From an uncultured Paracoccaceae bacterium (lineage in GTDB: Bacteria; Pseudomonadota; Alphaproteobacteria; Rhodobacterales; Rhodobacteraceae): a DNA stretch of 64,000 nucleotides. Made by a program: the position numbers and the translations under genes. Shown here one piece after another: positions 1 to 64,000 of this stretch; the first letter of the stretch is position 1; each line of letters begins with the position of its first letter. The stretch lies in assembly GCA_947503965.1 (NCBI GenBank), contig CANNFU010000006.1, positions 62,001-126,000 on the forward strand, read 5' to 3'. Below the pieces are notes generated by a model. That model had not been told where the DNA came from and did no database searches. It saw only the letters and a program-made list of their open reading frames with translations.

Positions 1-414
1 GATGGCACGAAACGCTGGGTCCGATTTTCCTGGCAGCCAATTGCCGGCGTGCTCAAGACAGATCCGACCGAACCACCAGTGGATGATTATCTGCGGCAGG
101 AATTGAAAGATCGGCTAGCGGATGAGCCCGCAAGATTTTCCCTGATGATGATGATTGGCGAGGTCGGGGATGATTTCAACGACTCTGCACGTCCTTGGCC
201 GCCACATCGCCAGCGGATCATGATGGGTATGTTGACACTGGACGCAGTTCCCGTTGATCAGGATGCCGCGTGCGAAAAGCTGAGCTTTAATCCCGGGCTG
301 CTTACCGAAGGCATTGCCCTTTCGGATGATCCGGTACTGAAGGTCCGTGTGGACGCTTATCAGGTCTCAAGTAAATGGCGCGGGGCCACCCCATGCCCTT
401 TTTCCAGAAGGTAG
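1..414 (+). CDS. Catalase-family heme protein, C-terminal part (cut by window edge)
   Basis: The reading frame is open from base 1, so the gene starts outside the window and only about 137 C-terminal residues are present. The segment GDDFNDSARPWP, the phrase FNPGLLTEGIALSDDP and the final RVDAYQVSSKWRG resemble the C-terminal half of small catalase-like (SrpA-type) heme proteins, where the Tyr near the end of such a motif is the proximal heme ligand. It stops 4 bp before the next gene, which is followed by a DyP peroxidase, so the three probably form one peroxide-related operon. Whether it has true catalase activity cannot be judged without the N-terminal distal His. Confidence 0.72.
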   Translation, partial: DGTKRWVRFSWQPIAGVLKTDPTEPPVDDYLRQELKDRLADEPARFSLMMMIGEVGDDFNDSARPWPPHRQRIMMGMLTLDAVPVDQDAACEKLSFNPGLLTEGIALSDDPVLKVRVDAYQVSSKWRGATPCPFSRR

Positions 415-418
415 GCTC

Positions 419-1129
419 ATGCAGGACGGTTGGTTCAATGCCTATGTCAATACCTTGCCCGAACGCGGTTGGTTCAAGTTTTTGTCGCGCTACATCGTTG
501 TGCCCTACTGGATATGGCGTGATCCCAAGCCGAAACTGCCTGGCGGTCCGCGTCCTTCGCCGCAGCCCAGTGAAAACGTTCAGCGTATGATGAACCTGAT
601 CATGCCTCTCAAAGATCCGTCACCGGCAGGGCGGGCACGTGCGACAATGGCAATTGCACAGAATGTGGATGAGATTTTTGCCGGCCTGGACAATGTTGGC
701 ACTGTTCATTTTGCGCGATTTTTGCTGATCGACAAGAATATCTGCATGATTTCGGTCTATGATGGTGATTTCAGTAACTACATCCGTGATTTCATCACCA
801 CGATCGGTAGCGTTTTTGATGCGGTCATCTCGCTTGTTGACGGGGCGGAGCATTTGATTCCGACCGAACATAACGTCGAGGCGTTCATTGACTGGGTGCA
901 GGATCATGATCTGTTCCAGGCCCCCGATTTTCCCACTGAAATGTTCGGATTGCAGGATGCGGCCAAAGGTCTGCCGCCAAATCAGCCGCCACATGCGCTG
1001 GCGACTTTGCCGCGCGAGTTCATTTTGCAACTTCACGCCAATCGCAATATTTCTTTGGGCGGGGGGTATCGTGCCTATCCCGGTGTGTCAGCGGCGCAGG
1101 TGCGTCAGAAATTTGGACAGGGCTGGTGA
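419..1129 (+). CDS. Hypothetical protein of a peroxidase operon
   Basis: A 236-residue protein starting at ATG 419, just after a purine-rich GAAGG. An upstream in-frame start at 347 would overlap the catalase gene and has no ribosome site, so it was rejected. The middle part (around NVGTVHFARFLLIDKN, then MISVYDGDFSNYIRDF) looks like a ferredoxin-like alpha/beta fold of the kind found in DyP relatives, but no catalytic motif is visible. No signal peptide is seen. It overlaps the DyP gene by four bases (GTGA), indicating translational coupling, so a role alongside the peroxidase is likely. I do not recognise a named family. Confidence 0.6.
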   Translation: MQDGWFNAYVNTLPERGWFKFLSRYIVVPYWIWRDPKPKLPGGPRPSPQPSENVQRMMNLIMPLKDPSPAGRARATMAIAQNVDEIFAGLDNVGTVHFARFLLIDKNICMISVYDGDFSNYIRDFITTIGSVFDAVISLVDGAEHLIPTEHNVEAFIDWVQDHDLFQAPDFPTEMFGLQDAAKGLPPNQPPHALATLPREFILQLHANRNISLGGGYRAYPGVSAAQVRQKFGQGW

Positions 1130-2523
1130 GCAGGGCATTTGATTTAGCCGCCATTCAAGGCAACATTCTGCGCGGCTATCGTCGGCAATATGTGCGCCAT
1201 GTGATGCTTGAGGTGACGGACCGGGTTGCGGCCCGTCAGTTTCTGAGCGCAGCACTGGACCCCGGCAGCGATGATGTTCCGGCCATCACGCGCGATATGA
1301 CCTGGGTGATCCGGCCCACCTACTGCTTCAATATTGGTCTGACCTATGAAGGGCTGCGCGCACTTGGCACCCCCACGCGCCATCTGAAGACGTTCCCGAC
1401 CGAATTTATCGAAGGCATGACGAAACGCGCGATGAAGGTCGGTGATTTCGGGGATAGCGCACCGGAACGCTGGCCTGCGCCGTTTGATCAACCAGAGAAA
1501 GTGCACATCATCGCGTCCATTCATGCCGATGACGCGGCGTGTCTTGATCAGGTGGCGCAAAAGCTTGGCAAGTTCTTTACCGTGCTCGGCACGCGTGATG
1601 CGCGCAACCTGCCGGATGGCACCGTGTTCTTCGGCTATGTCGATGGCATCTCGCAGCCGCGTTTCAAACATGTGACCGATCCTGATCAGGTCGGCGTCAA
1701 TGAACCGATGGACCCGCTCGGTACTGTTTTTCTGGGCTATCCCACGCGACAGGAAGGCGTGACATTCAGGGTGCCAACACCTCATGAACTGGGGTTCAAC
1801 GGCACTTTCAACGCCTTTCGGGTATTGGCACAGGATGTGGTGGCATTTGAACGTTACCTGGATGAAGCCGCCACAATGCTGATGGATCATCCGAAAAGGA
1901 ACCTGTTGGCGGACCCCGATCACCTTGACCGCATCGGTCCGGGCCTTGATATGCACGGCGCGTTGCGCGAAGTGGTCGCGGCACAAATGTGCGGCCGCTG
2001 GCGTAACGGGGTTCCCTACGAATTGTCGCCCGAAGCGCAGTTCCCGGACAAAGAGGTGTCGCTGACCAACTTTGACTATACGCATACATCGCGTTGTCCT
2101 GCCGGATCCCATTTACGGCGCGGCAATCCACGTGGTGGACCGATTGTGCAGCGGATCGCGAATTACAGCAGGCGCTTGATCCGGCGCGGCATGTCCTATG
2201 GGCCTGACTTTGATCCGGCCAACCCTGACGATCGGGAACGCGGTCTTGTGGGCAGTTTTATCTGCGCCAATATCGGCGCGCAGTTCGAAGCGGTGATGTG
2301 CGACTGGATCAATCTGGGGCTGCAGGACCCGAATATCACCGGCACCAACGACCCGCTTTTGGGCGCGAATACGCCAGAGACCAGCTGGTTCGACATGACG
2401 TTACCCGATGGCGATCAGATCCGCCTGCGCGGATTGCCAAGGCTGGTTCGGACGCGCGGCGGCGCCTATACATTCCTGCCCAGCATCCCGGCAATCAAAT
2501 ACCTTTCGGAATTAACCGGCTGA
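1126..2523 (+). CDS. Dye-decolorizing (DyP-type) peroxidase
   Basis: A 465-residue heme peroxidase using H2O2 to oxidise aromatic or dye-like substrates. The family signature GYVDGISQPRF (GxxDG; the Asp is the distal acid) lies near residue 175, and HTSRCPAGSHLRRGNPR near residue 325 supplies the proximal His and the conserved Arg/Asn of DyPs. The N-terminus GNILRGY is typical of the longer DyP classes. The GTG start overlaps the preceding stop by four bases. No Tat or Sec signal is seen, so it is probably cytoplasmic. It ends four bases before the convergent cyclase gene, leaving no room for a separate terminator. Confidence 0.9.
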   Translation: MSRAFDLAAIQGNILRGYRRQYVRHVMLEVTDRVAARQFLSAALDPGSDDVPAITRDMTWVIRPTYCFNIGLTYEGLRALGTPTRHLKTFPTEFIEGMTKRAMKVGDFGDSAPERWPAPFDQPEKVHIIASIHADDAACLDQVAQKLGKFFTVLGTRDARNLPDGTVFFGYVDGISQPRFKHVTDPDQVGVNEPMDPLGTVFLGYPTRQEGVTFRVPTPHELGFNGTFNAFRVLAQDVVAFERYLDEAATMLMDHPKRNLLADPDHLDRIGPGLDMHGALREVVAAQMCGRWRNGVPYELSPEAQFPDKEVSLTNFDYTHTSRCPAGSHLRRGNPRGGPIVQRIANYSRRLIRRGMSYGPDFDPANPDDRERGLVGSFICANIGAQFEAVMCDWINLGLQDPNITGTNDPLLGANTPETSWFDMTLPDGDQIRLRGLPRLVRTRGGAYTFLPSIPAIKYLSELTG

Positions 2524-2527
2524 CCAG

Positions 2528-5500
2528 TCAGGCCAGCTCGGCCAGCGCATCGTTGATCCGCGTCAGCATCGGCGATGGCCCCGCCGTTTCGACAACGACC
2601 TGCGCCCTTGTCAGATGCTTGAGCGCCAGCTGTTTTTTCTTTTTGGCTTTATAGAGCAACCCCATGATCATGTCGCAGCGCGCGAGGTAATGGCCCTGAT
2701 CGTCGAATTGCGGGTTTTTGCGGATCTGGTCAACCATCGCAACAAGCCGTTTTTCACCAAACAGCATAACCCAGATGATTGCCCGGAAGTTCTTGAAGAA
2801 CACGGCCAGTGACGCCCCGCCTTCGCCAGTCAGGATGGCCAGATACAATTCGCACAGGAACAGACGCGCCCAGTCTGCCGCGACCGCTGTGCCCTCGTCG
2901 GTGCGCCTTTGGATTGTTGTCTCGATCTGATGCAGGCCATCTGCAATCCGCCCTTGCAGTGCATAGGCGACACCCAGCATTGTGGCTGGTCCGAACGTGA
3001 ATAGCGCCCAACCCTTGGCATTGCATGATCGGATGTGACGTTGAACGACATCAACCGCACCTGGCTTTTCCAGCGGTATCATTGCGGCGACGCGTGCGGC
3101 TTCGGCGATGGCGCGCTCGAATTCCACCTTCGAGGCTTCTTGCGCCTCTTCGGCCATTCGCAAAGCAAGTTGATGGTTGTCCGTCACCATCGCAATCAGG
3201 GCCTTCATCGCGGTGCCATAGCCCAGTGCCCTAGGATCGTTATTTTCTTTGCCCAAGGCAATCATCCTGTCGGATGCCGCATGCGCGCGGGCAACGCGCC
3301 CGCGTGTCAGTTCGTTCCAGCCCAGTGTGGCCAAGAAAAAATTCTGGATATAAGCATCGTCAATCCGTTCCATGTAGGTTTCGACCTGACGCACCTTTGC
3401 GGCGAATTGGTCATTTGTCATCGGCGCGAAATAGATCGAAACGGACAGCTCATTGACCAAGGCATAGACTTCTGACGCAGGGTCGCGCAGGCGAACGGCC
3501 ATCGCTGTCAGTTCTTCCTGAACCGCATTTGCTGCGCGATATTTGCCGTTGCATATCAGGCATGACACGTAGTGATGCAAGAACAGGACATGATGCCGGC
3601 TGTCACCAACCTGTGCCAGAATGGGGCGCACGGTCTCCGCAAGCGCGATGATGTCTGTCACCCGCAGCGATATGTTCGCACATAATGCGAAACTTGCGAG
3701 GAATGCGGCGAATTCCTCTTGCGTGGCGCAGTCCGGATCGGCTTGGTAAAGCGCGAGAGCGGCGGTGAAATACTTGTTTGCTTCGTCCAGTGAATAGATG
3801 CCAAGGCTCTTGTCACCGGCCATCGCGCTGTAACGAAATGCCTGATCGGTCCGGTCAGTCTGCCCATAGTGAAAGGCCAGCGTTTCTGCGGCCTCTTGCA
3901 GGCGGTTTGCGCCGCGTGCGGCCAAGGTGTCGGCAACTGCGAGATGAAGTGCGGCCCGGCGTGATGACACAAGGCTTTGGTAAACGCAGTCGCGCAAAAG
4001 CACATGTTTGAAAACGTAGTCCGATGAATCTGCTTCGCGATACAAAACATCCTGCGCCTGCAGCCGTTGCAAGGCGGTGTCGATCTGATCGGGTGCGTCA
4101 ACAAGTTCATAAAGCAGACCCGCGCTGAACCTGCGCCCCACCACAGAGGCTGCCTGCAACAATTTTTGGTCTTCGGGGCGTAATTGTTCCAGTCGGGCAG
4201 TCAAAAGGCTTTGCATCGTAATCGGCAGGCCAAGAGCCCCCAGATCAGCGTCGAAATAGGCCGTGCCGCCTTCGACGCGCAAAGCGCCCTGTTCAATCAG
4301 AAAACTCAGGATCTCTTCGCCGAAAAGGGGGTTGCCGCCAGCACGTTCGTTCAGTTCGCGCGCCAGCCCATCCGGTAATACCGCAACACCCAGTCGTTTT
4401 TGTGCCAGATACACGATGTCCTCCGCGCCAAGTGGGCGCAGCGCGATGCGGGTCACAAACGGATTGTCCACCCAGTCAGGCGTGTATTCCGGCCGCCTTG
4501 TCTGGATAATCATCAGATTTTTCAGATCCTGACGTCTGACAAGGTGGCGCAATATCTCCTCTGATGCGGTATCCATCCAATGGCTGTCTTCGATCAGCAG
4601 AATGACCTTTTGTGTCGCGCACCTTGCGGCCAGCAGATTTGGTAACAATTCGCGGCTGCGCAAACCGATCAGAACGCCATCCAGACCGTCAAGCACACCT
4701 ACCGGTGGCTTTAGCCCCAGTAGGTTCAGCATCAGCCCCAGATTTTCGTCGCTAAACTGGTCCCATTTTCTGAGCCCGAATTCCAGCTTTGCGGCCACCG
4801 TTGCAGGGTCGTCGTCATCCTTGATCCGGAAAGTCTTGCGAATGATTTCAAGGATCGGAAGGTAAGGGGTCTGTTGTCCATCAGAAAAGCAGTAGCCCTT
4901 GAGCACTAGCGGATCATCATCCGCCACTTGCTGCAGGAATTCAAAGACAAGCCGGGTTTTGCCAAGACCGGGTTCCGCCGCCAGATCAACCACGGCCGGG
5001 GTTTTTTGGGTTTGTGCAAACGCATCCGCCAAGAGGTGGAGTTCGTCCTGACGTCCGACATAACTGCTAAGCCCTTGCGCAAGTGATGCATCAAATCGAG
5101 TCGCATTTTCGTGGATGGCCCGCAATTCCCAGATCTTGTGTGGTGCGGTCAGCCCCTTGATCGCGTGCTCGCCCACAAAGGCAAGGTCGCTGACCCACGC
5201 GATCAGACGTTGGGTTGTATCACAGATCAATGTGCCACCGGGCGCCGCCAGGCTTTCAATACGCGAGGCAAGATTGACTGTGCTGCCCACCGCGGTCGCC
5301 GGGCCGTCATCGCTTTGCACGGCCGCCATGACCACCGTGCCGGAACTGATCCCGATGCGCATGACGGGGCGGACGCCAAATTGCGCCTCGATATCATCGG
5401 CAGCGGCTGCAAATGCTGCGTGAATGGCCAAAGCAGTGCGGCCAGCGCGCAGAGCTGGGTCCTCCAGCGCGTCGGGAATACCAAACAGCGCCATGATACT

Positions 5501-5713
5501 GTCGCCGGCAAAATCGCGCACCGTTCCGCCATGATGATCAACAACCCGCGCCAGCGTGTCGTAAATCATGCGCACGAAATCCAGGCTTCGCTCTTCGCCC
5601 AAACGCGCAACCGTTGCCGTGTATCCGACCATATCAGCAAAAAGAACAGATACCTGGCGGCGCTGGCCGGCGTCTTTGGGCTGCCGGTCAGAGTTGTTTT
5701 CGTTATCCTTCAT
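2528..5713 (-). CDS. Class III adenylate/guanylate cyclase fused to AAA ATPase and TPR-like region
   Basis: A large regulatory protein of about 1061 residues. Residues ~18-200 form a class III nucleotide cyclase domain with both metal-binding aspartates (LFADMVGYT, D27; FAGDSIMALFG, D71) and the GSTVNLASRIES stretch that carries the transition-state Asn/Arg. Around residue 250 is a P-loop, AEPGLGKTRL, with a Walker B-like ILLIEDSHWMD further on, as in the STAND/AAA_16 family. The rest is helical and repeat-like (TPR type). ATG 5713 is chosen; a TTG eight codons upstream (5737) is also open. It is convergent with the DyP gene. The protein probably makes cAMP in response to a ligand sensed by the ATPase/repeat part; the signal is unknown. 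Confidence 0.85.
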   Translation of the reverse strand: MKDNENNSDRQPKDAGQRRQVSVLFADMVGYTATVARLGEERSLDFVRMIYDTLARVVDHHGGTVRDFAGDSIMALFGIPDALEDPALRAGRTALAIHAAFAAAADDIEAQFGVRPVMRIGISSGTVVMAAVQSDDGPATAVGSTVNLASRIESLAAPGGTLICDTTQRLIAWVSDLAFVGEHAIKGLTAPHKIWELRAIHENATRFDASLAQGLSSYVGRQDELHLLADAFAQTQKTPAVVDLAAEPGLGKTRLVFEFLQQVADDDPLVLKGYCFSDGQQTPYLPILEIIRKTFRIKDDDDPATVAAKLEFGLRKWDQFSDENLGLMLNLLGLKPPVGVLDGLDGVLIGLRSRELLPNLLAARCATQKVILLIEDSHWMDTASEEILRHLVRRQDLKNLMIIQTRRPEYTPDWVDNPFVTRIALRPLGAEDIVYLAQKRLGVAVLPDGLARELNERAGGNPLFGEEILSFLIEQGALRVEGGTAYFDADLGALGLPITMQSLLTARLEQLRPEDQKLLQAASVVGRRFSAGLLYELVDAPDQIDTALQRLQAQDVLYREADSSDYVFKHVLLRDCVYQSLVSSRRAALHLAVADTLAARGANRLQEAAETLAFHYGQTDRTDQAFRYSAMAGDKSLGIYSLDEANKYFTAALALYQADPDCATQEEFAAFLASFALCANISLRVTDIIALAETVRPILAQVGDSRHHVLFLHHYVSCLICNGKYRAANAVQEELTAMAVRLRDPASEVYALVNELSVSIYFAPMTNDQFAAKVRQVETYMERIDDAYIQNFFLATLGWNELTRGRVARAHAASDRMIALGKENNDPRALGYGTAMKALIAMVTDNHQLALRMAEEAQEASKVEFERAIAEAARVAAMIPLEKPGAVDVVQRHIRSCNAKGWALFTFGPATMLGVAYALQGRIADGLHQIETTIQRRTDEGTAVAADWARLFLCELYLAILTGEGGASLAVFFKNFRAIIWVMLFGEKRLVAMVDQIRKNPQFDDQGHYLARCDMIMGLLYKAKKKKQLALKHLTRAQVVVETAGPSPMLTRINDALAELA

Positions 5714-5791
5714 CCTGACAAAAATCTTACAAGACAAAGGCTGATCGCGCCACCATTGGCAGAGATTATCGTGCCGGTCCGTTAATCAGCC

Positions 5792-6721
5792 TCAGGCGGT
5801 ATAGGCAAGTTTAAGCCCCGGCCGCGGCCATCTGGTCTTGTAAATCTTACCGGTGCTTGATGCCGTAATCCACAGATCACGCATGTCCGGGCCGCCAAAA
5901 CACATATTTGTTGTGAAAAGATCGGGGATGGGAACATGTTCTGTGGTGCCATCAAGGCCAAAGACAGTGATACCGCCGTTAAAGATGGTACCAACACAGA
6001 CCTGCCCGTCTTGTTCGACCTTCAGACTGTCCAGCCACTGATACCCGGGAAGCGTTTGCACCACATTGCCCGGCATTCCGGGCAGCGGTCCGGGTTTGAC
6101 CTGACCGGGACCTGTGATCTCCATCGCCCAAAGTCTGCCGAACACCGTATCAGAGACATAAACTGTCTTGCCATCGGGCGACAGCCCGACCCCATTAGGC
6201 ATCGGAATGGTCGCCGCCTTGATCAAGGTTTTGCCGTCGATCGTGGCATAATATAAACCGCCATATCGCGTGCTGTCGGCATCTTCGATGCCTGTATCCG
6301 TGAACCAGAAGCCGCCCGAACGATCAAAAACAATATCGTCGGGCGCGATCAGTCTTTGACCCTGATAGCTGTCGAACAATTGGGTGACAGCGCCGGTTTG
6401 CAGATCGACCCGGTGTACAGAGCCGCCTTTGTAGTTCGGGCGTATGGGCGCAGGCACGGTGATCTGAACCCCTTCATGTTCGTAGGGCACAAAGCTGTAG
6501 ACGCCGCCGTTATTGCAAACATAAGCCGCGCCATCCGGTCCGATTGCAACACCGTTTGGACCACCGGGGATATGGGCCACCGTGGTCAGCTCACCGTCGG
6601 GTGCAAGGCGCATCAGTGTCTGCTCTTTGATATCCACAAAAAGCACCGCACCGTCGTTCATCGCCACAGGACCTTCGGGAAACCCAAGGTTGCTGCAGAT
6701 TTCTTCCAGCTTTATTGACAT
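5792..6721 (-). CDS. SMP-30/gluconolactonase-family protein
   Basis: A 309-residue six-bladed beta-propeller hydrolase of the SMP-30/gluconolactonase/LRE family. Blade signatures are visible: FPEGPV near the N-terminus (metal-binding Glu), GGPNGVAIGPDG, APDDIVFDRSGGFWFTDTG, PNGVGLSPDG and VYVSDT, which supply the usual metal-coordinating Glu, Asn and Asp. ATG 6721 is preceded by a clear GGAGG site; the open frame upstream is not coding. Such enzymes open sugar lactones or related esters. The substrate cannot be read from sequence, and the neighbours (cyclase, secE) give no pathway context. Confidence 0.82.
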   Translation of the reverse strand: MSIKLEEICSNLGFPEGPVAMNDGAVLFVDIKEQTLMRLAPDGELTTVAHIPGGPNGVAIGPDGAAYVCNNGGVYSFVPYEHEGVQITVPAPIRPNYKGGSVHRVDLQTGAVTQLFDSYQGQRLIAPDDIVFDRSGGFWFTDTGIEDADSTRYGGLYYATIDGKTLIKAATIPMPNGVGLSPDGKTVYVSDTVFGRLWAMEITGPGQVKPGPLPGMPGNVVQTLPGYQWLDSLKVEQDGQVCVGTIFNGGITVFGLDGTTEHVPIPDLFTTNMCFGGPDMRDLWITASSTGKIYKTRWPRPGLKLAYTA

Positions 6722-6928
6722 GATGTCCCCCTCCTGACCAATCGACAAAGGTTGTTGCCCCTTGGTAAAGTATGCAGGCCGCATTGCAATGGTATCAGGC
6801 GTGCGCGGCCAAACTACGCGACGCCGGTCAACACCTGACAAAACGTGGCGGCGTGCCGTTCCGCGCGGGCTTGAAATCATATGCCGGACGCCGTATGTCG
6901 CACATGTTTCCACAAAGGACATCTCACC

Positions 6929-7129
6929 ATGGCCATCGCCAATCCCGTAAAGTTCATCCAAGAGGTTCGTGCCGAAGTATCAAAGGTTGTCTGGCCAACC
7001 CGGCGCGAAGTCTTGCTGACGACGATCATGGTTTTCATCATGGCGGCACTGACGGCAGTGTTCTTCTTTTTGGTCGATTTGCTGATCCGCAACGGGCTTT
7101 CAGGTGTTCTGGGCTACTTCGGCAGCTAA
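6929..7129 (+). CDS. secE: Preprotein translocase subunit SecE
   Basis: A 66-residue, single-span SecE of the short alphaproteobacterial type. The conserved cytosolic amphipathic motif EVSKVVWPTRREVLLTT is followed by one membrane helix of about 20 residues. SecE clamps SecY in the inner-membrane protein channel. It lies immediately upstream of nusG, the universal order. Start ATG 6929 gives the standard N-terminus (MAIANPVKFIQ). The 207 bases upstream hold no tRNA-Trp, which is often found at this place in relatives. Confidence 0.95.
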   Translation: MAIANPVKFIQEVRAEVSKVVWPTRREVLLTTIMVFIMAALTAVFFFLVDLLIRNGLSGVLGYFGS

Positions 7130-7321
7130 GACACGGTCTGAAATTGCGGATCGCCTCTTGAAAACAAAAGGTGGCGGCGGTATCAGCCAGCAACTTCCCC
7201 AAAATGGCGTGCGGCGAATCGAGCTTCACGCCGCTTTTATTTTCGGGACTAGCGGGTGACCCGCGATGATGGATTAGGAATTTGGCCCTGATGGGGTCAC
7301 TGACGACAAGGTGCGCAGACA

Positions 7322-7852
7322 ATGGCGAAACGATGGTATTCGGTAAGCGTTCTGTCGAACTTCGAAAAGAAGATCGCAGAAGAAATCCGCACCAAAGCGG
7401 AAGAGCGTGGGCTGAGCGAGCAGATCGACGAAGTGCTAGTGCCGACAGAAGAAGTCATTGAAATCCGCCGCAACAAGAAAGTAACCGCCGAACGCCGGTT
7501 CATGCCCGGCTATGTGTTGGTTCACATGGAAATGTCGGACGAGGGGTATCACCTGATCAACTCGATCAACCGGGTGACGGGTTTTCTGGGACCGCAGGGC
7601 AAGCCCATGCCGATGCGCGACGCCGAGGTGCAGGCAATTCTGGGTCGTGTGCAAGAAGGCGAAGACGCGCCACGCACGCTCATCAATTTTGAGATTGGCG
7701 AAAAGGTCAAAGTCAATGACGGACCGTTCGAGGATTTCGACGGCATGGTCGAGGAAGTGGACGAAGACAACCAGCGCCTGAAGGTGACGGTATCAATCTT
7801 TGGCCGCGCCACACCGGTCGAACTGGAATACACGCAGGTTACCAAACAGTAA
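7322..7852 (+). CDS. nusG: Transcription termination/antitermination factor NusG
   Basis: A 176-residue NusG with the N-terminal NGN domain (RWYSVSVLSNFEKKIAEEI; RRFMPGYVLVHMEM) and the C-terminal KOW domain (FEIGEKVKVNDGPFEDFDG). NusG binds the RNA polymerase clamp, suppresses pausing and links to Rho or ribosomal protein S10. It follows secE after 192 bp and precedes rplK, as in most bacteria. Full length, nothing unusual. Confidence 0.97.
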   Translation: MAKRWYSVSVLSNFEKKIAEEIRTKAEERGLSEQIDEVLVPTEEVIEIRRNKKVTAERRFMPGYVLVHMEMSDEGYHLINSINRVTGFLGPQGKPMPMRDAEVQAILGRVQEGEDAPRTLINFEIGEKVKVNDGPFEDFDGMVEEVDEDNQRLKVTVSIFGRATPVELEYTQVTKQ

Positions 7853-7958
7853 TCATACGTGCTCAGACGTGGGAGGCTTTCGGGTCGAACCACGGCAAAA
7901 CCGCCCCTTTGGGGCTTTGTAGGATGGGCCAGTCCCATCGCTGAAAAGGAGAAGGCCA

Positions 7959-8384
7959 ATGGCCAAGAAAATCATGGGTACGCTCAAGCTGCAGGTTCCT
8001 GCAGGTCAGGCCAACCCGTCCCCACCCGTGGGTCCTGCGCTGGGTCAGCGCGGCATCAACATCATGGAATTCTGCAAGGCATTCAACGCCAAGTCAGGCG
8101 ATCTGGAGCCCGGCGCCCCATGCCCAACCGTGATCACCTATTATCAGGACAAATCGTTCTCGATGGAGATCAAGACGCCACCTGCGTCCTACTACATCAA
8201 GAAAGCGGCCAAGCTGAAGTCCGGCTCGCAAACGCCAGGCAAGGCAACAGCCGGTTCTATCACGGCCAAGCAGGTGCGTGAAATTGCCGAAGCAAAGATG
8301 AAGGACCTGAACGCGACTTCTATCGAAGGTGCAATGCAGATCATCATGGGCTCTGCCCGGTCTATGGGCGTGGAGGTCAAGTAA
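7959..8384 (+). CDS. rplK: 50S ribosomal protein L11
   Basis: 141 residues, full length. N-terminal segment [23 protein letters not shown] is the proline-rich region that contacts the GTPase-associated centre of 23S rRNA; the C-terminal RNA-binding domain ends in the conserved [11 protein letters not shown]11 is needed for RelA activation and is the thiostrepton target. A GGAGAAGG site precedes the ATG. Its stop is followed directly by the ATG of rplA with no spacer, so the two are cotranslated. Confidence 0.97.
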
Positions 8385-9086
8385 ATGGCAAAGTTCGGTA
8401 AGCGTACAACCGCAGCCCGCGCGGCATTTGACGGCAAGCACAATGTAACAGTCGAAGAGGCTGCAGCATTGGTCAAAGACAACGCCAAAGCCAAGTTCGA
8501 TGAAACCGTCGAAATCGCGATGACACTGGGCGTCGACCCACGTCACGCTGATCAGATGGTGCGTGGCACGGTCAGCCTGCCACATGGCACAGGGAAAACC
8601 GTTCGTGTCGCTGTTTTCGCCCGTGGCGAAAAAGCGGACGAGGCGAAAGCAGCAGGTGCAGACATCGTCGGTGCAGAGGACCTGATGGAAACCATTCAGG
8701 GCGGCACAATCGACTTTGACCGCTGCATCGCGACACCTGACATGATGGCGATCGTCGGTCGTCTGGGTAAGGTTCTGGGCCCACGTAACCTGATGCCAAA
8801 CCCACGTGTCGGCACAGTGACCATGGACGTCAAACAGGCTGTCGAAGACGCCAAGGGCGGTCAGGTACAGTTCAAGGCCGAAAAGGCTGGCGTCGTGCAT
8901 GCAGGGATCGGCAAGGCATCTTTCTCAGCCAAGCAGATCGAAGAAAACATGCGGGCCTTTGTTGATGCGGTTGGCAAGGCCAAACCATCAGGCGCCAAAG
9001 GCACATATATGAAAAAGATCGCCGTCAGTTCCACTATGGGCCCTGGCGTGTCTATTGATGTTGCGTCGGCAACCGGAAACGCATGA
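8385..9086 (+). CDS. rplA: 50S ribosomal protein L1
   Basis: 233 residues, the usual L1 length. Characteristic stretches [30 protein letters not shown] and the C-terminal TMGPGVSID are intact. L1 forms the mobile L1 stalk that moves deacylated tRNA to the E site, and in many bacteria represses its own rplKA mRNA. It starts on the base after the rplK stop. In contrast to the common rplKAJL order, rplJ does not follow: a terminator and a gene on the opposite strand intervene. Confidence 0.97.
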
Positions 9087-9117
9087 TCATCTGACGCCGC
9101 AAAAAAACGTTTTTGAC

Positions 9118-9151
9118 AGAAGCCTCTCATTGCAGGGGCTTCTTGTTTTTT
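9118..9151 (+). terminator. Rho-independent terminator after rplA
   Basis: A seven-base-pair stem AGAAGCC/GGCTTCT with a 12-base loop is followed by a run of Ts (9146-9151). It lies 31 bp after the rplA stop, closing the secE-nusG-rplKA unit. Confidence 0.8.
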
Positions 9152-9354
9152 GGTGGCATGTATTGGCATCTGCTTGGCGTGCCGCTTTCCTGACAATCAT
9201 CAAGCAATCGGTCTGGAGCATCGTCCTCAAAATCTGAACGATGCCTTGGCTGAGGTCCCGCCCGATTGACAAATCGGGCAGCCCCCGACCGCACCCATGG
9301 GCGGGGCTGCCCTCGCGCTGTTAGACAGATATTGCAGATTAAATGGACGATGCT

Positions 9355-11124
9355 TTAGACAGCCGCCCGCTTGAGCCTGCGATGGCGCGACTCAAGGAAT
9401 TCGGCCAGCGCCGCCTCGCTTAGCGGATGCGACAGCGCATATCCCTGAAAGATGTTACAGCCAAGCGCGCGGATTGCCTCGATATCCTCAAGCGTTTCGA
9501 CGCCTTCGGCCATCGCCTCGATCCCCAGGCCGCGCGTCATATCCAGAATTGCCGCGACGACGCTGCGTTTGACGGGATCCTTGACCGCCGCCTGCACAAG
9601 GGTGCGATCAACCTTCAAACGGTCCGGCCAGATCTTGAGAAGGCCTGTAATGGATGCGCGCCCGCTGCCAAAGTCATCGGTTTCAATCCGCACACCCATT
9701 TCGCGCATCTTTGTCAGGTTTTCAGCGAATTGCGGGTTCTCACTGCTTTCATCAAAATAGATCGTCTCAAGCAGTTCAATTGCCAGTTTGCAGTTTCGAT
9801 TGACCCAAATCCGGTCAATTTCCTTGGGGAGTTCCGGATCGACCAGACGGGCGGCGCTGATGTTTACCGATACCGAAGGCAGGATCAGACCCTGCCGACT
9901 AAGCCGTTCTGCGGTGCCAAGGGCTTGCTGCAGCATCTTGCGGTCAATCTCAGCCAGAAGGCCAAGTTCCGCGGCTGCATCCAGAAATGCGCCGGGCGGC
10001 AGCAGCCCAAGTTCAGGGTGTTGCCAGCGCACCAGCGTTTCGGCCCCCACAATCGCGCCGGTGCCGACATTTACCTGCGGCTGGAAATAGGCGATGAATT
10101 CGTCGCGCTCCAACGCGCGTGGTATCTGCCCGGCAAGCTGGCGGTCGGCCTGAATACGGGCTTCCATCTGTGATGTTGTCTCGCACACCCTGTTGCGTCC
10201 GCTACGCTTGGCCTCGTATAGCGCGACGTCCGCGTTGGTCAGCAGACGACCGGCCGATGTCTGCCCCGCCTCGCCCAGGGTAAAGCCAACACTGGCCCCA
10301 ACCGTCACACGGTGCTGGTCGTGATGGATCGGAGCGGCCATCGCCTCGATAATGGCGTCACCGATCCAGTTGGCGAGGGTCGACGTGACATTGCCCTGCA
10401 TGATGACAAGAAATTCGTCACCGCCCACGCGGTATACTGTTCCCGCATCGCTCACGACGATGGAAATGCGCCGCGCCGCCTCTGTCAAAACGGTGTCGCC
10501 TGCCGCATGCCCCAGCGTGTCATTGACCCATTTGAACCGATCCAGATCGACATGCAGCAGACCAATCGTGCCGGAACACCCATTCAGCACCGCAGCTAGA
10601 TCCCGTTCGAACGACCGTCTGTTCAGAATCCCAGTCAGCGGATCTCCATATGCGGCCTGTTCAAGCGCGCTGCGCATCCGGTCAAGCTCGCGGTTGCGTT
10701 CCGCCAGCTGCGCGTTGGTTTCCACAAGACGGCGCATTGCCTCTTTTTCCTGCGTGATGTCGTGGCCCGTGCCGCGATAGCCGATGAACGTTCCATTATT
10801 ATCAAATAGCGGCTGCCCGGCGACGCGCAGCTGCAGGACAGACCCATCGGTGCTGCGCACGACCGAATATTCGAAGTTGCGAAAGGGGCGACGCGCACGA
10901 AGGTCCAGCAGGTGGGCATCCCACTTGGCCTTGTCCGCCCGGTCACCTGCAAATACATCCCTACGTCGGCCAAGTATCGTGGCAGTCGGGATTTTGGTGA
11001 CGTCCTCCATCCGGCTGGAGAAATAGGTGAACCGATGCTCCGCATCGGTTTCCCAGAACCAATCCGAAGCAATGCCCGCGAAATCCTCAAGATTGCGGAA
11101 TGTGTTGTCACCATCTGACGTCAT
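9355..11124 (-). CDS. PAS-GGDEF-EAL cyclic-di-GMP turnover protein
   Basis: About 589 residues. Residues ~10-130 are a PAS sensor domain (DWFWETDAEHRFTYFSS), followed by a short coiled coil, a GGDEF domain (DPLTGILNRR; intact GGDEF at ~234-238) and an EAL domain. The EAL motif reads ETL, keeping the metal-binding Glu; DDFGSG, LKVDR, EGVET and QGY are present, so phosphodiesterase activity is plausible. The RxxD inhibitory site upstream of GGDEF is not seen. No membrane span is found. The start is uncertain: ATG 11124 is chosen, ATG 11175 is also open, and neither has a strong ribosome site. It sits on the opposite strand between rplA and rplJ. Confidence 0.88.
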   Translation of the reverse strand: MTSDGDNTFRNLEDFAGIASDWFWETDAEHRFTYFSSRMEDVTKIPTATILGRRRDVFAGDRADKAKWDAHLLDLRARRPFRNFEYSVVRSTDGSVLQLRVAGQPLFDNNGTFIGYRGTGHDITQEKEAMRRLVETNAQLAERNRELDRMRSALEQAAYGDPLTGILNRRSFERDLAAVLNGCSGTIGLLHVDLDRFKWVNDTLGHAAGDTVLTEAARRISIVVSDAGTVYRVGGDEFLVIMQGNVTSTLANWIGDAIIEAMAAPIHHDQHRVTVGASVGFTLGEAGQTSAGRLLTNADVALYEAKRSGRNRVCETTSQMEARIQADRQLAGQIPRALERDEFIAYFQPQVNVGTGAIVGAETLVRWQHPELGLLPPGAFLDAAAELGLLAEIDRKMLQQALGTAERLSRQGLILPSVSVNISAARLVDPELPKEIDRIWVNRNCKLAIELLETIYFDESSENPQFAENLTKMREMGVRIETDDFGSGRASITGLLKIWPDRLKVDRTLVQAAVKDPVKRSVVAAILDMTRGLGIEAMAEGVETLEDIEAIRALGCNIFQGYALSHPLSEAALAEFLESRHRRLKRAAV

Positions 11125-11249
11125 CGGGACACCATAGGTGCGATGCCTTGAATAAGTGTTTAGCGTGCACGACATGCAAGCACCGGTCCGGCGTCAAGAA
11201 ATGGGGACTTGGCATCTGAGCAATGTGCAAGTATCCACCCCCCATAGCC

Positions 11250-11460
11250 CGAAAGATTGATTCGTTCGGGCTTTATTCGTCCGAGACGGTGGGTTGGTGC
11301 GCAGCACTGCTAATTCCTGCCCGAGACGGGATAGACCGGAATGATCTGAGGCTCTCCTCGGCTCCAACGGCTCAACCCCCGTACATGTGGACATCGACTG
11401 TTGCGTGGTTCGCCGTGCAGCAAAATTGAGCCGGGAAGCAATTCCCAAACTTGGAGTGAA
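11250..11460 (+). promoter_or_regulatory. Candidate rplJL 5' leader (L10-type autoregulation)
   Basis: The roughly 210 bases before rplJ are gene-free and contain several short complementary stretches. In many bacteria the L10(L12)4 complex binds a structured leader here and represses rplJL. The placement fits, but I did not fold the RNA and cannot point to a decisive kink-turn, so this is mainly inference from position. Confidence 0.3.
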
Positions 11461-11463
11461 ACT

Positions 11464-11976
11464 GTGGATAGAGCACAAAAAGAACAGCTGGTTGAGGACC
11501 TCGGCCAGATCTTTGAAAGCTCTGGCGTCGTTGTGGTTGCCCACTACGAAGGCATGACAGTTGCTGAAATGCAGGACCTGCGCGCGCAAATGCGTTATGC
11601 GGGCGGGTCCGTGCGCGTTGCCAAGAACAAGCTCGCCAAAATTGCCCTGGAAGGTAAGCCATGCGCAAGCATCGCGGAATACCTGACAGGCATGACTGTT
11701 CTTGCCTATTCTGAAGACCCCGTCGCCGCGGCGAAGGTTGTCGACAAATATGCCAAAGAGAATGACAAACTGGTCATTCTTGGCGGTGCCATGGGCGAGA
11801 CAGCACTGGACGTGGCTGGTGTGAAAGCCGTTGCCGGGATGCCATCGCGCGAGGAGCTTATCGCTTCTATCGTGGGCTGCATCGCTGCACCTGCAAGCAA
11901 CATCGCCGGGGCCATTGGCGCGCCTGCTTCGAACATCGCGAGCATTCTTTCGACCATCGAAGAGAAAGCTGCATAA
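11464..11976 (+). CDS. rplJ: 50S ribosomal protein L10
   Basis: 170 residues from a GTG start at 11464 (a GGAGTG ribosome site lies eight bases upstream; an ATG further up at 11401 would add an unrelated N-terminus). The start [13 protein letters not shown] and the segment [20 protein letters not shown] are typical. L10 anchors L7/L12 dimers, through its C-terminal helix, on the ribosomal stalk. rplL follows after 66 bp. Confidence 0.95.
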
Positions 11977-12042
11977 AGCACTGAATTGACTTGGGGTTCT
12001 GCCCCACGTTGGAACACACATAACGGAAACGGAAAGCATAAA

Positions 12043-12420
12043 ATGGCTGATCTGAAAAAACTGGCTGAAGAGATCGTTGGTCTGACCCTTCTCGAAGCAC
12101 AAGAACTGAAAACAATCCTGAAAGACGAGTACGGCATCGAGCCTGCTGCTGGTGGCGCTGTCATGATGGCTGGCCCTGCTGGTGGTGACGCTGGTGGCGC
12201 TGCTGAAGAAAAGACCGAATTCGACGTCGTTCTGAAGAACGCCGGCGCGTCCAAGATCAACGTGATCAAGGAAGTTCGCGGCATCACAGGTCTTGGCCTG
12301 AAAGAAGCCAAGGATCTGGTCGAAGCTGGCGGTAAGATCAAAGAAGGCGTTGGCAAAGACGAAGCCGAAGAGATCAAAGGCAAGCTGGAAGCAGCTGGCG
12401 CCGAGGTCGAACTGGCCTAA
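12043..12420 (+). CDS. rplL: 50S ribosomal protein L7/L12
   Basis: 125 residues: N-terminal dimerisation domain ([19 protein letters not shown]), an Ala/Gly-rich hinge, and the C-terminal factor-binding domain ([29 protein letters not shown]). It recruits translational GTPases. It ends in a strong terminator. rpoB, the usual next gene, lies only 15 kb further on because accessory genes intervene. Confidence 0.97.
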
Positions 12421-12443
12421 GCCGGATCAATCTGATCGAAAAG

Positions 12444-12473
12444 AACCGGGTCGCAGCCGCGGCCCGGTTTTTT
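12444..12473 (+). terminator. Terminator after rplL
   Basis: Arms AACCGGG (12444-12450) and CCCGGTT (12463-12469), with additional inner pairing, lead into a T run. A near-identical terminator occurs at 25928-25957 (see the repeat entries). Confidence 0.88.
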
Positions 12474-12589
12474 CGTGTTTAACGAAACCTGTCCGCAACG
12501 GTCTGCGAGGATATTCGCGGTTTTTGGGTACAAAGCCGCGAACAGCATTCATTATCAGGTTTTACTGGGGTTTGGGCGATACAGAATGC

Positions 12590-12622
12590 GTACAGAAGCT
12601 GTACAGAAAGCGTACATACAAT
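12590..12622 (+). promoter_or_regulatory. Three tandem 11-bp GTACA repeats (candidate operator array)
   Basis: GTACA occurs at 12590, 12601 and 12612, exactly 11 bp apart: GTACAGAAGCT, GTACAGAAAGC, GTACATACAAT. The last unit contains TACAAT, a good -10 hexamer. The 11-bp spacing and GTACA core resemble operators of CarH/LitR MerR-type B12 photoreceptors. No plus-strand gene follows for over 1 kb, so the regulated transcript, if any, is unknown. A second array is at 60183-60226. Confidence 0.45.
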
Positions 12623-12920
12623 TGTGCGGCCGGGGCGGGTTAATGGGATGCGCGGTGGAGGAAGGTTAATGAATTGTGTAAGCGTGCAACGAAGACTGGT
12701 TTGAGCCCAGACTCACCGATGCTGCGTTTCTCTCCAATGGCGGCTATGCGCAGTAAGCGGGCTTTGCAAAGTCTAGCGAACGGCACATAAGAGACATTAG
12801 GCACCCCACCCGCATGCTGCGTTCGCAGCCCGCTTACCGGCCGTTCGCTGCGGGTGCAAAATCTGGGGCAGTGCGGCCTCACAGTCTGAGGGACATTGCT
12901 GACGTTGAAGTAAGGTCTGC

Positions 12921-13547
12921 TTATCGCTCCTGAAGAGCGAGCCGAACGCCCAAAGCACAGTAGATGCCTCCGACAACCTTGCCCTGCCACTTGAGAACAT
13001 TCGGATTGCGACGAAGGAAGTTGCCAAGGCCGCCAGCTGCCACTGAGTAGACGATGGTACTAAAAAAGCCAATTAGAGCGAATACAATCCCAAGAATGGC
13101 AAGTTGTGCGACCACGAAGCCACTCTCCGGCGCAACAAATTGGGGCAGGAACGCAAGGAAAAACAGCGCTGTTTTTGGGTTCAGCACCTCAGCGAGGATC
13201 GCCTGTCTGAAGGCTTGGGGTGCGGTGATCGGAAAGCGACCTTGCCCCAGATCGACCGAAGCCTTTTCGAATATCGCCTTCAAACCGAGGTAAACTAGAT
13301 AAGCGGCCCCAAGGTATTTCACGATTGTGAAAAGCGTGGCAGATGCCGCAATGATGGCCGAGATACCAACGACTGCCATGATCGTGTGGAGGAAGTCGCC
13401 TGCTGTGATACCCGCACCCGTCGCGATTCCAACTTTCGTCCCAGAAGTTGTGGCGCGCGCAACGGTCAAGAGAGTCGCTGGTCCGGGAATGAAGACAAAG
13501 CCGAGAACGATCAACGAATAGGTCATTAGCACGGTGGGGTCGATCAT
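12921..13547 (-). CDS. LysE/RhtB-family amino-acid exporter
   Basis: A 208-residue, roughly six-span inner-membrane protein. The N-terminal signature VLGFVFIPGPATLLTVARA and the segment LGAAYLVYLGLKAI followed by FRQAILAEVLNPKTALFF define the LysE/RhtB exporter family (amino-acid or homoserine-lactone type efflux by proton exchange). ATG 13547 is preceded by GGAGAA; the longer open frame to 13640 has no site. Substrate unknown. It is the first gene of the accessory region and is transcribed toward rplL. Confidence 0.88.
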   Translation of the reverse strand: MIDPTVLMTYSLIVLGFVFIPGPATLLTVARATTSGTKVGIATGAGITAGDFLHTIMAVVGISAIIAASATLFTIVKYLGAAYLVYLGLKAIFEKASVDLGQGRFPITAPQAFRQAILAEVLNPKTALFFLAFLPQFVAPESGFVVAQLAILGIVFALIGFFSTIVYSVAAGGLGNFLRRNPNVLKWQGKVVGGIYCALGVRLALQER

Positions 13548-13756
13548 TCTGTTTTCTCCACAAATTTTGGAACTTGCAGCAATCCACACGCGGCGACGGA
13601 TGACAAGCCCCAGAACCGGTCGTTCGCGGCCTCCTGACAAATGGGCGGGCTGGGCTCACTGACGTCATCGGAAGCGGTGCAGCATGTTATGATAGAGTGC
13701 CTTAGTCAACGTCAGGTTGTCGTTGTGGGAGGGCATACCGGATCGGAGGATCAGTC

Positions 13757-14389
13757 GTGGAAACACCAAACTTGCCAGCGATTCGGGCACTTCGCCCTGC
13801 TTGGAACAAAGGCCGGATCGTTGGCCAGAAGCGACCACTGAAACCAAAACACGTTTGGGCGATCCCGGTTCGACTCGAACTGGCCGAGAACCATCGTGAC
13901 CTCGCGCTCTTCAACATGGCAATCGATAGCAAACTGCGCGGTTGCGATCTGGTAAAGATGAAGGTCGTCGACGTCATGGCGTCAGGTCAGATCAAAGAAC
14001 GGGCATCGGTACTGCAAAGCAAGACGCAGAAACCTGTGCGCTTCGAGATATCGGAAGGCACGCGCACCTCAGTCGAAAAGTGGATGGAAGACGAACTCAT
14101 GGTCGGCTCCGAATACCTTTGGCCCGGCCGCTTCCATGAGAGCCTACACATCTCGACCCGCCAATATGCGCGGATCGTCCGGGATTGGGTGACTTCGATC
14201 GGTCTTGAGGCGAGCGCGTATGGCACTCATTCAATGCGGAGAACCAAGGTGACTCAGAACTACAAGAAGACCGGCAACCTCAGAGCTGTTCAGCTCCCCC
14301 TCGGACACACCAAGATGGACAGCACAGTCAGGTATCTTGGTGTTGAACTTGAGGATGCGTTGGCGATTGCAGAAGCTATTGAAATTTAG
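13757..14389 (+). CDS. Short tyrosine recombinase (catalytic domain only)
   Basis: 210 residues from GTG 13757, with GGAGG eight bases upstream. Catalytic residues of the tyrosine recombinase fold are in order: Arg in SKLRGCDLV, HxxR in THSMRRTKV, His in LGHTKMDST and Tyr in VRYLGVE. There is no N-terminal core-binding (SAM-like) domain, so it is about half the size of a phage integrase. I recall closely similar 200-residue recombinases in many proteobacteria, suggesting a widely shared mobile gene. It may have mobilised part of this region, but no att site was identified next to it. Confidence 0.85.
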   Translation: METPNLPAIRALRPAWNKGRIVGQKRPLKPKHVWAIPVRLELAENHRDLALFNMAIDSKLRGCDLVKMKVVDVMASGQIKERASVLQSKTQKPVRFEISEGTRTSVEKWMEDELMVGSEYLWPGRFHESLHISTRQYARIVRDWVTSIGLEASAYGTHSMRRTKVTQNYKKTGNLRAVQLPLGHTKMDSTVRYLGVELEDALAIAEAIEI

Positions 14390-14630
14390 TGCAGTTGGGT
14401 CGCCTTCACAGGCGGCCCATTGTCGACATTCATCATTTTTTGATTTCGAAGTGCTCTTTCCAAAATCAACCATTCGTACATCACGCAGCATTTGCTGGAT
14501 TGCGCTCGGGCCTTCGTCTCAAAGCCGCACTCGGCTTTTTGCGGGGCTGTCGTTCAGGCTGATCTGCGAGAGCTCGCCCAATTAGACGATCTGTCACTCT
14601 AAGGCGTGCCGGCGGCCCTCTTGTCAGAGA

Positions 14631-16001
14631 CTAACGGCTCAATGCTCTGCGCATCAACTCTGAGCTGGATTGAGTTTTCCAACCGCGACCTGTTGCTATC
14701 TGTAAGCGCACCCAACTCAATGTCGCGTTTCGACGTGCATCCGCAGTTGACAGCCTGGCGTCCGCGAATTGCCGCTCGACTTCCAACAGCTCGGTCAAAG
14801 GTATCTCGCCCGTTTCATAGCTGGTGAGCGACAGATCTGCGACCGCGCTGATGGCCTGACTTGCATCCCGTTGTGCAGCCAGTTGTTGGCGCCATCCACG
14901 CAGTAATGCAATCGCAGCCTCAGTCTCCTCAGACGCCTTTAGGACTGCCTGACGCCACCGCAGCTCTGCTTGGCGGGCGCGGGAAATGGCGGCGTTGCGA
15001 TTGGCAAGCAATGTGCCACGGTTGAAGAGCGCGAGGTTTATTTGCGGTCCAAAGCTCCATTGGTCTGTGTCTCCGGTTCCGATGGAGCCATTCAAGGTGA
15101 TCGACGGATAAAGCTGCGCTTCTGACACCCCAATAGCCGCCGTTGCGCTCGCAAAACTGCGCTCGGCTGCCTGCACATCGGGCCTGCTCCGAAAAAGGTC
15201 AGCCGGAACACCTGCGCTCTTGCCGCCTATCGGGCGCGGAATGGCACGCCCTTGCCCCATCTGCAGCTGCAAAGACGCCGACGGTTCGGCCAACAATGTC
15301 GCGATGCGAAAAACGCTGGCTTCGTAATTCGCTAACTGAAGCGGCAATCTTGCCTTTGCCGACGCCAAATCGGCACGTGCGCGTTGCACTTCGATGATCG
15401 TGGCATCGCCAACCTCCAGCCGATTTTCAACAGCCTGAAGTGTTCTGCTGCGGCTTTGCACTGTCTGCCGCAGGATCGTGGCGGCTTCTTGATAGTACCG
15501 CGCCTGCACGTAGTTATCGACGAGTTCAGTCAGGAAAGCCAACCGCGCCGTGCCGAGATCCGCGCGCGTCGCATCCAGGGTCGCGGCTGCCTGTTCGACC
15601 TCTCTTGCGTTTCTCCCGAATAGGTCAAGGACAAGACCCGCGTTCAGTCGAAAGGCGCGCGTGTCAGCGGCGATGCCTTCGCTTTCGCCCGTGGTGACTT
15701 CGGCCGTCAGGCTCCCATTGGTAAGAGACGCACCAGAGGCACGCGAACCGGCTTGAGATTCTGCAATGCGTTCAAGTGCAATCTGCACATTGAGGTTTTG
15801 GGCGATCCCGCGCGCTATCAACTCTGAGAGCAATGGATCGTTGAGTTGCGACCACCAGACGGTTTGGGGTGCATTTGGGATGCTCTCTGCGCCATCTCCT
15901 GCAAATCTGCTCGGCAGATCAATTGTAGGCGTCACATAGTCAGGTCCAACTGCGCCGCAAGACATCAGAAAACAAAGCGGGACGACGGCAAATGATTTCA
16001 T
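14631..16001 (-). CDS. RND efflux outer-membrane lipoprotein (NodT/OprM family)
   Basis: 456 residues with a lipoprotein signal peptide (lipobox LMSC, Cys15), then two repeats of the outer membrane factor fold rich in Ala/Gln coiled-coil helices. Phrases such as VWWSQLNDPLLSELI, NLNVQIALERIAESQA and SRPDVQAAERSFASATAAIGVSEAQLYPS are typical of NodT-type channels. It follows the RND pump gene by 13 bp in the same direction, so pump, adaptor and channel form one operon. Confidence 0.9.
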   Translation of the reverse strand: MKSFAVVPLCFLMSCGAVGPDYVTPTIDLPSRFAGDGAESIPNAPQTVWWSQLNDPLLSELIARGIAQNLNVQIALERIAESQAGSRASGASLTNGSLTAEVTTGESEGIAADTRAFRLNAGLVLDLFGRNAREVEQAAATLDATRADLGTARLAFLTELVDNYVQARYYQEAATILRQTVQSRSRTLQAVENRLEVGDATIIEVQRARADLASAKARLPLQLANYEASVFRIATLLAEPSASLQLQMGQGRAIPRPIGGKSAGVPADLFRSRPDVQAAERSFASATAAIGVSEAQLYPSITLNGSIGTGDTDQWSFGPQINLALFNRGTLLANRNAAISRARQAELRWRQAVLKASEETEAAIALLRGWRQQLAAQRDASQAISAVADLSLTSYETGEIPLTELLEVERQFADARLSTADARRNATLSWVRLQIATGRGWKTQSSSELMRRALSR

Positions 16002-16014
16002 TTCTCGAATTCCT

Positions 16015-19000
16015 TCAACTGATGGCGCGACGGCGACCCAGAACCGGCGTCAGTAATACAGCGGCTGTGTAGCGGGCCGCCGCCAGATATGCTGGCACTA
16101 GGAACAATACGAATAGTGAGCCAATCAGGATTCCCGCGCCCAATGAAATCGCCGTGGGGATAAGAAACTGAGCCTGAATACTGGTTTCCAGGACAAGAGG
16201 CGTCACACCCAGGAATGTGGTCAGCGTTGTCAGGAATATCGGACGGAACCGAGAGACAACCGCCCCCACGACAGCAGAACTCCAATCCTGACCATCTTCC
16301 ACATTTCGGTCCGCAGTCGTGATCAGCAACAGGGCGCTGTTGATCACGATGCCGGACAAGCCAACGACGCCGAAAATGGACAGAAGCGTCAGGTCGAGCC
16401 CAAGAACCGCATGACCAATCAGCGCGCCCATGAAACCAAACGGGATCGTCAGCAGGATCAGTATTGGGTTGATGTAAGATCGCAGCGCCAATGTCAGCAA
16501 TGCGAATATGGCGAAGAGTGCAAGGCCAAAGTTCACCGCCAGCGATGGGCCGAAATCGTCCTGTTCTTCTGCCTCACCCGACAATTCCATCGTCACATCG
16601 GGGTAGCGTTCCTGTATCTCCGGCAGCACCTGCTCTTGTAACATGCGGATTTCCGCGCCGCCGGTGGTGATGGTTTCATCCACATCGGCAAGAATGGTTG
16701 TTATGCGGCGCGCATCGACCCGTGAAATCGTGCTTGGCGCGTTCGACAACGTAAATGACCCAAGAGAGCTGATTGGTACGAGTTGGCTTCCGATGCGCAC
16801 GCGGTAATCGGCGAGGTCATTCAGATCGGTGCGCTCGCTTTCGGGAAGACGGACGCGCACGTCAATTTCTTCTTCATTTCTCTGCAGCGTGGTCACCAAT
16901 TCTCCGAACACTGCAGAGCGTATCTCGCGCGCTACATCATTGACCGTGACACCCAGCGATTTTGCGTTATCGGTCGGAATGAAGACAGCCTCTTGCGATG
17001 TTGTTGCCTCTGAGTCTCGCAATGACAGAATGCCCTGACGGGCCGCTAACGCGTCCTTGATCTGATTGACGGCAAAGACGCGCGCGTCATCGCTTTTGCT
17101 GCCAACCTGCAGTGCGATATCCGCGCCGATGGGGACGACGGACGATGAAAACGTCAATTGCACGATCCCCGGGATGTCGGCGGTCTCTTCGCGCCATAGC
17201 CGTTCAAAGACCGCGGCACTGAAACTGCGCTGTTCTGCAGGCATGATCTTGGCTTCGATTGTCGCGGTATCTGTTGACCCCGTACCAGCGCCGCCCGGGT
17301 CACCAGCCGCGAGCGCATAACCGATGGCGATGACGGTTGCTTGCAAAACATCGTCAGATGCAAGGGCCTGATCATCGGCAATCCTTGTCGCGACGCGCAT
17401 GGCTGCCGCAGCCACCGCTTGCGCGCGAACCGCGGTTTCGACCTCTGACACGCCTTCAGGCATCTCTAGCGTGCCAACAATGTAGTCGCCTTCAATGTCG
17501 GGGAAAAAGACGAATTTGACCTGCCCACCTGACAGCAGGCTCAACGAGGCGAAGAACAAGCCAAAACTCGTCAAGATGACGAACAATGGCTGCCGCACGG
17601 CAAATTGGGCGGTGCGCCGGATCAGTGTGCGCCCCACGTAATCAAGGCTGCCACCAATCAGCTTGCGTAGTAGACCCAGTAAACGAAACGGCGACCAACG
17701 CCGGGCCGGGCGGTCTGAAATGCCTGCCAAATGATGGGGCAGAATGAACAGGCTGTCGATCAGCGAAAAGAACAGAACCAGCAAAACAACCGAAGCGACC
17801 GGGGCAATGAAGGAGCCCGATGTTCCCGGCAGCAGCAGGAGGGGGACGAACGCACACATGTTGGTCGCTACCGCAAAGAACACCGGACCCGCCACACGCA
17901 GGACGCCCTCTTGCGCCGCTTTCAGGGGGGCATCACCTGATTGTCGTCGAGAAAAGGTATTTTCACCCACGACGATGGCATCGTCCACGACGACGCCCAA
18001 TGCCAAGATGAACCCAAAGAGCGACAGCTGATTGATGGTGACGCCAAAAACCGCCATCAGCGAAAACGAAGCGATAAAGGCGGTCGCAATTCCGATGACA
18101 ACCCAGAAAGCGACCCTGACCTCGAGCGTGACCGCCAGCAATACGAGGATAAGAACAAAGCCGACAATCGCATTTGCGGACAACAGATCGATGCGACCGT
18201 TCAAAAGCTCCGCTTCATTTCGCCATTCGATCACGTCCACGGTTTCCGGCAGGCGTGGTTTCAGACGCGTGTTTAGGTAATCTTGGGTCGTCTCAACAAG
18301 CTCCAGGATTTGTTGGTCACCTTCGCGATTGATCGAAAGCAAGACCGCCGGATCACCGTTCAATGTCGATACGATGCCACTATCCGCAAGGCCATCCTGA
18401 ACTTTGGCAATGTCGTTCAAGGTCAGAACGGCACCGTCGGCCGAACTTACAATGGGAAGCGCGCCAAATTCTGTGCCTGTTTGTGCCTTCCCTTCCGTTC
18501 TCAGCTGAAGCCTTTCGCGATCTGACAAGAGCGTGCCACCGGACAGGTTCAAACTTTCATTTGTGATCCGTGCGGCCAGATCGCGCAGGCCGGTGCCATA
18601 GGCATCCAGCGTTCTTTGAGACACCAGGATATCAATCTGATCCTCGGGCGCACCTGACATGTCGACACTTGTGATGTTTGGAAAGGCGAGCAATTCCTCG
18701 CGAATTTCAAACGCGAGATCCTTGATATCTGTCACCGGAAGCGGGCCGGTAACGACCAGTTGGATCGCCAGTTCCGGTGCCTCCGCCTCAACCACAATCG
18801 GGGATTCCGATCCGGACGGAAACACGGTGATTTCCCCCAAGGCGGCCTTCACATCATCAAGAACCACCCGAGGTTCTGCGCCACGTTCTAGCGACAGCGT
18901 TACGCTCGCGTTGCCTGTCACAGCTTCCGCCGAAACGCGGCGAATGCCATCTATCGCGCGCACTTTGCCCTCAATGGGGACGATGATCGTATCGGCCACC

Positions 19001-19176
19001 TCTTGCGGGGTTGCGCCGGGATACGCGACCGACACCTGAATGGCGCCAAGGTCGATCTTGGGGAAATTCTTGACCGTGATCGAAACGAGGCTCGACAGAC
19101 CTGCAAGGACCAATCCGATCATAAGGAGATTGGAAAAGACAGGATTTGATGCGGCGGCGCGAATAAGGCCTCTCAT
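16015..19176 (-). CDS. RND-family efflux transporter, inner-membrane pump
   Basis: 1053 residues with the two-fold RND layout: N-terminal span, large periplasmic loop, a TM bundle with the proton-relay pair in LGVVVDDAIVVGEN, a second loop and a second bundle. In the second bundle the sequence GLSGIVINSALLL stands where AcrB has a Lys, as in a broader HAE1-like subgroup, so the proton relay differs in detail. The start codon overlaps the adaptor gene stop by four bases. Substrates (drugs, detergents, bile salts or metals) cannot be deduced. Confidence 0.92.
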   Translation of the reverse strand: MRGLIRAAASNPVFSNLLMIGLVLAGLSSLVSITVKNFPKIDLGAIQVSVAYPGATPQEVADTIIVPIEGKVRAIDGIRRVSAEAVTGNASVTLSLERGAEPRVVLDDVKAALGEITVFPSGSESPIVVEAEAPELAIQLVVTGPLPVTDIKDLAFEIREELLAFPNITSVDMSGAPEDQIDILVSQRTLDAYGTGLRDLAARITNESLNLSGGTLLSDRERLQLRTEGKAQTGTEFGALPIVSSADGAVLTLNDIAKVQDGLADSGIVSTLNGDPAVLLSINREGDQQILELVETTQDYLNTRLKPRLPETVDVIEWRNEAELLNGRIDLLSANAIVGFVLILVLLAVTLEVRVAFWVVIGIATAFIASFSLMAVFGVTINQLSLFGFILALGVVVDDAIVVGENTFSRRQSGDAPLKAAQEGVLRVAGPVFFAVATNMCAFVPLLLLPGTSGSFIAPVASVVLLVLFFSLIDSLFILPHHLAGISDRPARRWSPFRLLGLLRKLIGGSLDYVGRTLIRRTAQFAVRQPLFVILTSFGLFFASLSLLSGGQVKFVFFPDIEGDYIVGTLEMPEGVSEVETAVRAQAVAAAAMRVATRIADDQALASDDVLQATVIAIGYALAAGDPGGAGTGSTDTATIEAKIMPAEQRSFSAAVFERLWREETADIPGIVQLTFSSSVVPIGADIALQVGSKSDDARVFAVNQIKDALAARQGILSLRDSEATTSQEAVFIPTDNAKSLGVTVNDVAREIRSAVFGELVTTLQRNEEEIDVRVRLPESERTDLNDLADYRVRIGSQLVPISSLGSFTLSNAPSTISRVDARRITTILADVDETITTGGAEIRMLQEQVLPEIQERYPDVTMELSGEAEEQDDFGPSLAVNFGLALFAIFALLTLALRSYINPILILLTIPFGFMGALIGHAVLGLDLTLLSIFGVVGLSGIVINSALLLITTADRNVEDGQDWSSAVVGAVVSRFRPIFLTTLTTFLGVTPLVLETSIQAQFLIPTAISLGAGILIGSLFVLFLVPAYLAAARYTAAVLLTPVLGRRRAIS

Positions 19177-20336
19177 TGGTCAGCACTTTCACCAAGTGCG
19201 GCTTGCGCACCTTCCGAGGACACGCGCACTTTCAACCCTTCGATTGCATTTGGCAGGCGCGTTGTCACCACGACCATCCCAACCTCAAGCGACCCTGACC
19301 GCAGGATCATGCGATCACCCGCCCGCCGATCCAGCACGGCCGGTATCTGCGTGAGCGCACCATCCACGACGCCCCAAATGCGATCACCGGTTTGAACGGC
19401 GGCGACCGGCACCGAAAGCAACCTGTCTGAATTGCCCGGCAATGGAATGGAGACATCAAAGAGGGAATTGATCCGAAAGACCCCACCCGCTGTGTCAAAG
19501 GGCTGGCTGACCGTGACCAGTACGCCCGTTGTTTGTGTGGCCGCTTCGTTCGTCAATGCGATCCGACTAATGACCCCTGGCTTTTGCGCGCCAGACCCAT
19601 CCGTCGCAGTGACCGTGACCCGCCGGCCGATAAGATCTCCACTTTGCTCGACGGCGTAAAGCTGCTCGGCATTCAGCCGCACCAACAGTTCCGCTTCATC
19701 CGCGGCCACCAACCTGCCCACTTCAGTTCCAGGTTGCAGGAACTGGCCAAGCGACAAGGTTTCTTGCGCGACAACAGCGTCGAAGGGGGCCGTGATAGTC
19801 GCTTGCCGTTGCGCCAGCTCTGCTGACAAAAGAGCGGCATTGCGTTGCTTCAATTGCGCCTCTGCGGCTGCGAGGTTTGCTGTCGTGGTCGCAAGTGCCG
19901 CCTGAGACGAGATGTTTCGTTCGGCAAGTGTGCTGATACGCGTCAGTTCTTTCTCAAGGCGCTCGCGCTCAGCCTCAGCAGCTGAGATATCGGCCTCTGC
20001 CCTGATGACGTCCGTTTCGAGCCGCGCAGCATCCAATTCAAAAATGCGTTCGCCACGCTCCAACCGCTGACCCAGCTGAAACCTCTCGTTGATCCAGACG
20101 ACGCGGCCGGCCAACTCTGTTGTCACGGGTACTTCCGACGATGCCTTCAAAAGCGCGGTTTGATTGACACTGGCCTCGACATCGGCACGCTCGACAAGGG
20201 CTACTTCCACGACCGGCAAGCGCTGGGGGAGAGCTTCGGCGACGTTTGTCGCAGTGCCTGGCTGCGAAAACAGCAGATAACCGCCGTATAATGCAGCAAC
20301 GCCGACTGCAGCCAAAATCAAGTCAAGTATACGCAT
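19173..20336 (-). CDS. RND efflux periplasmic adaptor (HlyD/AcrA family)
   Basis: 387 residues. An N-terminal signal-anchor helix (LILAAVGVAALYGGYLLF) is followed by the barrel-sandwich half motif (VWINERFQLGQRLERGERIFELDAA), a coiled-coil hairpin of Ala/Glu-rich helices and the returning half (ITAPFDAVVAQETLSLGQF). It links the pump and the outer-membrane channel. It is first in the three-gene operon and divergent from the AraC regulator, with 89 bp between the starts. Confidence 0.9.
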   Translation of the reverse strand: MRILDLILAAVGVAALYGGYLLFSQPGTATNVAEALPQRLPVVEVALVERADVEASVNQTALLKASSEVPVTTELAGRVVWINERFQLGQRLERGERIFELDAARLETDVIRAEADISAAEAERERLEKELTRISTLAERNISSQAALATTTANLAAAEAQLKQRNAALLSAELAQRQATITAPFDAVVAQETLSLGQFLQPGTEVGRLVAADEAELLVRLNAEQLYAVEQSGDLIGRRVTVTATDGSGAQKPGVISRIALTNEAATQTTGVLVTVSQPFDTAGGVFRINSLFDVSIPLPGNSDRLLSVPVAAVQTGDRIWGVVDGALTQIPAVLDRRAGDRMILRSGSLEVGMVVVTTRLPNAIEGLKVRVSSEGAQAALGESADQ

Positions 20337-20425
20337 ATTTTCACCTCATCTGTGCGCGAGACCTTACGCGTGGTTTTGAGCCAGAACACAGGGCGAGGTC
20401 GGAAACGCTTCGATTTCGAAAGAAG

Positions 20426-21358
20426 ATGGTCGAAATTCAAATGGTCACGTCGCAACAAGCTTTGTGTGCACCACAAGTTGCGGTATGTCCTGTATCAATG
20501 GATACATTCGCCGACTTCTACCAAAACTCGGAATACGCTTCGTTCGAGCAAGACGTGCGACGTGGCGGCACGTTTGGGCTTACCTTTTTGGACGTTAAGC
20601 AGGGTGCCATCGAGACGGCAGACCCGGCCATTCCCGAGGTTCCGTTTGTCACCACGATGAACAAGCACGACGCGTTCCAATATGACTTTGGCGATGGCTG
20701 GAAAACACACAGCTATGCGCAAGGCGTCGTTGACATACAGCCCCCCAACCAGGAATGCCGGTTCCGATTGCCCGATCTTCACCTGCGCATAGCCTTTGCC
20801 CCCGAACAACAGCTTCGCGCGCTGCTCGACGAACGGGGGATGTCACTAACGGCCCTCGAAGGCTTTTCCGGCCAGTTTCGGTCATCGGCCATGGCTTTTG
20901 CGCTGATCCAAGACATGTGGCGTCTTTCTTTGTATGACGATCCGGCCACAAACCTGATGATCGACGGGCTCTGGTTGAGCTTGGTGTCCAAATTGCTGGC
21001 GGATACCGACAAGAAACTTGGACTTGCGCCAGCCTCCGCAATCGGTGACGCCCGATTGGGACGGGTCGTTGAGTATATAGAAGAGCATCTGTCCGAACCG
21101 TTATGTGTCGGAAATCTCGCCGCCGTCGCCTGCATGAGCACTACGCAGTTCAGCCGAAGCTTCAAAAGCGCGTTGGGGCAAACACCGGCAAAGTACGTCA
21201 CGCAGCGTCGCTGCCGAAAGGCTGAGGAGATGTTGCGGAAAACGAAATTGCCAGTCACTGCGGTCGCCGCCATCTGCGGCTTTCTGAACGTGAGCTATTT
21301 TTGGACAGTATTCAAACGAGAAACAGGTCGAACCCCTGCCGAGACAAGGCAGCACTGA
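20426..21358 (+). CDS. AraC-family transcriptional regulator
   Basis: About 310 residues. The C-terminal ~100 residues contain two helix-turn-helix units (VGNLAAVACMSTTQFSRSFKSALG and VTAVAAICGFLNVSYFWTVFKRETGRTP) typical of AraC/XylS proteins; the N-terminal part is an unassigned sensing domain. ATG 20426 is chosen because the longer open frame (from 20246) would run back into the divergent adaptor gene; ATG 20441 is an alternative. It is divergent from the efflux operon and is its likely regulator. Confidence 0.87.
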   Translation: MVEIQMVTSQQALCAPQVAVCPVSMDTFADFYQNSEYASFEQDVRRGGTFGLTFLDVKQGAIETADPAIPEVPFVTTMNKHDAFQYDFGDGWKTHSYAQGVVDIQPPNQECRFRLPDLHLRIAFAPEQQLRALLDERGMSLTALEGFSGQFRSSAMAFALIQDMWRLSLYDDPATNLMIDGLWLSLVSKLLADTDKKLGLAPASAIGDARLGRVVEYIEEHLSEPLCVGNLAAVACMSTTQFSRSFKSALGQTPAKYVTQRRCRKAEEMLRKTKLPVTAVAAICGFLNVSYFWTVFKRETGRTPAETRQH

Positions 21359-21769
21359 GAAAGGTTCTTGGCGTGCTAGGCTTGAAGCGCTTGTCCTTGC
21401 GCAGAAGTCAGTCCACGAACACTAAAGTAATGTTTGACTTGAAGCAGCTTGGTTCAACGGTGGCTCACCGATCAATCGAAGCAGCCGTTGCCATGCAAAA
21501 GGACAAAAATTAGTCATTTTTACCATCAATGAAACATATCTACTCAAAATGGTTCACCTTGCTCCCGGCAGAGCAAATCCCCAGAGACGCTACGTAACAA
21601 ATGTCCGCTTTTCGTAATTTGGTGAACTAACTTCGCACCTGCGGCGAATGTCCGCATTCCTGAAGGTTTTTCGATGCGGGCCGTCGTGCAACATTTCCGT
21701 CCCACGGGTCGTGCGGCCCGCTTTGACAAACCTCGGAAGGAGGGAGCCGCGTGGGCTGGTTGCGGCGTA

Positions 21770-22258
21770 TGGCCGCCACGGCAGGGCCATGGCTCGCGCA
21801 GAGTGAGCGGGGTGACCGCGGGTTCCAACTCTGGCTCAGTGGTTTTTTCGGTGCGTTGAGCGCTAAACAAAGTCCGGATTTTGGCGATGTTCGTTTTGCG
21901 TGCTGAGCTGGCCAGCAGACCGTAGTGGCACATGCGGTGGAAGCCGTCAGGCAGAACGTGGATCAGGAAGAGGCGAATGAACTCGGGCATGGCCAATCGC
22001 ATGACCTTTTGACGGTCTACCTCGTTTGATACGGTAGTCCTTCCAGCGGAAGCCCACAGTATCTGCATCAGCGCTGATCAACCGGTGCTTCGAGATAGCT
22101 ACCCGGTGGGTGTAGCGGCTCAGATATGCCAACACTTGCTCAGACCCCCCGAACAGAGGTTTGGCATAGACCACCCAGTCGGTTTTGCGGAACGGGGCGA
22201 GTCACTTCGCGAAGGCATCCACTTGCACCATGTAGGCGAGATCGCCAAAGAAGGTGAG
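21770..22258 (-). pseudogene. IS91-family transposase remnant
   Basis: Minus-strand translation gives IS91 (Y2 HUH transposase) C-terminal sequence in pieces: FFGDLAYMVQVDAFAK, an in-frame TGA near 22203, then WVVYAKPLFGGSEQVLAYL and SRYTHRVAISKHRLISADAD. A one-base insertion near 22021 shifts the frame, after which VMRLAMPEFIRLFLIHVLP and DGFHRMCHYGLLASSARK continue. The N-terminal half with the HUH and catalytic Tyr region is missing. The gene is dead, and its upstream end is fused to an unrelated transposase fragment. Confidence 0.82.
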
Positions 22259-22416
22259 CTATGGCTGTAGAAGTCGGCGAGGTGCGCGCGGACGATACTC
22301 AGATCGACGAAGCGATCAATCGACCGCAACAGGTGATGTTGGGGAACATGGTCTTCCAGCGAGAACTCGTAGAAAAGCGCCGCTTGTGCTTCTTGCCTCG
22401 GTCCCAACTTCGCCAA
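22259..22416 (-). pseudogene. N-terminal fragment of an IS1182-like (DUF772) transposase
   Basis: About 53 codons read MAKLGPRQEAQAALFYEF and then HHLLRSIDRFVDL, RAHLADFYSHS, the N-terminus of DUF772-type transposases. The match breaks off at the SHS/SPS junction near 22258, where IS91 sequence begins. The open frame continues out of homology. This looks like one element truncated by insertion of, or recombination with, another. Confidence 0.75.
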
Positions 22417-22710
22417 TTCCTCCCTACAGAAAGAATTGAATCAGCTACTTAGCCATCGATCAAGGAAGAGTTTTTCAACATAATACCCCCGACGTGCAGA
22501 ATAATTATGTCCGCTTCAGGCTGGCACCACTCATCCGAGCAAAACCGTCAGCTGTCTGCAGTGCGCCCAAAGCGACACATGCTGCAACTTGTTCGATTGG
22601 CAGCTTTCAGCTTGCTGACGCTAGCCAAGCGACTGCATGGTCTCCGTGCTTGTGCTTTCAACAAAGTCCGTTTTTGCTTGTATCAACTCGAAAGGCGAAA
22701 GGGACAAGCT

Positions 22711-23052
22711 ATGGCTCAACGGACAATCAAAGACACCGATAAATCGCGCAACATTCAGGTTCCAATCACAGGCGACATAAGCCTTGATGCGATGGAATTG
22801 CTTTTGGCCGATGTCGGTACCGAGCTGGGTTTGATCATATCGCACGTCACGACATTAAGCCGAAAAAAATATCCCAACAACCGTCATTGGCATTTCAAGA
22901 AAGACCTTAAGGTTAAAGGGTGTTTGGACGTTACATATTGGCCCGCAGGGCCACTCTTTTGGGTCACCATTAGGAATTACGAACCTGATTGGGTTCACCG
23001 AACTGGTCGAAAAATGGCTGACTTGGTTGAGGAAAGGATGACAAATGGTTGA
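22711..23052 (+). CDS. Hypothetical protein, 113 residues
   Basis: Starts at ATG 22711 with AAAGGGA about ten bases upstream; the frame is open further upstream to 22507 but without a ribosome site. It is a basic, Trp-rich soluble protein (HWHFKKDLKVKG, VTYWPAGPLFWVTIRNYEPDW) with no recognised motif. It lies between transposase debris and a decayed gene, and its base composition is lower in GC than that of the ribosomal genes, consistent with acquisition. Family unknown. Confidence 0.5.
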   Translation: MAQRTIKDTDKSRNIQVPITGDISLDAMELLLADVGTELGLIISHVTTLSRKKYPNNRHWHFKKDLKVKGCLDVTYWPAGPLFWVTIRNYEPDWVHRTGRKMADLVEERMTNG

Positions 23053-23181
23053 TAAATTCGACAGGAAGCCGCCGTCGACATAGCTTCAACGAACGACCGC
23101 TAAATTCCCGCTGACCCGTCATCTGACTCTCAAATCTACCTGCAGCTTTGGTCTGATTTTCCCTAGGAAACCTCCTTTATC

Positions 23182-23385
23182 CCTGGCATCCACTTGCGCG
23201 GCGATGGGCCTGATTTAGGCGGAGAAATTCATTTTCGTACAGGGATCGACGCGGGATATGAATTCGACAATGGGTCCACACTCACGTAATGATGGGATCA
23301 TTGATCGAACGGCGACACACGCGCGACCAAGCCCGGACTGGAAAATCTGTCGATCCGCTACGCGATCAGTTTGAACCAACGGCGT
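23182..23385 (+). pseudogene. Decayed copy of a PagL-like acyloxyacyl hydrolase
   Basis: Translation from 23182 reads PGIHLRGDGPDLGG and then IHFRTGIDAGYEFDNGSTLT before a TAA; after frame changes, LENLSIRYAIS follows near 23340. This parallels PGVYRQGDGADLDG, LQFRSAFGIGYTFENGSKVT and RETLAIRWSTN of the intact gene at 23507. It is therefore the C-terminal part of a tandem paralogue with a stop and at least one frameshift. No N-terminal part was found. Confidence 0.7.
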
Positions 23386-23506
23386 TTGTCGCATCATAAG
23401 TTATCAACCGGGCAGGCGACTTGATCTGCATATGCGCCTTAGTTTTATCTATCATTAGTACCTCTCGCGGGAGGCTCCACCCGGCCACACAAAATAGGAT
23501 GACATC

Positions 23507-24025
23507 ATGGACGGTACACTTGGTCTAATCTGGCTGCTGACAAGTTTCACAGATATGGCGTTGAATGATTGCCCCAGCGGTTGCCTTGATACCGAAAAGC
23601 AGGCACCGCAGGTGCTTTATCAGCTGGGAAACCTGCAATCTGATGGATTTCAGAGTGAGTATGAGGCCTACCTTGGCTACGATAGCCATCGTCGACGCGG
23701 CCCCTTTCGCCCTACTTACGGCCTTTCGCTCACAACCGATGGGGCTGCATGGTTCGGTATCGGTTGGAAGTGGAGCACCCAATACGTCTACGACACCCCA
23801 TTGTTCATCGAAACCTCGATGATGCCTGGTGTTTATAGGCAAGGTGACGGCGCTGATCTTGATGGAACGCTGCAATTTCGATCGGCATTTGGTATTGGCT
23901 ATACGTTTGAAAACGGCAGCAAAGTGACGATCAGCTACGACAGCATGTCCAACGCAGATTTTCGCGATGGTAGCCCGAGCCGCGAAACGCTCGCCATCCG
24001 TTGGTCGACCAACTGGGAACAATAG
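23507..24025 (+). CDS. Acyloxyacyl hydrolase / lipid A 3-O-deacylase-like (PagL-type) protein
   Basis: 172 residues. The second half has the alternating pattern of an outer-membrane beta-barrel (YGLSLTTDGAAWFGIGW, LQFRSAFGIGYTFENGSKVT, ISYDSMSNADF) ending in an aromatic strand, as in PagL-like proteins that trim acyl chains from lipid A. The catalytic His/Ser normally lie in the last strands; a Ser in ISYDSMSN is a candidate, but the usual preceding His is not evident. The N-terminus is not a convincing signal peptide, so the true start may differ. A decayed paralogue lies just upstream. Confidence 0.62.
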   Translation: MDGTLGLIWLLTSFTDMALNDCPSGCLDTEKQAPQVLYQLGNLQSDGFQSEYEAYLGYDSHRRRGPFRPTYGLSLTTDGAAWFGIGWKWSTQYVYDTPLFIETSMMPGVYRQGDGADLDGTLQFRSAFGIGYTFENGSKVTISYDSMSNADFRDGSPSRETLAIRWSTNWEQ

Positions 24026-24617
24026 ATCCATCATTCAAAAATGGCTTGACGATAGCGACAACCGAGCGACCCGGTCTCGTCTTTCCACAGCAATGCCAGG
24101 CGCACTGGGTCACTATTGTCGGTCAAATCGGCAATCTTACCTTTAATGCAGACGTTGGCCCGGAACGCACAAGGTGGTTGAGACGTTCATCCAAGGTTCC
24201 CTTTGGGCTGGGACCGGGCATTGCTCACGGCGAACCTAGCGGCAGCAAAGTTTCCGCAGCCGCCATTCAATCACCCTTCCTTGACGTTCGGGTCGAAACG
24301 TGCGGAGCGCGTTGATCCATCGCCAGCCTGAGGCGGCGGATTGCCGATTTGGTGCGGCGGGCGGGTGTTGAGATGTCCTTGGACCACCAGAATACCCGGC
24401 ACGCCATGCGGATAGGTCCTGGTTTCATTCGACCCAAGGCAAGATCTGCCCCTGCTGACGCCTCTTTCGACCACCCTGGGGTAGGGCGTCATCAACCTGC
24501 CCTCTTTGAAATTCTTTGAACCGCACGCATCTCAGGCTACCTTAACCGCATTGAAGCAGGACAAACACAAGGAAACATCACGCGCAGCCAGTCAAAATAT
24601 CCAAGGGAGGAGCTATT
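24026..24617 (+). other. Gene-free stretch before the sugar dehydrogenase
   Basis: 592 bases with no open frame I can support on either strand. Short open frames exist but lack ribosome sites and family resemblance. The last 15 bases hold the strong GGGAGGAG site of the next gene. It may be scarred accessory DNA. Confidence 0.4.
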
Positions 24618-25910
24618 ATGAGTACGCGTTTACCCAGAGGACGCACCGCATCCGTTTTTGCGGTCATCGCCTCGGTCACGACCTACGCTTCTGCGGCCAC
24701 AGCGCAGACAAGCCCCAATACCAGCAGCCTGCAGCACTCAATCGTGCTGGAAGGCTTGGACGACCCGTGGGACATGGCGTTTTTGCCGGATGGCACGATG
24801 CTTTTTACCGAAAAATGCCAGGGACTATCCGTGCGGCTGCCATCGGGTGAGGTGAACGCCTTGCTGGGCATGGTCGAGAGCGAAGGATATCGTGCCACAG
24901 CCGACGATCTGTTTTGCGAAGGACAGGCGGGCATGAACGGGGTCGCCTTTGATCCTGATTTTGCAGAAAACCAGCAGATCTATGTTTATTCGACATCCAG
25001 CTTGTCCATACCACCCACAAACCGCGTCCTGCGGATGACGCTGAATGATGACTTCACTGCGGTGTCGGACCGGACCGATATTATTGACGATATCCCGTAT
25101 AAAGAGTTCGCGACGGACCATCCCTTTGGTGGTCCCGGTGCGCATAACGGCGGGCGCATTCGGTTCCATCCGGGTGATGGGTTTCTATATGTGACGACCG
25201 GTGACACGCATAATGGCAAAGTTCCGCAAAGCCCGACCCTGTTGGGTGGCAAGGTGCTGCGTGTGGATGCGGATGGTACTGCGGCCACTGGCAATAACCC
25301 ACCTCCCGGTTTTGATCCGCGGATATACACCTATGGTCATCGCAATATTCAGGGTATCACCTTTCACCCTGATACCAACCTGACCATCGTGGCAGAGCAC
25401 GGTCCATGGCATTCCGATGAGATCACCGTGTTAGAGGCGGGCGGTAATGGCGGGTGGGACCCGCGCCCCAATATCGCTGACCGGGGCGACTGCCCGGACA
25501 ATTACTGCGGCTATATGCCCAACCAGATGGATGGCATGAACGCGTTTGAGCGCGCATCGTTCATGCCGATGACGGATACGGGTACCTACCCGGATGCGAT
25601 GCCGCCTATCTGGAACAATAACGGCTTATCCCAGGGCACATCGTCGGCCGAATTTCTGACGGGCGAAGAGTGGGGCGCGTGGGATGGCAATATGGTCGTG
25701 GGTGTCATGGGTATCGGTTTTGGCGGGACACCCATCGGGCAGCGGATCGACGTGATTGAACTGGCCGATGATGGTCGGTCCGTGGTTGATGTGACCGAGA
25801 TGACGCTGCCGATGCTGCCGGGACGGTTCCGCTCCTTGGTGCAGGGGCCGGACGGGGCGCTATACGCGGCTGTGGATGAGGGCGAAATCCACCGCCTTGA
25901 TCCCAACTGA
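24618..25910 (+). CDS. PQQ-dependent aldose sugar dehydrogenase (soluble, periplasmic)
   Basis: 430 residues with an N-terminal Sec signal (TASVFAVIASVTTYASAATAQ). The beta-propeller shows the Asd/YliI-type features LDDPWDMAFLPDGTMLFTEK, GQAGMNGVAFDPDF, GGPGAHNGGRIRFHPGDGFLYV (catalytic His region), YGHRNIQGITFHP and AEHGPWHSDEI. Such enzymes oxidise aldoses to lactones with PQQ in the periplasm. GGGAGGAG precedes the ATG. No PQQ synthesis genes are in the window. A terminator follows within 20 bp. Confidence 0.9.
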   Translation: MSTRLPRGRTASVFAVIASVTTYASAATAQTSPNTSSLQHSIVLEGLDDPWDMAFLPDGTMLFTEKCQGLSVRLPSGEVNALLGMVESEGYRATADDLFCEGQAGMNGVAFDPDFAENQQIYVYSTSSLSIPPTNRVLRMTLNDDFTAVSDRTDIIDDIPYKEFATDHPFGGPGAHNGGRIRFHPGDGFLYVTTGDTHNGKVPQSPTLLGGKVLRVDADGTAATGNNPPPGFDPRIYTYGHRNIQGITFHPDTNLTIVAEHGPWHSDEITVLEAGGNGGWDPRPNIADRGDCPDNYCGYMPNQMDGMNAFERASFMPMTDTGTYPDAMPPIWNNNGLSQGTSSAEFLTGEEWGAWDGNMVVGVMGIGFGGTPIGQRIDVIELADDGRSVVDVTEMTLPMLPGRFRSLVQGPDGALYAAVDEGEIHRLDPN

Positions 25911-25924
25911 TTAACTTGGGGCCA

Positions 25925-26061
25925 AAGAACCGGGTCGCTTTTGCGGCCCGGTTTTTTCGTATTTTTCGTACTTAATAAAGCAGGCGCGCAACGGCCAGCT
26001 GAGATTTTTTCGCGTTGGTGGGTCAAAGGATGTGCGGTGGGGAAGGATTAATAGATTGTAA
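25925..26061 (+). repeat. Right copy of the diverged direct repeat flanking the accessory region
   Basis: Matches the sequence after rplL: the terminator, a TTTTTTCGT tail, CGCAACGG, TTCGCG, GGATGTGCGGTGGGGAAGGATTAAT in shortened form, and ATTGT. It lacks the ~100 bases that carry the GTACA array in the left copy. Together the copies bracket 12.4-26.1 kb, most of the DNA between rplL and rpoB. Confidence 0.55.
25928..25957 (+). terminator. Terminator after the sugar dehydrogenase
   Basis: Arms AACCGGG and CCCGGTT around a short loop, followed by six Ts. The stem, flanks and tail are almost identical to the rplL terminator at 12444-12473. Confidence 0.85.
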
Positions 26062-26163
26062 ATATGTTCACGAATGACTGCAAAGCGCCTAATGTGCCGA
26101 ATACTGCGAACAGCATCAATGTTTGCTTTTGACATTTCAGCGCTTCCTCTTGCGATCTGCAAC

Positions 26164-26922
26164 CTAATTCCTTGTCATGAACTCCGGATTTACTTCACCT
26201 CTGAAACAACGAGGAAAGTAGGGATAGGTATCGGTCGCGAAGTATGTGTAGGTGCCGTTCGCTTCCATGCCGTTGCACGCATCAAGCGTTCCACTATCAG
26301 CGACGTATTCGAAGTCCTCTTCAAATGTGCCATCATAACTACCGCCGGGAGGAGACGCGCGAACGCCAGACTTCAATTGCCACGATGAAGTTGCGTTTGA
26401 GGAGCTATACCGTATCTCAAACCCGTCAGGTGCGTACCCGATCAATGTGCCGCCTTGAGACGCCAGTAAGTCGCCAGAAACGCCGTGGTAATGATACAAA
26501 CCAGATCGATCTACGTGGGCGTTCTGGTTGTCCATACCTAGGATGCGAGGGTCATGCATGGCTTGTTGGCGCCAACCGCTCGACGGATCCTGGCTAAAGC
26601 CGCGGCGTCCGTCTGGATCATGGTAACCGGCAGTATAAGGCCGGATCGGAATGCCCGTGGCAGATACGCCGACCGTCATTAAACCCGTTGTTACTGTACT
26701 GGTCATCCGGGGTGTCGTTGGAAAACAGAACGTAAGGTTCTGTTCCCGAAATACGTTGGGATTCGCCCTGTTTGGAAACCTACCCATGTCGTGGTTAGGT
26801 GCCCCATTGGACATTATGCAGGTCATATCCCCTTTGACTTCGATACTCGTTTCATTCTCATGCGCATATGTGGCTGAAGTGGTGGCAAAGATCAGAGTTG
26901 CTGCAAAACGAAAAAAAGACAT
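26164..26922 (-). CDS. Secreted YHYH-domain protein
   Basis: 252 residues with a Sec signal peptide (FFRFAATLIFATTSATYAHE). Near the middle, SGLYHYHGVSGDLL is the YHYH motif that names this family of secreted proteins of unknown function, followed by LIGYAPDGFEIRYS. Four or more Cys in the mature chain may form disulfides (MTCIMS, TFCFP, DACNG, PRCFR). ATG 26922 has a strong GGAGGT site. YHYH proteins occur in marine bacteria; binding or hydrolysis roles are unproven. Confidence 0.8.
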   Translation of the reverse strand: MSFFRFAATLIFATTSATYAHENETSIEVKGDMTCIMSNGAPNHDMGRFPNRANPNVFREQNLTFCFPTTPRMTSTVTTGLMTVGVSATGIPIRPYTAGYHDPDGRRGFSQDPSSGWRQQAMHDPRILGMDNQNAHVDRSGLYHYHGVSGDLLASQGGTLIGYAPDGFEIRYSSSNATSSWQLKSGVRASPPGGSYDGTFEEDFEYVADSGTLDACNGMEANGTYTYFATDTYPYFPRCFRGEVNPEFMTRN

Positions 26923-27487
26923 AAGTGACCTCCTATTTGAACCGATAATCGTTGAACGAGTCTGGTGGGGGGTTTCCGTCGACACATTATTTGTGAACGG
27001 ACATTTGATGCTGGCTACCCAACGGCAGCAAAGTCCCGCACACAGGCCGTTCACTGTCCTCCAAAGGCCTGATCAAAACGAGTGCAGCGCGCTGCTTCAG
27101 CGTCGGTCTGGTGTGGGAGCGGGTGATGTATTTTCGTGAGACTTGCGGATGGGTGGGGTGATAACCATATGAAAGCCTCGGAACCCTGCATCGTTCGCCC
27201 TATTGACAAAAACTTGTTGATTTTTCCCATCGCCCTTGAACTTTATCCGAATCTCTCTTAATTGGGGCGCTCAGACCCGCGCAACATTCGGAAAATCGAC
27301 AATCTGGTTCATTTGAAACTTATCTTTCAAAGCGCTCATCTTTTGCGTTTTGACAGGTAAGTTGATCGTTTCGGGAGAGGTGTTTGGGTTGCACCTCAGG
27401 TATTGAGACGGTCCTGCCTTAATCGGACGTGCGTTTTGGTGGCCCGACCAAAGCGCGCGTTCTGACATTATTGGAGACCCGGCTCTT
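26923..27487 (+). promoter_or_regulatory. rpoB upstream region
   Basis: 565 gene-free bases. A TTGACA occurs at 27203-27208 but without a convincing -10 at standard spacing, and a Shine-Dalgarno-like GGAGA lies just before the rpoB ATG. A promoter must be here, since rpoB no longer follows rplL and faces the opposite way from the YHYH gene. Its exact position cannot be fixed by eye. Confidence 0.4.
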
Positions 27488-31625
<4,138 letters not shown>

Positions 31626-31627
<2 letters not shown>

Positions 31628-31684
31628 GAGTTTTCGTCACGAAAACTCTTACCCGCTGAAAAGTCTTCGTCATGAAGACTTTTC
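31626..31684. repeat. Two adjacent palindromes in the rpoB-rpoC gap
   Basis: First palindrome 31626-31650: 11-base arms AAGAGTTTTCG/CGAAAACTCTT around TCA; it overlaps the rpoB stop codon. Second 31658-31684: arms GAAAAGTCTTC/GAAGACTTTTC around GTCAT. Both share the core TTCGTCAyGAA. No T run follows the pair, so they are more likely RNA processing or pausing structures, or a small mobile palindrome family, than terminators. Compare 62971-63018. Confidence 0.8.
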
Positions 31685-31722
31685 GCACCCCATCTGACGC
31701 ACCCCAATTCAAGGAATTGAAG

Positions 31723-35979
<4,257 letters not shown>

Positions 35980-36007
35980 GGCCGCTTACCGCACAAACAA
36001 CAAAGAC

Positions 36008-36035
36008 AGGGTCCCGCATCTGCGGGACCCTTTTT
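36008..36035 (+). terminator. Terminator after rpoC
   Basis: Perfect ten-base arms AGGGTCCCGC/GCGGGACCCT with loop ATCT and TTTTT. It ends the rpoBC unit. Confidence 0.92.
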
Positions 36036-36098
36036 GTTTCTGCCCTGGTGCAGTAGACAAAAACGGCGGTAACGAGCGGCAACAGGGCAGGCGACAGC

Positions 36099-37079
36099 GT
36101 GGCATTTGTACTTTTCTCGGCAATGCGCAATGAGGGTCCATTCCTGTTTGACTGGATCGCGTATCATCGCGCCATCGGGTTCGACAGGATTTGCATTGTC
36201 ACGAATGATTGTGACGACGGGTCGAACGCATTGCTGGCCAAGCTGCATGACGCAGGTATCGTCGACCATATTGATCAGGTCGTGCGGGAACAAACAGGAC
36301 CGCAGCGCGCTGCCGTGAACCTGCTTGATGAACGCAAATACCTGGCCGAAGGTGATTGGGCGATATTTCTGGACGCCGACGAATATCTCAACATTCGGAT
36401 CGGGGCAGGGCAGGTTGCCGACCTTAGCAACTATCTTGAGCAGCGCCAGCTTGCCGGTATGTTGATCAACTGGCGGCTTTTTGGCGACTCCGGGCAGCAG
36501 CAATTCAATGGCACGTATATCAGCGCCGATTATACCGGCTGCGAAACGCCATCCGACTACACGCAATTCAAAACACTTTTCAAAGTCGGCGATATTGGCG
36601 CGGGCTTTTCGGGCGAGCTGCACCGCTGCCGGGTACATCCCGGAGTGGGGAAGCTGACCGATTTCATCACCGGTTCGGGTGAGGTTCTGGGCGCCGGTGG
36701 CCCCGGCCAGCCAAAGCGCCGCCATCTGCGCTGGCTGCAGACCGGCGAGGATGTCTTTAGCATGCTCGTGGGCCGCGAGATTGGTTATGATATCGCGCAG
36801 ATCAACCACTACATCGTGCGTGATCCGGCATCGTTCGCGCTGAAAAAGCGCCGTGGGCGCGGACATACGCCCAAAACCTTTTACAACCGCCGGCATACGG
36901 CGCAGTTCTATCGCGACCAAAATCACAATGACGCGGTTGATACATCCATTCTGCGCTGGGCCGATGCGGTTGCGGCGCAAAAGGAGACTTTGCAACGCGA
37001 CTGTATGCTGACGCCCGAGCTTGACGCCATTCAGCAGCAATATCAGAGCAGTATTCGCGCGATTGCAGAGTTGGGTTGA
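36099..37079 (+). CDS. Glycosyltransferase family 2-like protein
   Basis: 326 residues from GTG 36099. The first strand FVLFSAMRNEGPFLFDWIAYH is the usual start of the GT2-like (DUF4422/GT92-related) glycosyltransferase group, and the metal-binding DxD motif is present in AIFLDADEYLN. The rest, with LHRCRVHP and HLRWLQTGED, is typical of roseobacter homologues. No membrane span. It probably adds sugars to a surface polysaccharide; the acceptor is unknown. ATG 36123 would cut off the first beta-strand. Confidence 0.8.
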   Translation: MAFVLFSAMRNEGPFLFDWIAYHRAIGFDRICIVTNDCDDGSNALLAKLHDAGIVDHIDQVVREQTGPQRAAVNLLDERKYLAEGDWAIFLDADEYLNIRIGAGQVADLSNYLEQRQLAGMLINWRLFGDSGQQQFNGTYISADYTGCETPSDYTQFKTLFKVGDIGAGFSGELHRCRVHPGVGKLTDFITGSGEVLGAGGPGQPKRRHLRWLQTGEDVFSMLVGREIGYDIAQINHYIVRDPASFALKKRRGRGHTPKTFYNRRHTAQFYRDQNHNDAVDTSILRWADAVAAQKETLQRDCMLTPELDAIQQQYQSSIRAIAELG

Positions 37080-37140
37080 AGGCGCACACGGTCAGCGAAT
37101 AAATCTAGTCATCACTGAAAACCGCTGATACGCCAGCGTG

Positions 37141-38043
37141 ATGGTGATCAGGTCCGAAAACATCCGCGGTGCGCTTTTGATGATGGGCGCAATGTGTGCC
37201 TACACCATCAACGACGCTTTCATGAAAGTTGCCGCATCAGAAATCCCGCTTTATCAGGCGATTATGGTGCGTGGTTTCGGGGCAGTGATTTGCCTGGTGA
37301 TCATGTGCAGGCTGATGGGGCAACTTCGATTTGATCTATCGGGTTCTGATTGGCGGCTGATCATCCTGCGCAGCGCGTCCGAGACGGCAGGCACTTATTT
37401 CTTTCTGACCGCCTTGATGAATATGCCGATTGCCAACCTTAGCGCGATCATGCAGGTTTTGCCGCTATCGGTCGCGCTGGCTGCGGCCCTGTTTTTGAAA
37501 GAACCACTGGGCTGGCGGCGGTTGACGGCGATTTTTGTGGGCTTCGCGGGCGTATTGCTGATCGTGCAGCCCGGCGGCGCGGATTTCAACAGTTTCAGCA
37601 TCTACGCATTGATCACCGTCGTCTGTGTCACCTTTCGTGATCTTACTGTTCGGCGGATGTCGCGCACGGTGCCGCCCATGTTGGTTGCGTTGATGGCGGC
37701 CATTGGCGTGACAAGTCTTGGTTTGATCGGATCGCTTTTTGACGGCCTGCAACCGTTGAGCGGCACAGCAGGGCTGCAACTGGCCGGGGCTATGGTGTTT
37801 CTGATCTTCGGCTACATCTTTTCCGTGACCGCCATGCAATCGGGCGAGATCGGGTTCGTGGCGCCGTTCCGCTACACCAGTCTTGTCGTTGCACTGATCC
37901 TTGGGGTCGTGGTCTTTGACGATTGGCCCAATACGCTGACGCTGATCGGCGCATCCATCGTGGTCGCAACCGGGCTTTTTACGCTGTACCGGGAAACCAG
38001 GCTGCGGGTCCGGCAAACCATAATACCGGACCGCATCCGTTAG
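37141..38043 (+). CDS. EamA/DMT-family permease
   Basis: About 300 residues with ten predicted membrane helices in two EamA repeats (GALLMMGAMCAYTINDAFMK near the start; AIFVGFAGVLLIVQPGG in the first repeat end; VALILGVVVFDDWPNTLTLIGASIVVATGLF at the C-terminus, shown here only as landmarks). Drug/metabolite transporters export or import small metabolites; the substrate is not predictable. ATG 37141 is chosen; a GTG one codon earlier is equally possible. No strong ribosome site is seen. Confidence 0.85.
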   Translation: MVIRSENIRGALLMMGAMCAYTINDAFMKVAASEIPLYQAIMVRGFGAVICLVIMCRLMGQLRFDLSGSDWRLIILRSASETAGTYFFLTALMNMPIANLSAIMQVLPLSVALAAALFLKEPLGWRRLTAIFVGFAGVLLIVQPGGADFNSFSIYALITVVCVTFRDLTVRRMSRTVPPMLVALMAAIGVTSLGLIGSLFDGLQPLSGTAGLQLAGAMVFLIFGYIFSVTAMQSGEIGFVAPFRYTSLVVALILGVVVFDDWPNTLTLIGASIVVATGLFTLYRETRLRVRQTIIPDRIR

Positions 38044-38046
38044 GTT

Positions 38047-38622
38047 TTAGCGCTGTGTGCCGAAGAACACGCCGTCGATGTCGATGTCGAACTCACCCCT
38101 TGCATCACCAATGGCATTGCCAAAGATGGCGTCTCCATTGATCACGTCATTATGGACTTCTCCGTTCAGGTTCAGGTTCATCTGTGCGTCCTCCTCAAAC
38201 CCATTGGCGTCGACATGTGTGATGTCGCCATGCGCCGTCGCATCAAGAGAACCGCCTCTTTCCACGCCATTAATCTCTAACCGCCCCCCAAGCTCTTGGT
38301 TGGGGGTTCCGTCGGGGTCGATCAGGTTGATATTGGTGACATCACCGCTGATATCATTGCTGGCAAAGCCGACGACCATAGTCATGTCGGCGAGGATACT
38401 GCCGTTGGCATCTCCGCGAATATCGGCACCAATCTGACCATCATAGGTGACAGTACCGGTTGGCAGCTCTGTGAGGCTGGTTTCGGGCAATCGGCTGATC
38501 CGCGATGCTTCGGCAAATGCGCGGTCCACGTCATTTTCGCTGACCGTGGGTGGGTTCGGATCTGTGGCGCAGGCGGCAAGTGCCGCAAGCGCGATCATGG
38601 AAAGGGCGATAGGTCTGGTCAT
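38047..38622 (-). CDS. Secreted lipoprotein with Gly/Asp-rich beta domain
   Basis: 191 residues. A lipoprotein signal peptide ends in ALAACA, and the mature chain is acidic, with alternating short strands ([43 protein letters not shown]) like the beta-barrel domain of transferrin-binding-protein-like surface lipoproteins. ATG 38622 has GGA about ten bases upstream. It converges with the permease gene (three bases between stops). Function unknown; a surface-exposed ligand-binding role is possible. Confidence 0.7.
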
Positions 38623-38771
38623 TATATGATCCAATCTGTTGGTCTGGTTTCAGCGTTGTCCCTTTTGTCCGGCCCCCTGCGCGGCTATACAATAAAGCCC
38701 GATTGTTATGGGATAACGACCGGCTGTCATTGCGCGATATCCAGCCTAACGCCTTGCTTTTCAGGGTGGTG

Positions 38772-38800
38772 TTGACAGCCTACCCGACTCCTCCTATACG
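38772..38800 (+). promoter_or_regulatory. Promoter of the rpsL-rpsG-fusA-tuf unit
   Basis: TTGACA (38772-38777), exactly 17 bases rich in C and T, then TATACG (38795-38800) followed by a GC-rich discriminator. The same architecture precedes rpsJ, rplB, rpmC and rplO. Confidence 0.8.
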
Positions 38801-39011
38801 CCGCTCATCCGGGTTGGGCTTGCCCCTTTGTCCCGATATCAGACCCCGTAGTGGCCAAGAACCGAGCACCTGTCGCTTTGTTCCTCTGGAGACTCACCGC
38901 ACCGAACCTCCGGTAAGGGTTCGACTGCGGAATTTTTGTGCTTTCAAAGGCGCATTTCATGAAACCCGCGTTTGCCGGACGCACAATGTGAATAGATGGG
39001 AACATCACACG

Positions 39012-39383
39012 ATGCCAACGATTCAGCAGCTGATCCGCAAGCCGCGCCAGCCAAAAGTCAATAAATCCAAGTCGATGCACTTGGAATCCTGCCCACAGAA
39101 GCGTGGCGTTTGCACACGCGTCTATACCACCACACCAAAGAAGCCGAACTCGGCCATGCGGAAAGTCGCCAAAGTGCGCCTGACCAATGGTTTTGAGGTC
39201 ATCAGCTACATCCCCGGTGAAAGCCACAACCTGCAGGAACACTCTGTTGTTCTGATCCGTGGCGGCCGTGTAAAAGACCTTCCCGGTGTGCGTTACCACA
39301 TTCTGCGCGGTGTGCTTGATACCCAAGGTGTCAAAGACCGTAAGCAACGCCGTTCGAAATACGGCGCGAAGCGTCCTAAGTAA
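39012..39383 (+). CDS. rpsL: 30S ribosomal protein S12
   Basis: 123 residues, full length. [19 protein letters not shown] and [13 protein letters not shown] carry the lysines whose mutation gives streptomycin resistance; both are in the susceptible form. S12 monitors codon-anticodon pairing in the decoding centre. The open frame extends far upstream, but [12 protein letters not shown] at 39012 is the universal N-terminus. It is first of the str operon. Confidence 0.98.
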
Positions 39384-39395
39384 GGGAAATCATAG

Positions 39396-39866
39396 ATGTC
39401 ACGTCGTCACGCCGCTGAAAAACGCGAAGTTCTGCCAGACGCAAAGTTTGGCGATATCGTTCTGACCAAGTTCATGAACAACCTGATGGTTGACGGCAAG
39501 AAAGCCGTCGCCGAACGCATCGTCTACAACGCCTTTGACCGCGTTGAGGACAAGCTCAAGAAATCCCCTGTGGAAGTCTTTCACGAGAGCCTCGACAACA
39601 TCAAACCATCCGTCGAAGTGCGCTCGCGCCGCGTGGGTGGTGCGACATATCAGGTGCCTGTCGAAGTCCGCCCAGAGCGCCGTGAGGCGCTGGCCATCCG
39701 CTGGTTGATTGCCGCTGCGAAAAAGCGCAACGAAAACACCATGGAAGAGCGTCTGGCAGGCGAGCTGATGGATGCGGTCAACGGCCGCGGCACAGCGGTC
39801 AAGAAACGCGAAGACACCCACAAGATGGCCGACGCGAACAAAGCGTTCAGCCACTACCGCTGGTAA
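39396..39866 (+). CDS. rpsG: 30S ribosomal protein S7
   Basis: 156 residues. [20 protein letters not shown] and the [17 protein letters not shown] motif are standard. S7 nucleates assembly of the 30S head and in E. coli represses the str operon. Twelve bases after rpsL and fourteen before fusA, so cotranscribed. Confidence 0.98.
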
Positions 39867-39880
39867 GAGGAAGCACCAAA

Positions 39881-41998
39881 ATGGCACGCGACTACCCCCT
39901 CGAACTATATCGAAACTTTGGCATTATCGCGCATATCGACGCCGGTAAGACCACGTGTTCCGAGCGGATCCTGTATTACACAGGCAAATCCCACAACATC
40001 GGCGAAGTGCACGATGGTGCGGCCACTATGGACTGGATGGAACAAGAGCAGGAACGGGGTATTACAATTACTTCGGCTGCGACCACCACGTTCTGGGAAC
40101 GCACTGAAAACGGTATTGAGGCAGACAGCCCCAAGCACCGGATGAACATCATCGACACCCCTGGCCACGTTGACTTCACCATTGAAGTTGAGCGTTCCTT
40201 GGCCGTGCTTGACGGTGCCGTTTGTGTGCTTGACGCCAACGCAGGTGTCGAGCCGCAGACAGAAACTGTCTGGCGTCAGGCGGACCGTTATAAGGTGCCG
40301 CGTATGGTTTTCGTCAACAAGATGGACAAAATCGGCGCTGACTTCTTCAAATGCGTCGAAATGATCGAAGACCGCACCGGTGCGCGTGCGATCCCTGTTG
40401 GGCTGCCGATTGGCGCCGAAGATCAGCTGGAAGGTTTGATCGACCTTGTCACCATGGAAGAATGGCTGTGGCAGGGTGAAGATCTTGGTGCGTCCTGGGT
40501 CAAGGCGCCTATCCGTGACAGCCTGGCTGCCCAAGCTGCCGAATGGCGCGAAAAGCTGGTCGAAGCTGCCGTGGAGCAGGACGACGATGCGATGGAAGCC
40601 TATCTTGAAGGCAATGAGCCTGATGTGAAATCATTGCGTGCAATGATCCGCAAGGCTTGCCTGTCGCTGTCTTTCGTGCCGGTCCTTGGTGGGTCTGCAT
40701 TCAAGAACAAAGGTGTGCAGCCGCTGCTGAACGCTGTTGTGGACTATCTGCCAAGCCCGCTCGACGTTGTGGATTACATGGGCTTCAAACCCGGTGATGA
40801 GACTGAAACCCGTAACATCGCCCGCCGTGCGGATGATGACATGGCATTCTCTGGTCTCGCGTTCAAAATCATGAACGACCCGTTTGTTGGTTCTTTGACG
40901 TTTACCCGGATCTATTCCGGTAAGCTGAACAAGGGTGACAACATGCTCAACTCTACCAAGGGGAGCAAAGAGCGTGTGGGCCGGATGATGATGATGCACT
41001 CTAACGAACGGGAAGAGATTTCCGAAGCGTTTGCAGGCGATATCATCGCACTTGGTGGTCTGAAGAACACGACAACGGGTGATACAATCTGTGATCCGCA
41101 AGACCCGGTTGTTCTGGAAACAATGACATTCCCTGATCCTGTGATCGAGATTGCCGTTGAGCCCAAGACAAAGGCCGACCAGGAAAAGATGGGCATCGCG
41201 TTGCAGCGTCTGTCTGCCGAGGATCCGTCGTTCCGCGTGGAAACTGATCTGGAATCCGGTCAGACCATCATGAAAGGCATGGGCGAATTGCACCTCGACA
41301 TTCTGGTCGACCGCATGAAGCGCGAGTTCAAGGTTGAGGCCAACATCGGTGCGCCACAGGTGGCTTACCGTGAAACCATCGGTCACGAAGTTGAACACAC
41401 CTACACCCACAAGAAGCAATCTGGTGGGTCTGGTCAGTTCGGCGAAGTGAAATTGATCATTTCTCCGACAGAGCCTGGCGAAGGGTATTCGTTCGAAAGC
41501 CGCATCGTTGGTGGGTCTGTGCCCAAGGAATACATCCCGGGCGTTGAAAAAGGCATCCTGTCTGTCATGGATAACGGCCCATTGGCCGGCTTCCCCGTGA
41601 TCGATTTTAAGGTGGCTTTGATTGACGGGAAATTCCACGACGTTGACTCGTCCATCATGGCGTTCGAAATCGCAGCCCGGATGTGTATGCGTGAAGGCAT
41701 GCGCAAAGCCGGTGCGAAACTGCTTGAGCCGATCATGAAAGTCGAAGTTGTGACGCCAGAGGATTACACTGGCGGGATCATCGGTGACCTGACATCACGC
41801 CGCGGCATGGTGCAGGGTCAGGACACACGCGGCAACGCGATTGTCATTGATGCGATGGTGCCGCTGGCGAACATGTTCGGCTACATCAACACGCTGCGGT
41901 CCATGTCTTCGGGCCGGGCGCAGTTCACGATGCAGTTCGACCATTACGAACCTGTGCCAAACAACATCTCGGAAGAGATTCAGGCGAAATACGCCTAA
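39881..41998 (+). CDS. fusA: Elongation factor G
   Basis: 705 residues with GTPase motifs AHIDAGKTT (G1), RGITI (G2), DTPGHVDF (G3) and NKMDK (G4), then domains II-V ending in the C-terminal [20 protein letters not shown]. It drives ribosomal translocation and recycling. It is full length, third in the str operon, 68 bp before tuf. Confidence 0.98.
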
Positions 41999-42066
41999 GC
42001 CCTCGGGCTTAGGCACCCTGGAGATGATCCGGGGCCTCACAAAAACGAATATTCAAGGAGGCCATC

Positions 42067-43242
<1,176 letters not shown>

Positions 43243-43252
43243 TCACGGACGC

Positions 43253-43293
43253 GTGGGTTACACCCACCCTACGTAGGGTGGGTAGAACCCACC
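43253..43293. repeat. GTGGGTT/AACCCAC repeat after tuf
   Basis: GTGGGTT...ACCCACCCTAC is followed at once by its inverse, GTAGGGTGGGT..AACCCACC, giving a large imperfect hairpin. The same GTAGGGTGGGynnAACCCACC unit recurs at 46709-46729 and 55248-55299. It resembles the REP-type palindromes widespread in proteobacteria. Confidence 0.8.
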
Positions 43294-43310
43294 GCACCGC
43301 GAAACAAACA

Positions 43311-43341
43311 AAAGGCCGCCCCAAATGGGGCGGCCTTTCTT
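43311..43341 (+). terminator. Terminator after tuf
   Basis: Twelve-base arms AAAGGCCGCCCC/GGGGCGGCCTTT with loop AAAT, then TCTTAT. It closes the rpsLG-fusA-tuf unit, so rpsJ needs its own promoter. Confidence 0.9.
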
Positions 43342-43476
43342 ATATTGCTGCATCCTCGACGAAATATCCTGGATCAGTTTTACCGCCTTCTTTGCGATAA
43401 GAGATATCTCATTTCAAATATCGTTCTGCTCAGATACACACACAGTAAATAGCCATAATCGCAAAATAAGACTTCT

Positions 43477-44133
43477 ATGATGCAAAGCATTTCTGGAGTG
43501 CTCCAAAAATTGGAGCATCAGCTACGAGAAAGACTCGACCCTCTCGGCTATGTTGATGCCGAAAATGATGCTTTCATGACTGGCCATGAGCCGCATAAAT
43601 TTCCTCATTTCTACCTTTTCAGGCGTTATTCTGGTTTAGATGAAGAAGGGATGCTGGCGGCGGAAGCTGAGTGCGGGCGACACATTTACGAACCATATAG
43701 GGAGTTACTCTCCTTTATGAATGGTGCAAGAGTGCTTGGCCTAGTTCTTCAAGGGTCAACGGGAGTTAACTTGGATCGGTCAGGACAAGGAGTTGGTCAG
43801 CCAATCTCACTTCGCTATGGAAATTTCTGCGAGCGTCCAGATTACATACCGCAAGGCCACTTTCGCATCGGCAGCATCAACGGAGATTGGCATTCACAAG
43901 GTCACCTTTTCCTAGTCTCGACGGGAGAGGTTGAGCTTTACAACGCGAAGTTCGATCTGATTGGCAAACGTTGGTCGTCTTTGGTTGAATTCTTGATAGA
44001 TGAAATTCCCAGGCGTCTTGATCTTTATGATGAGAATGGTCGAGAGATACCGGGTAGCAAGAAGCTGCCGGGAGATACTGACGACTGGGAACAGCTTGCG
44101 GCAGAAGTTGCCGAACAAGAGCGGCGGAACTGA
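43477..44133 (+). CDS. SMI1/KNR4 (SUKH)-like protein
   Basis: 218 residues. The pattern YRELLSFMNGARVLGLVL, then GHFRIGSINGDWHSQGHLF and ELYNAKFDLIGKRWSSLVEFL resembles the SUKH superfamily, many members of which are immunity proteins against bacterial toxins, others cytosolic regulators. It sits between tuf and rpsJ, where S10 clusters usually have no gene, and its DNA is markedly richer in A and T than its neighbours, suggesting recent arrival. No partner toxin is adjacent. The family call is moderate. Confidence 0.6.
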   Translation: MMQSISGVLQKLEHQLRERLDPLGYVDAENDAFMTGHEPHKFPHFYLFRRYSGLDEEGMLAAEAECGRHIYEPYRELLSFMNGARVLGLVLQGSTGVNLDRSGQGVGQPISLRYGNFCERPDYIPQGHFRIGSINGDWHSQGHLFLVSTGEVELYNAKFDLIGKRWSSLVEFLIDEIPRRLDLYDENGREIPGSKKLPGDTDDWEQLAAEVAEQERRN

Positions 44134-44246
44134 ACTCTGGTGGGTAGGGTCAGCCGGTTAATTCGTGGGAAATAGTGTGTCGCAAGAAGTATGTACCGGT
44201 TGATTGCGTCGTATGATCAGCATTCGATCTAAAAGTGCCTTTCGTG

Positions 44247-44386
44247 CCCGACCTCGGGCCGGAGGCGTCTTGCAATCGCTCCAGTGGAGCGATTGAGCCG
44301 GAGGGTTGCGATAGCAACAGGGTGCACGCAGTGCGCCCTCCCGTGGGGGAGGTCGGGCGCGCCCTAAAGCCTTTGGGCTTTAGGGC
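44247..44386. repeat. Composite palindromic element upstream of rpsJ
   Basis: An outer stem GCCCGACCTC (44247-44256) pairs with GAGGTCGGGC (44349-44358); inside are CAATCGCTCC/GGAGCGATTG (44273-44295) and GTTGCgatAGCAAC. Directly after it, arms GCCCTAAAGCC/GGCTTTAGGGC (44361-44386) form a perfect hairpin. The GCGCCCTCCC..GGGGGAGGTCGGGC core recurs at 53840-53898 and 59506-59561. Confidence 0.75.
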
Positions 44387-44418
44387 ATAAAAGAGAATAC
44401 TCGGTTCACCAAACCCCC

Positions 44419-44447
44419 TTTACACCACCCCCGACTCCCCCTATACG
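44419..44447 (+). promoter_or_regulatory. Promoter of the rpsJ-rplCDW unit
   Basis: TTTACA (44419-44424), 17 C-rich bases, TATACG (44442-44447), then a GC-rich stretch. Spacing and -10 are identical to those of the other four ribosomal promoters in the window. Confidence 0.78.
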
Positions 44448-44571
44448 CCCGCTATCCAGCAAGGGTGCGGTCCGCCGTGCCCTTTATACGTTGGAAAAAA
44501 GACGCGATGAGGGTGCCGGATGAGCCGGTATCGTCCAATCCGATCTTCACCCCAGTATAAGGGGATGCAAC

Positions 44572-44886
44572 ATGGCCGTTCAAAGCCAAAACATCCGTAT
44601 CCGCCTCAAGGCGTTTGATTACCGGGTGCTTGACGCAAGCACTGCAGAAATCGTCAGCACAGCCAAGCGCACAGGCGCTTCTGTCCGTGGCCCGATCCCA
44701 CTTCCCAACAAGATCGAAAAATTCACCGTTCTGCGTGGCCCCCACGTTGACAAGAAATCCCGCGACCAGTTCGAGATCCGGACGCACAAGCGCCTTCTCG
44801 ACATCGTGGATCCGACACCGCAGACCGTGGACGCGCTGATGAAGCTCGACCTGGCCGCTGGTGTCGACGTTCAGATTTCCGTATAA
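44572..44886 (+). CDS. rpsJ: 30S ribosomal protein S10
   Basis: 104 residues. [16 protein letters not shown] and [19 protein letters not shown] are conserved S10 signatures. S10 also joins NusB/NusG antitermination complexes. It is first gene of the S10 block, 12 bp before rplC. Confidence 0.98.
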
Positions 44887-44898
44887 GGAGTTAACATC

Positions 44899-45750
44899 AT
44901 GCTCCGTACCGGACTTATCGCAAAGAAAGTCGGGATGACCCGGCTGTTCATGGAAGACGGCAAGCAGATCCCTGTGACCGTTCTTTCGCTCGAAAACCTG
45001 CAGGTCGTCGCACAGCGCACAGCTGACAAGGACGGCTATGTCGCTGTTCAGCTGGGTGCTGGCAATGCCAAGGCAAAGCGCACATCCAAGGCGATGCGCG
45101 GTCACTTCGCCGCCGCCAAGGTGGAACCCAAGCGCAAGGTCGCTGAATTCCGCGTGGCGCCTGAGAACCTGATCAATGTGGGCGAAGAAATCCTCGCCAA
45201 CCATTACTTCGAAGGCCAGTATGTGGACGTGTCCGGCACATCCATCGGTAAAGGTTTTGCCGGTGCGATGAAGCGGCACAACTTCGGTGGTCTGCGCGCG
45301 TCGCACGGTGTGTCGATCTCTCACCGTTCGCACGGCTCCACCGGCCAGTGTCAGGACCCCGGCAAGGTGTTCAAGGGCAAGAAGATGGCCGGGCATATGG
45401 GTGCGGCGAAAGTCACCACCCAGAACCTGCAAGTGGTCAAGACAGATGCCGACCGTGGCGTGATCATGGTCAAGGGTGCTGTTCCCGGATCAAAAGGTGG
45501 CTGGGTCACAATCAAGGATGCGGTGAAAAAGCCGACACCTGAAAACGTGATCTATCCTGCCGGTCTGAAATCCATGAAGGAAGAAGCCGAAAAGCTGGCA
45601 GCCGAAGCCGCCGCCGCAGCCGCCGCCGAAGAGGAAGCCGCCGCAAAGGCCGCAGCCGAGGCAGAACAGGCCGCACTGGAAGCCGCTGAAGCCGAGGCCG
45701 CAGCCGAAACAGATGCTCCAGAAGAAGGAGGCGACAAAAATGAAGGCTGA
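44899..45750 (+). CDS. rplC: 50S ribosomal protein L3 with long Ala/Glu-rich C-terminal tail
   Basis: 283 residues against about 210 in E. coli. The core, including [15 protein letters not shown] and the loop [19 protein letters not shown] that reaches the peptidyl transferase centre, is normal. After [17 protein letters not shown] comes a tail of about 55 residues made almost only of Ala and Glu, likely a disordered acidic extension. Such tails are known from some Rhodobacteraceae L3 proteins. The gene overlaps rplD by 11 bases. Confidence 0.96.
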
Positions 45751-46360
45751 TGCAATCAAACTGGACGGCAAGAAAGCCGGGTCCGTTGATCTGAACGACG
45801 ACATCTTTGGTCTGGAGCCCCGCAAGGACATCCTGCACCGCGTCGTCCGCTGGCAGCGTAACAAGGCCATGGCAGGTACACATGACGTGCTGGGCCGGTC
45901 CGAAGTGTCCTACTCGACCAAGAAGATCTATCGCCAGAAGGGCACCGGTGGCGCACGCCACGGCTCGCGCGGCGCGCCGATCTTCCGCTCGGGCGGTATC
46001 TACAAGGGCCCAACGCCCCGCAGCCACGCCCATGACCTGCCCAAGAAGTTCCGCAAGCTGGGTCTGAAGCACGCCCTGTCCGCGAAAGTGGCGGCAGGCG
46101 AGCTGGTGATCGTGGACACGATCGAAGTGAAGGACGCCAAGACCGGCGCGCTGGCCAAAATGGTCGGCAACCTGGGCTGGAAGCGTGCGCTGATCATCGA
46201 CGGGGCCGAAGTGAACGAAAACTTCAAAAAGGCCGCGGCCAATATCTCAACCATTGACGTGCTGCCCAGCCAGGGCGCCAACGTCTATGACATCCTGCGG
46301 TCGGACACGCTTGTGCTGACCAAGGCAGGCGTCGAAGCACTGGAGGCTCGTTTGTCATGA
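45740..46360 (+). CDS. rplD: 50S ribosomal protein L4
   Basis: 206 residues from ATG 45740, inside the end of rplC, with GGAGG eight bases upstream. The exit-tunnel loop region [15 protein letters not shown] is conserved. L4 is the autogenous repressor of the S10 operon in E. coli. It shares ATGA with rplW. Confidence 0.96.
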
Positions 46361-46653
46361 GCGCGAAAGCAGAACATTACGACGTGATCCGCAAGCCGAT
46401 CATCACCGAAAAGGCAACCATGGCGTCCGAACAGAACGCCGTTGTCTTCGAAGTGGCGATCGACGCGAACAAGCCGATGATCAAAGAGGCCGTCGAAAGC
46501 CTGTTCGGGGTCAAGGTGAAGGCGGTGAACACGTCGATCACCAAAGGCAAGGTCAAGCGGTTCCGCGGCTCACTCGGCACCCGCAAGGACGTCAAGAAAG
46601 CCTATGTGACGCTCGAAGAGGGCAACACGATCGACGTCTCCACCGGTCTCTGA
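46357..46653 (+). CDS. rplW: 50S ribosomal protein L23
   Basis: 98 residues with [14 protein letters not shown] and the C-terminal [19 protein letters not shown]23 sits at the tunnel exit and binds trigger factor and SRP. The normal next gene, rplB, is displaced by 2 kb: a terminator and a reverse transcriptase gene lie between. Confidence 0.97.
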
Positions 46654-46674
46654 TCCGGTCTACATAAGAATGAC

Positions 46675-46705
46675 AAAGCCCTCGGCAATCGCCGGGGGCT
46701 TTTTT
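46675..46705 (+). terminator. Terminator after rplW, inside the S10 gene order
   Basis: Arms AAAGCCCTCGGC and GCCGGGGGCTTT with loop AATC, followed by TTTTTT. It would stop transcription between rplW and rplB, where most bacteria have none. Confidence 0.9.
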
Positions 46706-46708
46706 GTT

Positions 46709-46729
46709 GTAGGGTGGGTGCAACCCACC
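46709..46729. repeat. GTAGGGTGGGT..AACCCACC palindrome after rplW
   Basis: Single short unit of the same family as 43253-43293 and 55248-55299, directly behind the rplW terminator. Confidence 0.75.
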
Positions 46730-46859
46730 ATCCCGCCACGCAACGCAAGTCGGGCGCGCGCCCGCCCGTGGGATGGCGCAACTGCCCTAACTTCTGGCAC
46801 TTTATGGCAGCCACACATACGCCGACGATGCGATGCGCGTGACGGCACCAAAGCGCCAG

Positions 46860-46918
46860 CCCGCCGGAACGGGCAGGCGCTCGCCCGGCGCCTTCGGCTT
46901 GTTCCGGGCGGGATTTTG
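46860..46918. repeat. GC-rich nested hairpin upstream of the reverse transcriptase
   Basis: Arms CCCGCCGGAAC (46860-46870) and GTTCCGGGCGGG (46901-46912) enclose AGGCGC/GCGCCT pairing and end in ATTTT. It could be a terminator-like member of the dispersed GC-rich element family, or part of a structured RNA belonging to the reverse transcriptase, whose gene begins 90 bp downstream. Confidence 0.6.
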
Positions 46919-47007
46919 TATTGGCTAAAGCGCAGTTTTGAGATTGAGTGAAACGCAGTCGTTGCAACTCAAAGAAATCTGGCCAGTGTTCGAATGCGCA
47001 TCCTATT

Positions 47008-48504
47008 ATGAAAAAGCTATTAGACCTAAATGCCAAAGAGGCAAAGGAGCACTTCCTGAAGGGCAGTAGCTACTTCAATGGCGATTTTCCCGACTATATT
47101 AGCTTTGAACCAATTCTAAATGCTGTCTCTGCTGCACTCGGCGACAGCGTCTTTGCTGCTCACAAAGCGAGCAATCCAGAACTGATTTCGGACGTCAATT
47201 ATAGCTTTGTCGCTAATAAGGATGGCCGGTTCGCTTGGCGCCCCTATGAACTAATGCATCCTGTCATATACGTTTCGTTAGTTAACTTGCTTTGCTCTGA
47301 AGAAAATTGGCCGCAGATAGCTGCGAGACTAGCTGCATTTGAAAGTGGAGTTGTTACATGTTGCAGTGCCCCAGTTTTGTCGGAGGATCACCAGACAGAC
47401 CAAGCCGCGCAGATCCGAAACTGGTGGCAGGCTGTTGAACAGCAATCTCTGTGTTATTCGTTGGAATACAGTCACCTGCTGCATACAGATGTCACTGATT
47501 GCTACGGTTCCCTGTACACACACAGCATTGCTTGGGCTCTTCATGGTCTTGAGACGGCCAAGAAGGCTAGAGGCAAGGGCGGTTTGCTTGGTGACAAGCT
47601 GGACACGACTATCAGAGCGGGAAGATACGGGCAAACGAATGGAATTTCGCAAGGCTCCGTCCTTATGGATTTCATTGCGGAGTTAGTTCTCGGGTACGTC
47701 GACGAATTGATTACAGCAGCAATCGATGGCGCCCAAGATTTCCGCATCCTCCGATACCGTGATGACTATCGCATCTTCACCAATAGTGATGTCAGGGCAC
47801 AAGAAATCCTTAAGATAATTAGTGATGAGTTGCGCAAGGTTGGAATGCGATTAGGCGTCGCAAAAACAATAATAAATGCCAACGTCATCGAGGGTTCGAT
47901 TAAGCCGGACAAACTTGCAGGAATTGATCTACAAGACTTGGGAGTATCAAACGCACAGACTCTCCAGAAGCAGCTCTTGCGACTGCATACCTTTGGAAGA
48001 AGATATCCAAATAGCGGCGCGCTCCGGCGGCTACTTGGCGAGTTGCACACAAAGGTGGTCGAGCAAAAAGACCCGCCGGATGACTTGGAGGTCCAAGTTG
48101 CGATAGCGGTGGATATTGCTGTTGTGTCGCCGTTAACCTTTCCCGCGGTAGCAGGAATACTTAGCCATATGATTTCATTGTCGCCAAAGAGCGAGAAAGA
48201 AAACCTTTGGAACAAGGTGTACACCAAGATGAGCAAAGTTCCCTACAATGGGTATTTGGAGGTATGGCTGCAGCGGGTAACTAAACCCAAAGCAGTAGGC
48301 ATAGACTATGCAAGCAAGGAGAAGCTGTGCCGGATCGTAAACGGCGAAACAGTAGACCTCTGGAACAGCTCATGGATCGCTAACACAAAGCTAGTATCGG
48401 CGCTCGACCCATCCAAAATCCTAGTCAAAGCAGCTTCTGAGACTCCTGAAGTGATGACGCCAAAGGAAATCGAATTGTTCAAGAAGAATGCGTGGCAGTA
48501 CTAG
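47008..48504 (+). CDS. Reverse transcriptase, defence-associated (UG/DRT) type
   Basis: 498 residues. Polymerase motifs are in order: motif A HTDVTDCYGSLYTHS (Asp161), motif B NGISQGSVLMDFIAEL (215-217 QGS), motif C RYRDDYRIF (Asp252, Asp253). All catalytic aspartates are intact. There is no group II intron maturase or endonuclease domain; the C-terminal ~200 residues are helical, as in UG/Abi defence reverse transcriptases, several of which protect against phage and some of which use an adjacent structured RNA. The exact DRT class cannot be assigned by eye. ATG 47008 matches where family similarity seems to begin; a GTG 20 codons upstream (46948) is open. The DNA is AT-richer than the ribosomal genes on both sides. 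No partner gene is adjacent. Confidence 0.88.
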   Translation: MKKLLDLNAKEAKEHFLKGSSYFNGDFPDYISFEPILNAVSAALGDSVFAAHKASNPELISDVNYSFVANKDGRFAWRPYELMHPVIYVSLVNLLCSEENWPQIAARLAAFESGVVTCCSAPVLSEDHQTDQAAQIRNWWQAVEQQSLCYSLEYSHLLHTDVTDCYGSLYTHSIAWALHGLETAKKARGKGGLLGDKLDTTIRAGRYGQTNGISQGSVLMDFIAELVLGYVDELITAAIDGAQDFRILRYRDDYRIFTNSDVRAQEILKIISDELRKVGMRLGVAKTIINANVIEGSIKPDKLAGIDLQDLGVSNAQTLQKQLLRLHTFGRRYPNSGALRRLLGELHTKVVEQKDPPDDLEVQVAIAVDIAVVSPLTFPAVAGILSHMISLSPKSEKENLWNKVYTKMSKVPYNGYLEVWLQRVTKPKAVGIDYASKEKLCRIVNGETVDLWNSSWIANTKLVSALDPSKILVKAASETPEVMTPKEIELFKKNAWQY

Positions 48505-48536
48505 GACAATTCCCAAGAGAAAACATGTCAATCCTA

Positions 48537-48565
48537 TAGACACCCACACCCCACCCCGCTATACG
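48537..48565 (+). promoter_or_regulatory. Promoter of the rplB-rplP unit
   Basis: TAGACA (48537-48542), 17 C-rich bases, TATACG (48560-48565). It lies 32 bp after the reverse transcriptase stop and 134 bp before rplB, so the distal S10 genes are expressed independently of the insertion. Confidence 0.75.
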
Positions 48566-48698
48566 CCCACCATTCACTCCACCCCGGATTCGTCCGGGGT
48601 GCTGTGCTTTTGACCATCGGGCACCTACGGGGGCCTTAACCACATAGGCCCCATTTGGTTTATCCTTGGGGGCCGCCAAGCAAACGGAAGAAGCTAAC

Positions 48699-49541
48699 AT
48701 GGCACTCAAGTCGTACAAACCGACGACGCCGGGCCAGCGTGGGCTGGTGCTGATCGACCGTTCGGAGCTTTGGAAAGGACGTCCTGTCAAGGCCCTCACA
48801 GAGGGTCTGACCAAGTCAGGCGGCCGGAACAACACCGGACGGATCACCATGCGTCGCATTGGTGGGGGCGCGAAACGCCTTTACCGTATCGTCGATTTCA
48901 AGCGCAACAAACTGGACATGTCCGCCGTTGTCGCCCGCATCGAATATGACCCGAACCGCACCGCCTTTATCGCGCTGATCCAGTACGAAGACGGCACACA
49001 GACATATATCCTTGCCCCGCAGCGTCTGGCTGTCGGTGACAAGGTGATCGCGTCGGCCAAGGCCGATATCAAACCCGGCAACGCAATGCCCTTCAGCGGC
49101 ATGCCCATCGGGACAATCGTTCACAACATCGAACTGAAAGCAGGCAAAGGCGGCCAGATCGCCCGTGCTGCCGGCACCTATGCCCAGTTCGTTGGTCGTG
49201 ACGGGGGCTATGCCCAGATCCGCCTGTCCTCTGGCGAATTGCGTCTGGTCCGCCAGGAATGCATGGCCACTGTTGGCGCGGTCTCGAACCCCGACAACTC
49301 CAACCAGAACATCGGCAAGGCCGGTCGCAACCGCCACAAAGGCATCCGCCCGTCCGTGCGTGGTGTCGCGATGAACCCGATCGACCACCCGCATGGTGGT
49401 GGTGAAGGCCGGACATCCGGTGGTCGTACGCCTGTGACCCCATGGGGCAAAGACACCAAGGGCAAGCGTACCCGTAACAAAAACAAAGCGTCGCAGCGGC
49501 TTATCGTCCGTTCGCGTCACGCCAAGAAGAAGGGTCGTTAA
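48699..49541 (+). CDS. rplB: 50S ribosomal protein L2
   Basis: 280 residues. [20 protein letters not shown] at the start and [18 protein letters not shown] near the end, with the His important for peptidyl transfer, are conserved. ATG 48699 gives the standard N-terminus; the upstream open frame overlaps the leader. Confidence 0.98.
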
Positions 49542-49543
49542 TT

Positions 49544-49822
49544 ATGGCTCGTTCCGTCTGGAAAGGCCCGTTCGTCGATGCCTACGTGCTGAAAAAAGCC
49601 GAAGCATCCCGCGAAAGCGGCCGCAACGAAGTGATCAAGATCTGGTCGCGTCGTTCTACCATCCTGCCTCAATTCGTTGGCCTGACCTTCGGGGTCTACA
49701 ACGGCAAGAAGCATATCCCTGTCAACGTCAGCGAAGACATGATTGGTCAGAAGTTCGGTGAATACTCACCAACGCGGACCTATTATGGTCACGCCGCCGA
49801 TAAGAAGGCGAAGCGCAAATGA
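49544..49822 (+). CDS. rpsS: 30S ribosomal protein S19
   Basis: 92 residues; [18 protein letters not shown] and [20 protein letters not shown] are standard. S19 lies in the 30S head near the A site. Two bases after rplB; overlaps rplV by four. Confidence 0.97.
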
Positions 49823-50199
49823 GCAAGGATAAGAACCCTCGCCGCGTGGCAGATAACGAAGCAATGGCAAAACTGCGCATGCTTCGCACATCCCCGCAGA
49901 AACTGAACCTCGTCGCTGGTCTGATCCGTGGCAAGAAGGTTGAAACGGCGCTGAACGATCTGACTTTTAGCAAAAAGCGGATCGCCGGTGACGTGAAGAA
50001 ATGCCTTCAGTCCGCCATCGCCAACGCCGAAAACAACCACAACCTTGACGTCGATGAACTGGTCGTCGCAGAGGCTTATGTCGGCAAGAACCTGACAATG
50101 AAGCGCGGACGCCCCCGGGCCCGTGGCCGCTTTGGCAAGATCATCAAGCCGTTTGCAGAGATCACCATCAAGGTGCGTCAAGTTGAGGAGCAATCATAA
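49819..50199 (+). CDS. rplV: 50S ribosomal protein L22
   Basis: 126 residues; the C-terminal loop [15 protein letters not shown] lines the exit tunnel and is a macrolide-resistance site, here in normal form. Overlaps rpsS (four bases) and rpsC (one base). Confidence 0.97.
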
Positions 50200-50900
50200 T
50201 GGGTAACAAAGTAAACCCGATCGGTATGCGCCTTCAGGTCAACCGCACATGGGACAGCCGCTGGTATGCGGACACCAAGGATTACGGTGACTTGCTGCTT
50301 GAAGACCTCAAGATGAAAGAGTTCATCAAGAAAGAATGTGCACAGGCCGGCATCAGCCGCGTGATCATCGAACGTCCGCACAAAAAGTGCCGCGTCACGA
50401 TCCACGCAGCCCGCCCCGGTGTGATCATCGGCAAGAAGGGTGCGGACATTGAAGGTCTGCGCAAGAAGCTGGCGAACCTGACAAGCTCGGAACTGCATCT
50501 CAACATCGTTGAGGTCCGCAAGCCCGAACTGGACGCAGCCCTGGTGGCTGAATCCATTGGTCAGCAGCTGGAACGCCGCGTGTCCTTCCGCCGCGCGATG
50601 AAGCGTGCCGTGCAGAACGCGATGCGCATGGGTGCCCTGGGCATCCGGGTGAACCTGGCTGGTCGTCTGGGCGGTGCTGAAATCGCACGGACCGAATGGT
50701 ACCGCGAAGGCCGCGTGCCGCTGCACACACTGCGTGCCGATATCGACTATGCGCATTATGAGGCGATGACACCTTATGGGATCATCGGCATCAAGGTGTT
50801 CATCTACAAAGGTGACATCATGGAGCACGATCCCTCCGCGCACGACCGCAAACATGCTGAGCTGCAAGAGGGCGCTGTCCCTCGCGGCCCACGTCGCTAA
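50199..50900 (+). CDS. rpsC: 30S ribosomal protein S3
   Basis: 233 residues with the KH-domain loop [17 protein letters not shown] and the C-terminal [21 protein letters not shown]3 is part of the mRNA entry helicase. Gene order is as usual. Confidence 0.98.
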
Positions 50901-50912
50901 GGAGTAGATGAT

Positions 50913-51326
50913 ATGCTGCAACCAAAGCGTACAAAACACCGCAAGCTGCACAAAGGCCGCATCCGGGGCGAAGCCAAGGGCGGGTCTGACCTGAACTTTG
51001 GCACCTACGGCCTGAAGGCGATCGAACCAGAGCGGATTACAGCCCGCCAGATCGAAGCCGCCCGTCGTGCCATGACGCGCCACATGAAGCGTCAGGGCCG
51101 CGTCTGGATCCGTATCTTCCCCGATACGCCTGTGACCTCCAAACCCGTCGAAGTGCGGATGGGTAAGGGTAAGGGTTCCATTGATTTCTGGGCATGCAAG
51201 GTCAAACCCGGCCGCGTGATGTTCGAAATCGACGGGGTGAGCGAGCCGATCGCCCGCGAAGCCCTGCGTCTTGCTGCGATGAAGCTGCCGATCAAGACAC
51301 GGACAGTGGTTCGGGAAGACTGGTAA
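50913..51326 (+). CDS. rplP: 50S ribosomal protein L16
   Basis: 137 residues; [19 protein letters not shown] and [18 protein letters not shown] are typical. L16 places tRNA in the A site; the Arg of the MGKG region can be hydroxylated by YcfD in other bacteria. It is the last plus-strand gene of this block: a terminator follows and rpmC is absent here, being on the other strand 7 kb away. Confidence 0.98.
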
Positions 51327-51415
51327 CGCTCGTCAAATGCGCTTTGCGCAATTGACGTAGAGAAGGGGTAGCGTTTGGCGTAGCCAAATGCCGCCCGACC
51401 AGGTTGAAATAAATG

Positions 51416-51446
51416 AACCCCCGCTGAGAAATCAGCGGGGGTTTTC
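51416..51446 (+). terminator. Terminator after rplP
   Basis: Twelve-base arms AACCCCCGCTGA/TCAGCGGGGGTT with loop GAAA and a T-rich tail. It ends the rplB-rplP unit. Confidence 0.92.
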
Positions 51447-51640
51447 TGTTTGTGACGCAAACCTGATTAAGACCACTCTGGACCGGGCCCTCAGGGTTCC
51501 CGGCCATTGCAGCGCGCCCACTCACACATTCGGTTTCATGCCCTATGATTGCGGGCCAGATACAAATTGCGCATTTTCAATTTCGCATTCTCGTTGCAAC
51601 TGGTACGTTGCCGTCAGTCAAATGACGAAAGCACCCCAAC

Positions 51641-51817
51641 ATGAAACATATCCCGAAGCCAAACACCGACGACGACCTGATCCAGCAGTTCCTCGACAAG
51701 GGCGGCAAGGTCAGCAAAGGCAAGACAAAGCCGATGCCGGATGAGCTGGGTCTGAGCAATAACGTCTGGGGCAATAAGCTGACCCGAGAAGAAAAGGCCG
51801 CCAAGAAGGCGAAATAG
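51641..51817 (+). CDS. Small basic protein, 58 residues
   Basis: MKHIPKPNTDDDLIQQFLDK opens a 58-residue lysine-rich protein ending in LTREEKAAKKAK. The middle KGKTKPMPDELGLSNNVWGN is ordered and looks conserved; I recall similar short proteins in other roseobacters, which supports it as real. No DNA-binding motif is certain. The ribosome site is weak. It converges with the 2OG-oxygenase-like gene (three bases between stops). Confidence 0.65.
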   Translation: MKHIPKPNTDDDLIQQFLDKGGKVSKGKTKPMPDELGLSNNVWGNKLTREEKAAKKAK

Positions 51818-51820
51818 CAC

Positions 51821-52441
51821 TTACTCCCAGCTATAGTTGAACGATACCGATACCCGTTCATCCTCGGCCATGTTCATTGGCACCTCGTGGCGCAGCCAGC
51901 TTTCCCATAGCAGCACGTCGCCGACCGCAGGCGACACATAAAAGAACGACCGCATCTCGTCCCGCGCCTCCTTGATCCGGGTGGGCGCCGCCATCATCAT
52001 GGCCGACCGGGGGTCTTCGAACTTGATGGCACTCGCCCCATCGGGCATCGCCACATAGGTCGTGCCGCTGATTACCGAATGGGGATGGATATGTGATGTA
52101 TGTATCCCGCCCTCTGGCAGGATATTGATCCACAGACTGTCCAGCGTGACCTTCTTGTCACCCAGATCGAACTGCAGGTCGTCGCAGAACGCGGCCACAT
52201 GGGCGTCCAGCACCTTTACCAGATCCGCAAAGATCGGGAACCGCCAGGGCAGGTCTGTCAGCGACGCATAGGATGTATAACCGGGATAGCCGTTCTCTTC
52301 GCACCAGTTCTGTCCGGCCTCGTCATCGTCCGCGATGACAAGGCAGGAATTCTCCAGCTCGGCAGGATCAATCGGCGCGCCATGCTCTGACAGCTTGGCG
52401 TGATAGAGGCGGGTCGCGAAAAGGGATTTGATCTGGGACAT
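51821..52441 (-). CDS. Putative 2OG-Fe(II) oxygenase (TIGR02466-like)
   Basis: 206 residues. The core SHIHPHSVISGTTYVAMPDG carries the His of the iron facial triad within a double-stranded beta-helix, and the second His lies in WLRHEVPMN close to the C-terminus; KFEDPR precedes it. This matches the family of putative 2OG-Fe(II) oxygenases common in marine bacteria and phages. ATG 52441 has GAGGAAA upstream; the longer frame is not coding. The substrate is unknown. A ribosomal-protein hydroxylase role next to rplP is conceivable but only a guess. Confidence 0.78.
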   Translation of the reverse strand: MSQIKSLFATRLYHAKLSEHGAPIDPAELENSCLVIADDDEAGQNWCEENGYPGYTSYASLTDLPWRFPIFADLVKVLDAHVAAFCDDLQFDLGDKKVTLDSLWINILPEGGIHTSHIHPHSVISGTTYVAMPDGASAIKFEDPRSAMMMAAPTRIKEARDEMRSFFYVSPAVGDVLLWESWLRHEVPMNMAEDERVSVSFNYSWE

Positions 52442-52604
52442 GGGTATTTCCTCGTGCAAACCACGCCCAAAAGCGTGCGATGTTTCCCTTAAGTCATTCA
52501 ATAAAAACGAATTCAAACGAAAATTACCACGGTTGAGGACAAATTGCTGCCATAGACAGCGCCTAGCGTCCGGGCATATTGTTAACCAAAAACAAGGTAA
52601 ACTC

Positions 52605-53681
52605 ATGCCCTTCATGCGATCTCTCCTTCTCACAACCGGCCTTTGCATCACGGCGGCCAGCGCCTCGGCCCAAGCTGTCACCTGCGGGCAGGACTATATC
52701 GTCCAACCCGGTGACTACCTGTCGACCATCGCTGATCGTGCCTATGGGGGCACGGGCAACTTCAATCTGATCTACAGCGCCAATGTGGACACGATCGGTC
52801 CAAACCCGGGACTGATCGATGTTGGCGACCGGTTGTTCATCCCCTGCCTGACGGGCGATTTGGGACAATCGGCGGCCAATGCTGCTGCCATTCGCAACAC
52901 CCAAACCACCGCAGCCCTGCCGGGTCCATCCGAAAATCGCCCCATCCGGGTGCTGACAGCAACCGGCTGGGCGCCGTTTATGGATGAAGACCAGGAGCAG
53001 GGGGGCCTCTTGACCGAGATCATCAACCTCGCGCTTGAAAACGCCGATGGCAAGCCGGAATATCAGATCGATTTCATCAATGATGACGGGGCACACTTGA
53101 ACCCGCTGATCGTGGACCATGCCTATGATATCAGCATCGGCTGGAGCCAGCCAAACTGCGATATCATGGACAAGCTGGAAGATGAATCGCAATTCCGCTG
53201 CAACAACCTCGATTTCAGTGAGCCGATGTACGAGGAAGTACTGGGCTATTACGGCCTTGCGTCGCTGCCAACCTTTACCGAGCATGCCTCACTGAGAGGC
53301 AAGCGTATCTGCCGGGCCGAGGCCTTTACACTGGCGCCACTGGAAGGGGTCGACCTGGTCGAGCCTGCGATCAGTGTCGTGCGTGCGCCAACGGCGGCGG
53401 ATTGCATCAACTTCATTCTTGAAAACAAGGCGGACATTGCGCTGGTTGCGGTTGACGTTGCTGATGGCCGGATCAATGAACTGAATGCAGGCGATCAGGT
53501 ACAGATGCACGAGGCGCTGACATTCGTTGATGTTCTGCACGCGGTCATTGCCAAAACGCACCCGCAGAACGAAGTGATCCTTGCGACGGTCAATAATGGC
53601 CTGAACAACATCAAGGAATCCGGTCTGTGGTTCGCGACAGTACGGCGCCACATGACAGCCTTCCGCGCGCTTAATCAGTAA
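52605..53681 (+). CDS. Periplasmic LysM / solute-binding-protein-3 family protein
   Basis: 358 residues with a Sec signal peptide (SLLLTTGLCITAASASAQA). Residues ~27-75 form a LysM-like peptidoglycan-binding repeat (YIVQPGDYLSTIADRAYGG, VGDRLFIPC), and residues ~105-350 resemble family 3 solute-binding proteins (IRVLTATGWAPFMDED). The fusion suggests a ligand-binding protein held at the cell wall. No permease genes accompany it. It is divergent from the oxygenase-like gene; a terminator follows. Confidence 0.78.
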   Translation: MPFMRSLLLTTGLCITAASASAQAVTCGQDYIVQPGDYLSTIADRAYGGTGNFNLIYSANVDTIGPNPGLIDVGDRLFIPCLTGDLGQSAANAAAIRNTQTTAALPGPSENRPIRVLTATGWAPFMDEDQEQGGLLTEIINLALENADGKPEYQIDFINDDGAHLNPLIVDHAYDISIGWSQPNCDIMDKLEDESQFRCNNLDFSEPMYEEVLGYYGLASLPTFTEHASLRGKRICRAEAFTLAPLEGVDLVEPAISVVRAPTAADCINFILENKADIALVAVDVADGRINELNAGDQVQMHEALTFVDVLHAVIAKTHPQNEVILATVNNGLNNIKESGLWFATVRRHMTAFRALNQ

Positions 53682-53701
53682 GGCGCAAGGCAAGCAGAAT
53701 G

Positions 53702-53740
53702 AAAGACGCCCGCCCTGGAAACAGGGCGGGCGTCTTTGTG
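53702..53740 (+). terminator. Terminator after the LysM/solute-binding gene
   Basis: Sixteen-base perfect arms AAAGACGCCCGCCCTG/CAGGGCGGGCGTCTTT with loop GAAA. It is bidirectional in appearance. Confidence 0.9.
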
Positions 53741-53839
53741 TGATGCTGGACAATGCGGGTTTCTTGGTCGCAGTTCAGACGATCTGTTGGACCCACCGTA
53801 TGCATCATGAGGGCACCGCCCGGGCCTCGGGGTGGGTGC

Positions 53840-53898
53840 GAAGCGCCCTCCCCATGGGGGAGGTCCGGGCGCTGCCCGGCGAGGCCGGGCGGGAGTTT
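53840..53898 (+). repeat. Left copy of the inverted repeat flanking the flipped ribosomal block
   Basis: GCGCCCTCCCC/GGGGAGG palindrome, then GGGCGCTGCCCGGCG and GCCGGGCGGGAG. Read in reverse complement, 59506-59561 shows the same order with a few differences. The copies bracket the minus-strand rpmC-rpmD block. Confidence 0.75.
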
Positions 53899-53911
53899 TC
53901 GTAACTGGTTT

Positions 53912-53948
53912 AGAAAAAGAAAAAGGGATTGTCCGAAAACAATCCCTC
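53912..53948 (-). terminator. Terminator of the small minus-strand ORF
   Basis: On the minus strand AGGGATTGT and ACAATCCCT form a nine-base stem followed by TTTTTCTTTTTC. It lies 12 bp after the stop of the 36-codon frame. Confidence 0.7.
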
Positions 53949-53959
53949 CTTCCCAGCCT

Positions 53960-54070
53960 TTAGACGAAAAAGCTAGCAAGCCAGATCAAAGCCGTGAGGC
54001 TAAGAACGATCTCGCAGCGATACTCTTCGCCGTTCGACTTACTTGCTGTGAAAGAGACACCAATCTTCAT
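53960..54070 (-). CDS. Possible 36-residue membrane miniprotein
   Basis: ATG 54070 is preceded by a strong GGGAGGA site seven bases away; the frame encodes MKIGVSFTASKSNGEEYRC and then a hydrophobic segment (LSLTALIWLASFFV) to a TAA, with a terminator right after. The combination of ribosome site, single membrane helix and terminator supports a real small gene. No family is recognised. Confidence 0.5.
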   Translation of the reverse strand: MKIGVSFTASKSNGEEYRCEIVLSLTALIWLASFFV

Positions 54071-54325
54071 GGCAGTCCTCCCATTTCTAATCGCGCTTTA
54101 GCCTTACATGAGTCAGTAAGCACGCGGTTAGACCAGCGTCCGAGTTTTGCCTTTATAAGCGAGTGGCAAGGAGTTTCTCGGAGGCCCCGACTCGCAACTT
54201 TGCGGTTAGTAACCGCTTAATTTTCATCTAGATAGTGTGCTTCGTAACTTCAAGTAATCCGCCAACACTTTCCAGATCAGGTAAAAACGACGCAGCGAGA
54301 GCTTGTAGCGCGAAACACCTCAAGA

Positions 54326-54360
54326 ATAAAAACGCCCCGCAGGTTCCTGCGAGGCGTCTT
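54326..54360 (-). terminator. Terminator after rpmD (minus strand)
   Basis: On the minus strand ACGCCTCGCAGG pairs with CCTGCGGGGCGT, two-base loop, followed by TTTTTATT. It ends the inverted ribosomal block. Confidence 0.85.
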
Positions 54361-54396
54361 ATCATTCAGTCATGCGCGTCTAGGCGCACCGCATGC

Positions 54397-54585
54397 TTAT
54401 CCGCGTTCTTCGATGATCTCCACCAAATGCGGGATGCTGTTAACCATGCCGCGGACGGAAGGTGTGTCTTCCAGTTCGCGGGTGCGGTTCATCTTGTTCA
54501 GGCCCAGACCCACCAGCGTTGCGCGCTGTTTGGCGGGGCGGCGGATCGGGGAGCCGATCTGCTTGACGACGATTGTTTTTGCCAT
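54397..54585 (-). CDS. rpmD: 50S ribosomal protein L30
   Basis: 62 residues; [20 protein letters not shown] and LGLNKMNR are typical. In other bacteria it is followed by rplO; here it is the last gene of a minus-strand block and rplO lies 5.8 kb away on the other strand. Confidence 0.97.
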
Positions 54586-54598
54586 CTGTCAGGTCTCC

Positions 54599-55174
54599 TT
54601 ACGCGTCAGCTTCGGCAGGGGCGGCGGCTGGTGCGTCGTCCCGCTTTGGCAGAATGTCGGCAACCTTCTTGCCACGGCGTTGTGCGACGTTGCGCGGTGA
54701 TTGCTCTTTTGTCAGGCCATTCATGGTGGCGCGGATCATGTTATAAGGGTTCTGCGAACCGATGGATTTCGAAACCACATCCTGCACGCCCAGCATTTCA
54801 AACACGGCACGCATTGGACCACCGGCGATGATCCCGGTACCTGCGGGGGCTGTACGCATCACAACCTTGCCGGCGCCATGACGGCCTTCCATGTCGTGGT
54901 GCAGGGTGCGTCCGTCGCGCAGTGGCACGCGGATCATCTGACGCTTGGCTTGTTCAGTTGCCTTGCGGATCGCCTCAGGCACCTCTTTGGCTTTCCCTTT
55001 GCCAAAGCCAACGCGGCCTTTCTGATCGCCCACAACGACAAGCGCTGCAAAACCGAAGTTCTTGCCGCCTTTTGTGGTCTTGGACACCCGGTTGATGGCG
55101 ACCAGACGGTCGGCAAATTCGGGGGCCTGTTCTTCACGGTTGCGGCCACGGCCGCGGTTTTCACGTTCTGCCAT
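54599..55174 (-). CDS. rpsE: 30S ribosomal protein S5
   Basis: 191 residues. [20 protein letters not shown] (the dsRNA-binding domain with the spectinomycin loop) and [20 protein letters not shown] are conserved. ATG 55174 has AAAGGA at good spacing; an ATG three codons upstream is too close to it. The C-terminus ends in an Ala/Pro-rich tail. Confidence 0.97.
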
Positions 55175-55247
55175 TGATGGCATCCTTTGTATTTTTGGGC
55201 TCCCGCCCGGTTGTCCAATCCAAGTGGCCGAAGCCCCGGATCATCGA

Positions 55248-55299
55248 GGGTGGGTTTCACCCACCCTACAGGGTGTTGGTAGGGTGGGCGAAACCCACC
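55248..55299. repeat. GTGGGTTTCACCCAC repeat between rplR and rpsE
   Basis: GGGTGGGTTTCACCCACCCTAC followed by a GTAGGGTGGGCGAAACCCACC copy, paraphrased here as two facing palindromes. It belongs to the same family as 43253-43293. Its place inside an operon of essential genes implies that transcription passes through it. Confidence 0.78.
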
Positions 55300-55306
55300 G
55301 CACCGT

Positions 55307-55672
55307 TTAGATCTTCAGACCACCTTCACGGGCTGCATCGGCCAGAGCCTTGATCTTGCCGTGAAAGAGGAAACCACCACGGTCGAAATATGCAACGTCG
55401 ACGCCGGCCTTCTTGGCGCGTTCTGCGATTGCAGCACCCACCTTTGACGCGGCTTCGATGTTGTTCTTGCCAACCACGCCCAGATCCTTTTCCAGCGATG
55501 ATGCCGACGCGAGTGTCACGCCGTTCACATCGTCGATCAGCTGGGCGCTGATGTTCTTGTTGCTGCGGTGCACCGACAGACGGGCGCGGCCCTGGTTGGC
55601 GGTCACACCGCGCAGCTTGTTCCGAACGCGCATACGGCGCTTCAGAAACAGTTGTCTCTTGCTGTTTGCCAT
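55307..55672 (-). CDS. rplR: 50S ribosomal protein L18
   Basis: 121 residues; [20 protein letters not shown] and the C-terminal [20 protein letters not shown] are typical of L18, which binds 5S rRNA. A 132-bp gap containing the palindromic repeat separates it from rpsE. Confidence 0.97.
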
Positions 55673-55683
55673 AATGTTCGTCC

Positions 55684-56217
55684 TTACTTCTTCTTGCCTT
55701 CTTTGCGGAAGATATATTCGCCCTTGTACTTGATACCCTTGCCCTTATAGGGCTCGGGCTTGCGCCATTCGCGGATGTTTGCCGCGACCTGACCCACAAG
55801 CTGCTGGTCGATACCTTCCACAGTGATTTCGGTGGGCTTTTCGGATGTGACAGTCACACCTTCGGGCACTTCGAAATTCACATCGTGGCTGTAACCCAGT
55901 GACAGTTTCAGGACATTGCCCTGCATCTGCGCACGGTAACCAACACCGGAAAGCTCAAGCTCTTTCTTGAAACCTTCCGACACACCGGTCGCAAGGTTTT
56001 CCACCATCGTGCGGCTCATGCCCCACTGCTGGCGTGCGCGCTTGGACTTGCCGCGTGGCTCTACCGTGACGACGTTGCCGTCAACGCTGATGGTCACATC
56101 GTCGGTTGCCTTGAAGCTACGGGTCCCCTTGGGGCCTTTCACTTCAACGGTCTGACCTGACACAGAGGCAGTAACGCCTGCAGGCAGCTCAACCGGTTTT
56201 TTCCCAATACGAGACAT
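55684..56217 (-). CDS. rplF: 50S ribosomal protein L6
   Basis: 177 residues; [32 protein letters not shown] and the C-terminal [13 protein letters not shown] are standard. Eleven bases after rpsH in the same direction. Confidence 0.97.
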
Positions 56218-56228
56218 CTATGATCTCC

Positions 56229-56621
56229 TTAGAATACGGTGCAAAGCACTTCGCCGCCAACATTGGCCGCCCGTGCGCTTGCATCCGACATCACACCCTT
56301 GGGGGTAGAGACAATCGACACACCCAGGCCCTGACGGACAGATGGGAGGTCCTGTGCGCCCATGTAAACGCGCCGACCGGGTTTTGAGACCCGCTTGACT
56401 TCGCGAATGACAGGAGTGCCCTCGTAATACTTCAGCTCGATCTTGAAAGCCGGATGGCCGTCTTTGCCGTCCTTCTTTTCGTAGCCGCGGATGTAGCCTT
56501 CGTCGGCCAGCACATCCAGCACCCAGGCACGCAGCTTCGACGCAGGTGTTTCCACCGTTGCCTTGCCGCGCATCTGACCGTTGCGGATACGTGTGAGCAT
56601 ATCACCGATAGGATCATTCAT
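56229..56621 (-). CDS. rpsH: 30S ribosomal protein S8
   Basis: 130 residues; [20 protein letters not shown] and the C-terminal [20 protein letters not shown] are typical. In E. coli S8 represses the spc operon by binding its mRNA near rplE; whether that survives here is unknown. Confidence 0.97.
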
Positions 56622-56633
56622 AATATGTGCTCC

Positions 56634-56939
56634 TTACCAGCTTGACTTGACCATGCCGGGGATTTCGCCATTGGAACCAAGGTCCCGCAGCGCGATCCGG
56701 CTGATCTTCAGTTTACGGTAATAGGCGTGTGGACGCCCGGTCAGCTGGCAACGGTTGTGCAACCGTGTGGCCGAGGAATTGCGCGGCAGTTTCGCCAGTT
56801 CAAGTGTCGCCTTGAACCGCTCTTCCACGGGCTTTTCCTTGTCGTTGATGATTGCCTTCAAGGCGGCACGCTTTTCGGCATACTGCTTGACCAGCTTTTC
56901 ACGCTTCACTTCGCGTGCGATCATGGATTTCTTAGCCAT
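56634..56939 (-). CDS. rpsN: 30S ribosomal protein S14
   Basis: 101 residues of the long, zinc-free S14 type (no CxxC pairs); [20 protein letters not shown] is the conserved C-terminal motif. Confidence 0.97.
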
Positions 56940-56952
56940 ATCTAATATCCCC

Positions 56953-57516
56953 TCAGCTGTTGAATGGCATGTTGAACGCTTTCAACAGTGCCTTTGCTTC
57001 AGCGTCAGTGTTCGCTGTTGTGCAGATTACGATGTCCATGCCCCAGTTCTCATCGATCTTGTCGAAGTTGATCTCGGGGAAAATCAGGTGCTCTTTGATG
57101 CCGGTGGCATAGTTGCCGCGGCCGTCAAAGGATTTGCCCGATACACCGCGAAAGTCGCGGATACGGGGCATTGCAACCGTGATCAGACGATCAAGCAATT
57201 CGTACATACGATCACCGCGCAGGGTCACCTTGGCACCCAGCGGCATATCTTCACGCACGCGGAAACCGGCGATGGATTTCTTGGCCTTTGTCGTCACGGC
57301 CTTCTGGCCGGCGATGGTGGTCAGGTCTTCCTGCGCTGTTTTTGCCTTCTTGCTGTCGCGGACAGCCTCGGCACCGCAGCCGATATTCAGGACAATCTTG
57401 TCCAGCTTCGGGATCTGCATGTCGTTCTTGTAACCGAACTCTTCCTTCAGGGCGGCACGAATGGTCTTCGTGTACTGGTCCTTCAGGCGCGGGGTGTAGT
57501 TTGCAGCATCAAGCAT
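56953..57516 (-). CDS. rplE: 50S ribosomal protein L5
   Basis: 187 residues; [30 protein letters not shown] and [16 protein letters not shown] match L5, a 5S rRNA-binding protein that contacts P-site tRNA. Its ATG overlaps the rplX stop by one base. Confidence 0.97.
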
Positions 57517-57821
57517 CAGATCGCATCCCCTGTTGTCTTGGCGAAACGGACCTTGTTGTCGCCATCCATGCGGAAGCCGACGCGGGACGCTTTGCCGTTC
57601 TTGTCAACAATCGCCAGGTTCGACAGCTGGATTGGCATCGCCTTTGGCGTACGACCGCCCTGGCTTGCCTGTGACTGTTTCTGGTGGCGAATGGCGATAT
57701 TGATCCCGTCAACGACAGCCTTGCCGGACTTTGGATCAACGGATGAAATCGTGCCCTTCTTGCCTTTGTCTTTCCCGGCAAGAACGATCACTTCATCACC
57801 TTTACGGAGTTTCGCAGCCAT
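57516..57821 (-). CDS. rplX: 50S ribosomal protein L24
   Basis: 101 residues; [20 protein letters not shown] is the KOW motif. L24 is an early assembly initiator at the tunnel exit. Two bases after rplN. Confidence 0.97.
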
Positions 57822-57823
57822 GG

Positions 57824-58192
57824 TTACAGCACCTCCGGAGCAAGCGAGATGATCTTCATGAAATTCTTCGCGCGCAACTCACGCACAACCGGCCCAAAGA
57901 TACGGGTGCCGATCGGCTCGTTGTTGTTGTTGAGGATGACAGCAGCGTTGCTGTCAAAGCGGATGGCGGTGCCATCTTCGCGGCGAACTTCTTTGGCGGT
58001 GCGTACGACGACGGCCTTGCGGACGTCACCTTTCTTTACGCGACCACGTGGAATGGCTTCCTTCACCGAAACGACAATGATGTCTCCAACACTGGCGTAA
58101 CGACGGTGGGAACCACCCAGAACCTTGATGCACTGAACACGGCGGGCGCCGCTGTTGTCAGCAACATCCAGATTGGTCTGCATCTGGATCAT
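57824..58192 (-). CDS. rplN: 50S ribosomal protein L14
   Basis: 122 residues, universal length; [19 protein letters not shown] and [20 protein letters not shown] are near invariant. An 80-bp gap separates it from rpsQ. Confidence 0.98.
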
Positions 58193-58272
58193 TTGGTTTC
58201 CTTCCGACCTATGGGCAAGTCCCGATTTCCGTCCGGGGGCCCAGGGTTTCGATTAAACCGAGAGGGTATCGC

Positions 58273-58503
58273 TTAAGAAGCAATAACCTCCCAGCGTTTC
58301 GTCTTCGACTTTGGCGCACATTCCTGGATACGGACCTGGTCACCAACGTTGAATGCGTTGTTCTCATCGTGCGCCCGGTACTTCTTGGACTTACGAATGG
58401 TTTTCTGAAGCAGCGGGTGCTTGTAACGACGTTCGACCGAAACGGTGACGGTCTGGGCGTTCTGGTTGCTTGTGACAACCCCGGCAAGGATACGCTTTGG
58501 CAT
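58273..58503 (-). CDS. rpsQ: 30S ribosomal protein S17
   Basis: 76 residues; [20 protein letters not shown] is conserved. S17 binds 16S rRNA helix 11 early in assembly. Two bases after rpmC. Confidence 0.96.
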
Positions 58504-58505
58504 TC

Positions 58506-58712
58506 TCAGGCCTCCTTGGCAGCGGCTGCTGCTTTTTCGTTCAGAATGGTTTTGACCTTCGCCGCGTTGCGACGTGCAGCGCGAATGCCTGCGGTGTTTT
58601 CCAACTGGCCGGTGGCCTGCTGGAAGCGCAGATTGAAGGATTCTTTTTTCAGGTTTGTCAGCTCCTCACGAAGCTGATCGGGCGTCTTGTCCCGCAGTTC
58701 ATTGGCGTTCAT
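58506..58712 (-). CDS. rpmC: 50S ribosomal protein L29
   Basis: 68 residues from ATG 58712 (AAAGGA seven bases upstream); [20 protein letters not shown] and [14 protein letters not shown] are typical. First gene of the inverted block; it is the gene that should follow rplP on the plus strand. Confidence 0.95.
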
Positions 58713-58792
58713 GCCATATTCCTTTGTCAACATCACCGGCAGGCCGTACGAGACGTCACCCGATTCCCGGTGGAGTGGGTGTAGAAGTGGGC

Positions 58793-58821
58793 CGTATAGG
58801 GGGGGATGGAGGGGTTGGCAA
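58793..58821 (-). promoter_or_regulatory. Promoter of the inverted rpmC-rpmD block
   Basis: On the minus strand TTGCCA, 17 C-rich bases, TATACG, ending 81 bp before rpmC. It has the same spacing, -10 and C-rich spacer as the plus-strand ribosomal promoters, so the block carries its own promoter in the flipped orientation. Confidence 0.78.
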
Positions 58822-58913
58822 GGGGGAATAGATAGCAGGTCGTAATCTTTGGACTGTGTTCGAATACAACCCTCAGATAGACTTGGTGGCAGAGCCTCTC
58901 ATGATTAATCAGG

Positions 58914-59504
58914 ATGTACCTTTTGAAGTGTTCTCAATGTGACCGACCGGCCTTTTACTCAGTATCTGAGCAGAACTTACCGCTTTGCCTCGATTGCTAT
59001 ACAAAGTGGCATCATCTTCAAACCGTAGATTTCTTGAAGAATGCAGCAATGCTGAACAGCGCCGAGGATGACATGGATGCAATCTTAGGTATGCCGAGAA
59101 CCAAACCACGCATACCCGTCGAGCAGATTGCGCACGCTATTGCTAGGAGTCCAACATTGAACAATTTTGTCATTAACAACTCGCAAGTCGGTGTATTGAA
59201 CACCGGTTCAATCAATCGGATCGACGCGGCCATCACTCTTAGTAAGGGCTCTGATGTAGAGCCAATCATGGAACAGATAAGGTCACTCGTAGAGGCCGTG
59301 ATTGCGTCTGACGAAATTGACGCCTCTGATAAGAACGAAATCATCGACCTGACCGACGCTACGGCAGAAGAGATAGTGGGACGTCGTCGCCTTCCCTCAA
59401 TCATCGCTCAAGTAAAAGCAATCCGAGAAAAGGTTGGTGGAGCGCTTGCGCTGTCGGATGCAGTCGACAAGCTACTGGACGCGTTGCGTGGTGGCTTCTT
59501 GTAA
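58914..59504 (+). CDS. Hypothetical protein with N-terminal zinc ribbon
   Basis: 196 residues. The N-terminus KCSQCDRPAFYSVSE and LCLDCYTKWH hold two CxxC pairs, a likely zinc ribbon. A central segment, VINNSQVGVLNTGSINRID, is followed by a helical, Asp/Glu-rich C-terminal half. No enzyme motif is seen. It is divergent from rpmC, lower in GC than its neighbours, and its stop codon lies one base before the right inverted-repeat copy, so it is inside the flipped segment. Function unknown. Confidence 0.65.
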   Translation: MYLLKCSQCDRPAFYSVSEQNLPLCLDCYTKWHHLQTVDFLKNAAMLNSAEDDMDAILGMPRTKPRIPVEQIAHAIARSPTLNNFVINNSQVGVLNTGSINRIDAAITLSKGSDVEPIMEQIRSLVEAVIASDEIDASDKNEIIDLTDATAEEIVGRRRLPSIIAQVKAIREKVGGALALSDAVDKLLDALRGGFL

Positions 59505-59505
59505 A

Positions 59506-59561
59506 GTCCCGCCCGGCGGCACCGCCGGGCAGCGCCCGACCTCCCCCCGGAGGGCGCTTTT
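59506..59561 (-). repeat. Right copy of the inverted repeat flanking the flipped ribosomal block
   Basis: Reverse complement of this stretch reads AAAGCGCCCTCC, GGGGGAGGTCGGGCGCTGCC and CGGCGGTGCCGCCGGGCGGG in turn, matching 53840-53898 closely, including an identical GGGCGCTGCCCGGCG. The two copies are 5.6 kb apart and face each other. Confidence 0.75.
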
Positions 59562-59708
59562 GCAACGTCACAAACAGCGCAACGCCACCCCTGTCGGCAC
59601 CATCACCCACAACACGACCCAATCAAACGCCCTCCAGGTCGGGCGCTGCCCTCAGCACCTAGGCACCAACGTCGTCCCGGACCTGATCCGGGATCTCTAC
59701 CTTACCCG

Positions 59709-60053
59709 TCAGCAATACGCCTGCCTGATACCCCGGATCGCCTCGGCTGGTACCATGCCGGCCTCCAGAACCCCACCCAAAGCCAGCCAGCGCGATGCGT
59801 CTGCTCTGGGGCAATTCAATTCCAGCACACCATGAAATGTCCCCAGCTTCCCGTCACCTCGAACATAGATGTGAGATACGCCATCAAAGGTTTCGGTCAG
59901 ATAGGCCGCAGACCAATTCTGGGTGTAGGTGATTGATCCATCCAGATTAGGACCGACGTTCTGGTCGAAGACGCTGCGCAAACCCTCGGCGTGCACCGTG
60001 GTCGCCGACCCTATCAATGCCGCGCAAAGAAATGTTGTCAGTTTCAGGCACAT
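59709..60053 (-). CDS. Small secreted protein, 114 residues
   Basis: Starts at ATG 60053 with GAGGA at good spacing. A Sec signal (LTTFLCAALIGSATTVHAEG) is followed by a mature domain of about 92 residues with ITYTQNWSAAYLTETFDG, VSHIYVRGDGKLG and two Cys (ELNCPRAD, final Cys), probably disulfide-linked. No family recognised. An array of 11-bp GTACA repeats lies about 130 bp upstream in the orientation of this gene and may control it. Confidence 0.65.
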   Translation of the reverse strand: MCLKLTTFLCAALIGSATTVHAEGLRSVFDQNVGPNLDGSITYTQNWSAAYLTETFDGVSHIYVRGDGKLGTFHGVLELNCPRADASRWLALGGVLEAGMVPAEAIRGIRQAYC

Positions 60054-60182
60054 GGTAATCCTCTTGAGCGGCGCATGTCTTGGCGATTGGCTGTCCGGCG
60101 AGAAACCGTCAGCCGTGTTTCGAAATGATGTCGGTGCGCACCTGCTGTTCCGATCCGTGCAAATACGGTCGCTGACATACAT

Positions 60183-60226
60183 CTGTACGTACAGCGTATG
60201 TACGTCGTCTGTACAGGTTATGTACG
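60183..60226 (-). promoter_or_regulatory. Four tandem 11-bp GTACA-type repeats (candidate operator array)
   Basis: GTAC occurs at 60189, 60200, 60211 and 60222, exactly 11 bp apart, with an extra one at 60185. Read on the minus strand the units are GTACATAACCT, GTACAGACGAC, GTACATACGCT and GTACGTACAGA. Consensus and period equal those of 12590-12622. It points toward the secreted-protein gene ending at 59709. Confidence 0.55.
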
Positions 60227-60264
60227 CATATTGAAGGTATAACAGGGGGACGCCAAGACACCCC

Positions 60265-60293
60265 TTGATCCAAAGGCCCGCGCTGTCTATACG
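60265..60293 (+). promoter_or_regulatory. Promoter of the rplO-secY-adk unit
   Basis: TTGATC (60265-60270), 17 bases, TATACG (60288-60293), then CCGCTGG. The -35 is the weakest of the five, and the spacer here is G/C-rich rather than C-rich. Confidence 0.7.
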
Positions 60294-60385
60294 CCGCTGG
60301 TCGGCCTCAAAACCGATTCATTATGTAACGCCGTGTTTGGCCGCTCCCGTCGCTGGGGGCCAATTCCGGCAAAAGGAGAAGCGAC

Positions 60386-60859
60386 ATGAAACTGAACGAA
60401 CTTTCCGACAATCCAGGCGCCACACAGCGCAAAAAGCGTATTGGCCGTGGTCCGGGTTCCGGCATGGGCAAGACCGGTGGCCGTGGTATCAAAGGTCAGA
60501 AATCACGCTCCGGTGTGGCCATCAAGGGTTACGAAGGCGGCCAGATGCCGCTCTACCAGCGCCTGCCAAAGCGTGGCTTTAACAAGCCCAACCGCAAGGC
60601 ATTTGCCGTTGTAAATCTGGGGCTTATCCAGAAATTCATCGACGAAGGCAAACTGGACGCCAAGGCCGACATCACCGAAGACGCGCTGATCGCATCCGGT
60701 CTGGTGCGCCGCAAAAAGGACGGAATCCGCGTGCTGGCCAAGGGTGATTTCAAGGCGAAGGCCAAGATCACTGTGACCGGCGCCTCCAAAGGTGCGGTTG
60801 AAGCTGTCGAAAAGGCCGGCGGCTCACTGACCGTCACAACTCCGGCAGCGGCAGAGTAA
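60386..60859 (+). CDS. rplO: 50S ribosomal protein L15
   Basis: 157 residues; [40 protein letters not shown] and GFEGG-like [18 protein letters not shown] are typical. It resumes the plus-strand spc gene order after the inverted block. Normally rpmD is directly upstream. Confidence 0.98.
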
Positions 60860-60909
60860 CACCTTGTGAGCGACCCTCGCGTCGCTTACATACCTCGTCA
60901 AGTTTTCCC

Positions 60910-60945
60910 AAACGCCGCTATCCGGGAAACCGTTGAGCGGCGTTT
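60910..60945 (+). terminator. Hairpin between rplO and secY (attenuator candidate)
   Basis: Perfect ten-base arms AAACGCCGCT/AGCGGCGTTT enclose a 16-base loop and end in CTTATAAAAAG, 19 bp before the secY ATG. The T run is weak, so it may attenuate rather than stop transcription of secY. Confidence 0.55.
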
Positions 60946-60964
60946 CTTATAAAAAGAGACCCAT

Positions 60965-62323
60965 ATGGCTTCTGCAGCAGAGCAAATGGCAGCCAACGTC
61001 AGTTGGAGCGCCTTCGGCAAAGCAACTGAACTGCGCCAACGTATCCTCTTCACGATCGGCCTTTTGATCATCTATCGCCTGGGGACATTTATCCCTGTGC
61101 CTGGTATCGACGGTGTCGCGTTGCAGCAGTTCATGGAGGACGCGCAGTCCGGCATTGGCGGTATCCTGTCGATGTTCACCGGTGGTGCGCTCAGCCGGAT
61201 GGCGATCTTTACGCTGGGGATCATGCCCTACATTTCGGCCTCGATCGTGATGCAGTTGATGGGCTCCATGTGGGAGCCGCTGAAAGCGCTCAAGAAAGAG
61301 GGCGAAGCAGGGCGGCGCAAGCTGAACCAGTATACGCGCTATGGTACGGTTTTGCTGGCGACGGCACAGTCCTATGGTCTGGCGATCAGCCTTGAGGCTG
61401 GTGGGCTGGCTGCCGATCCGGGCTTCTTCTTTCAGGCGTCGACCGTCATTACCATTGTCGGCGGCTGTATGTTCCTGATGTGGCTGGGTGAACAGATCAC
61501 CGCACGCGGCATCGGCAACGGGATTTCGCTGATCATCTTTGTCGGTATCATTGCTGAAATCCCTGCCGCGCTGGCCCAGTTCCTGAGCCAGGGCCGATCC
61601 GGCGCGATCAGCCCGGCTGTGGTTGTGGGCATCATCGTCATGCTGGCTGTTGTGTTGACCTTTGTGGTCTTCATGGAGCGGTCATTGCGCAAGATCCACA
61701 TTCAGTATCCGCGCCAGCAGCGCGGGATGAAAGTGTATGACGGCTCAAGCAGCCATTTGCCGATCAAGGTCAATCCGGCCGGCGTGATCCCCGCGATCTT
61801 CGCTTCTGCTTTGCTGTTGCTGCCGACAACGATCAGTACATTCAGTGGCGGGTCCTCTGGCCCGGTCATGTCGACGATCCTCGCGCTCTTTGGTCCCGGT
61901 CAGCCGCTTTATCTGATCTTCTTTGGTGGCATGATCATCTTTTTTACTTACTTCTATACCCGCGAAGTTGCCTTCAAGACCGAGGATGTGGCCGAGAACC
62001 TGAAAAACCAGAATGGCTTTGTCCCCGGCATCCGTCCCGGCAAAAAGACCGAGGAATATCTTGATTATGTGGTAACCCGCATTCTGGTGCTGGGGTCGGG
62101 ATATCTGGCGCTTGTGGCTTTGCTGCCCGAGATTATTCGCGCCGAACTGGCCATTCCGTTCTACTTTGGCGGGACGTCGATCCTGATTATTGTGTCGGTG
62201 GGTATGGACACCATCCAGCAAATCCAGTCTCATCTGGTGGCACATCAATACGAAGGCCTGATTGAGAAGTCTCAATTACGTGGCAAGCGTAATGGAAAAC
62301 GTAAAGGGCCATCGCGTCGATGA
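60965..62323 (+). CDS. secY: Preprotein translocase subunit SecY
   Basis: 452 residues with ten membrane helices. FIPVPGIDG (plug and early loop), [15 protein letters not shown] in TM2 and the cytosolic loop [20 protein letters not shown] are conserved. It forms the channel with SecE (also in this window) and SecG. It shares ATGA with adk. Confidence 0.97.
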
Positions 62324-62964
62324 ATATAATACTGCTGGGCCCGCCGGGGGCGGGGAAGGGGACCCAAGCACGCAAGCTTGTGGATGAACGCAACATGGTG
62401 CAGCTGAGCACCGGGGACATGCTGCGTGAAGCCCGCCGAAACGGGACAGAAATGGGTAAGAAGGCCGGCGAGATCATGGATCGCGGCGATCTGGTGCCCG
62501 ACGAGGTTGTCATCGGGATCATTCGCGAACAGCTTGAAAATGATAACGCGGGCGGAGGCTATATCTTTGACGGATTCCCGCGCACTTTGGCGCAGGCCGA
62601 TGCCTTGGGACGTTTGCTGCTGGACATGGGCGAAAATCTGGATGCAGTGATCGAGATGCAGGTTGATGATGATGTCCTTGTCGACCGGATCACGGCCCGC
62701 GCGACCTGCAAGGATTGTGGTGAAGTCTATAATGACAACACCAAGCCGATCCCGGCAGACGGTAAGTGCACCAACTGCGGTTCGACCAAGATCGAGCGCC
62801 GACCCGATGATAACGAAGACAGCCTGCGTACCCGGCTGATGGCGTACTACAAACAAACCAGCCCGTTGGTGGGCTATTATTATGCCAAGGATGATCTAAA
62901 GTCGGTGAATGGTCTGGCCAGCATGGATGATGTGGCCGCGAGCATCGCGAAGGTGCTGGGCTGA
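62320..62964 (+). CDS. adk: Adenylate kinase (zinc-type LID)
   Basis: 214 residues. The P-loop [11 protein letters not shown] and the NMP-binding [13 protein letters not shown] are intact. The LID has CKDCGEVYN and CTNCGS, a four-Cys zinc site as in Gram-positive and many alphaproteobacterial enzymes. It balances AMP, ADP and ATP. Translationally coupled to secY. Confidence 0.97.
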
Positions 62965-62970
62965 GGGCGC

Positions 62971-63018
62971 CAATTTTCTAGAAAATTGATCCGCACAGAA
63001 GGATTTTCGAGAAAATCC
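62971..63018. repeat. Two adjacent palindromes after adk
   Basis: CAATTTTCTAGAAAATTG (62971-62988) and GGATTTTCGAGAAAATCC (63001-63018), both perfect 18-base palindromes 12 bp apart. The layout mirrors the palindrome pair between rpoB and rpoC. Confidence 0.8.
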
Positions 63019-63038
63019 ATACCAATCCCTTTGGCGTA

Positions 63039-63067
63039 TTGACGATAGGTGCTGAGGCTCCTAAGTA
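63039..63067 (+). promoter_or_regulatory. Likely promoter of the rpsM-rpsK (alpha) unit
   Basis: TTGACG (63039-63044), 17 bases, TAAGTA (63062-63067). It does not share the TATACG -10 or C-rich spacer of the other ribosomal promoters. Confidence 0.55.
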
Positions 63068-63224
63068 ACGCCATCTCGAACGAGAATCATTTTGTGATCA
63101 AGGGTCGCGCCCATCGATCACAAGAACACCTGATATGACGCAGCCCGGCGCCAGATTGGTCCGGGCTTCCGTTGTGAAAAAAGGGTCTGGAATGACGGAC
63201 CCGCAACGAAAAGGAATTGCACAC

Positions 63225-63593
63225 GTGGCACGTATCGCCGGCGTAAATATCCCGACTGCAAAGCGGGTTCCTATCGCCCTCACCTACATCACCGGTATTG
63301 GCAACGCCAAAGCTGAAGAAATCTGCGAAGCGGTCAAGATTGACCGCAGCCGTCGCGTCAACGAATTGTCGGACGCCGAAGTGCTGTCTATTCGCGAATA
63401 TATCGACGCGAACCTCACTGTTGAGGGTGATCTGCGTCGTGAAGTCACCATGAACGTCAAGCGTCTGATGGACCTTGGTTGCTACCGTGGCCTGCGCCAC
63501 CGCCGCAACCTGCCTGTGCGCGGGCAGCGGACATCCACAAACGCACGTACGCGCAAGGGTCCTGCAAAGGCCATTGCCGGTAAGAAGAAATAA
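63225..63593 (+). CDS. rpsM: 30S ribosomal protein S13
   Basis: 122 residues from GTG 63225 (AAGGA about 11 bases upstream). [20 protein letters not shown] and [20 protein letters not shown] are standard; the basic C-terminal tail reaches the P site. An upstream open frame to 63135 would add an unrelated N-terminus. Confidence 0.96.
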
Positions 63594-63608
63594 GGGAGGG
63601 CTTGATCA

Positions 63609-63998
63609 ATGGCACGTGATACAAAACGCACCAAAAAGAAGGTCTCCAAGAACATCGCTGCCGGTGTGGCGCATGTGAACTCTTCTTTCAACAACACCAA
63701 AATCCTGATCTCTGACGTGCAGGGCAATGCGATCGCATGGTCGTCTGCTGGCACGATGGGCTTCAAGGGATCGCGGAAATCCACACCCTATGCGGCCCAG
63801 ATGGCTGCAGAAGATGCGGGCAAGAAAGCACAGGACCACGGCGTGAAAACGCTGGAAGTCGAAGTGCAGGGCCCCGGTTCCGGCCGTGAAAGCGCATTGC
63901 GTGCGCTGGCTGCTGTTGGTTTCAACATCACGTCGATCCGTGACGTGACCCCAATGGCGCATAACGGCTGCCGCCCACCAAAGCGTCGCCGCGTCTAA
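63609..63998 (+). CDS. rpsK: 30S ribosomal protein S11
   Basis: 129 residues, complete, ending two bases before the window edge. [20 protein letters not shown] and the C-terminal [16 protein letters not shown] are typical; the latter holds the NG site where some bacteria form isoaspartate. rpoA and rplQ would be expected next. Confidence 0.98.
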
Positions 63999-64000
63999 TT

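Follow-up and report, generated by a model that had tools for sequence, protein, structure and literature searches.

Why do eleven essential ribosomal-protein genes run backwards inside a cluster that usually has one direction, and what turned them? The question is raised by one marine Yoonia genome, of which we analyzed a stretch of 64,000 nucleotides (the window; contig CANNFU010000006.1, positions 62,001 to 126,000). The order of the S10-spc-alpha genes is among the most conserved in bacteria, and the S10 and spc operons, in their E. coli-type limits, include the joints rplP-rpmC and rpmD-rplO. The wider cluster is treated as highly conserved in PMC8046335, and a published rearrangement survey reports that operons stay intact in 75 of 115 rearrangements and that spc and alpha are separated in no genome. 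The case in the window differs from those described there in that the cuts lie at both joints, within operons. Inversions are a major source of structural change in prokaryotic genomes according to PMC5850607, and compared with the inversions covered there, the window holds a 6-kb in-place flip within a ribosomal-protein cluster. This is a known class of event in a striking place; among the titles and abstract openings listed in literature searches, mostly outside subscription journals, none reported this inversion or a breaking of such joints in Rhodobacteraceae.

The block and its neighbors are arranged as follows, with the basis of each assignment in brackets:

50913..51326, plus strand: rplP, end of the non-inverted S10 module (ORF, family match)
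54397..58715, minus strand: inverted 11-gene block rpmC-rpsQ-rplN-rplX-rplE-rpsN-rpsH-rplF-rplR-rpsE-rpmD (ORFs, family matches, relatives)
60386..60859, plus strand: rplO, start of the non-inverted rplO-secY module (ORF, family match)

All eleven genes of the block were open and intact, and in a family-library scan each scored above its curated cut-off, the assignment of RpsE being based on its two Pfam domains. On the plus strand, family matches were obtained for rplB, rpsS, rplV, rpsC, rplP, rplO, secY and rpsK, while adk and rpsM were named by position and by in-order matches in relatives. ORFs and family matches thus agreed with an earlier note on this DNA, which had assigned rpmC to rpmD to the minus strand and their neighbors, rplP on one side and rplO-secY on the other, to the plus strand; its label "spc" is loose, as rpmC and rpsQ count as S10 operon members by the E. 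coli convention.

With the window as query, each of the 12 congeners gave the block match on one strand of a contig and the rplP and/or rplO match on the other strand of that contig, which means that the block is un-inverted in all of them. Among the fetched loci with the needed genes, all others ran one way, both at rplP-rpmC (65/65) and at rpmD-rplO (70/70). The block is hence co-directional with its neighbors in the fetched loci of Yoonia and its near relatives, so that the window's lineage carries the inversion, as had been proposed. Relative to these loci the segment is reversed in place between unmoved flanks, and gene order and passengers inside it are preserved, as in a local chromosomal inversion. 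GC skew at fourfold sites of the block was −0.215 (−0.187 to −0.308 in 19 relatives), a value that gives no date for the event and no sign of adaptation to a new strand; across the window, skew in 8-kb steps lay between −0.022 and 0.042.

The ends of the segment were placed by comparison with relatives:

53738..53841: left breakpoint interval, between the hairpin after a LysM-domain gene and the rpmD-side repeat (homology to L054 and G012)
60080..60178: right breakpoint interval, between orf114 and a TGTAC-rich element before the rplO promoter (orf114 homology, element in relatives)
59709..60050, minus strand: orf114, a small protein with no assigned family (relatives)
59570..59701, minus strand: outer flank of the rpmC-side repeat, found in relatives beside the repeat on the rpmC side
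58914..59504, plus strand: orf196, with a Cys-rich N-terminus, an insert between rpmC and the repeat

On the left, LysM-side homology to locus L054 extends to 53741, and the block forms a contiguous reverse match to G012 (window positions 53841-58822, 87%). On the right, orf114 homology reaches 60080 in L048 and at most 60029 in other relatives; the TGTAC-rich element upstream of rplO also occurs in relatives, and the limit set without it is 60265 at most. This element, which sharpens the right breakpoint, is dispersed. In all five loci that have it (the window, L048, L050, L052 and L137), orf114 lies upstream of rpmC and co-directional with it, and the four relatives among them (L048 being the same stretch as L139) have orf114, the 130-bp flank and rpmC as one linked string; flank and rpmC occur without orf114 in L029 and L054. 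In the window the whole string has travelled along with the block, and the rpmC-side repeat lies within it. These limits indicate an inverted segment of about 6.2-6.5 kb, larger than first thought: the inversion had been taken to end at the repeats, but it continues past 59561 through orf114, with the left cut in the interval given above. The homologues of orf114 are few and only 44-50% identical, which counts against this reading. Of 31 genomes of the genus, 5 have orf114, a count that takes in the window and a weak, partial match in G010 on a contig other than that of the G010 block; the flank sequence is partly present elsewhere in the window's genome. No homologue of orf196 was found in the fetched loci, and neither the DNA of the orf196 stretch nor that of 53899-54318 had a match in a plasmid collection. 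In the breakpoint intervals no inverted homology beyond chance was detected, the longest inverted exact match being 7 nt, a length attained in 163 of 300 shuffles; from this absence at the cut sites we infer a join that was probably non-homologous or microhomology-driven.

Candidate regulatory sites lie at both ends of the block and beside it:

58793..58821, minus strand: promoter-like site of rpmC, TTGCCA-17-TATACG, inverted with the block
60265..60293, plus strand: promoter-like site of rplO, TTGATC-17-TATACG, not inverted
54329..54360, minus strand: terminator-like hairpin after rpmD
53702..53737, plus strand: strong hairpin that follows the LysM-domain gene and lies immediately outside the left breakpoint; only on the minus strand is it listed as terminator-like

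The promoter pattern was found upstream of rpmC in 53 of 85 loci, being absent from the other 32, and upstream of rplO in 66 of 70 (3 and 3 in shuffled sequence); a separate automated promoter scan listed neither site. The LysM-gene hairpin has no T-run on the strand of that gene. The view that the block has a promoter and a terminator of its own is therefore borne out at the level of candidate sites, and the positions show that rpmC and rplO have each kept their own promoter-like site through the flip.

We consider it highly probable that a single local inversion of this length took place in the Yoonia lineage of the window, with cuts in the two spacers between three modules and the whole rpmC to rpmD unit turned. 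The modules of the family would be rplB to rplP, rpmC to rpmD, and rplO-secY to rpsK, and the flip, presumably one event, would have carried along, besides rpmC to rpmD, the promoter-like site and terminator-like hairpin of this unit, orf114 and the two repeat copies. That every gene kept its promoter may explain why the flip was tolerated. An in-place flip this clean, in which eleven ribosomal-protein genes retain their promoter-like sites, is a natural test of what maintains the order, the candidate causes being shared transcription, replication direction and lack of opportunity.

It is unlikely that the middle module flips repeatedly, by large inversions between the joints after which some lineages flip back and leave flank genes on the other side, so that the window would be one state and G012 the mark of another. 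Such a history would account for orfX, which lies on the rplP side and the minus strand in G012 and on the rplO side and the plus strand in L052 and L054 (68-69% identity), and orf114 in the window would be the complementary swap. Orientation was also reversed in 13 of the 13 listed rows of side-swapped ORFs (17 before a coverage filter), although a single event underlies the rows with the window, some of the ORFs lie in the repeats, and five rows are distant (32-34% identity). However, orfX moving alone fits as well, and on the gene tree the window did not group with G012, which joined L048-L054 (support 95/99); a shared first inversion would thus need extra steps. In a tree built more quickly, the window stood next to L033 (support 0.31). 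An inversion shared by the window and G012 and then reversed was rejected, as the tree speaks against holding the two together (AU p 0.022).

The repeats near both block ends bear on how the single inversion arose:

53810..53898, plus strand: rpmD-side copy of a palindromic repeat that is GC-rich and dispersed, lying at the edge of the inverted segment or within it
59503..59567, minus strand: rpmC-side copy, of another subtype, inside the inverted segment

The earlier note had proposed that these facing copies recombined homologously and inverted 53.84-59.56 kb, which we regard as very improbable. Facing copies do exist on both sides of the block (53856-53887 and 59517-59548, with 81% complementarity across 32 nt), and in relatives both joints contain members of this repeat family; but the two are not special to the block ends, since a search of the genome with 121 bp around the repeat matched 12 places, the query and possible pieces of one copy included. 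The copies are only 82% identical over 57 bp (BLAST), and exact inverted matches between the whole flanks reach 16 nt at most. A crossover in the repeats would have kept orf114 and the outer flank on the rplP side, whereas both sit on the rplO side with the rpmC-side copy and the block. Moreover, each copy keeps the subtype of its block end, the longer CCCCATGG form beside rpmD and the shorter form beside rpmC, and neither is a hybrid. Relatives with ancestral order and without repeats, the case named as adverse to that proposal, were not what we found, given the copies in both joints; the copies moved with the block ends. Taken together, the sequence comparison indicates that the repeats were passengers of the inversion and not its makers.

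REP-like elements are a class of dispersed palindromic repeats. The window copies resemble them in being short, GC-rich, hairpin-capable and present at several places per genome, but differ in that the genome has no match to the REP-associated Y1 transposase family (PF01797; 0/1, with 5 of 14 control genomes positive), that their folding energy is ordinary for their composition (z about −1) and that they did not mediate the inversion. Rfam at a lax threshold gave three matches over 53600-60500, all below gathering (best E 0.07).

That the block was placed backwards in building the assembly, a draft of 47 contigs, is extremely improbable, since inverted sequence of at most 7 nt at the join sites and the relative-like order of orf114, flank and rpmC leave the true joins without an obvious repeat that could have misled an assembler.

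The cuts of the inferred inversion fall in two joints, rplP|rpmC and rpmD|rplO, both of which are long in the family but short in the Alphaproteobacteria surveyed outside it; the rplP-to-rplE distance had a median of 2658 bp within the family (44 colinear genomes) and of 1194 bp outside it (38 genomes). It is possible, if doubtful, that the S10/spc/alpha supercluster of Rhodobacteraceae consists of three self-contained cassettes whose joints are recurrently inverted or relocated, the middle cassette flipping in place and back, with the window as the flipped state and G012 as a double-flip footprint. Other genomes of the family and of the genus are broken at the same two joints, and the fact that these long joints are interrupted in several genomes suggests that gene order becomes free once read-through from module to module is lost.

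Eleven ribosomal-protein genes of the window, which belongs to a draft genome of 47 contigs and 4.65 Mb, run opposite to the genes on either side, as an earlier note had described. Each of the eleven is an open reading frame with a family match above the cut-off.

Before the block, plus strand: rplB, rpsS, rplV, rpsC, rplP
54397-58715, minus strand: rpmC, rpsQ, rplN, rplX, rplE, rpsN, rpsH, rplF, rplR, rpsE, rpmD (the block, or middle module)
After the block, plus strand: rplO, secY, rpsK

The name "spc block" used in that note was slightly off, since rpmC and rpsQ form the tail of the S10 operon in the E. coli convention. The rplR-rpsE spacer (55249-55299) holds a 21-nt hairpin with 95% complementarity, and a similar palindrome occupies the same place in 6 of the 16 relatives compared.

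Comparison of gene order with close relatives, a check that the earlier note had proposed, bore out the inversion. In each of the 12 congeners compared, the block match and the rplP and/or rplO match of the same contig lay on opposite strands, indicating that the block is colinear with its neighbours there. These congeners and 80 loci from an RplE search gave 87 distinct loci after removal of six duplicates, the window included. Both rplP and rpmC were present in 66 of these distinct loci and both rpmD and rplO in 71, the window counted each time; all but the window carried the pair in one direction. The 80 loci extend no further than 10 kb from rplE on either side and would miss far-moved neighbours; such cases were covered by surveys of the family, class and genus. 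As far as sequence can show, the rpmC..rpmD flip is a real inversion in an uncommon place.

The surveys used a joined RplP-RplE-RplO query, and colinearity was counted where both genes share one contig. In the family (61 genomes, one per genus; at least 59 with matches, 57 usable among the matches listed), rplP-rplE was colinear in 44 of 48 genomes (exceptions: window, G029, G054, G065) and rplE-rplO in 31 of 34 (exceptions: window, G063 and G054, whose rplO row came from a separate search), again among the matches listed. Outside the family, 45 class genomes had matches (49 searched minus the window, one family member and two unmatched), with colinearity in 38 of 39 and 41 of 42, respectively; a 0.6-Mb genome was the sole exception at both joints. 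The rplP-rplE distance was 941-1302 bp in colinear class genomes versus 1185-6851 bp in the family, and the rplE-rplO distance 2067-2799 bp versus 2486-7681 bp (family values among the matches listed). Of 48 genus genomes searched, 47 matched; rplP-rplE was colinear in 32 of 35 (exceptions: window, G136, G141; 6 split-contig genomes uncounted) and rplE-rplO in 37 of 39 (exceptions: window, G137; 5 uncounted). In the split-contig genome G132, the block lies about 40 kb from one end of a 415-kb contig without rplP, so that its joint is broken too.

The breaks in G029, G063, G065, G136, G137, G141, G132, G054 and G121 fall at the joints and leave all three modules (rplB..rplP, rpmC..rpmD, rplO..rpsK) intact (stretches fetched from rplB on; G054 and G121 without their rplO module). 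G121 is the one congener of G054, and the block faces rplP in both. In the loci L125, L126, L127, L128/L129, L133/L134, L135/L136, L137/L138, L139/L140 and L141, from family genomes other than the window's, it is the S10, the middle or the rplO module that has been inverted or moved, at these two joints. Among the other genomes examined, none had the middle module on its own reversed at its place between rplP and rplO, as it is in the window. Because the forms differ, the breaks in different genomes appear to be independent. The window inversion belongs to a looser arrangement of these genes in its family. A published study of Gammaproteobacteria and Bacilli counts 115 rearrangements of the wider cluster, inversions among them, 75 of which keep operons whole, with the spc-alpha concatenation kept in every genome of that study (PMC8046335). 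The window inversion is of the same kind as these rearrangements, but its cuts fall inside classical operons.

The limits first proposed for the inversion (53840..59561) proved wrong, as the segment also includes a small gene, orf114.

About 53738-53841: interval of the left cut
58914-59504: orf196, protein with a Cys-rich N-terminus
59570-59701: flank of the rpmC-side repeat, on the rpmC side in relatives
59709-60050, minus strand: orf114, homologues in L048 (fetched again as L139), L050, L052 and L137
60178-60231: TGTAC-rich element, like sequence upstream of rplO in L034, L038, L055 (these three judged by eye) and L135

The left cut was placed from homology to L054, which on the side of the LysM-domain gene extends to 53741, and from G012, which matches 53841-58822 as a single reverse stretch (87%). 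In L048, L050, L052 and L137, orf114 shares the strand of rpmC and precedes it, in the order orf114, flank, rpmC; L029 (the G012 locus) and L054 lack orf114 but have the flank at the rpmC side. The window retains this string unbroken, but at the rplO side, and thus the flipped segment takes in orf114. The orf114 homology reaches 60080 in L048 and at most 60029 in other loci. Given the resemblance of the TGTAC-rich element to sequence upstream of rplO in relatives, the right cut probably lies before 60178; the promoter-like site of rplO starts at 60265. This gives a segment of about 6.2-6.4 kb; with the element disregarded, its length could rise to 6.5 kb. About ten genomic sites, its own included, hold sequence similar to this element, which looks like a regulator binding array. 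For orf196, the fetched loci held no homologue and Pfam gave a sub-threshold match alone (TtuA_LIM_N).

Recombination between two facing repeats had been held responsible for the inversion. Both copies are real, and the family is dispersed, with 12 matched places in the genome when the query itself and what may be fragments of a single copy are counted. When nine stretches were aligned, the longer CCCCATGG form was common to the rpmD-side copies of the window and G012, and the shorter form to the window's rpmC-side copy, one of two G012 rpmC-side copies, L048 and L054; the second G012 copy agrees with the shorter form in its first half only, the L050 and L052 copies in the second half only. 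Had the crossover taken place inside the repeats, it would be expected to exchange their outer parts and to leave orf114 in place. Neither sign was seen, and the mechanism first proposed, like the limits, proved wrong. The longest inverted exact match between the breakpoint intervals was 7 nt, equalled in 163 of 300 shuffles. With no marks of a repeat crossover and a match at chance level, the inversion may be read as a join without homology, or with homology lost since.

Predicted promoter-like sites before rpmC (TTGCCA-17-TATACG) and rplO (TTGATC-17-TATACG), together with a terminator-like hairpin 3′ of rpmD, may explain why the flip was tolerated. Within 300 bp upstream, the pattern TTGnnn-16/18-TATAnn was present before rpmC in 53 of 85 loci other than the window and before rplO in 66 of 70, versus 3 shuffled in each case. 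A separate promoter scan, which found fewer sites than in shuffles, listed neither window site. The strong hairpin 3′ of the LysM-domain gene is terminator-like on the minus strand only.

A further small gene, orfX, bears on another possible flip, in G012.

L029 7157-7486 (G012), minus strand: orfX, rplP side
L052 16146-16475 and L054 15322-15651, plus strand: orfX homologues (68-69% identity to that of G012), before rplO

The block is un-inverted in all of these, and orfX lies on opposite sides of it in opposite orientation, a footprint that a flip and flip-back would leave; movement of orfX alone would also fit. The tree placed the window outside G012 and L048-L054 (support 95/99), and constraining the window and G012 together gave an AU p of 0.022; a quicker tree put the window next to L033 with support of 0.31. 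Downstream of rpmD, window 53919-54218 is 98-99% identical to G012, compared with 76 to 98% for the neighbouring ribosomal genes (150-bp bins), a closeness for which recent exchange and strong constraint are the alternative explanations. In a search of 19 genus genomes, window included, only G012 matched this stretch at full length, the G007 match being 28 bp. The stretch contains a 36-codon ORF with a hydrophobic end.
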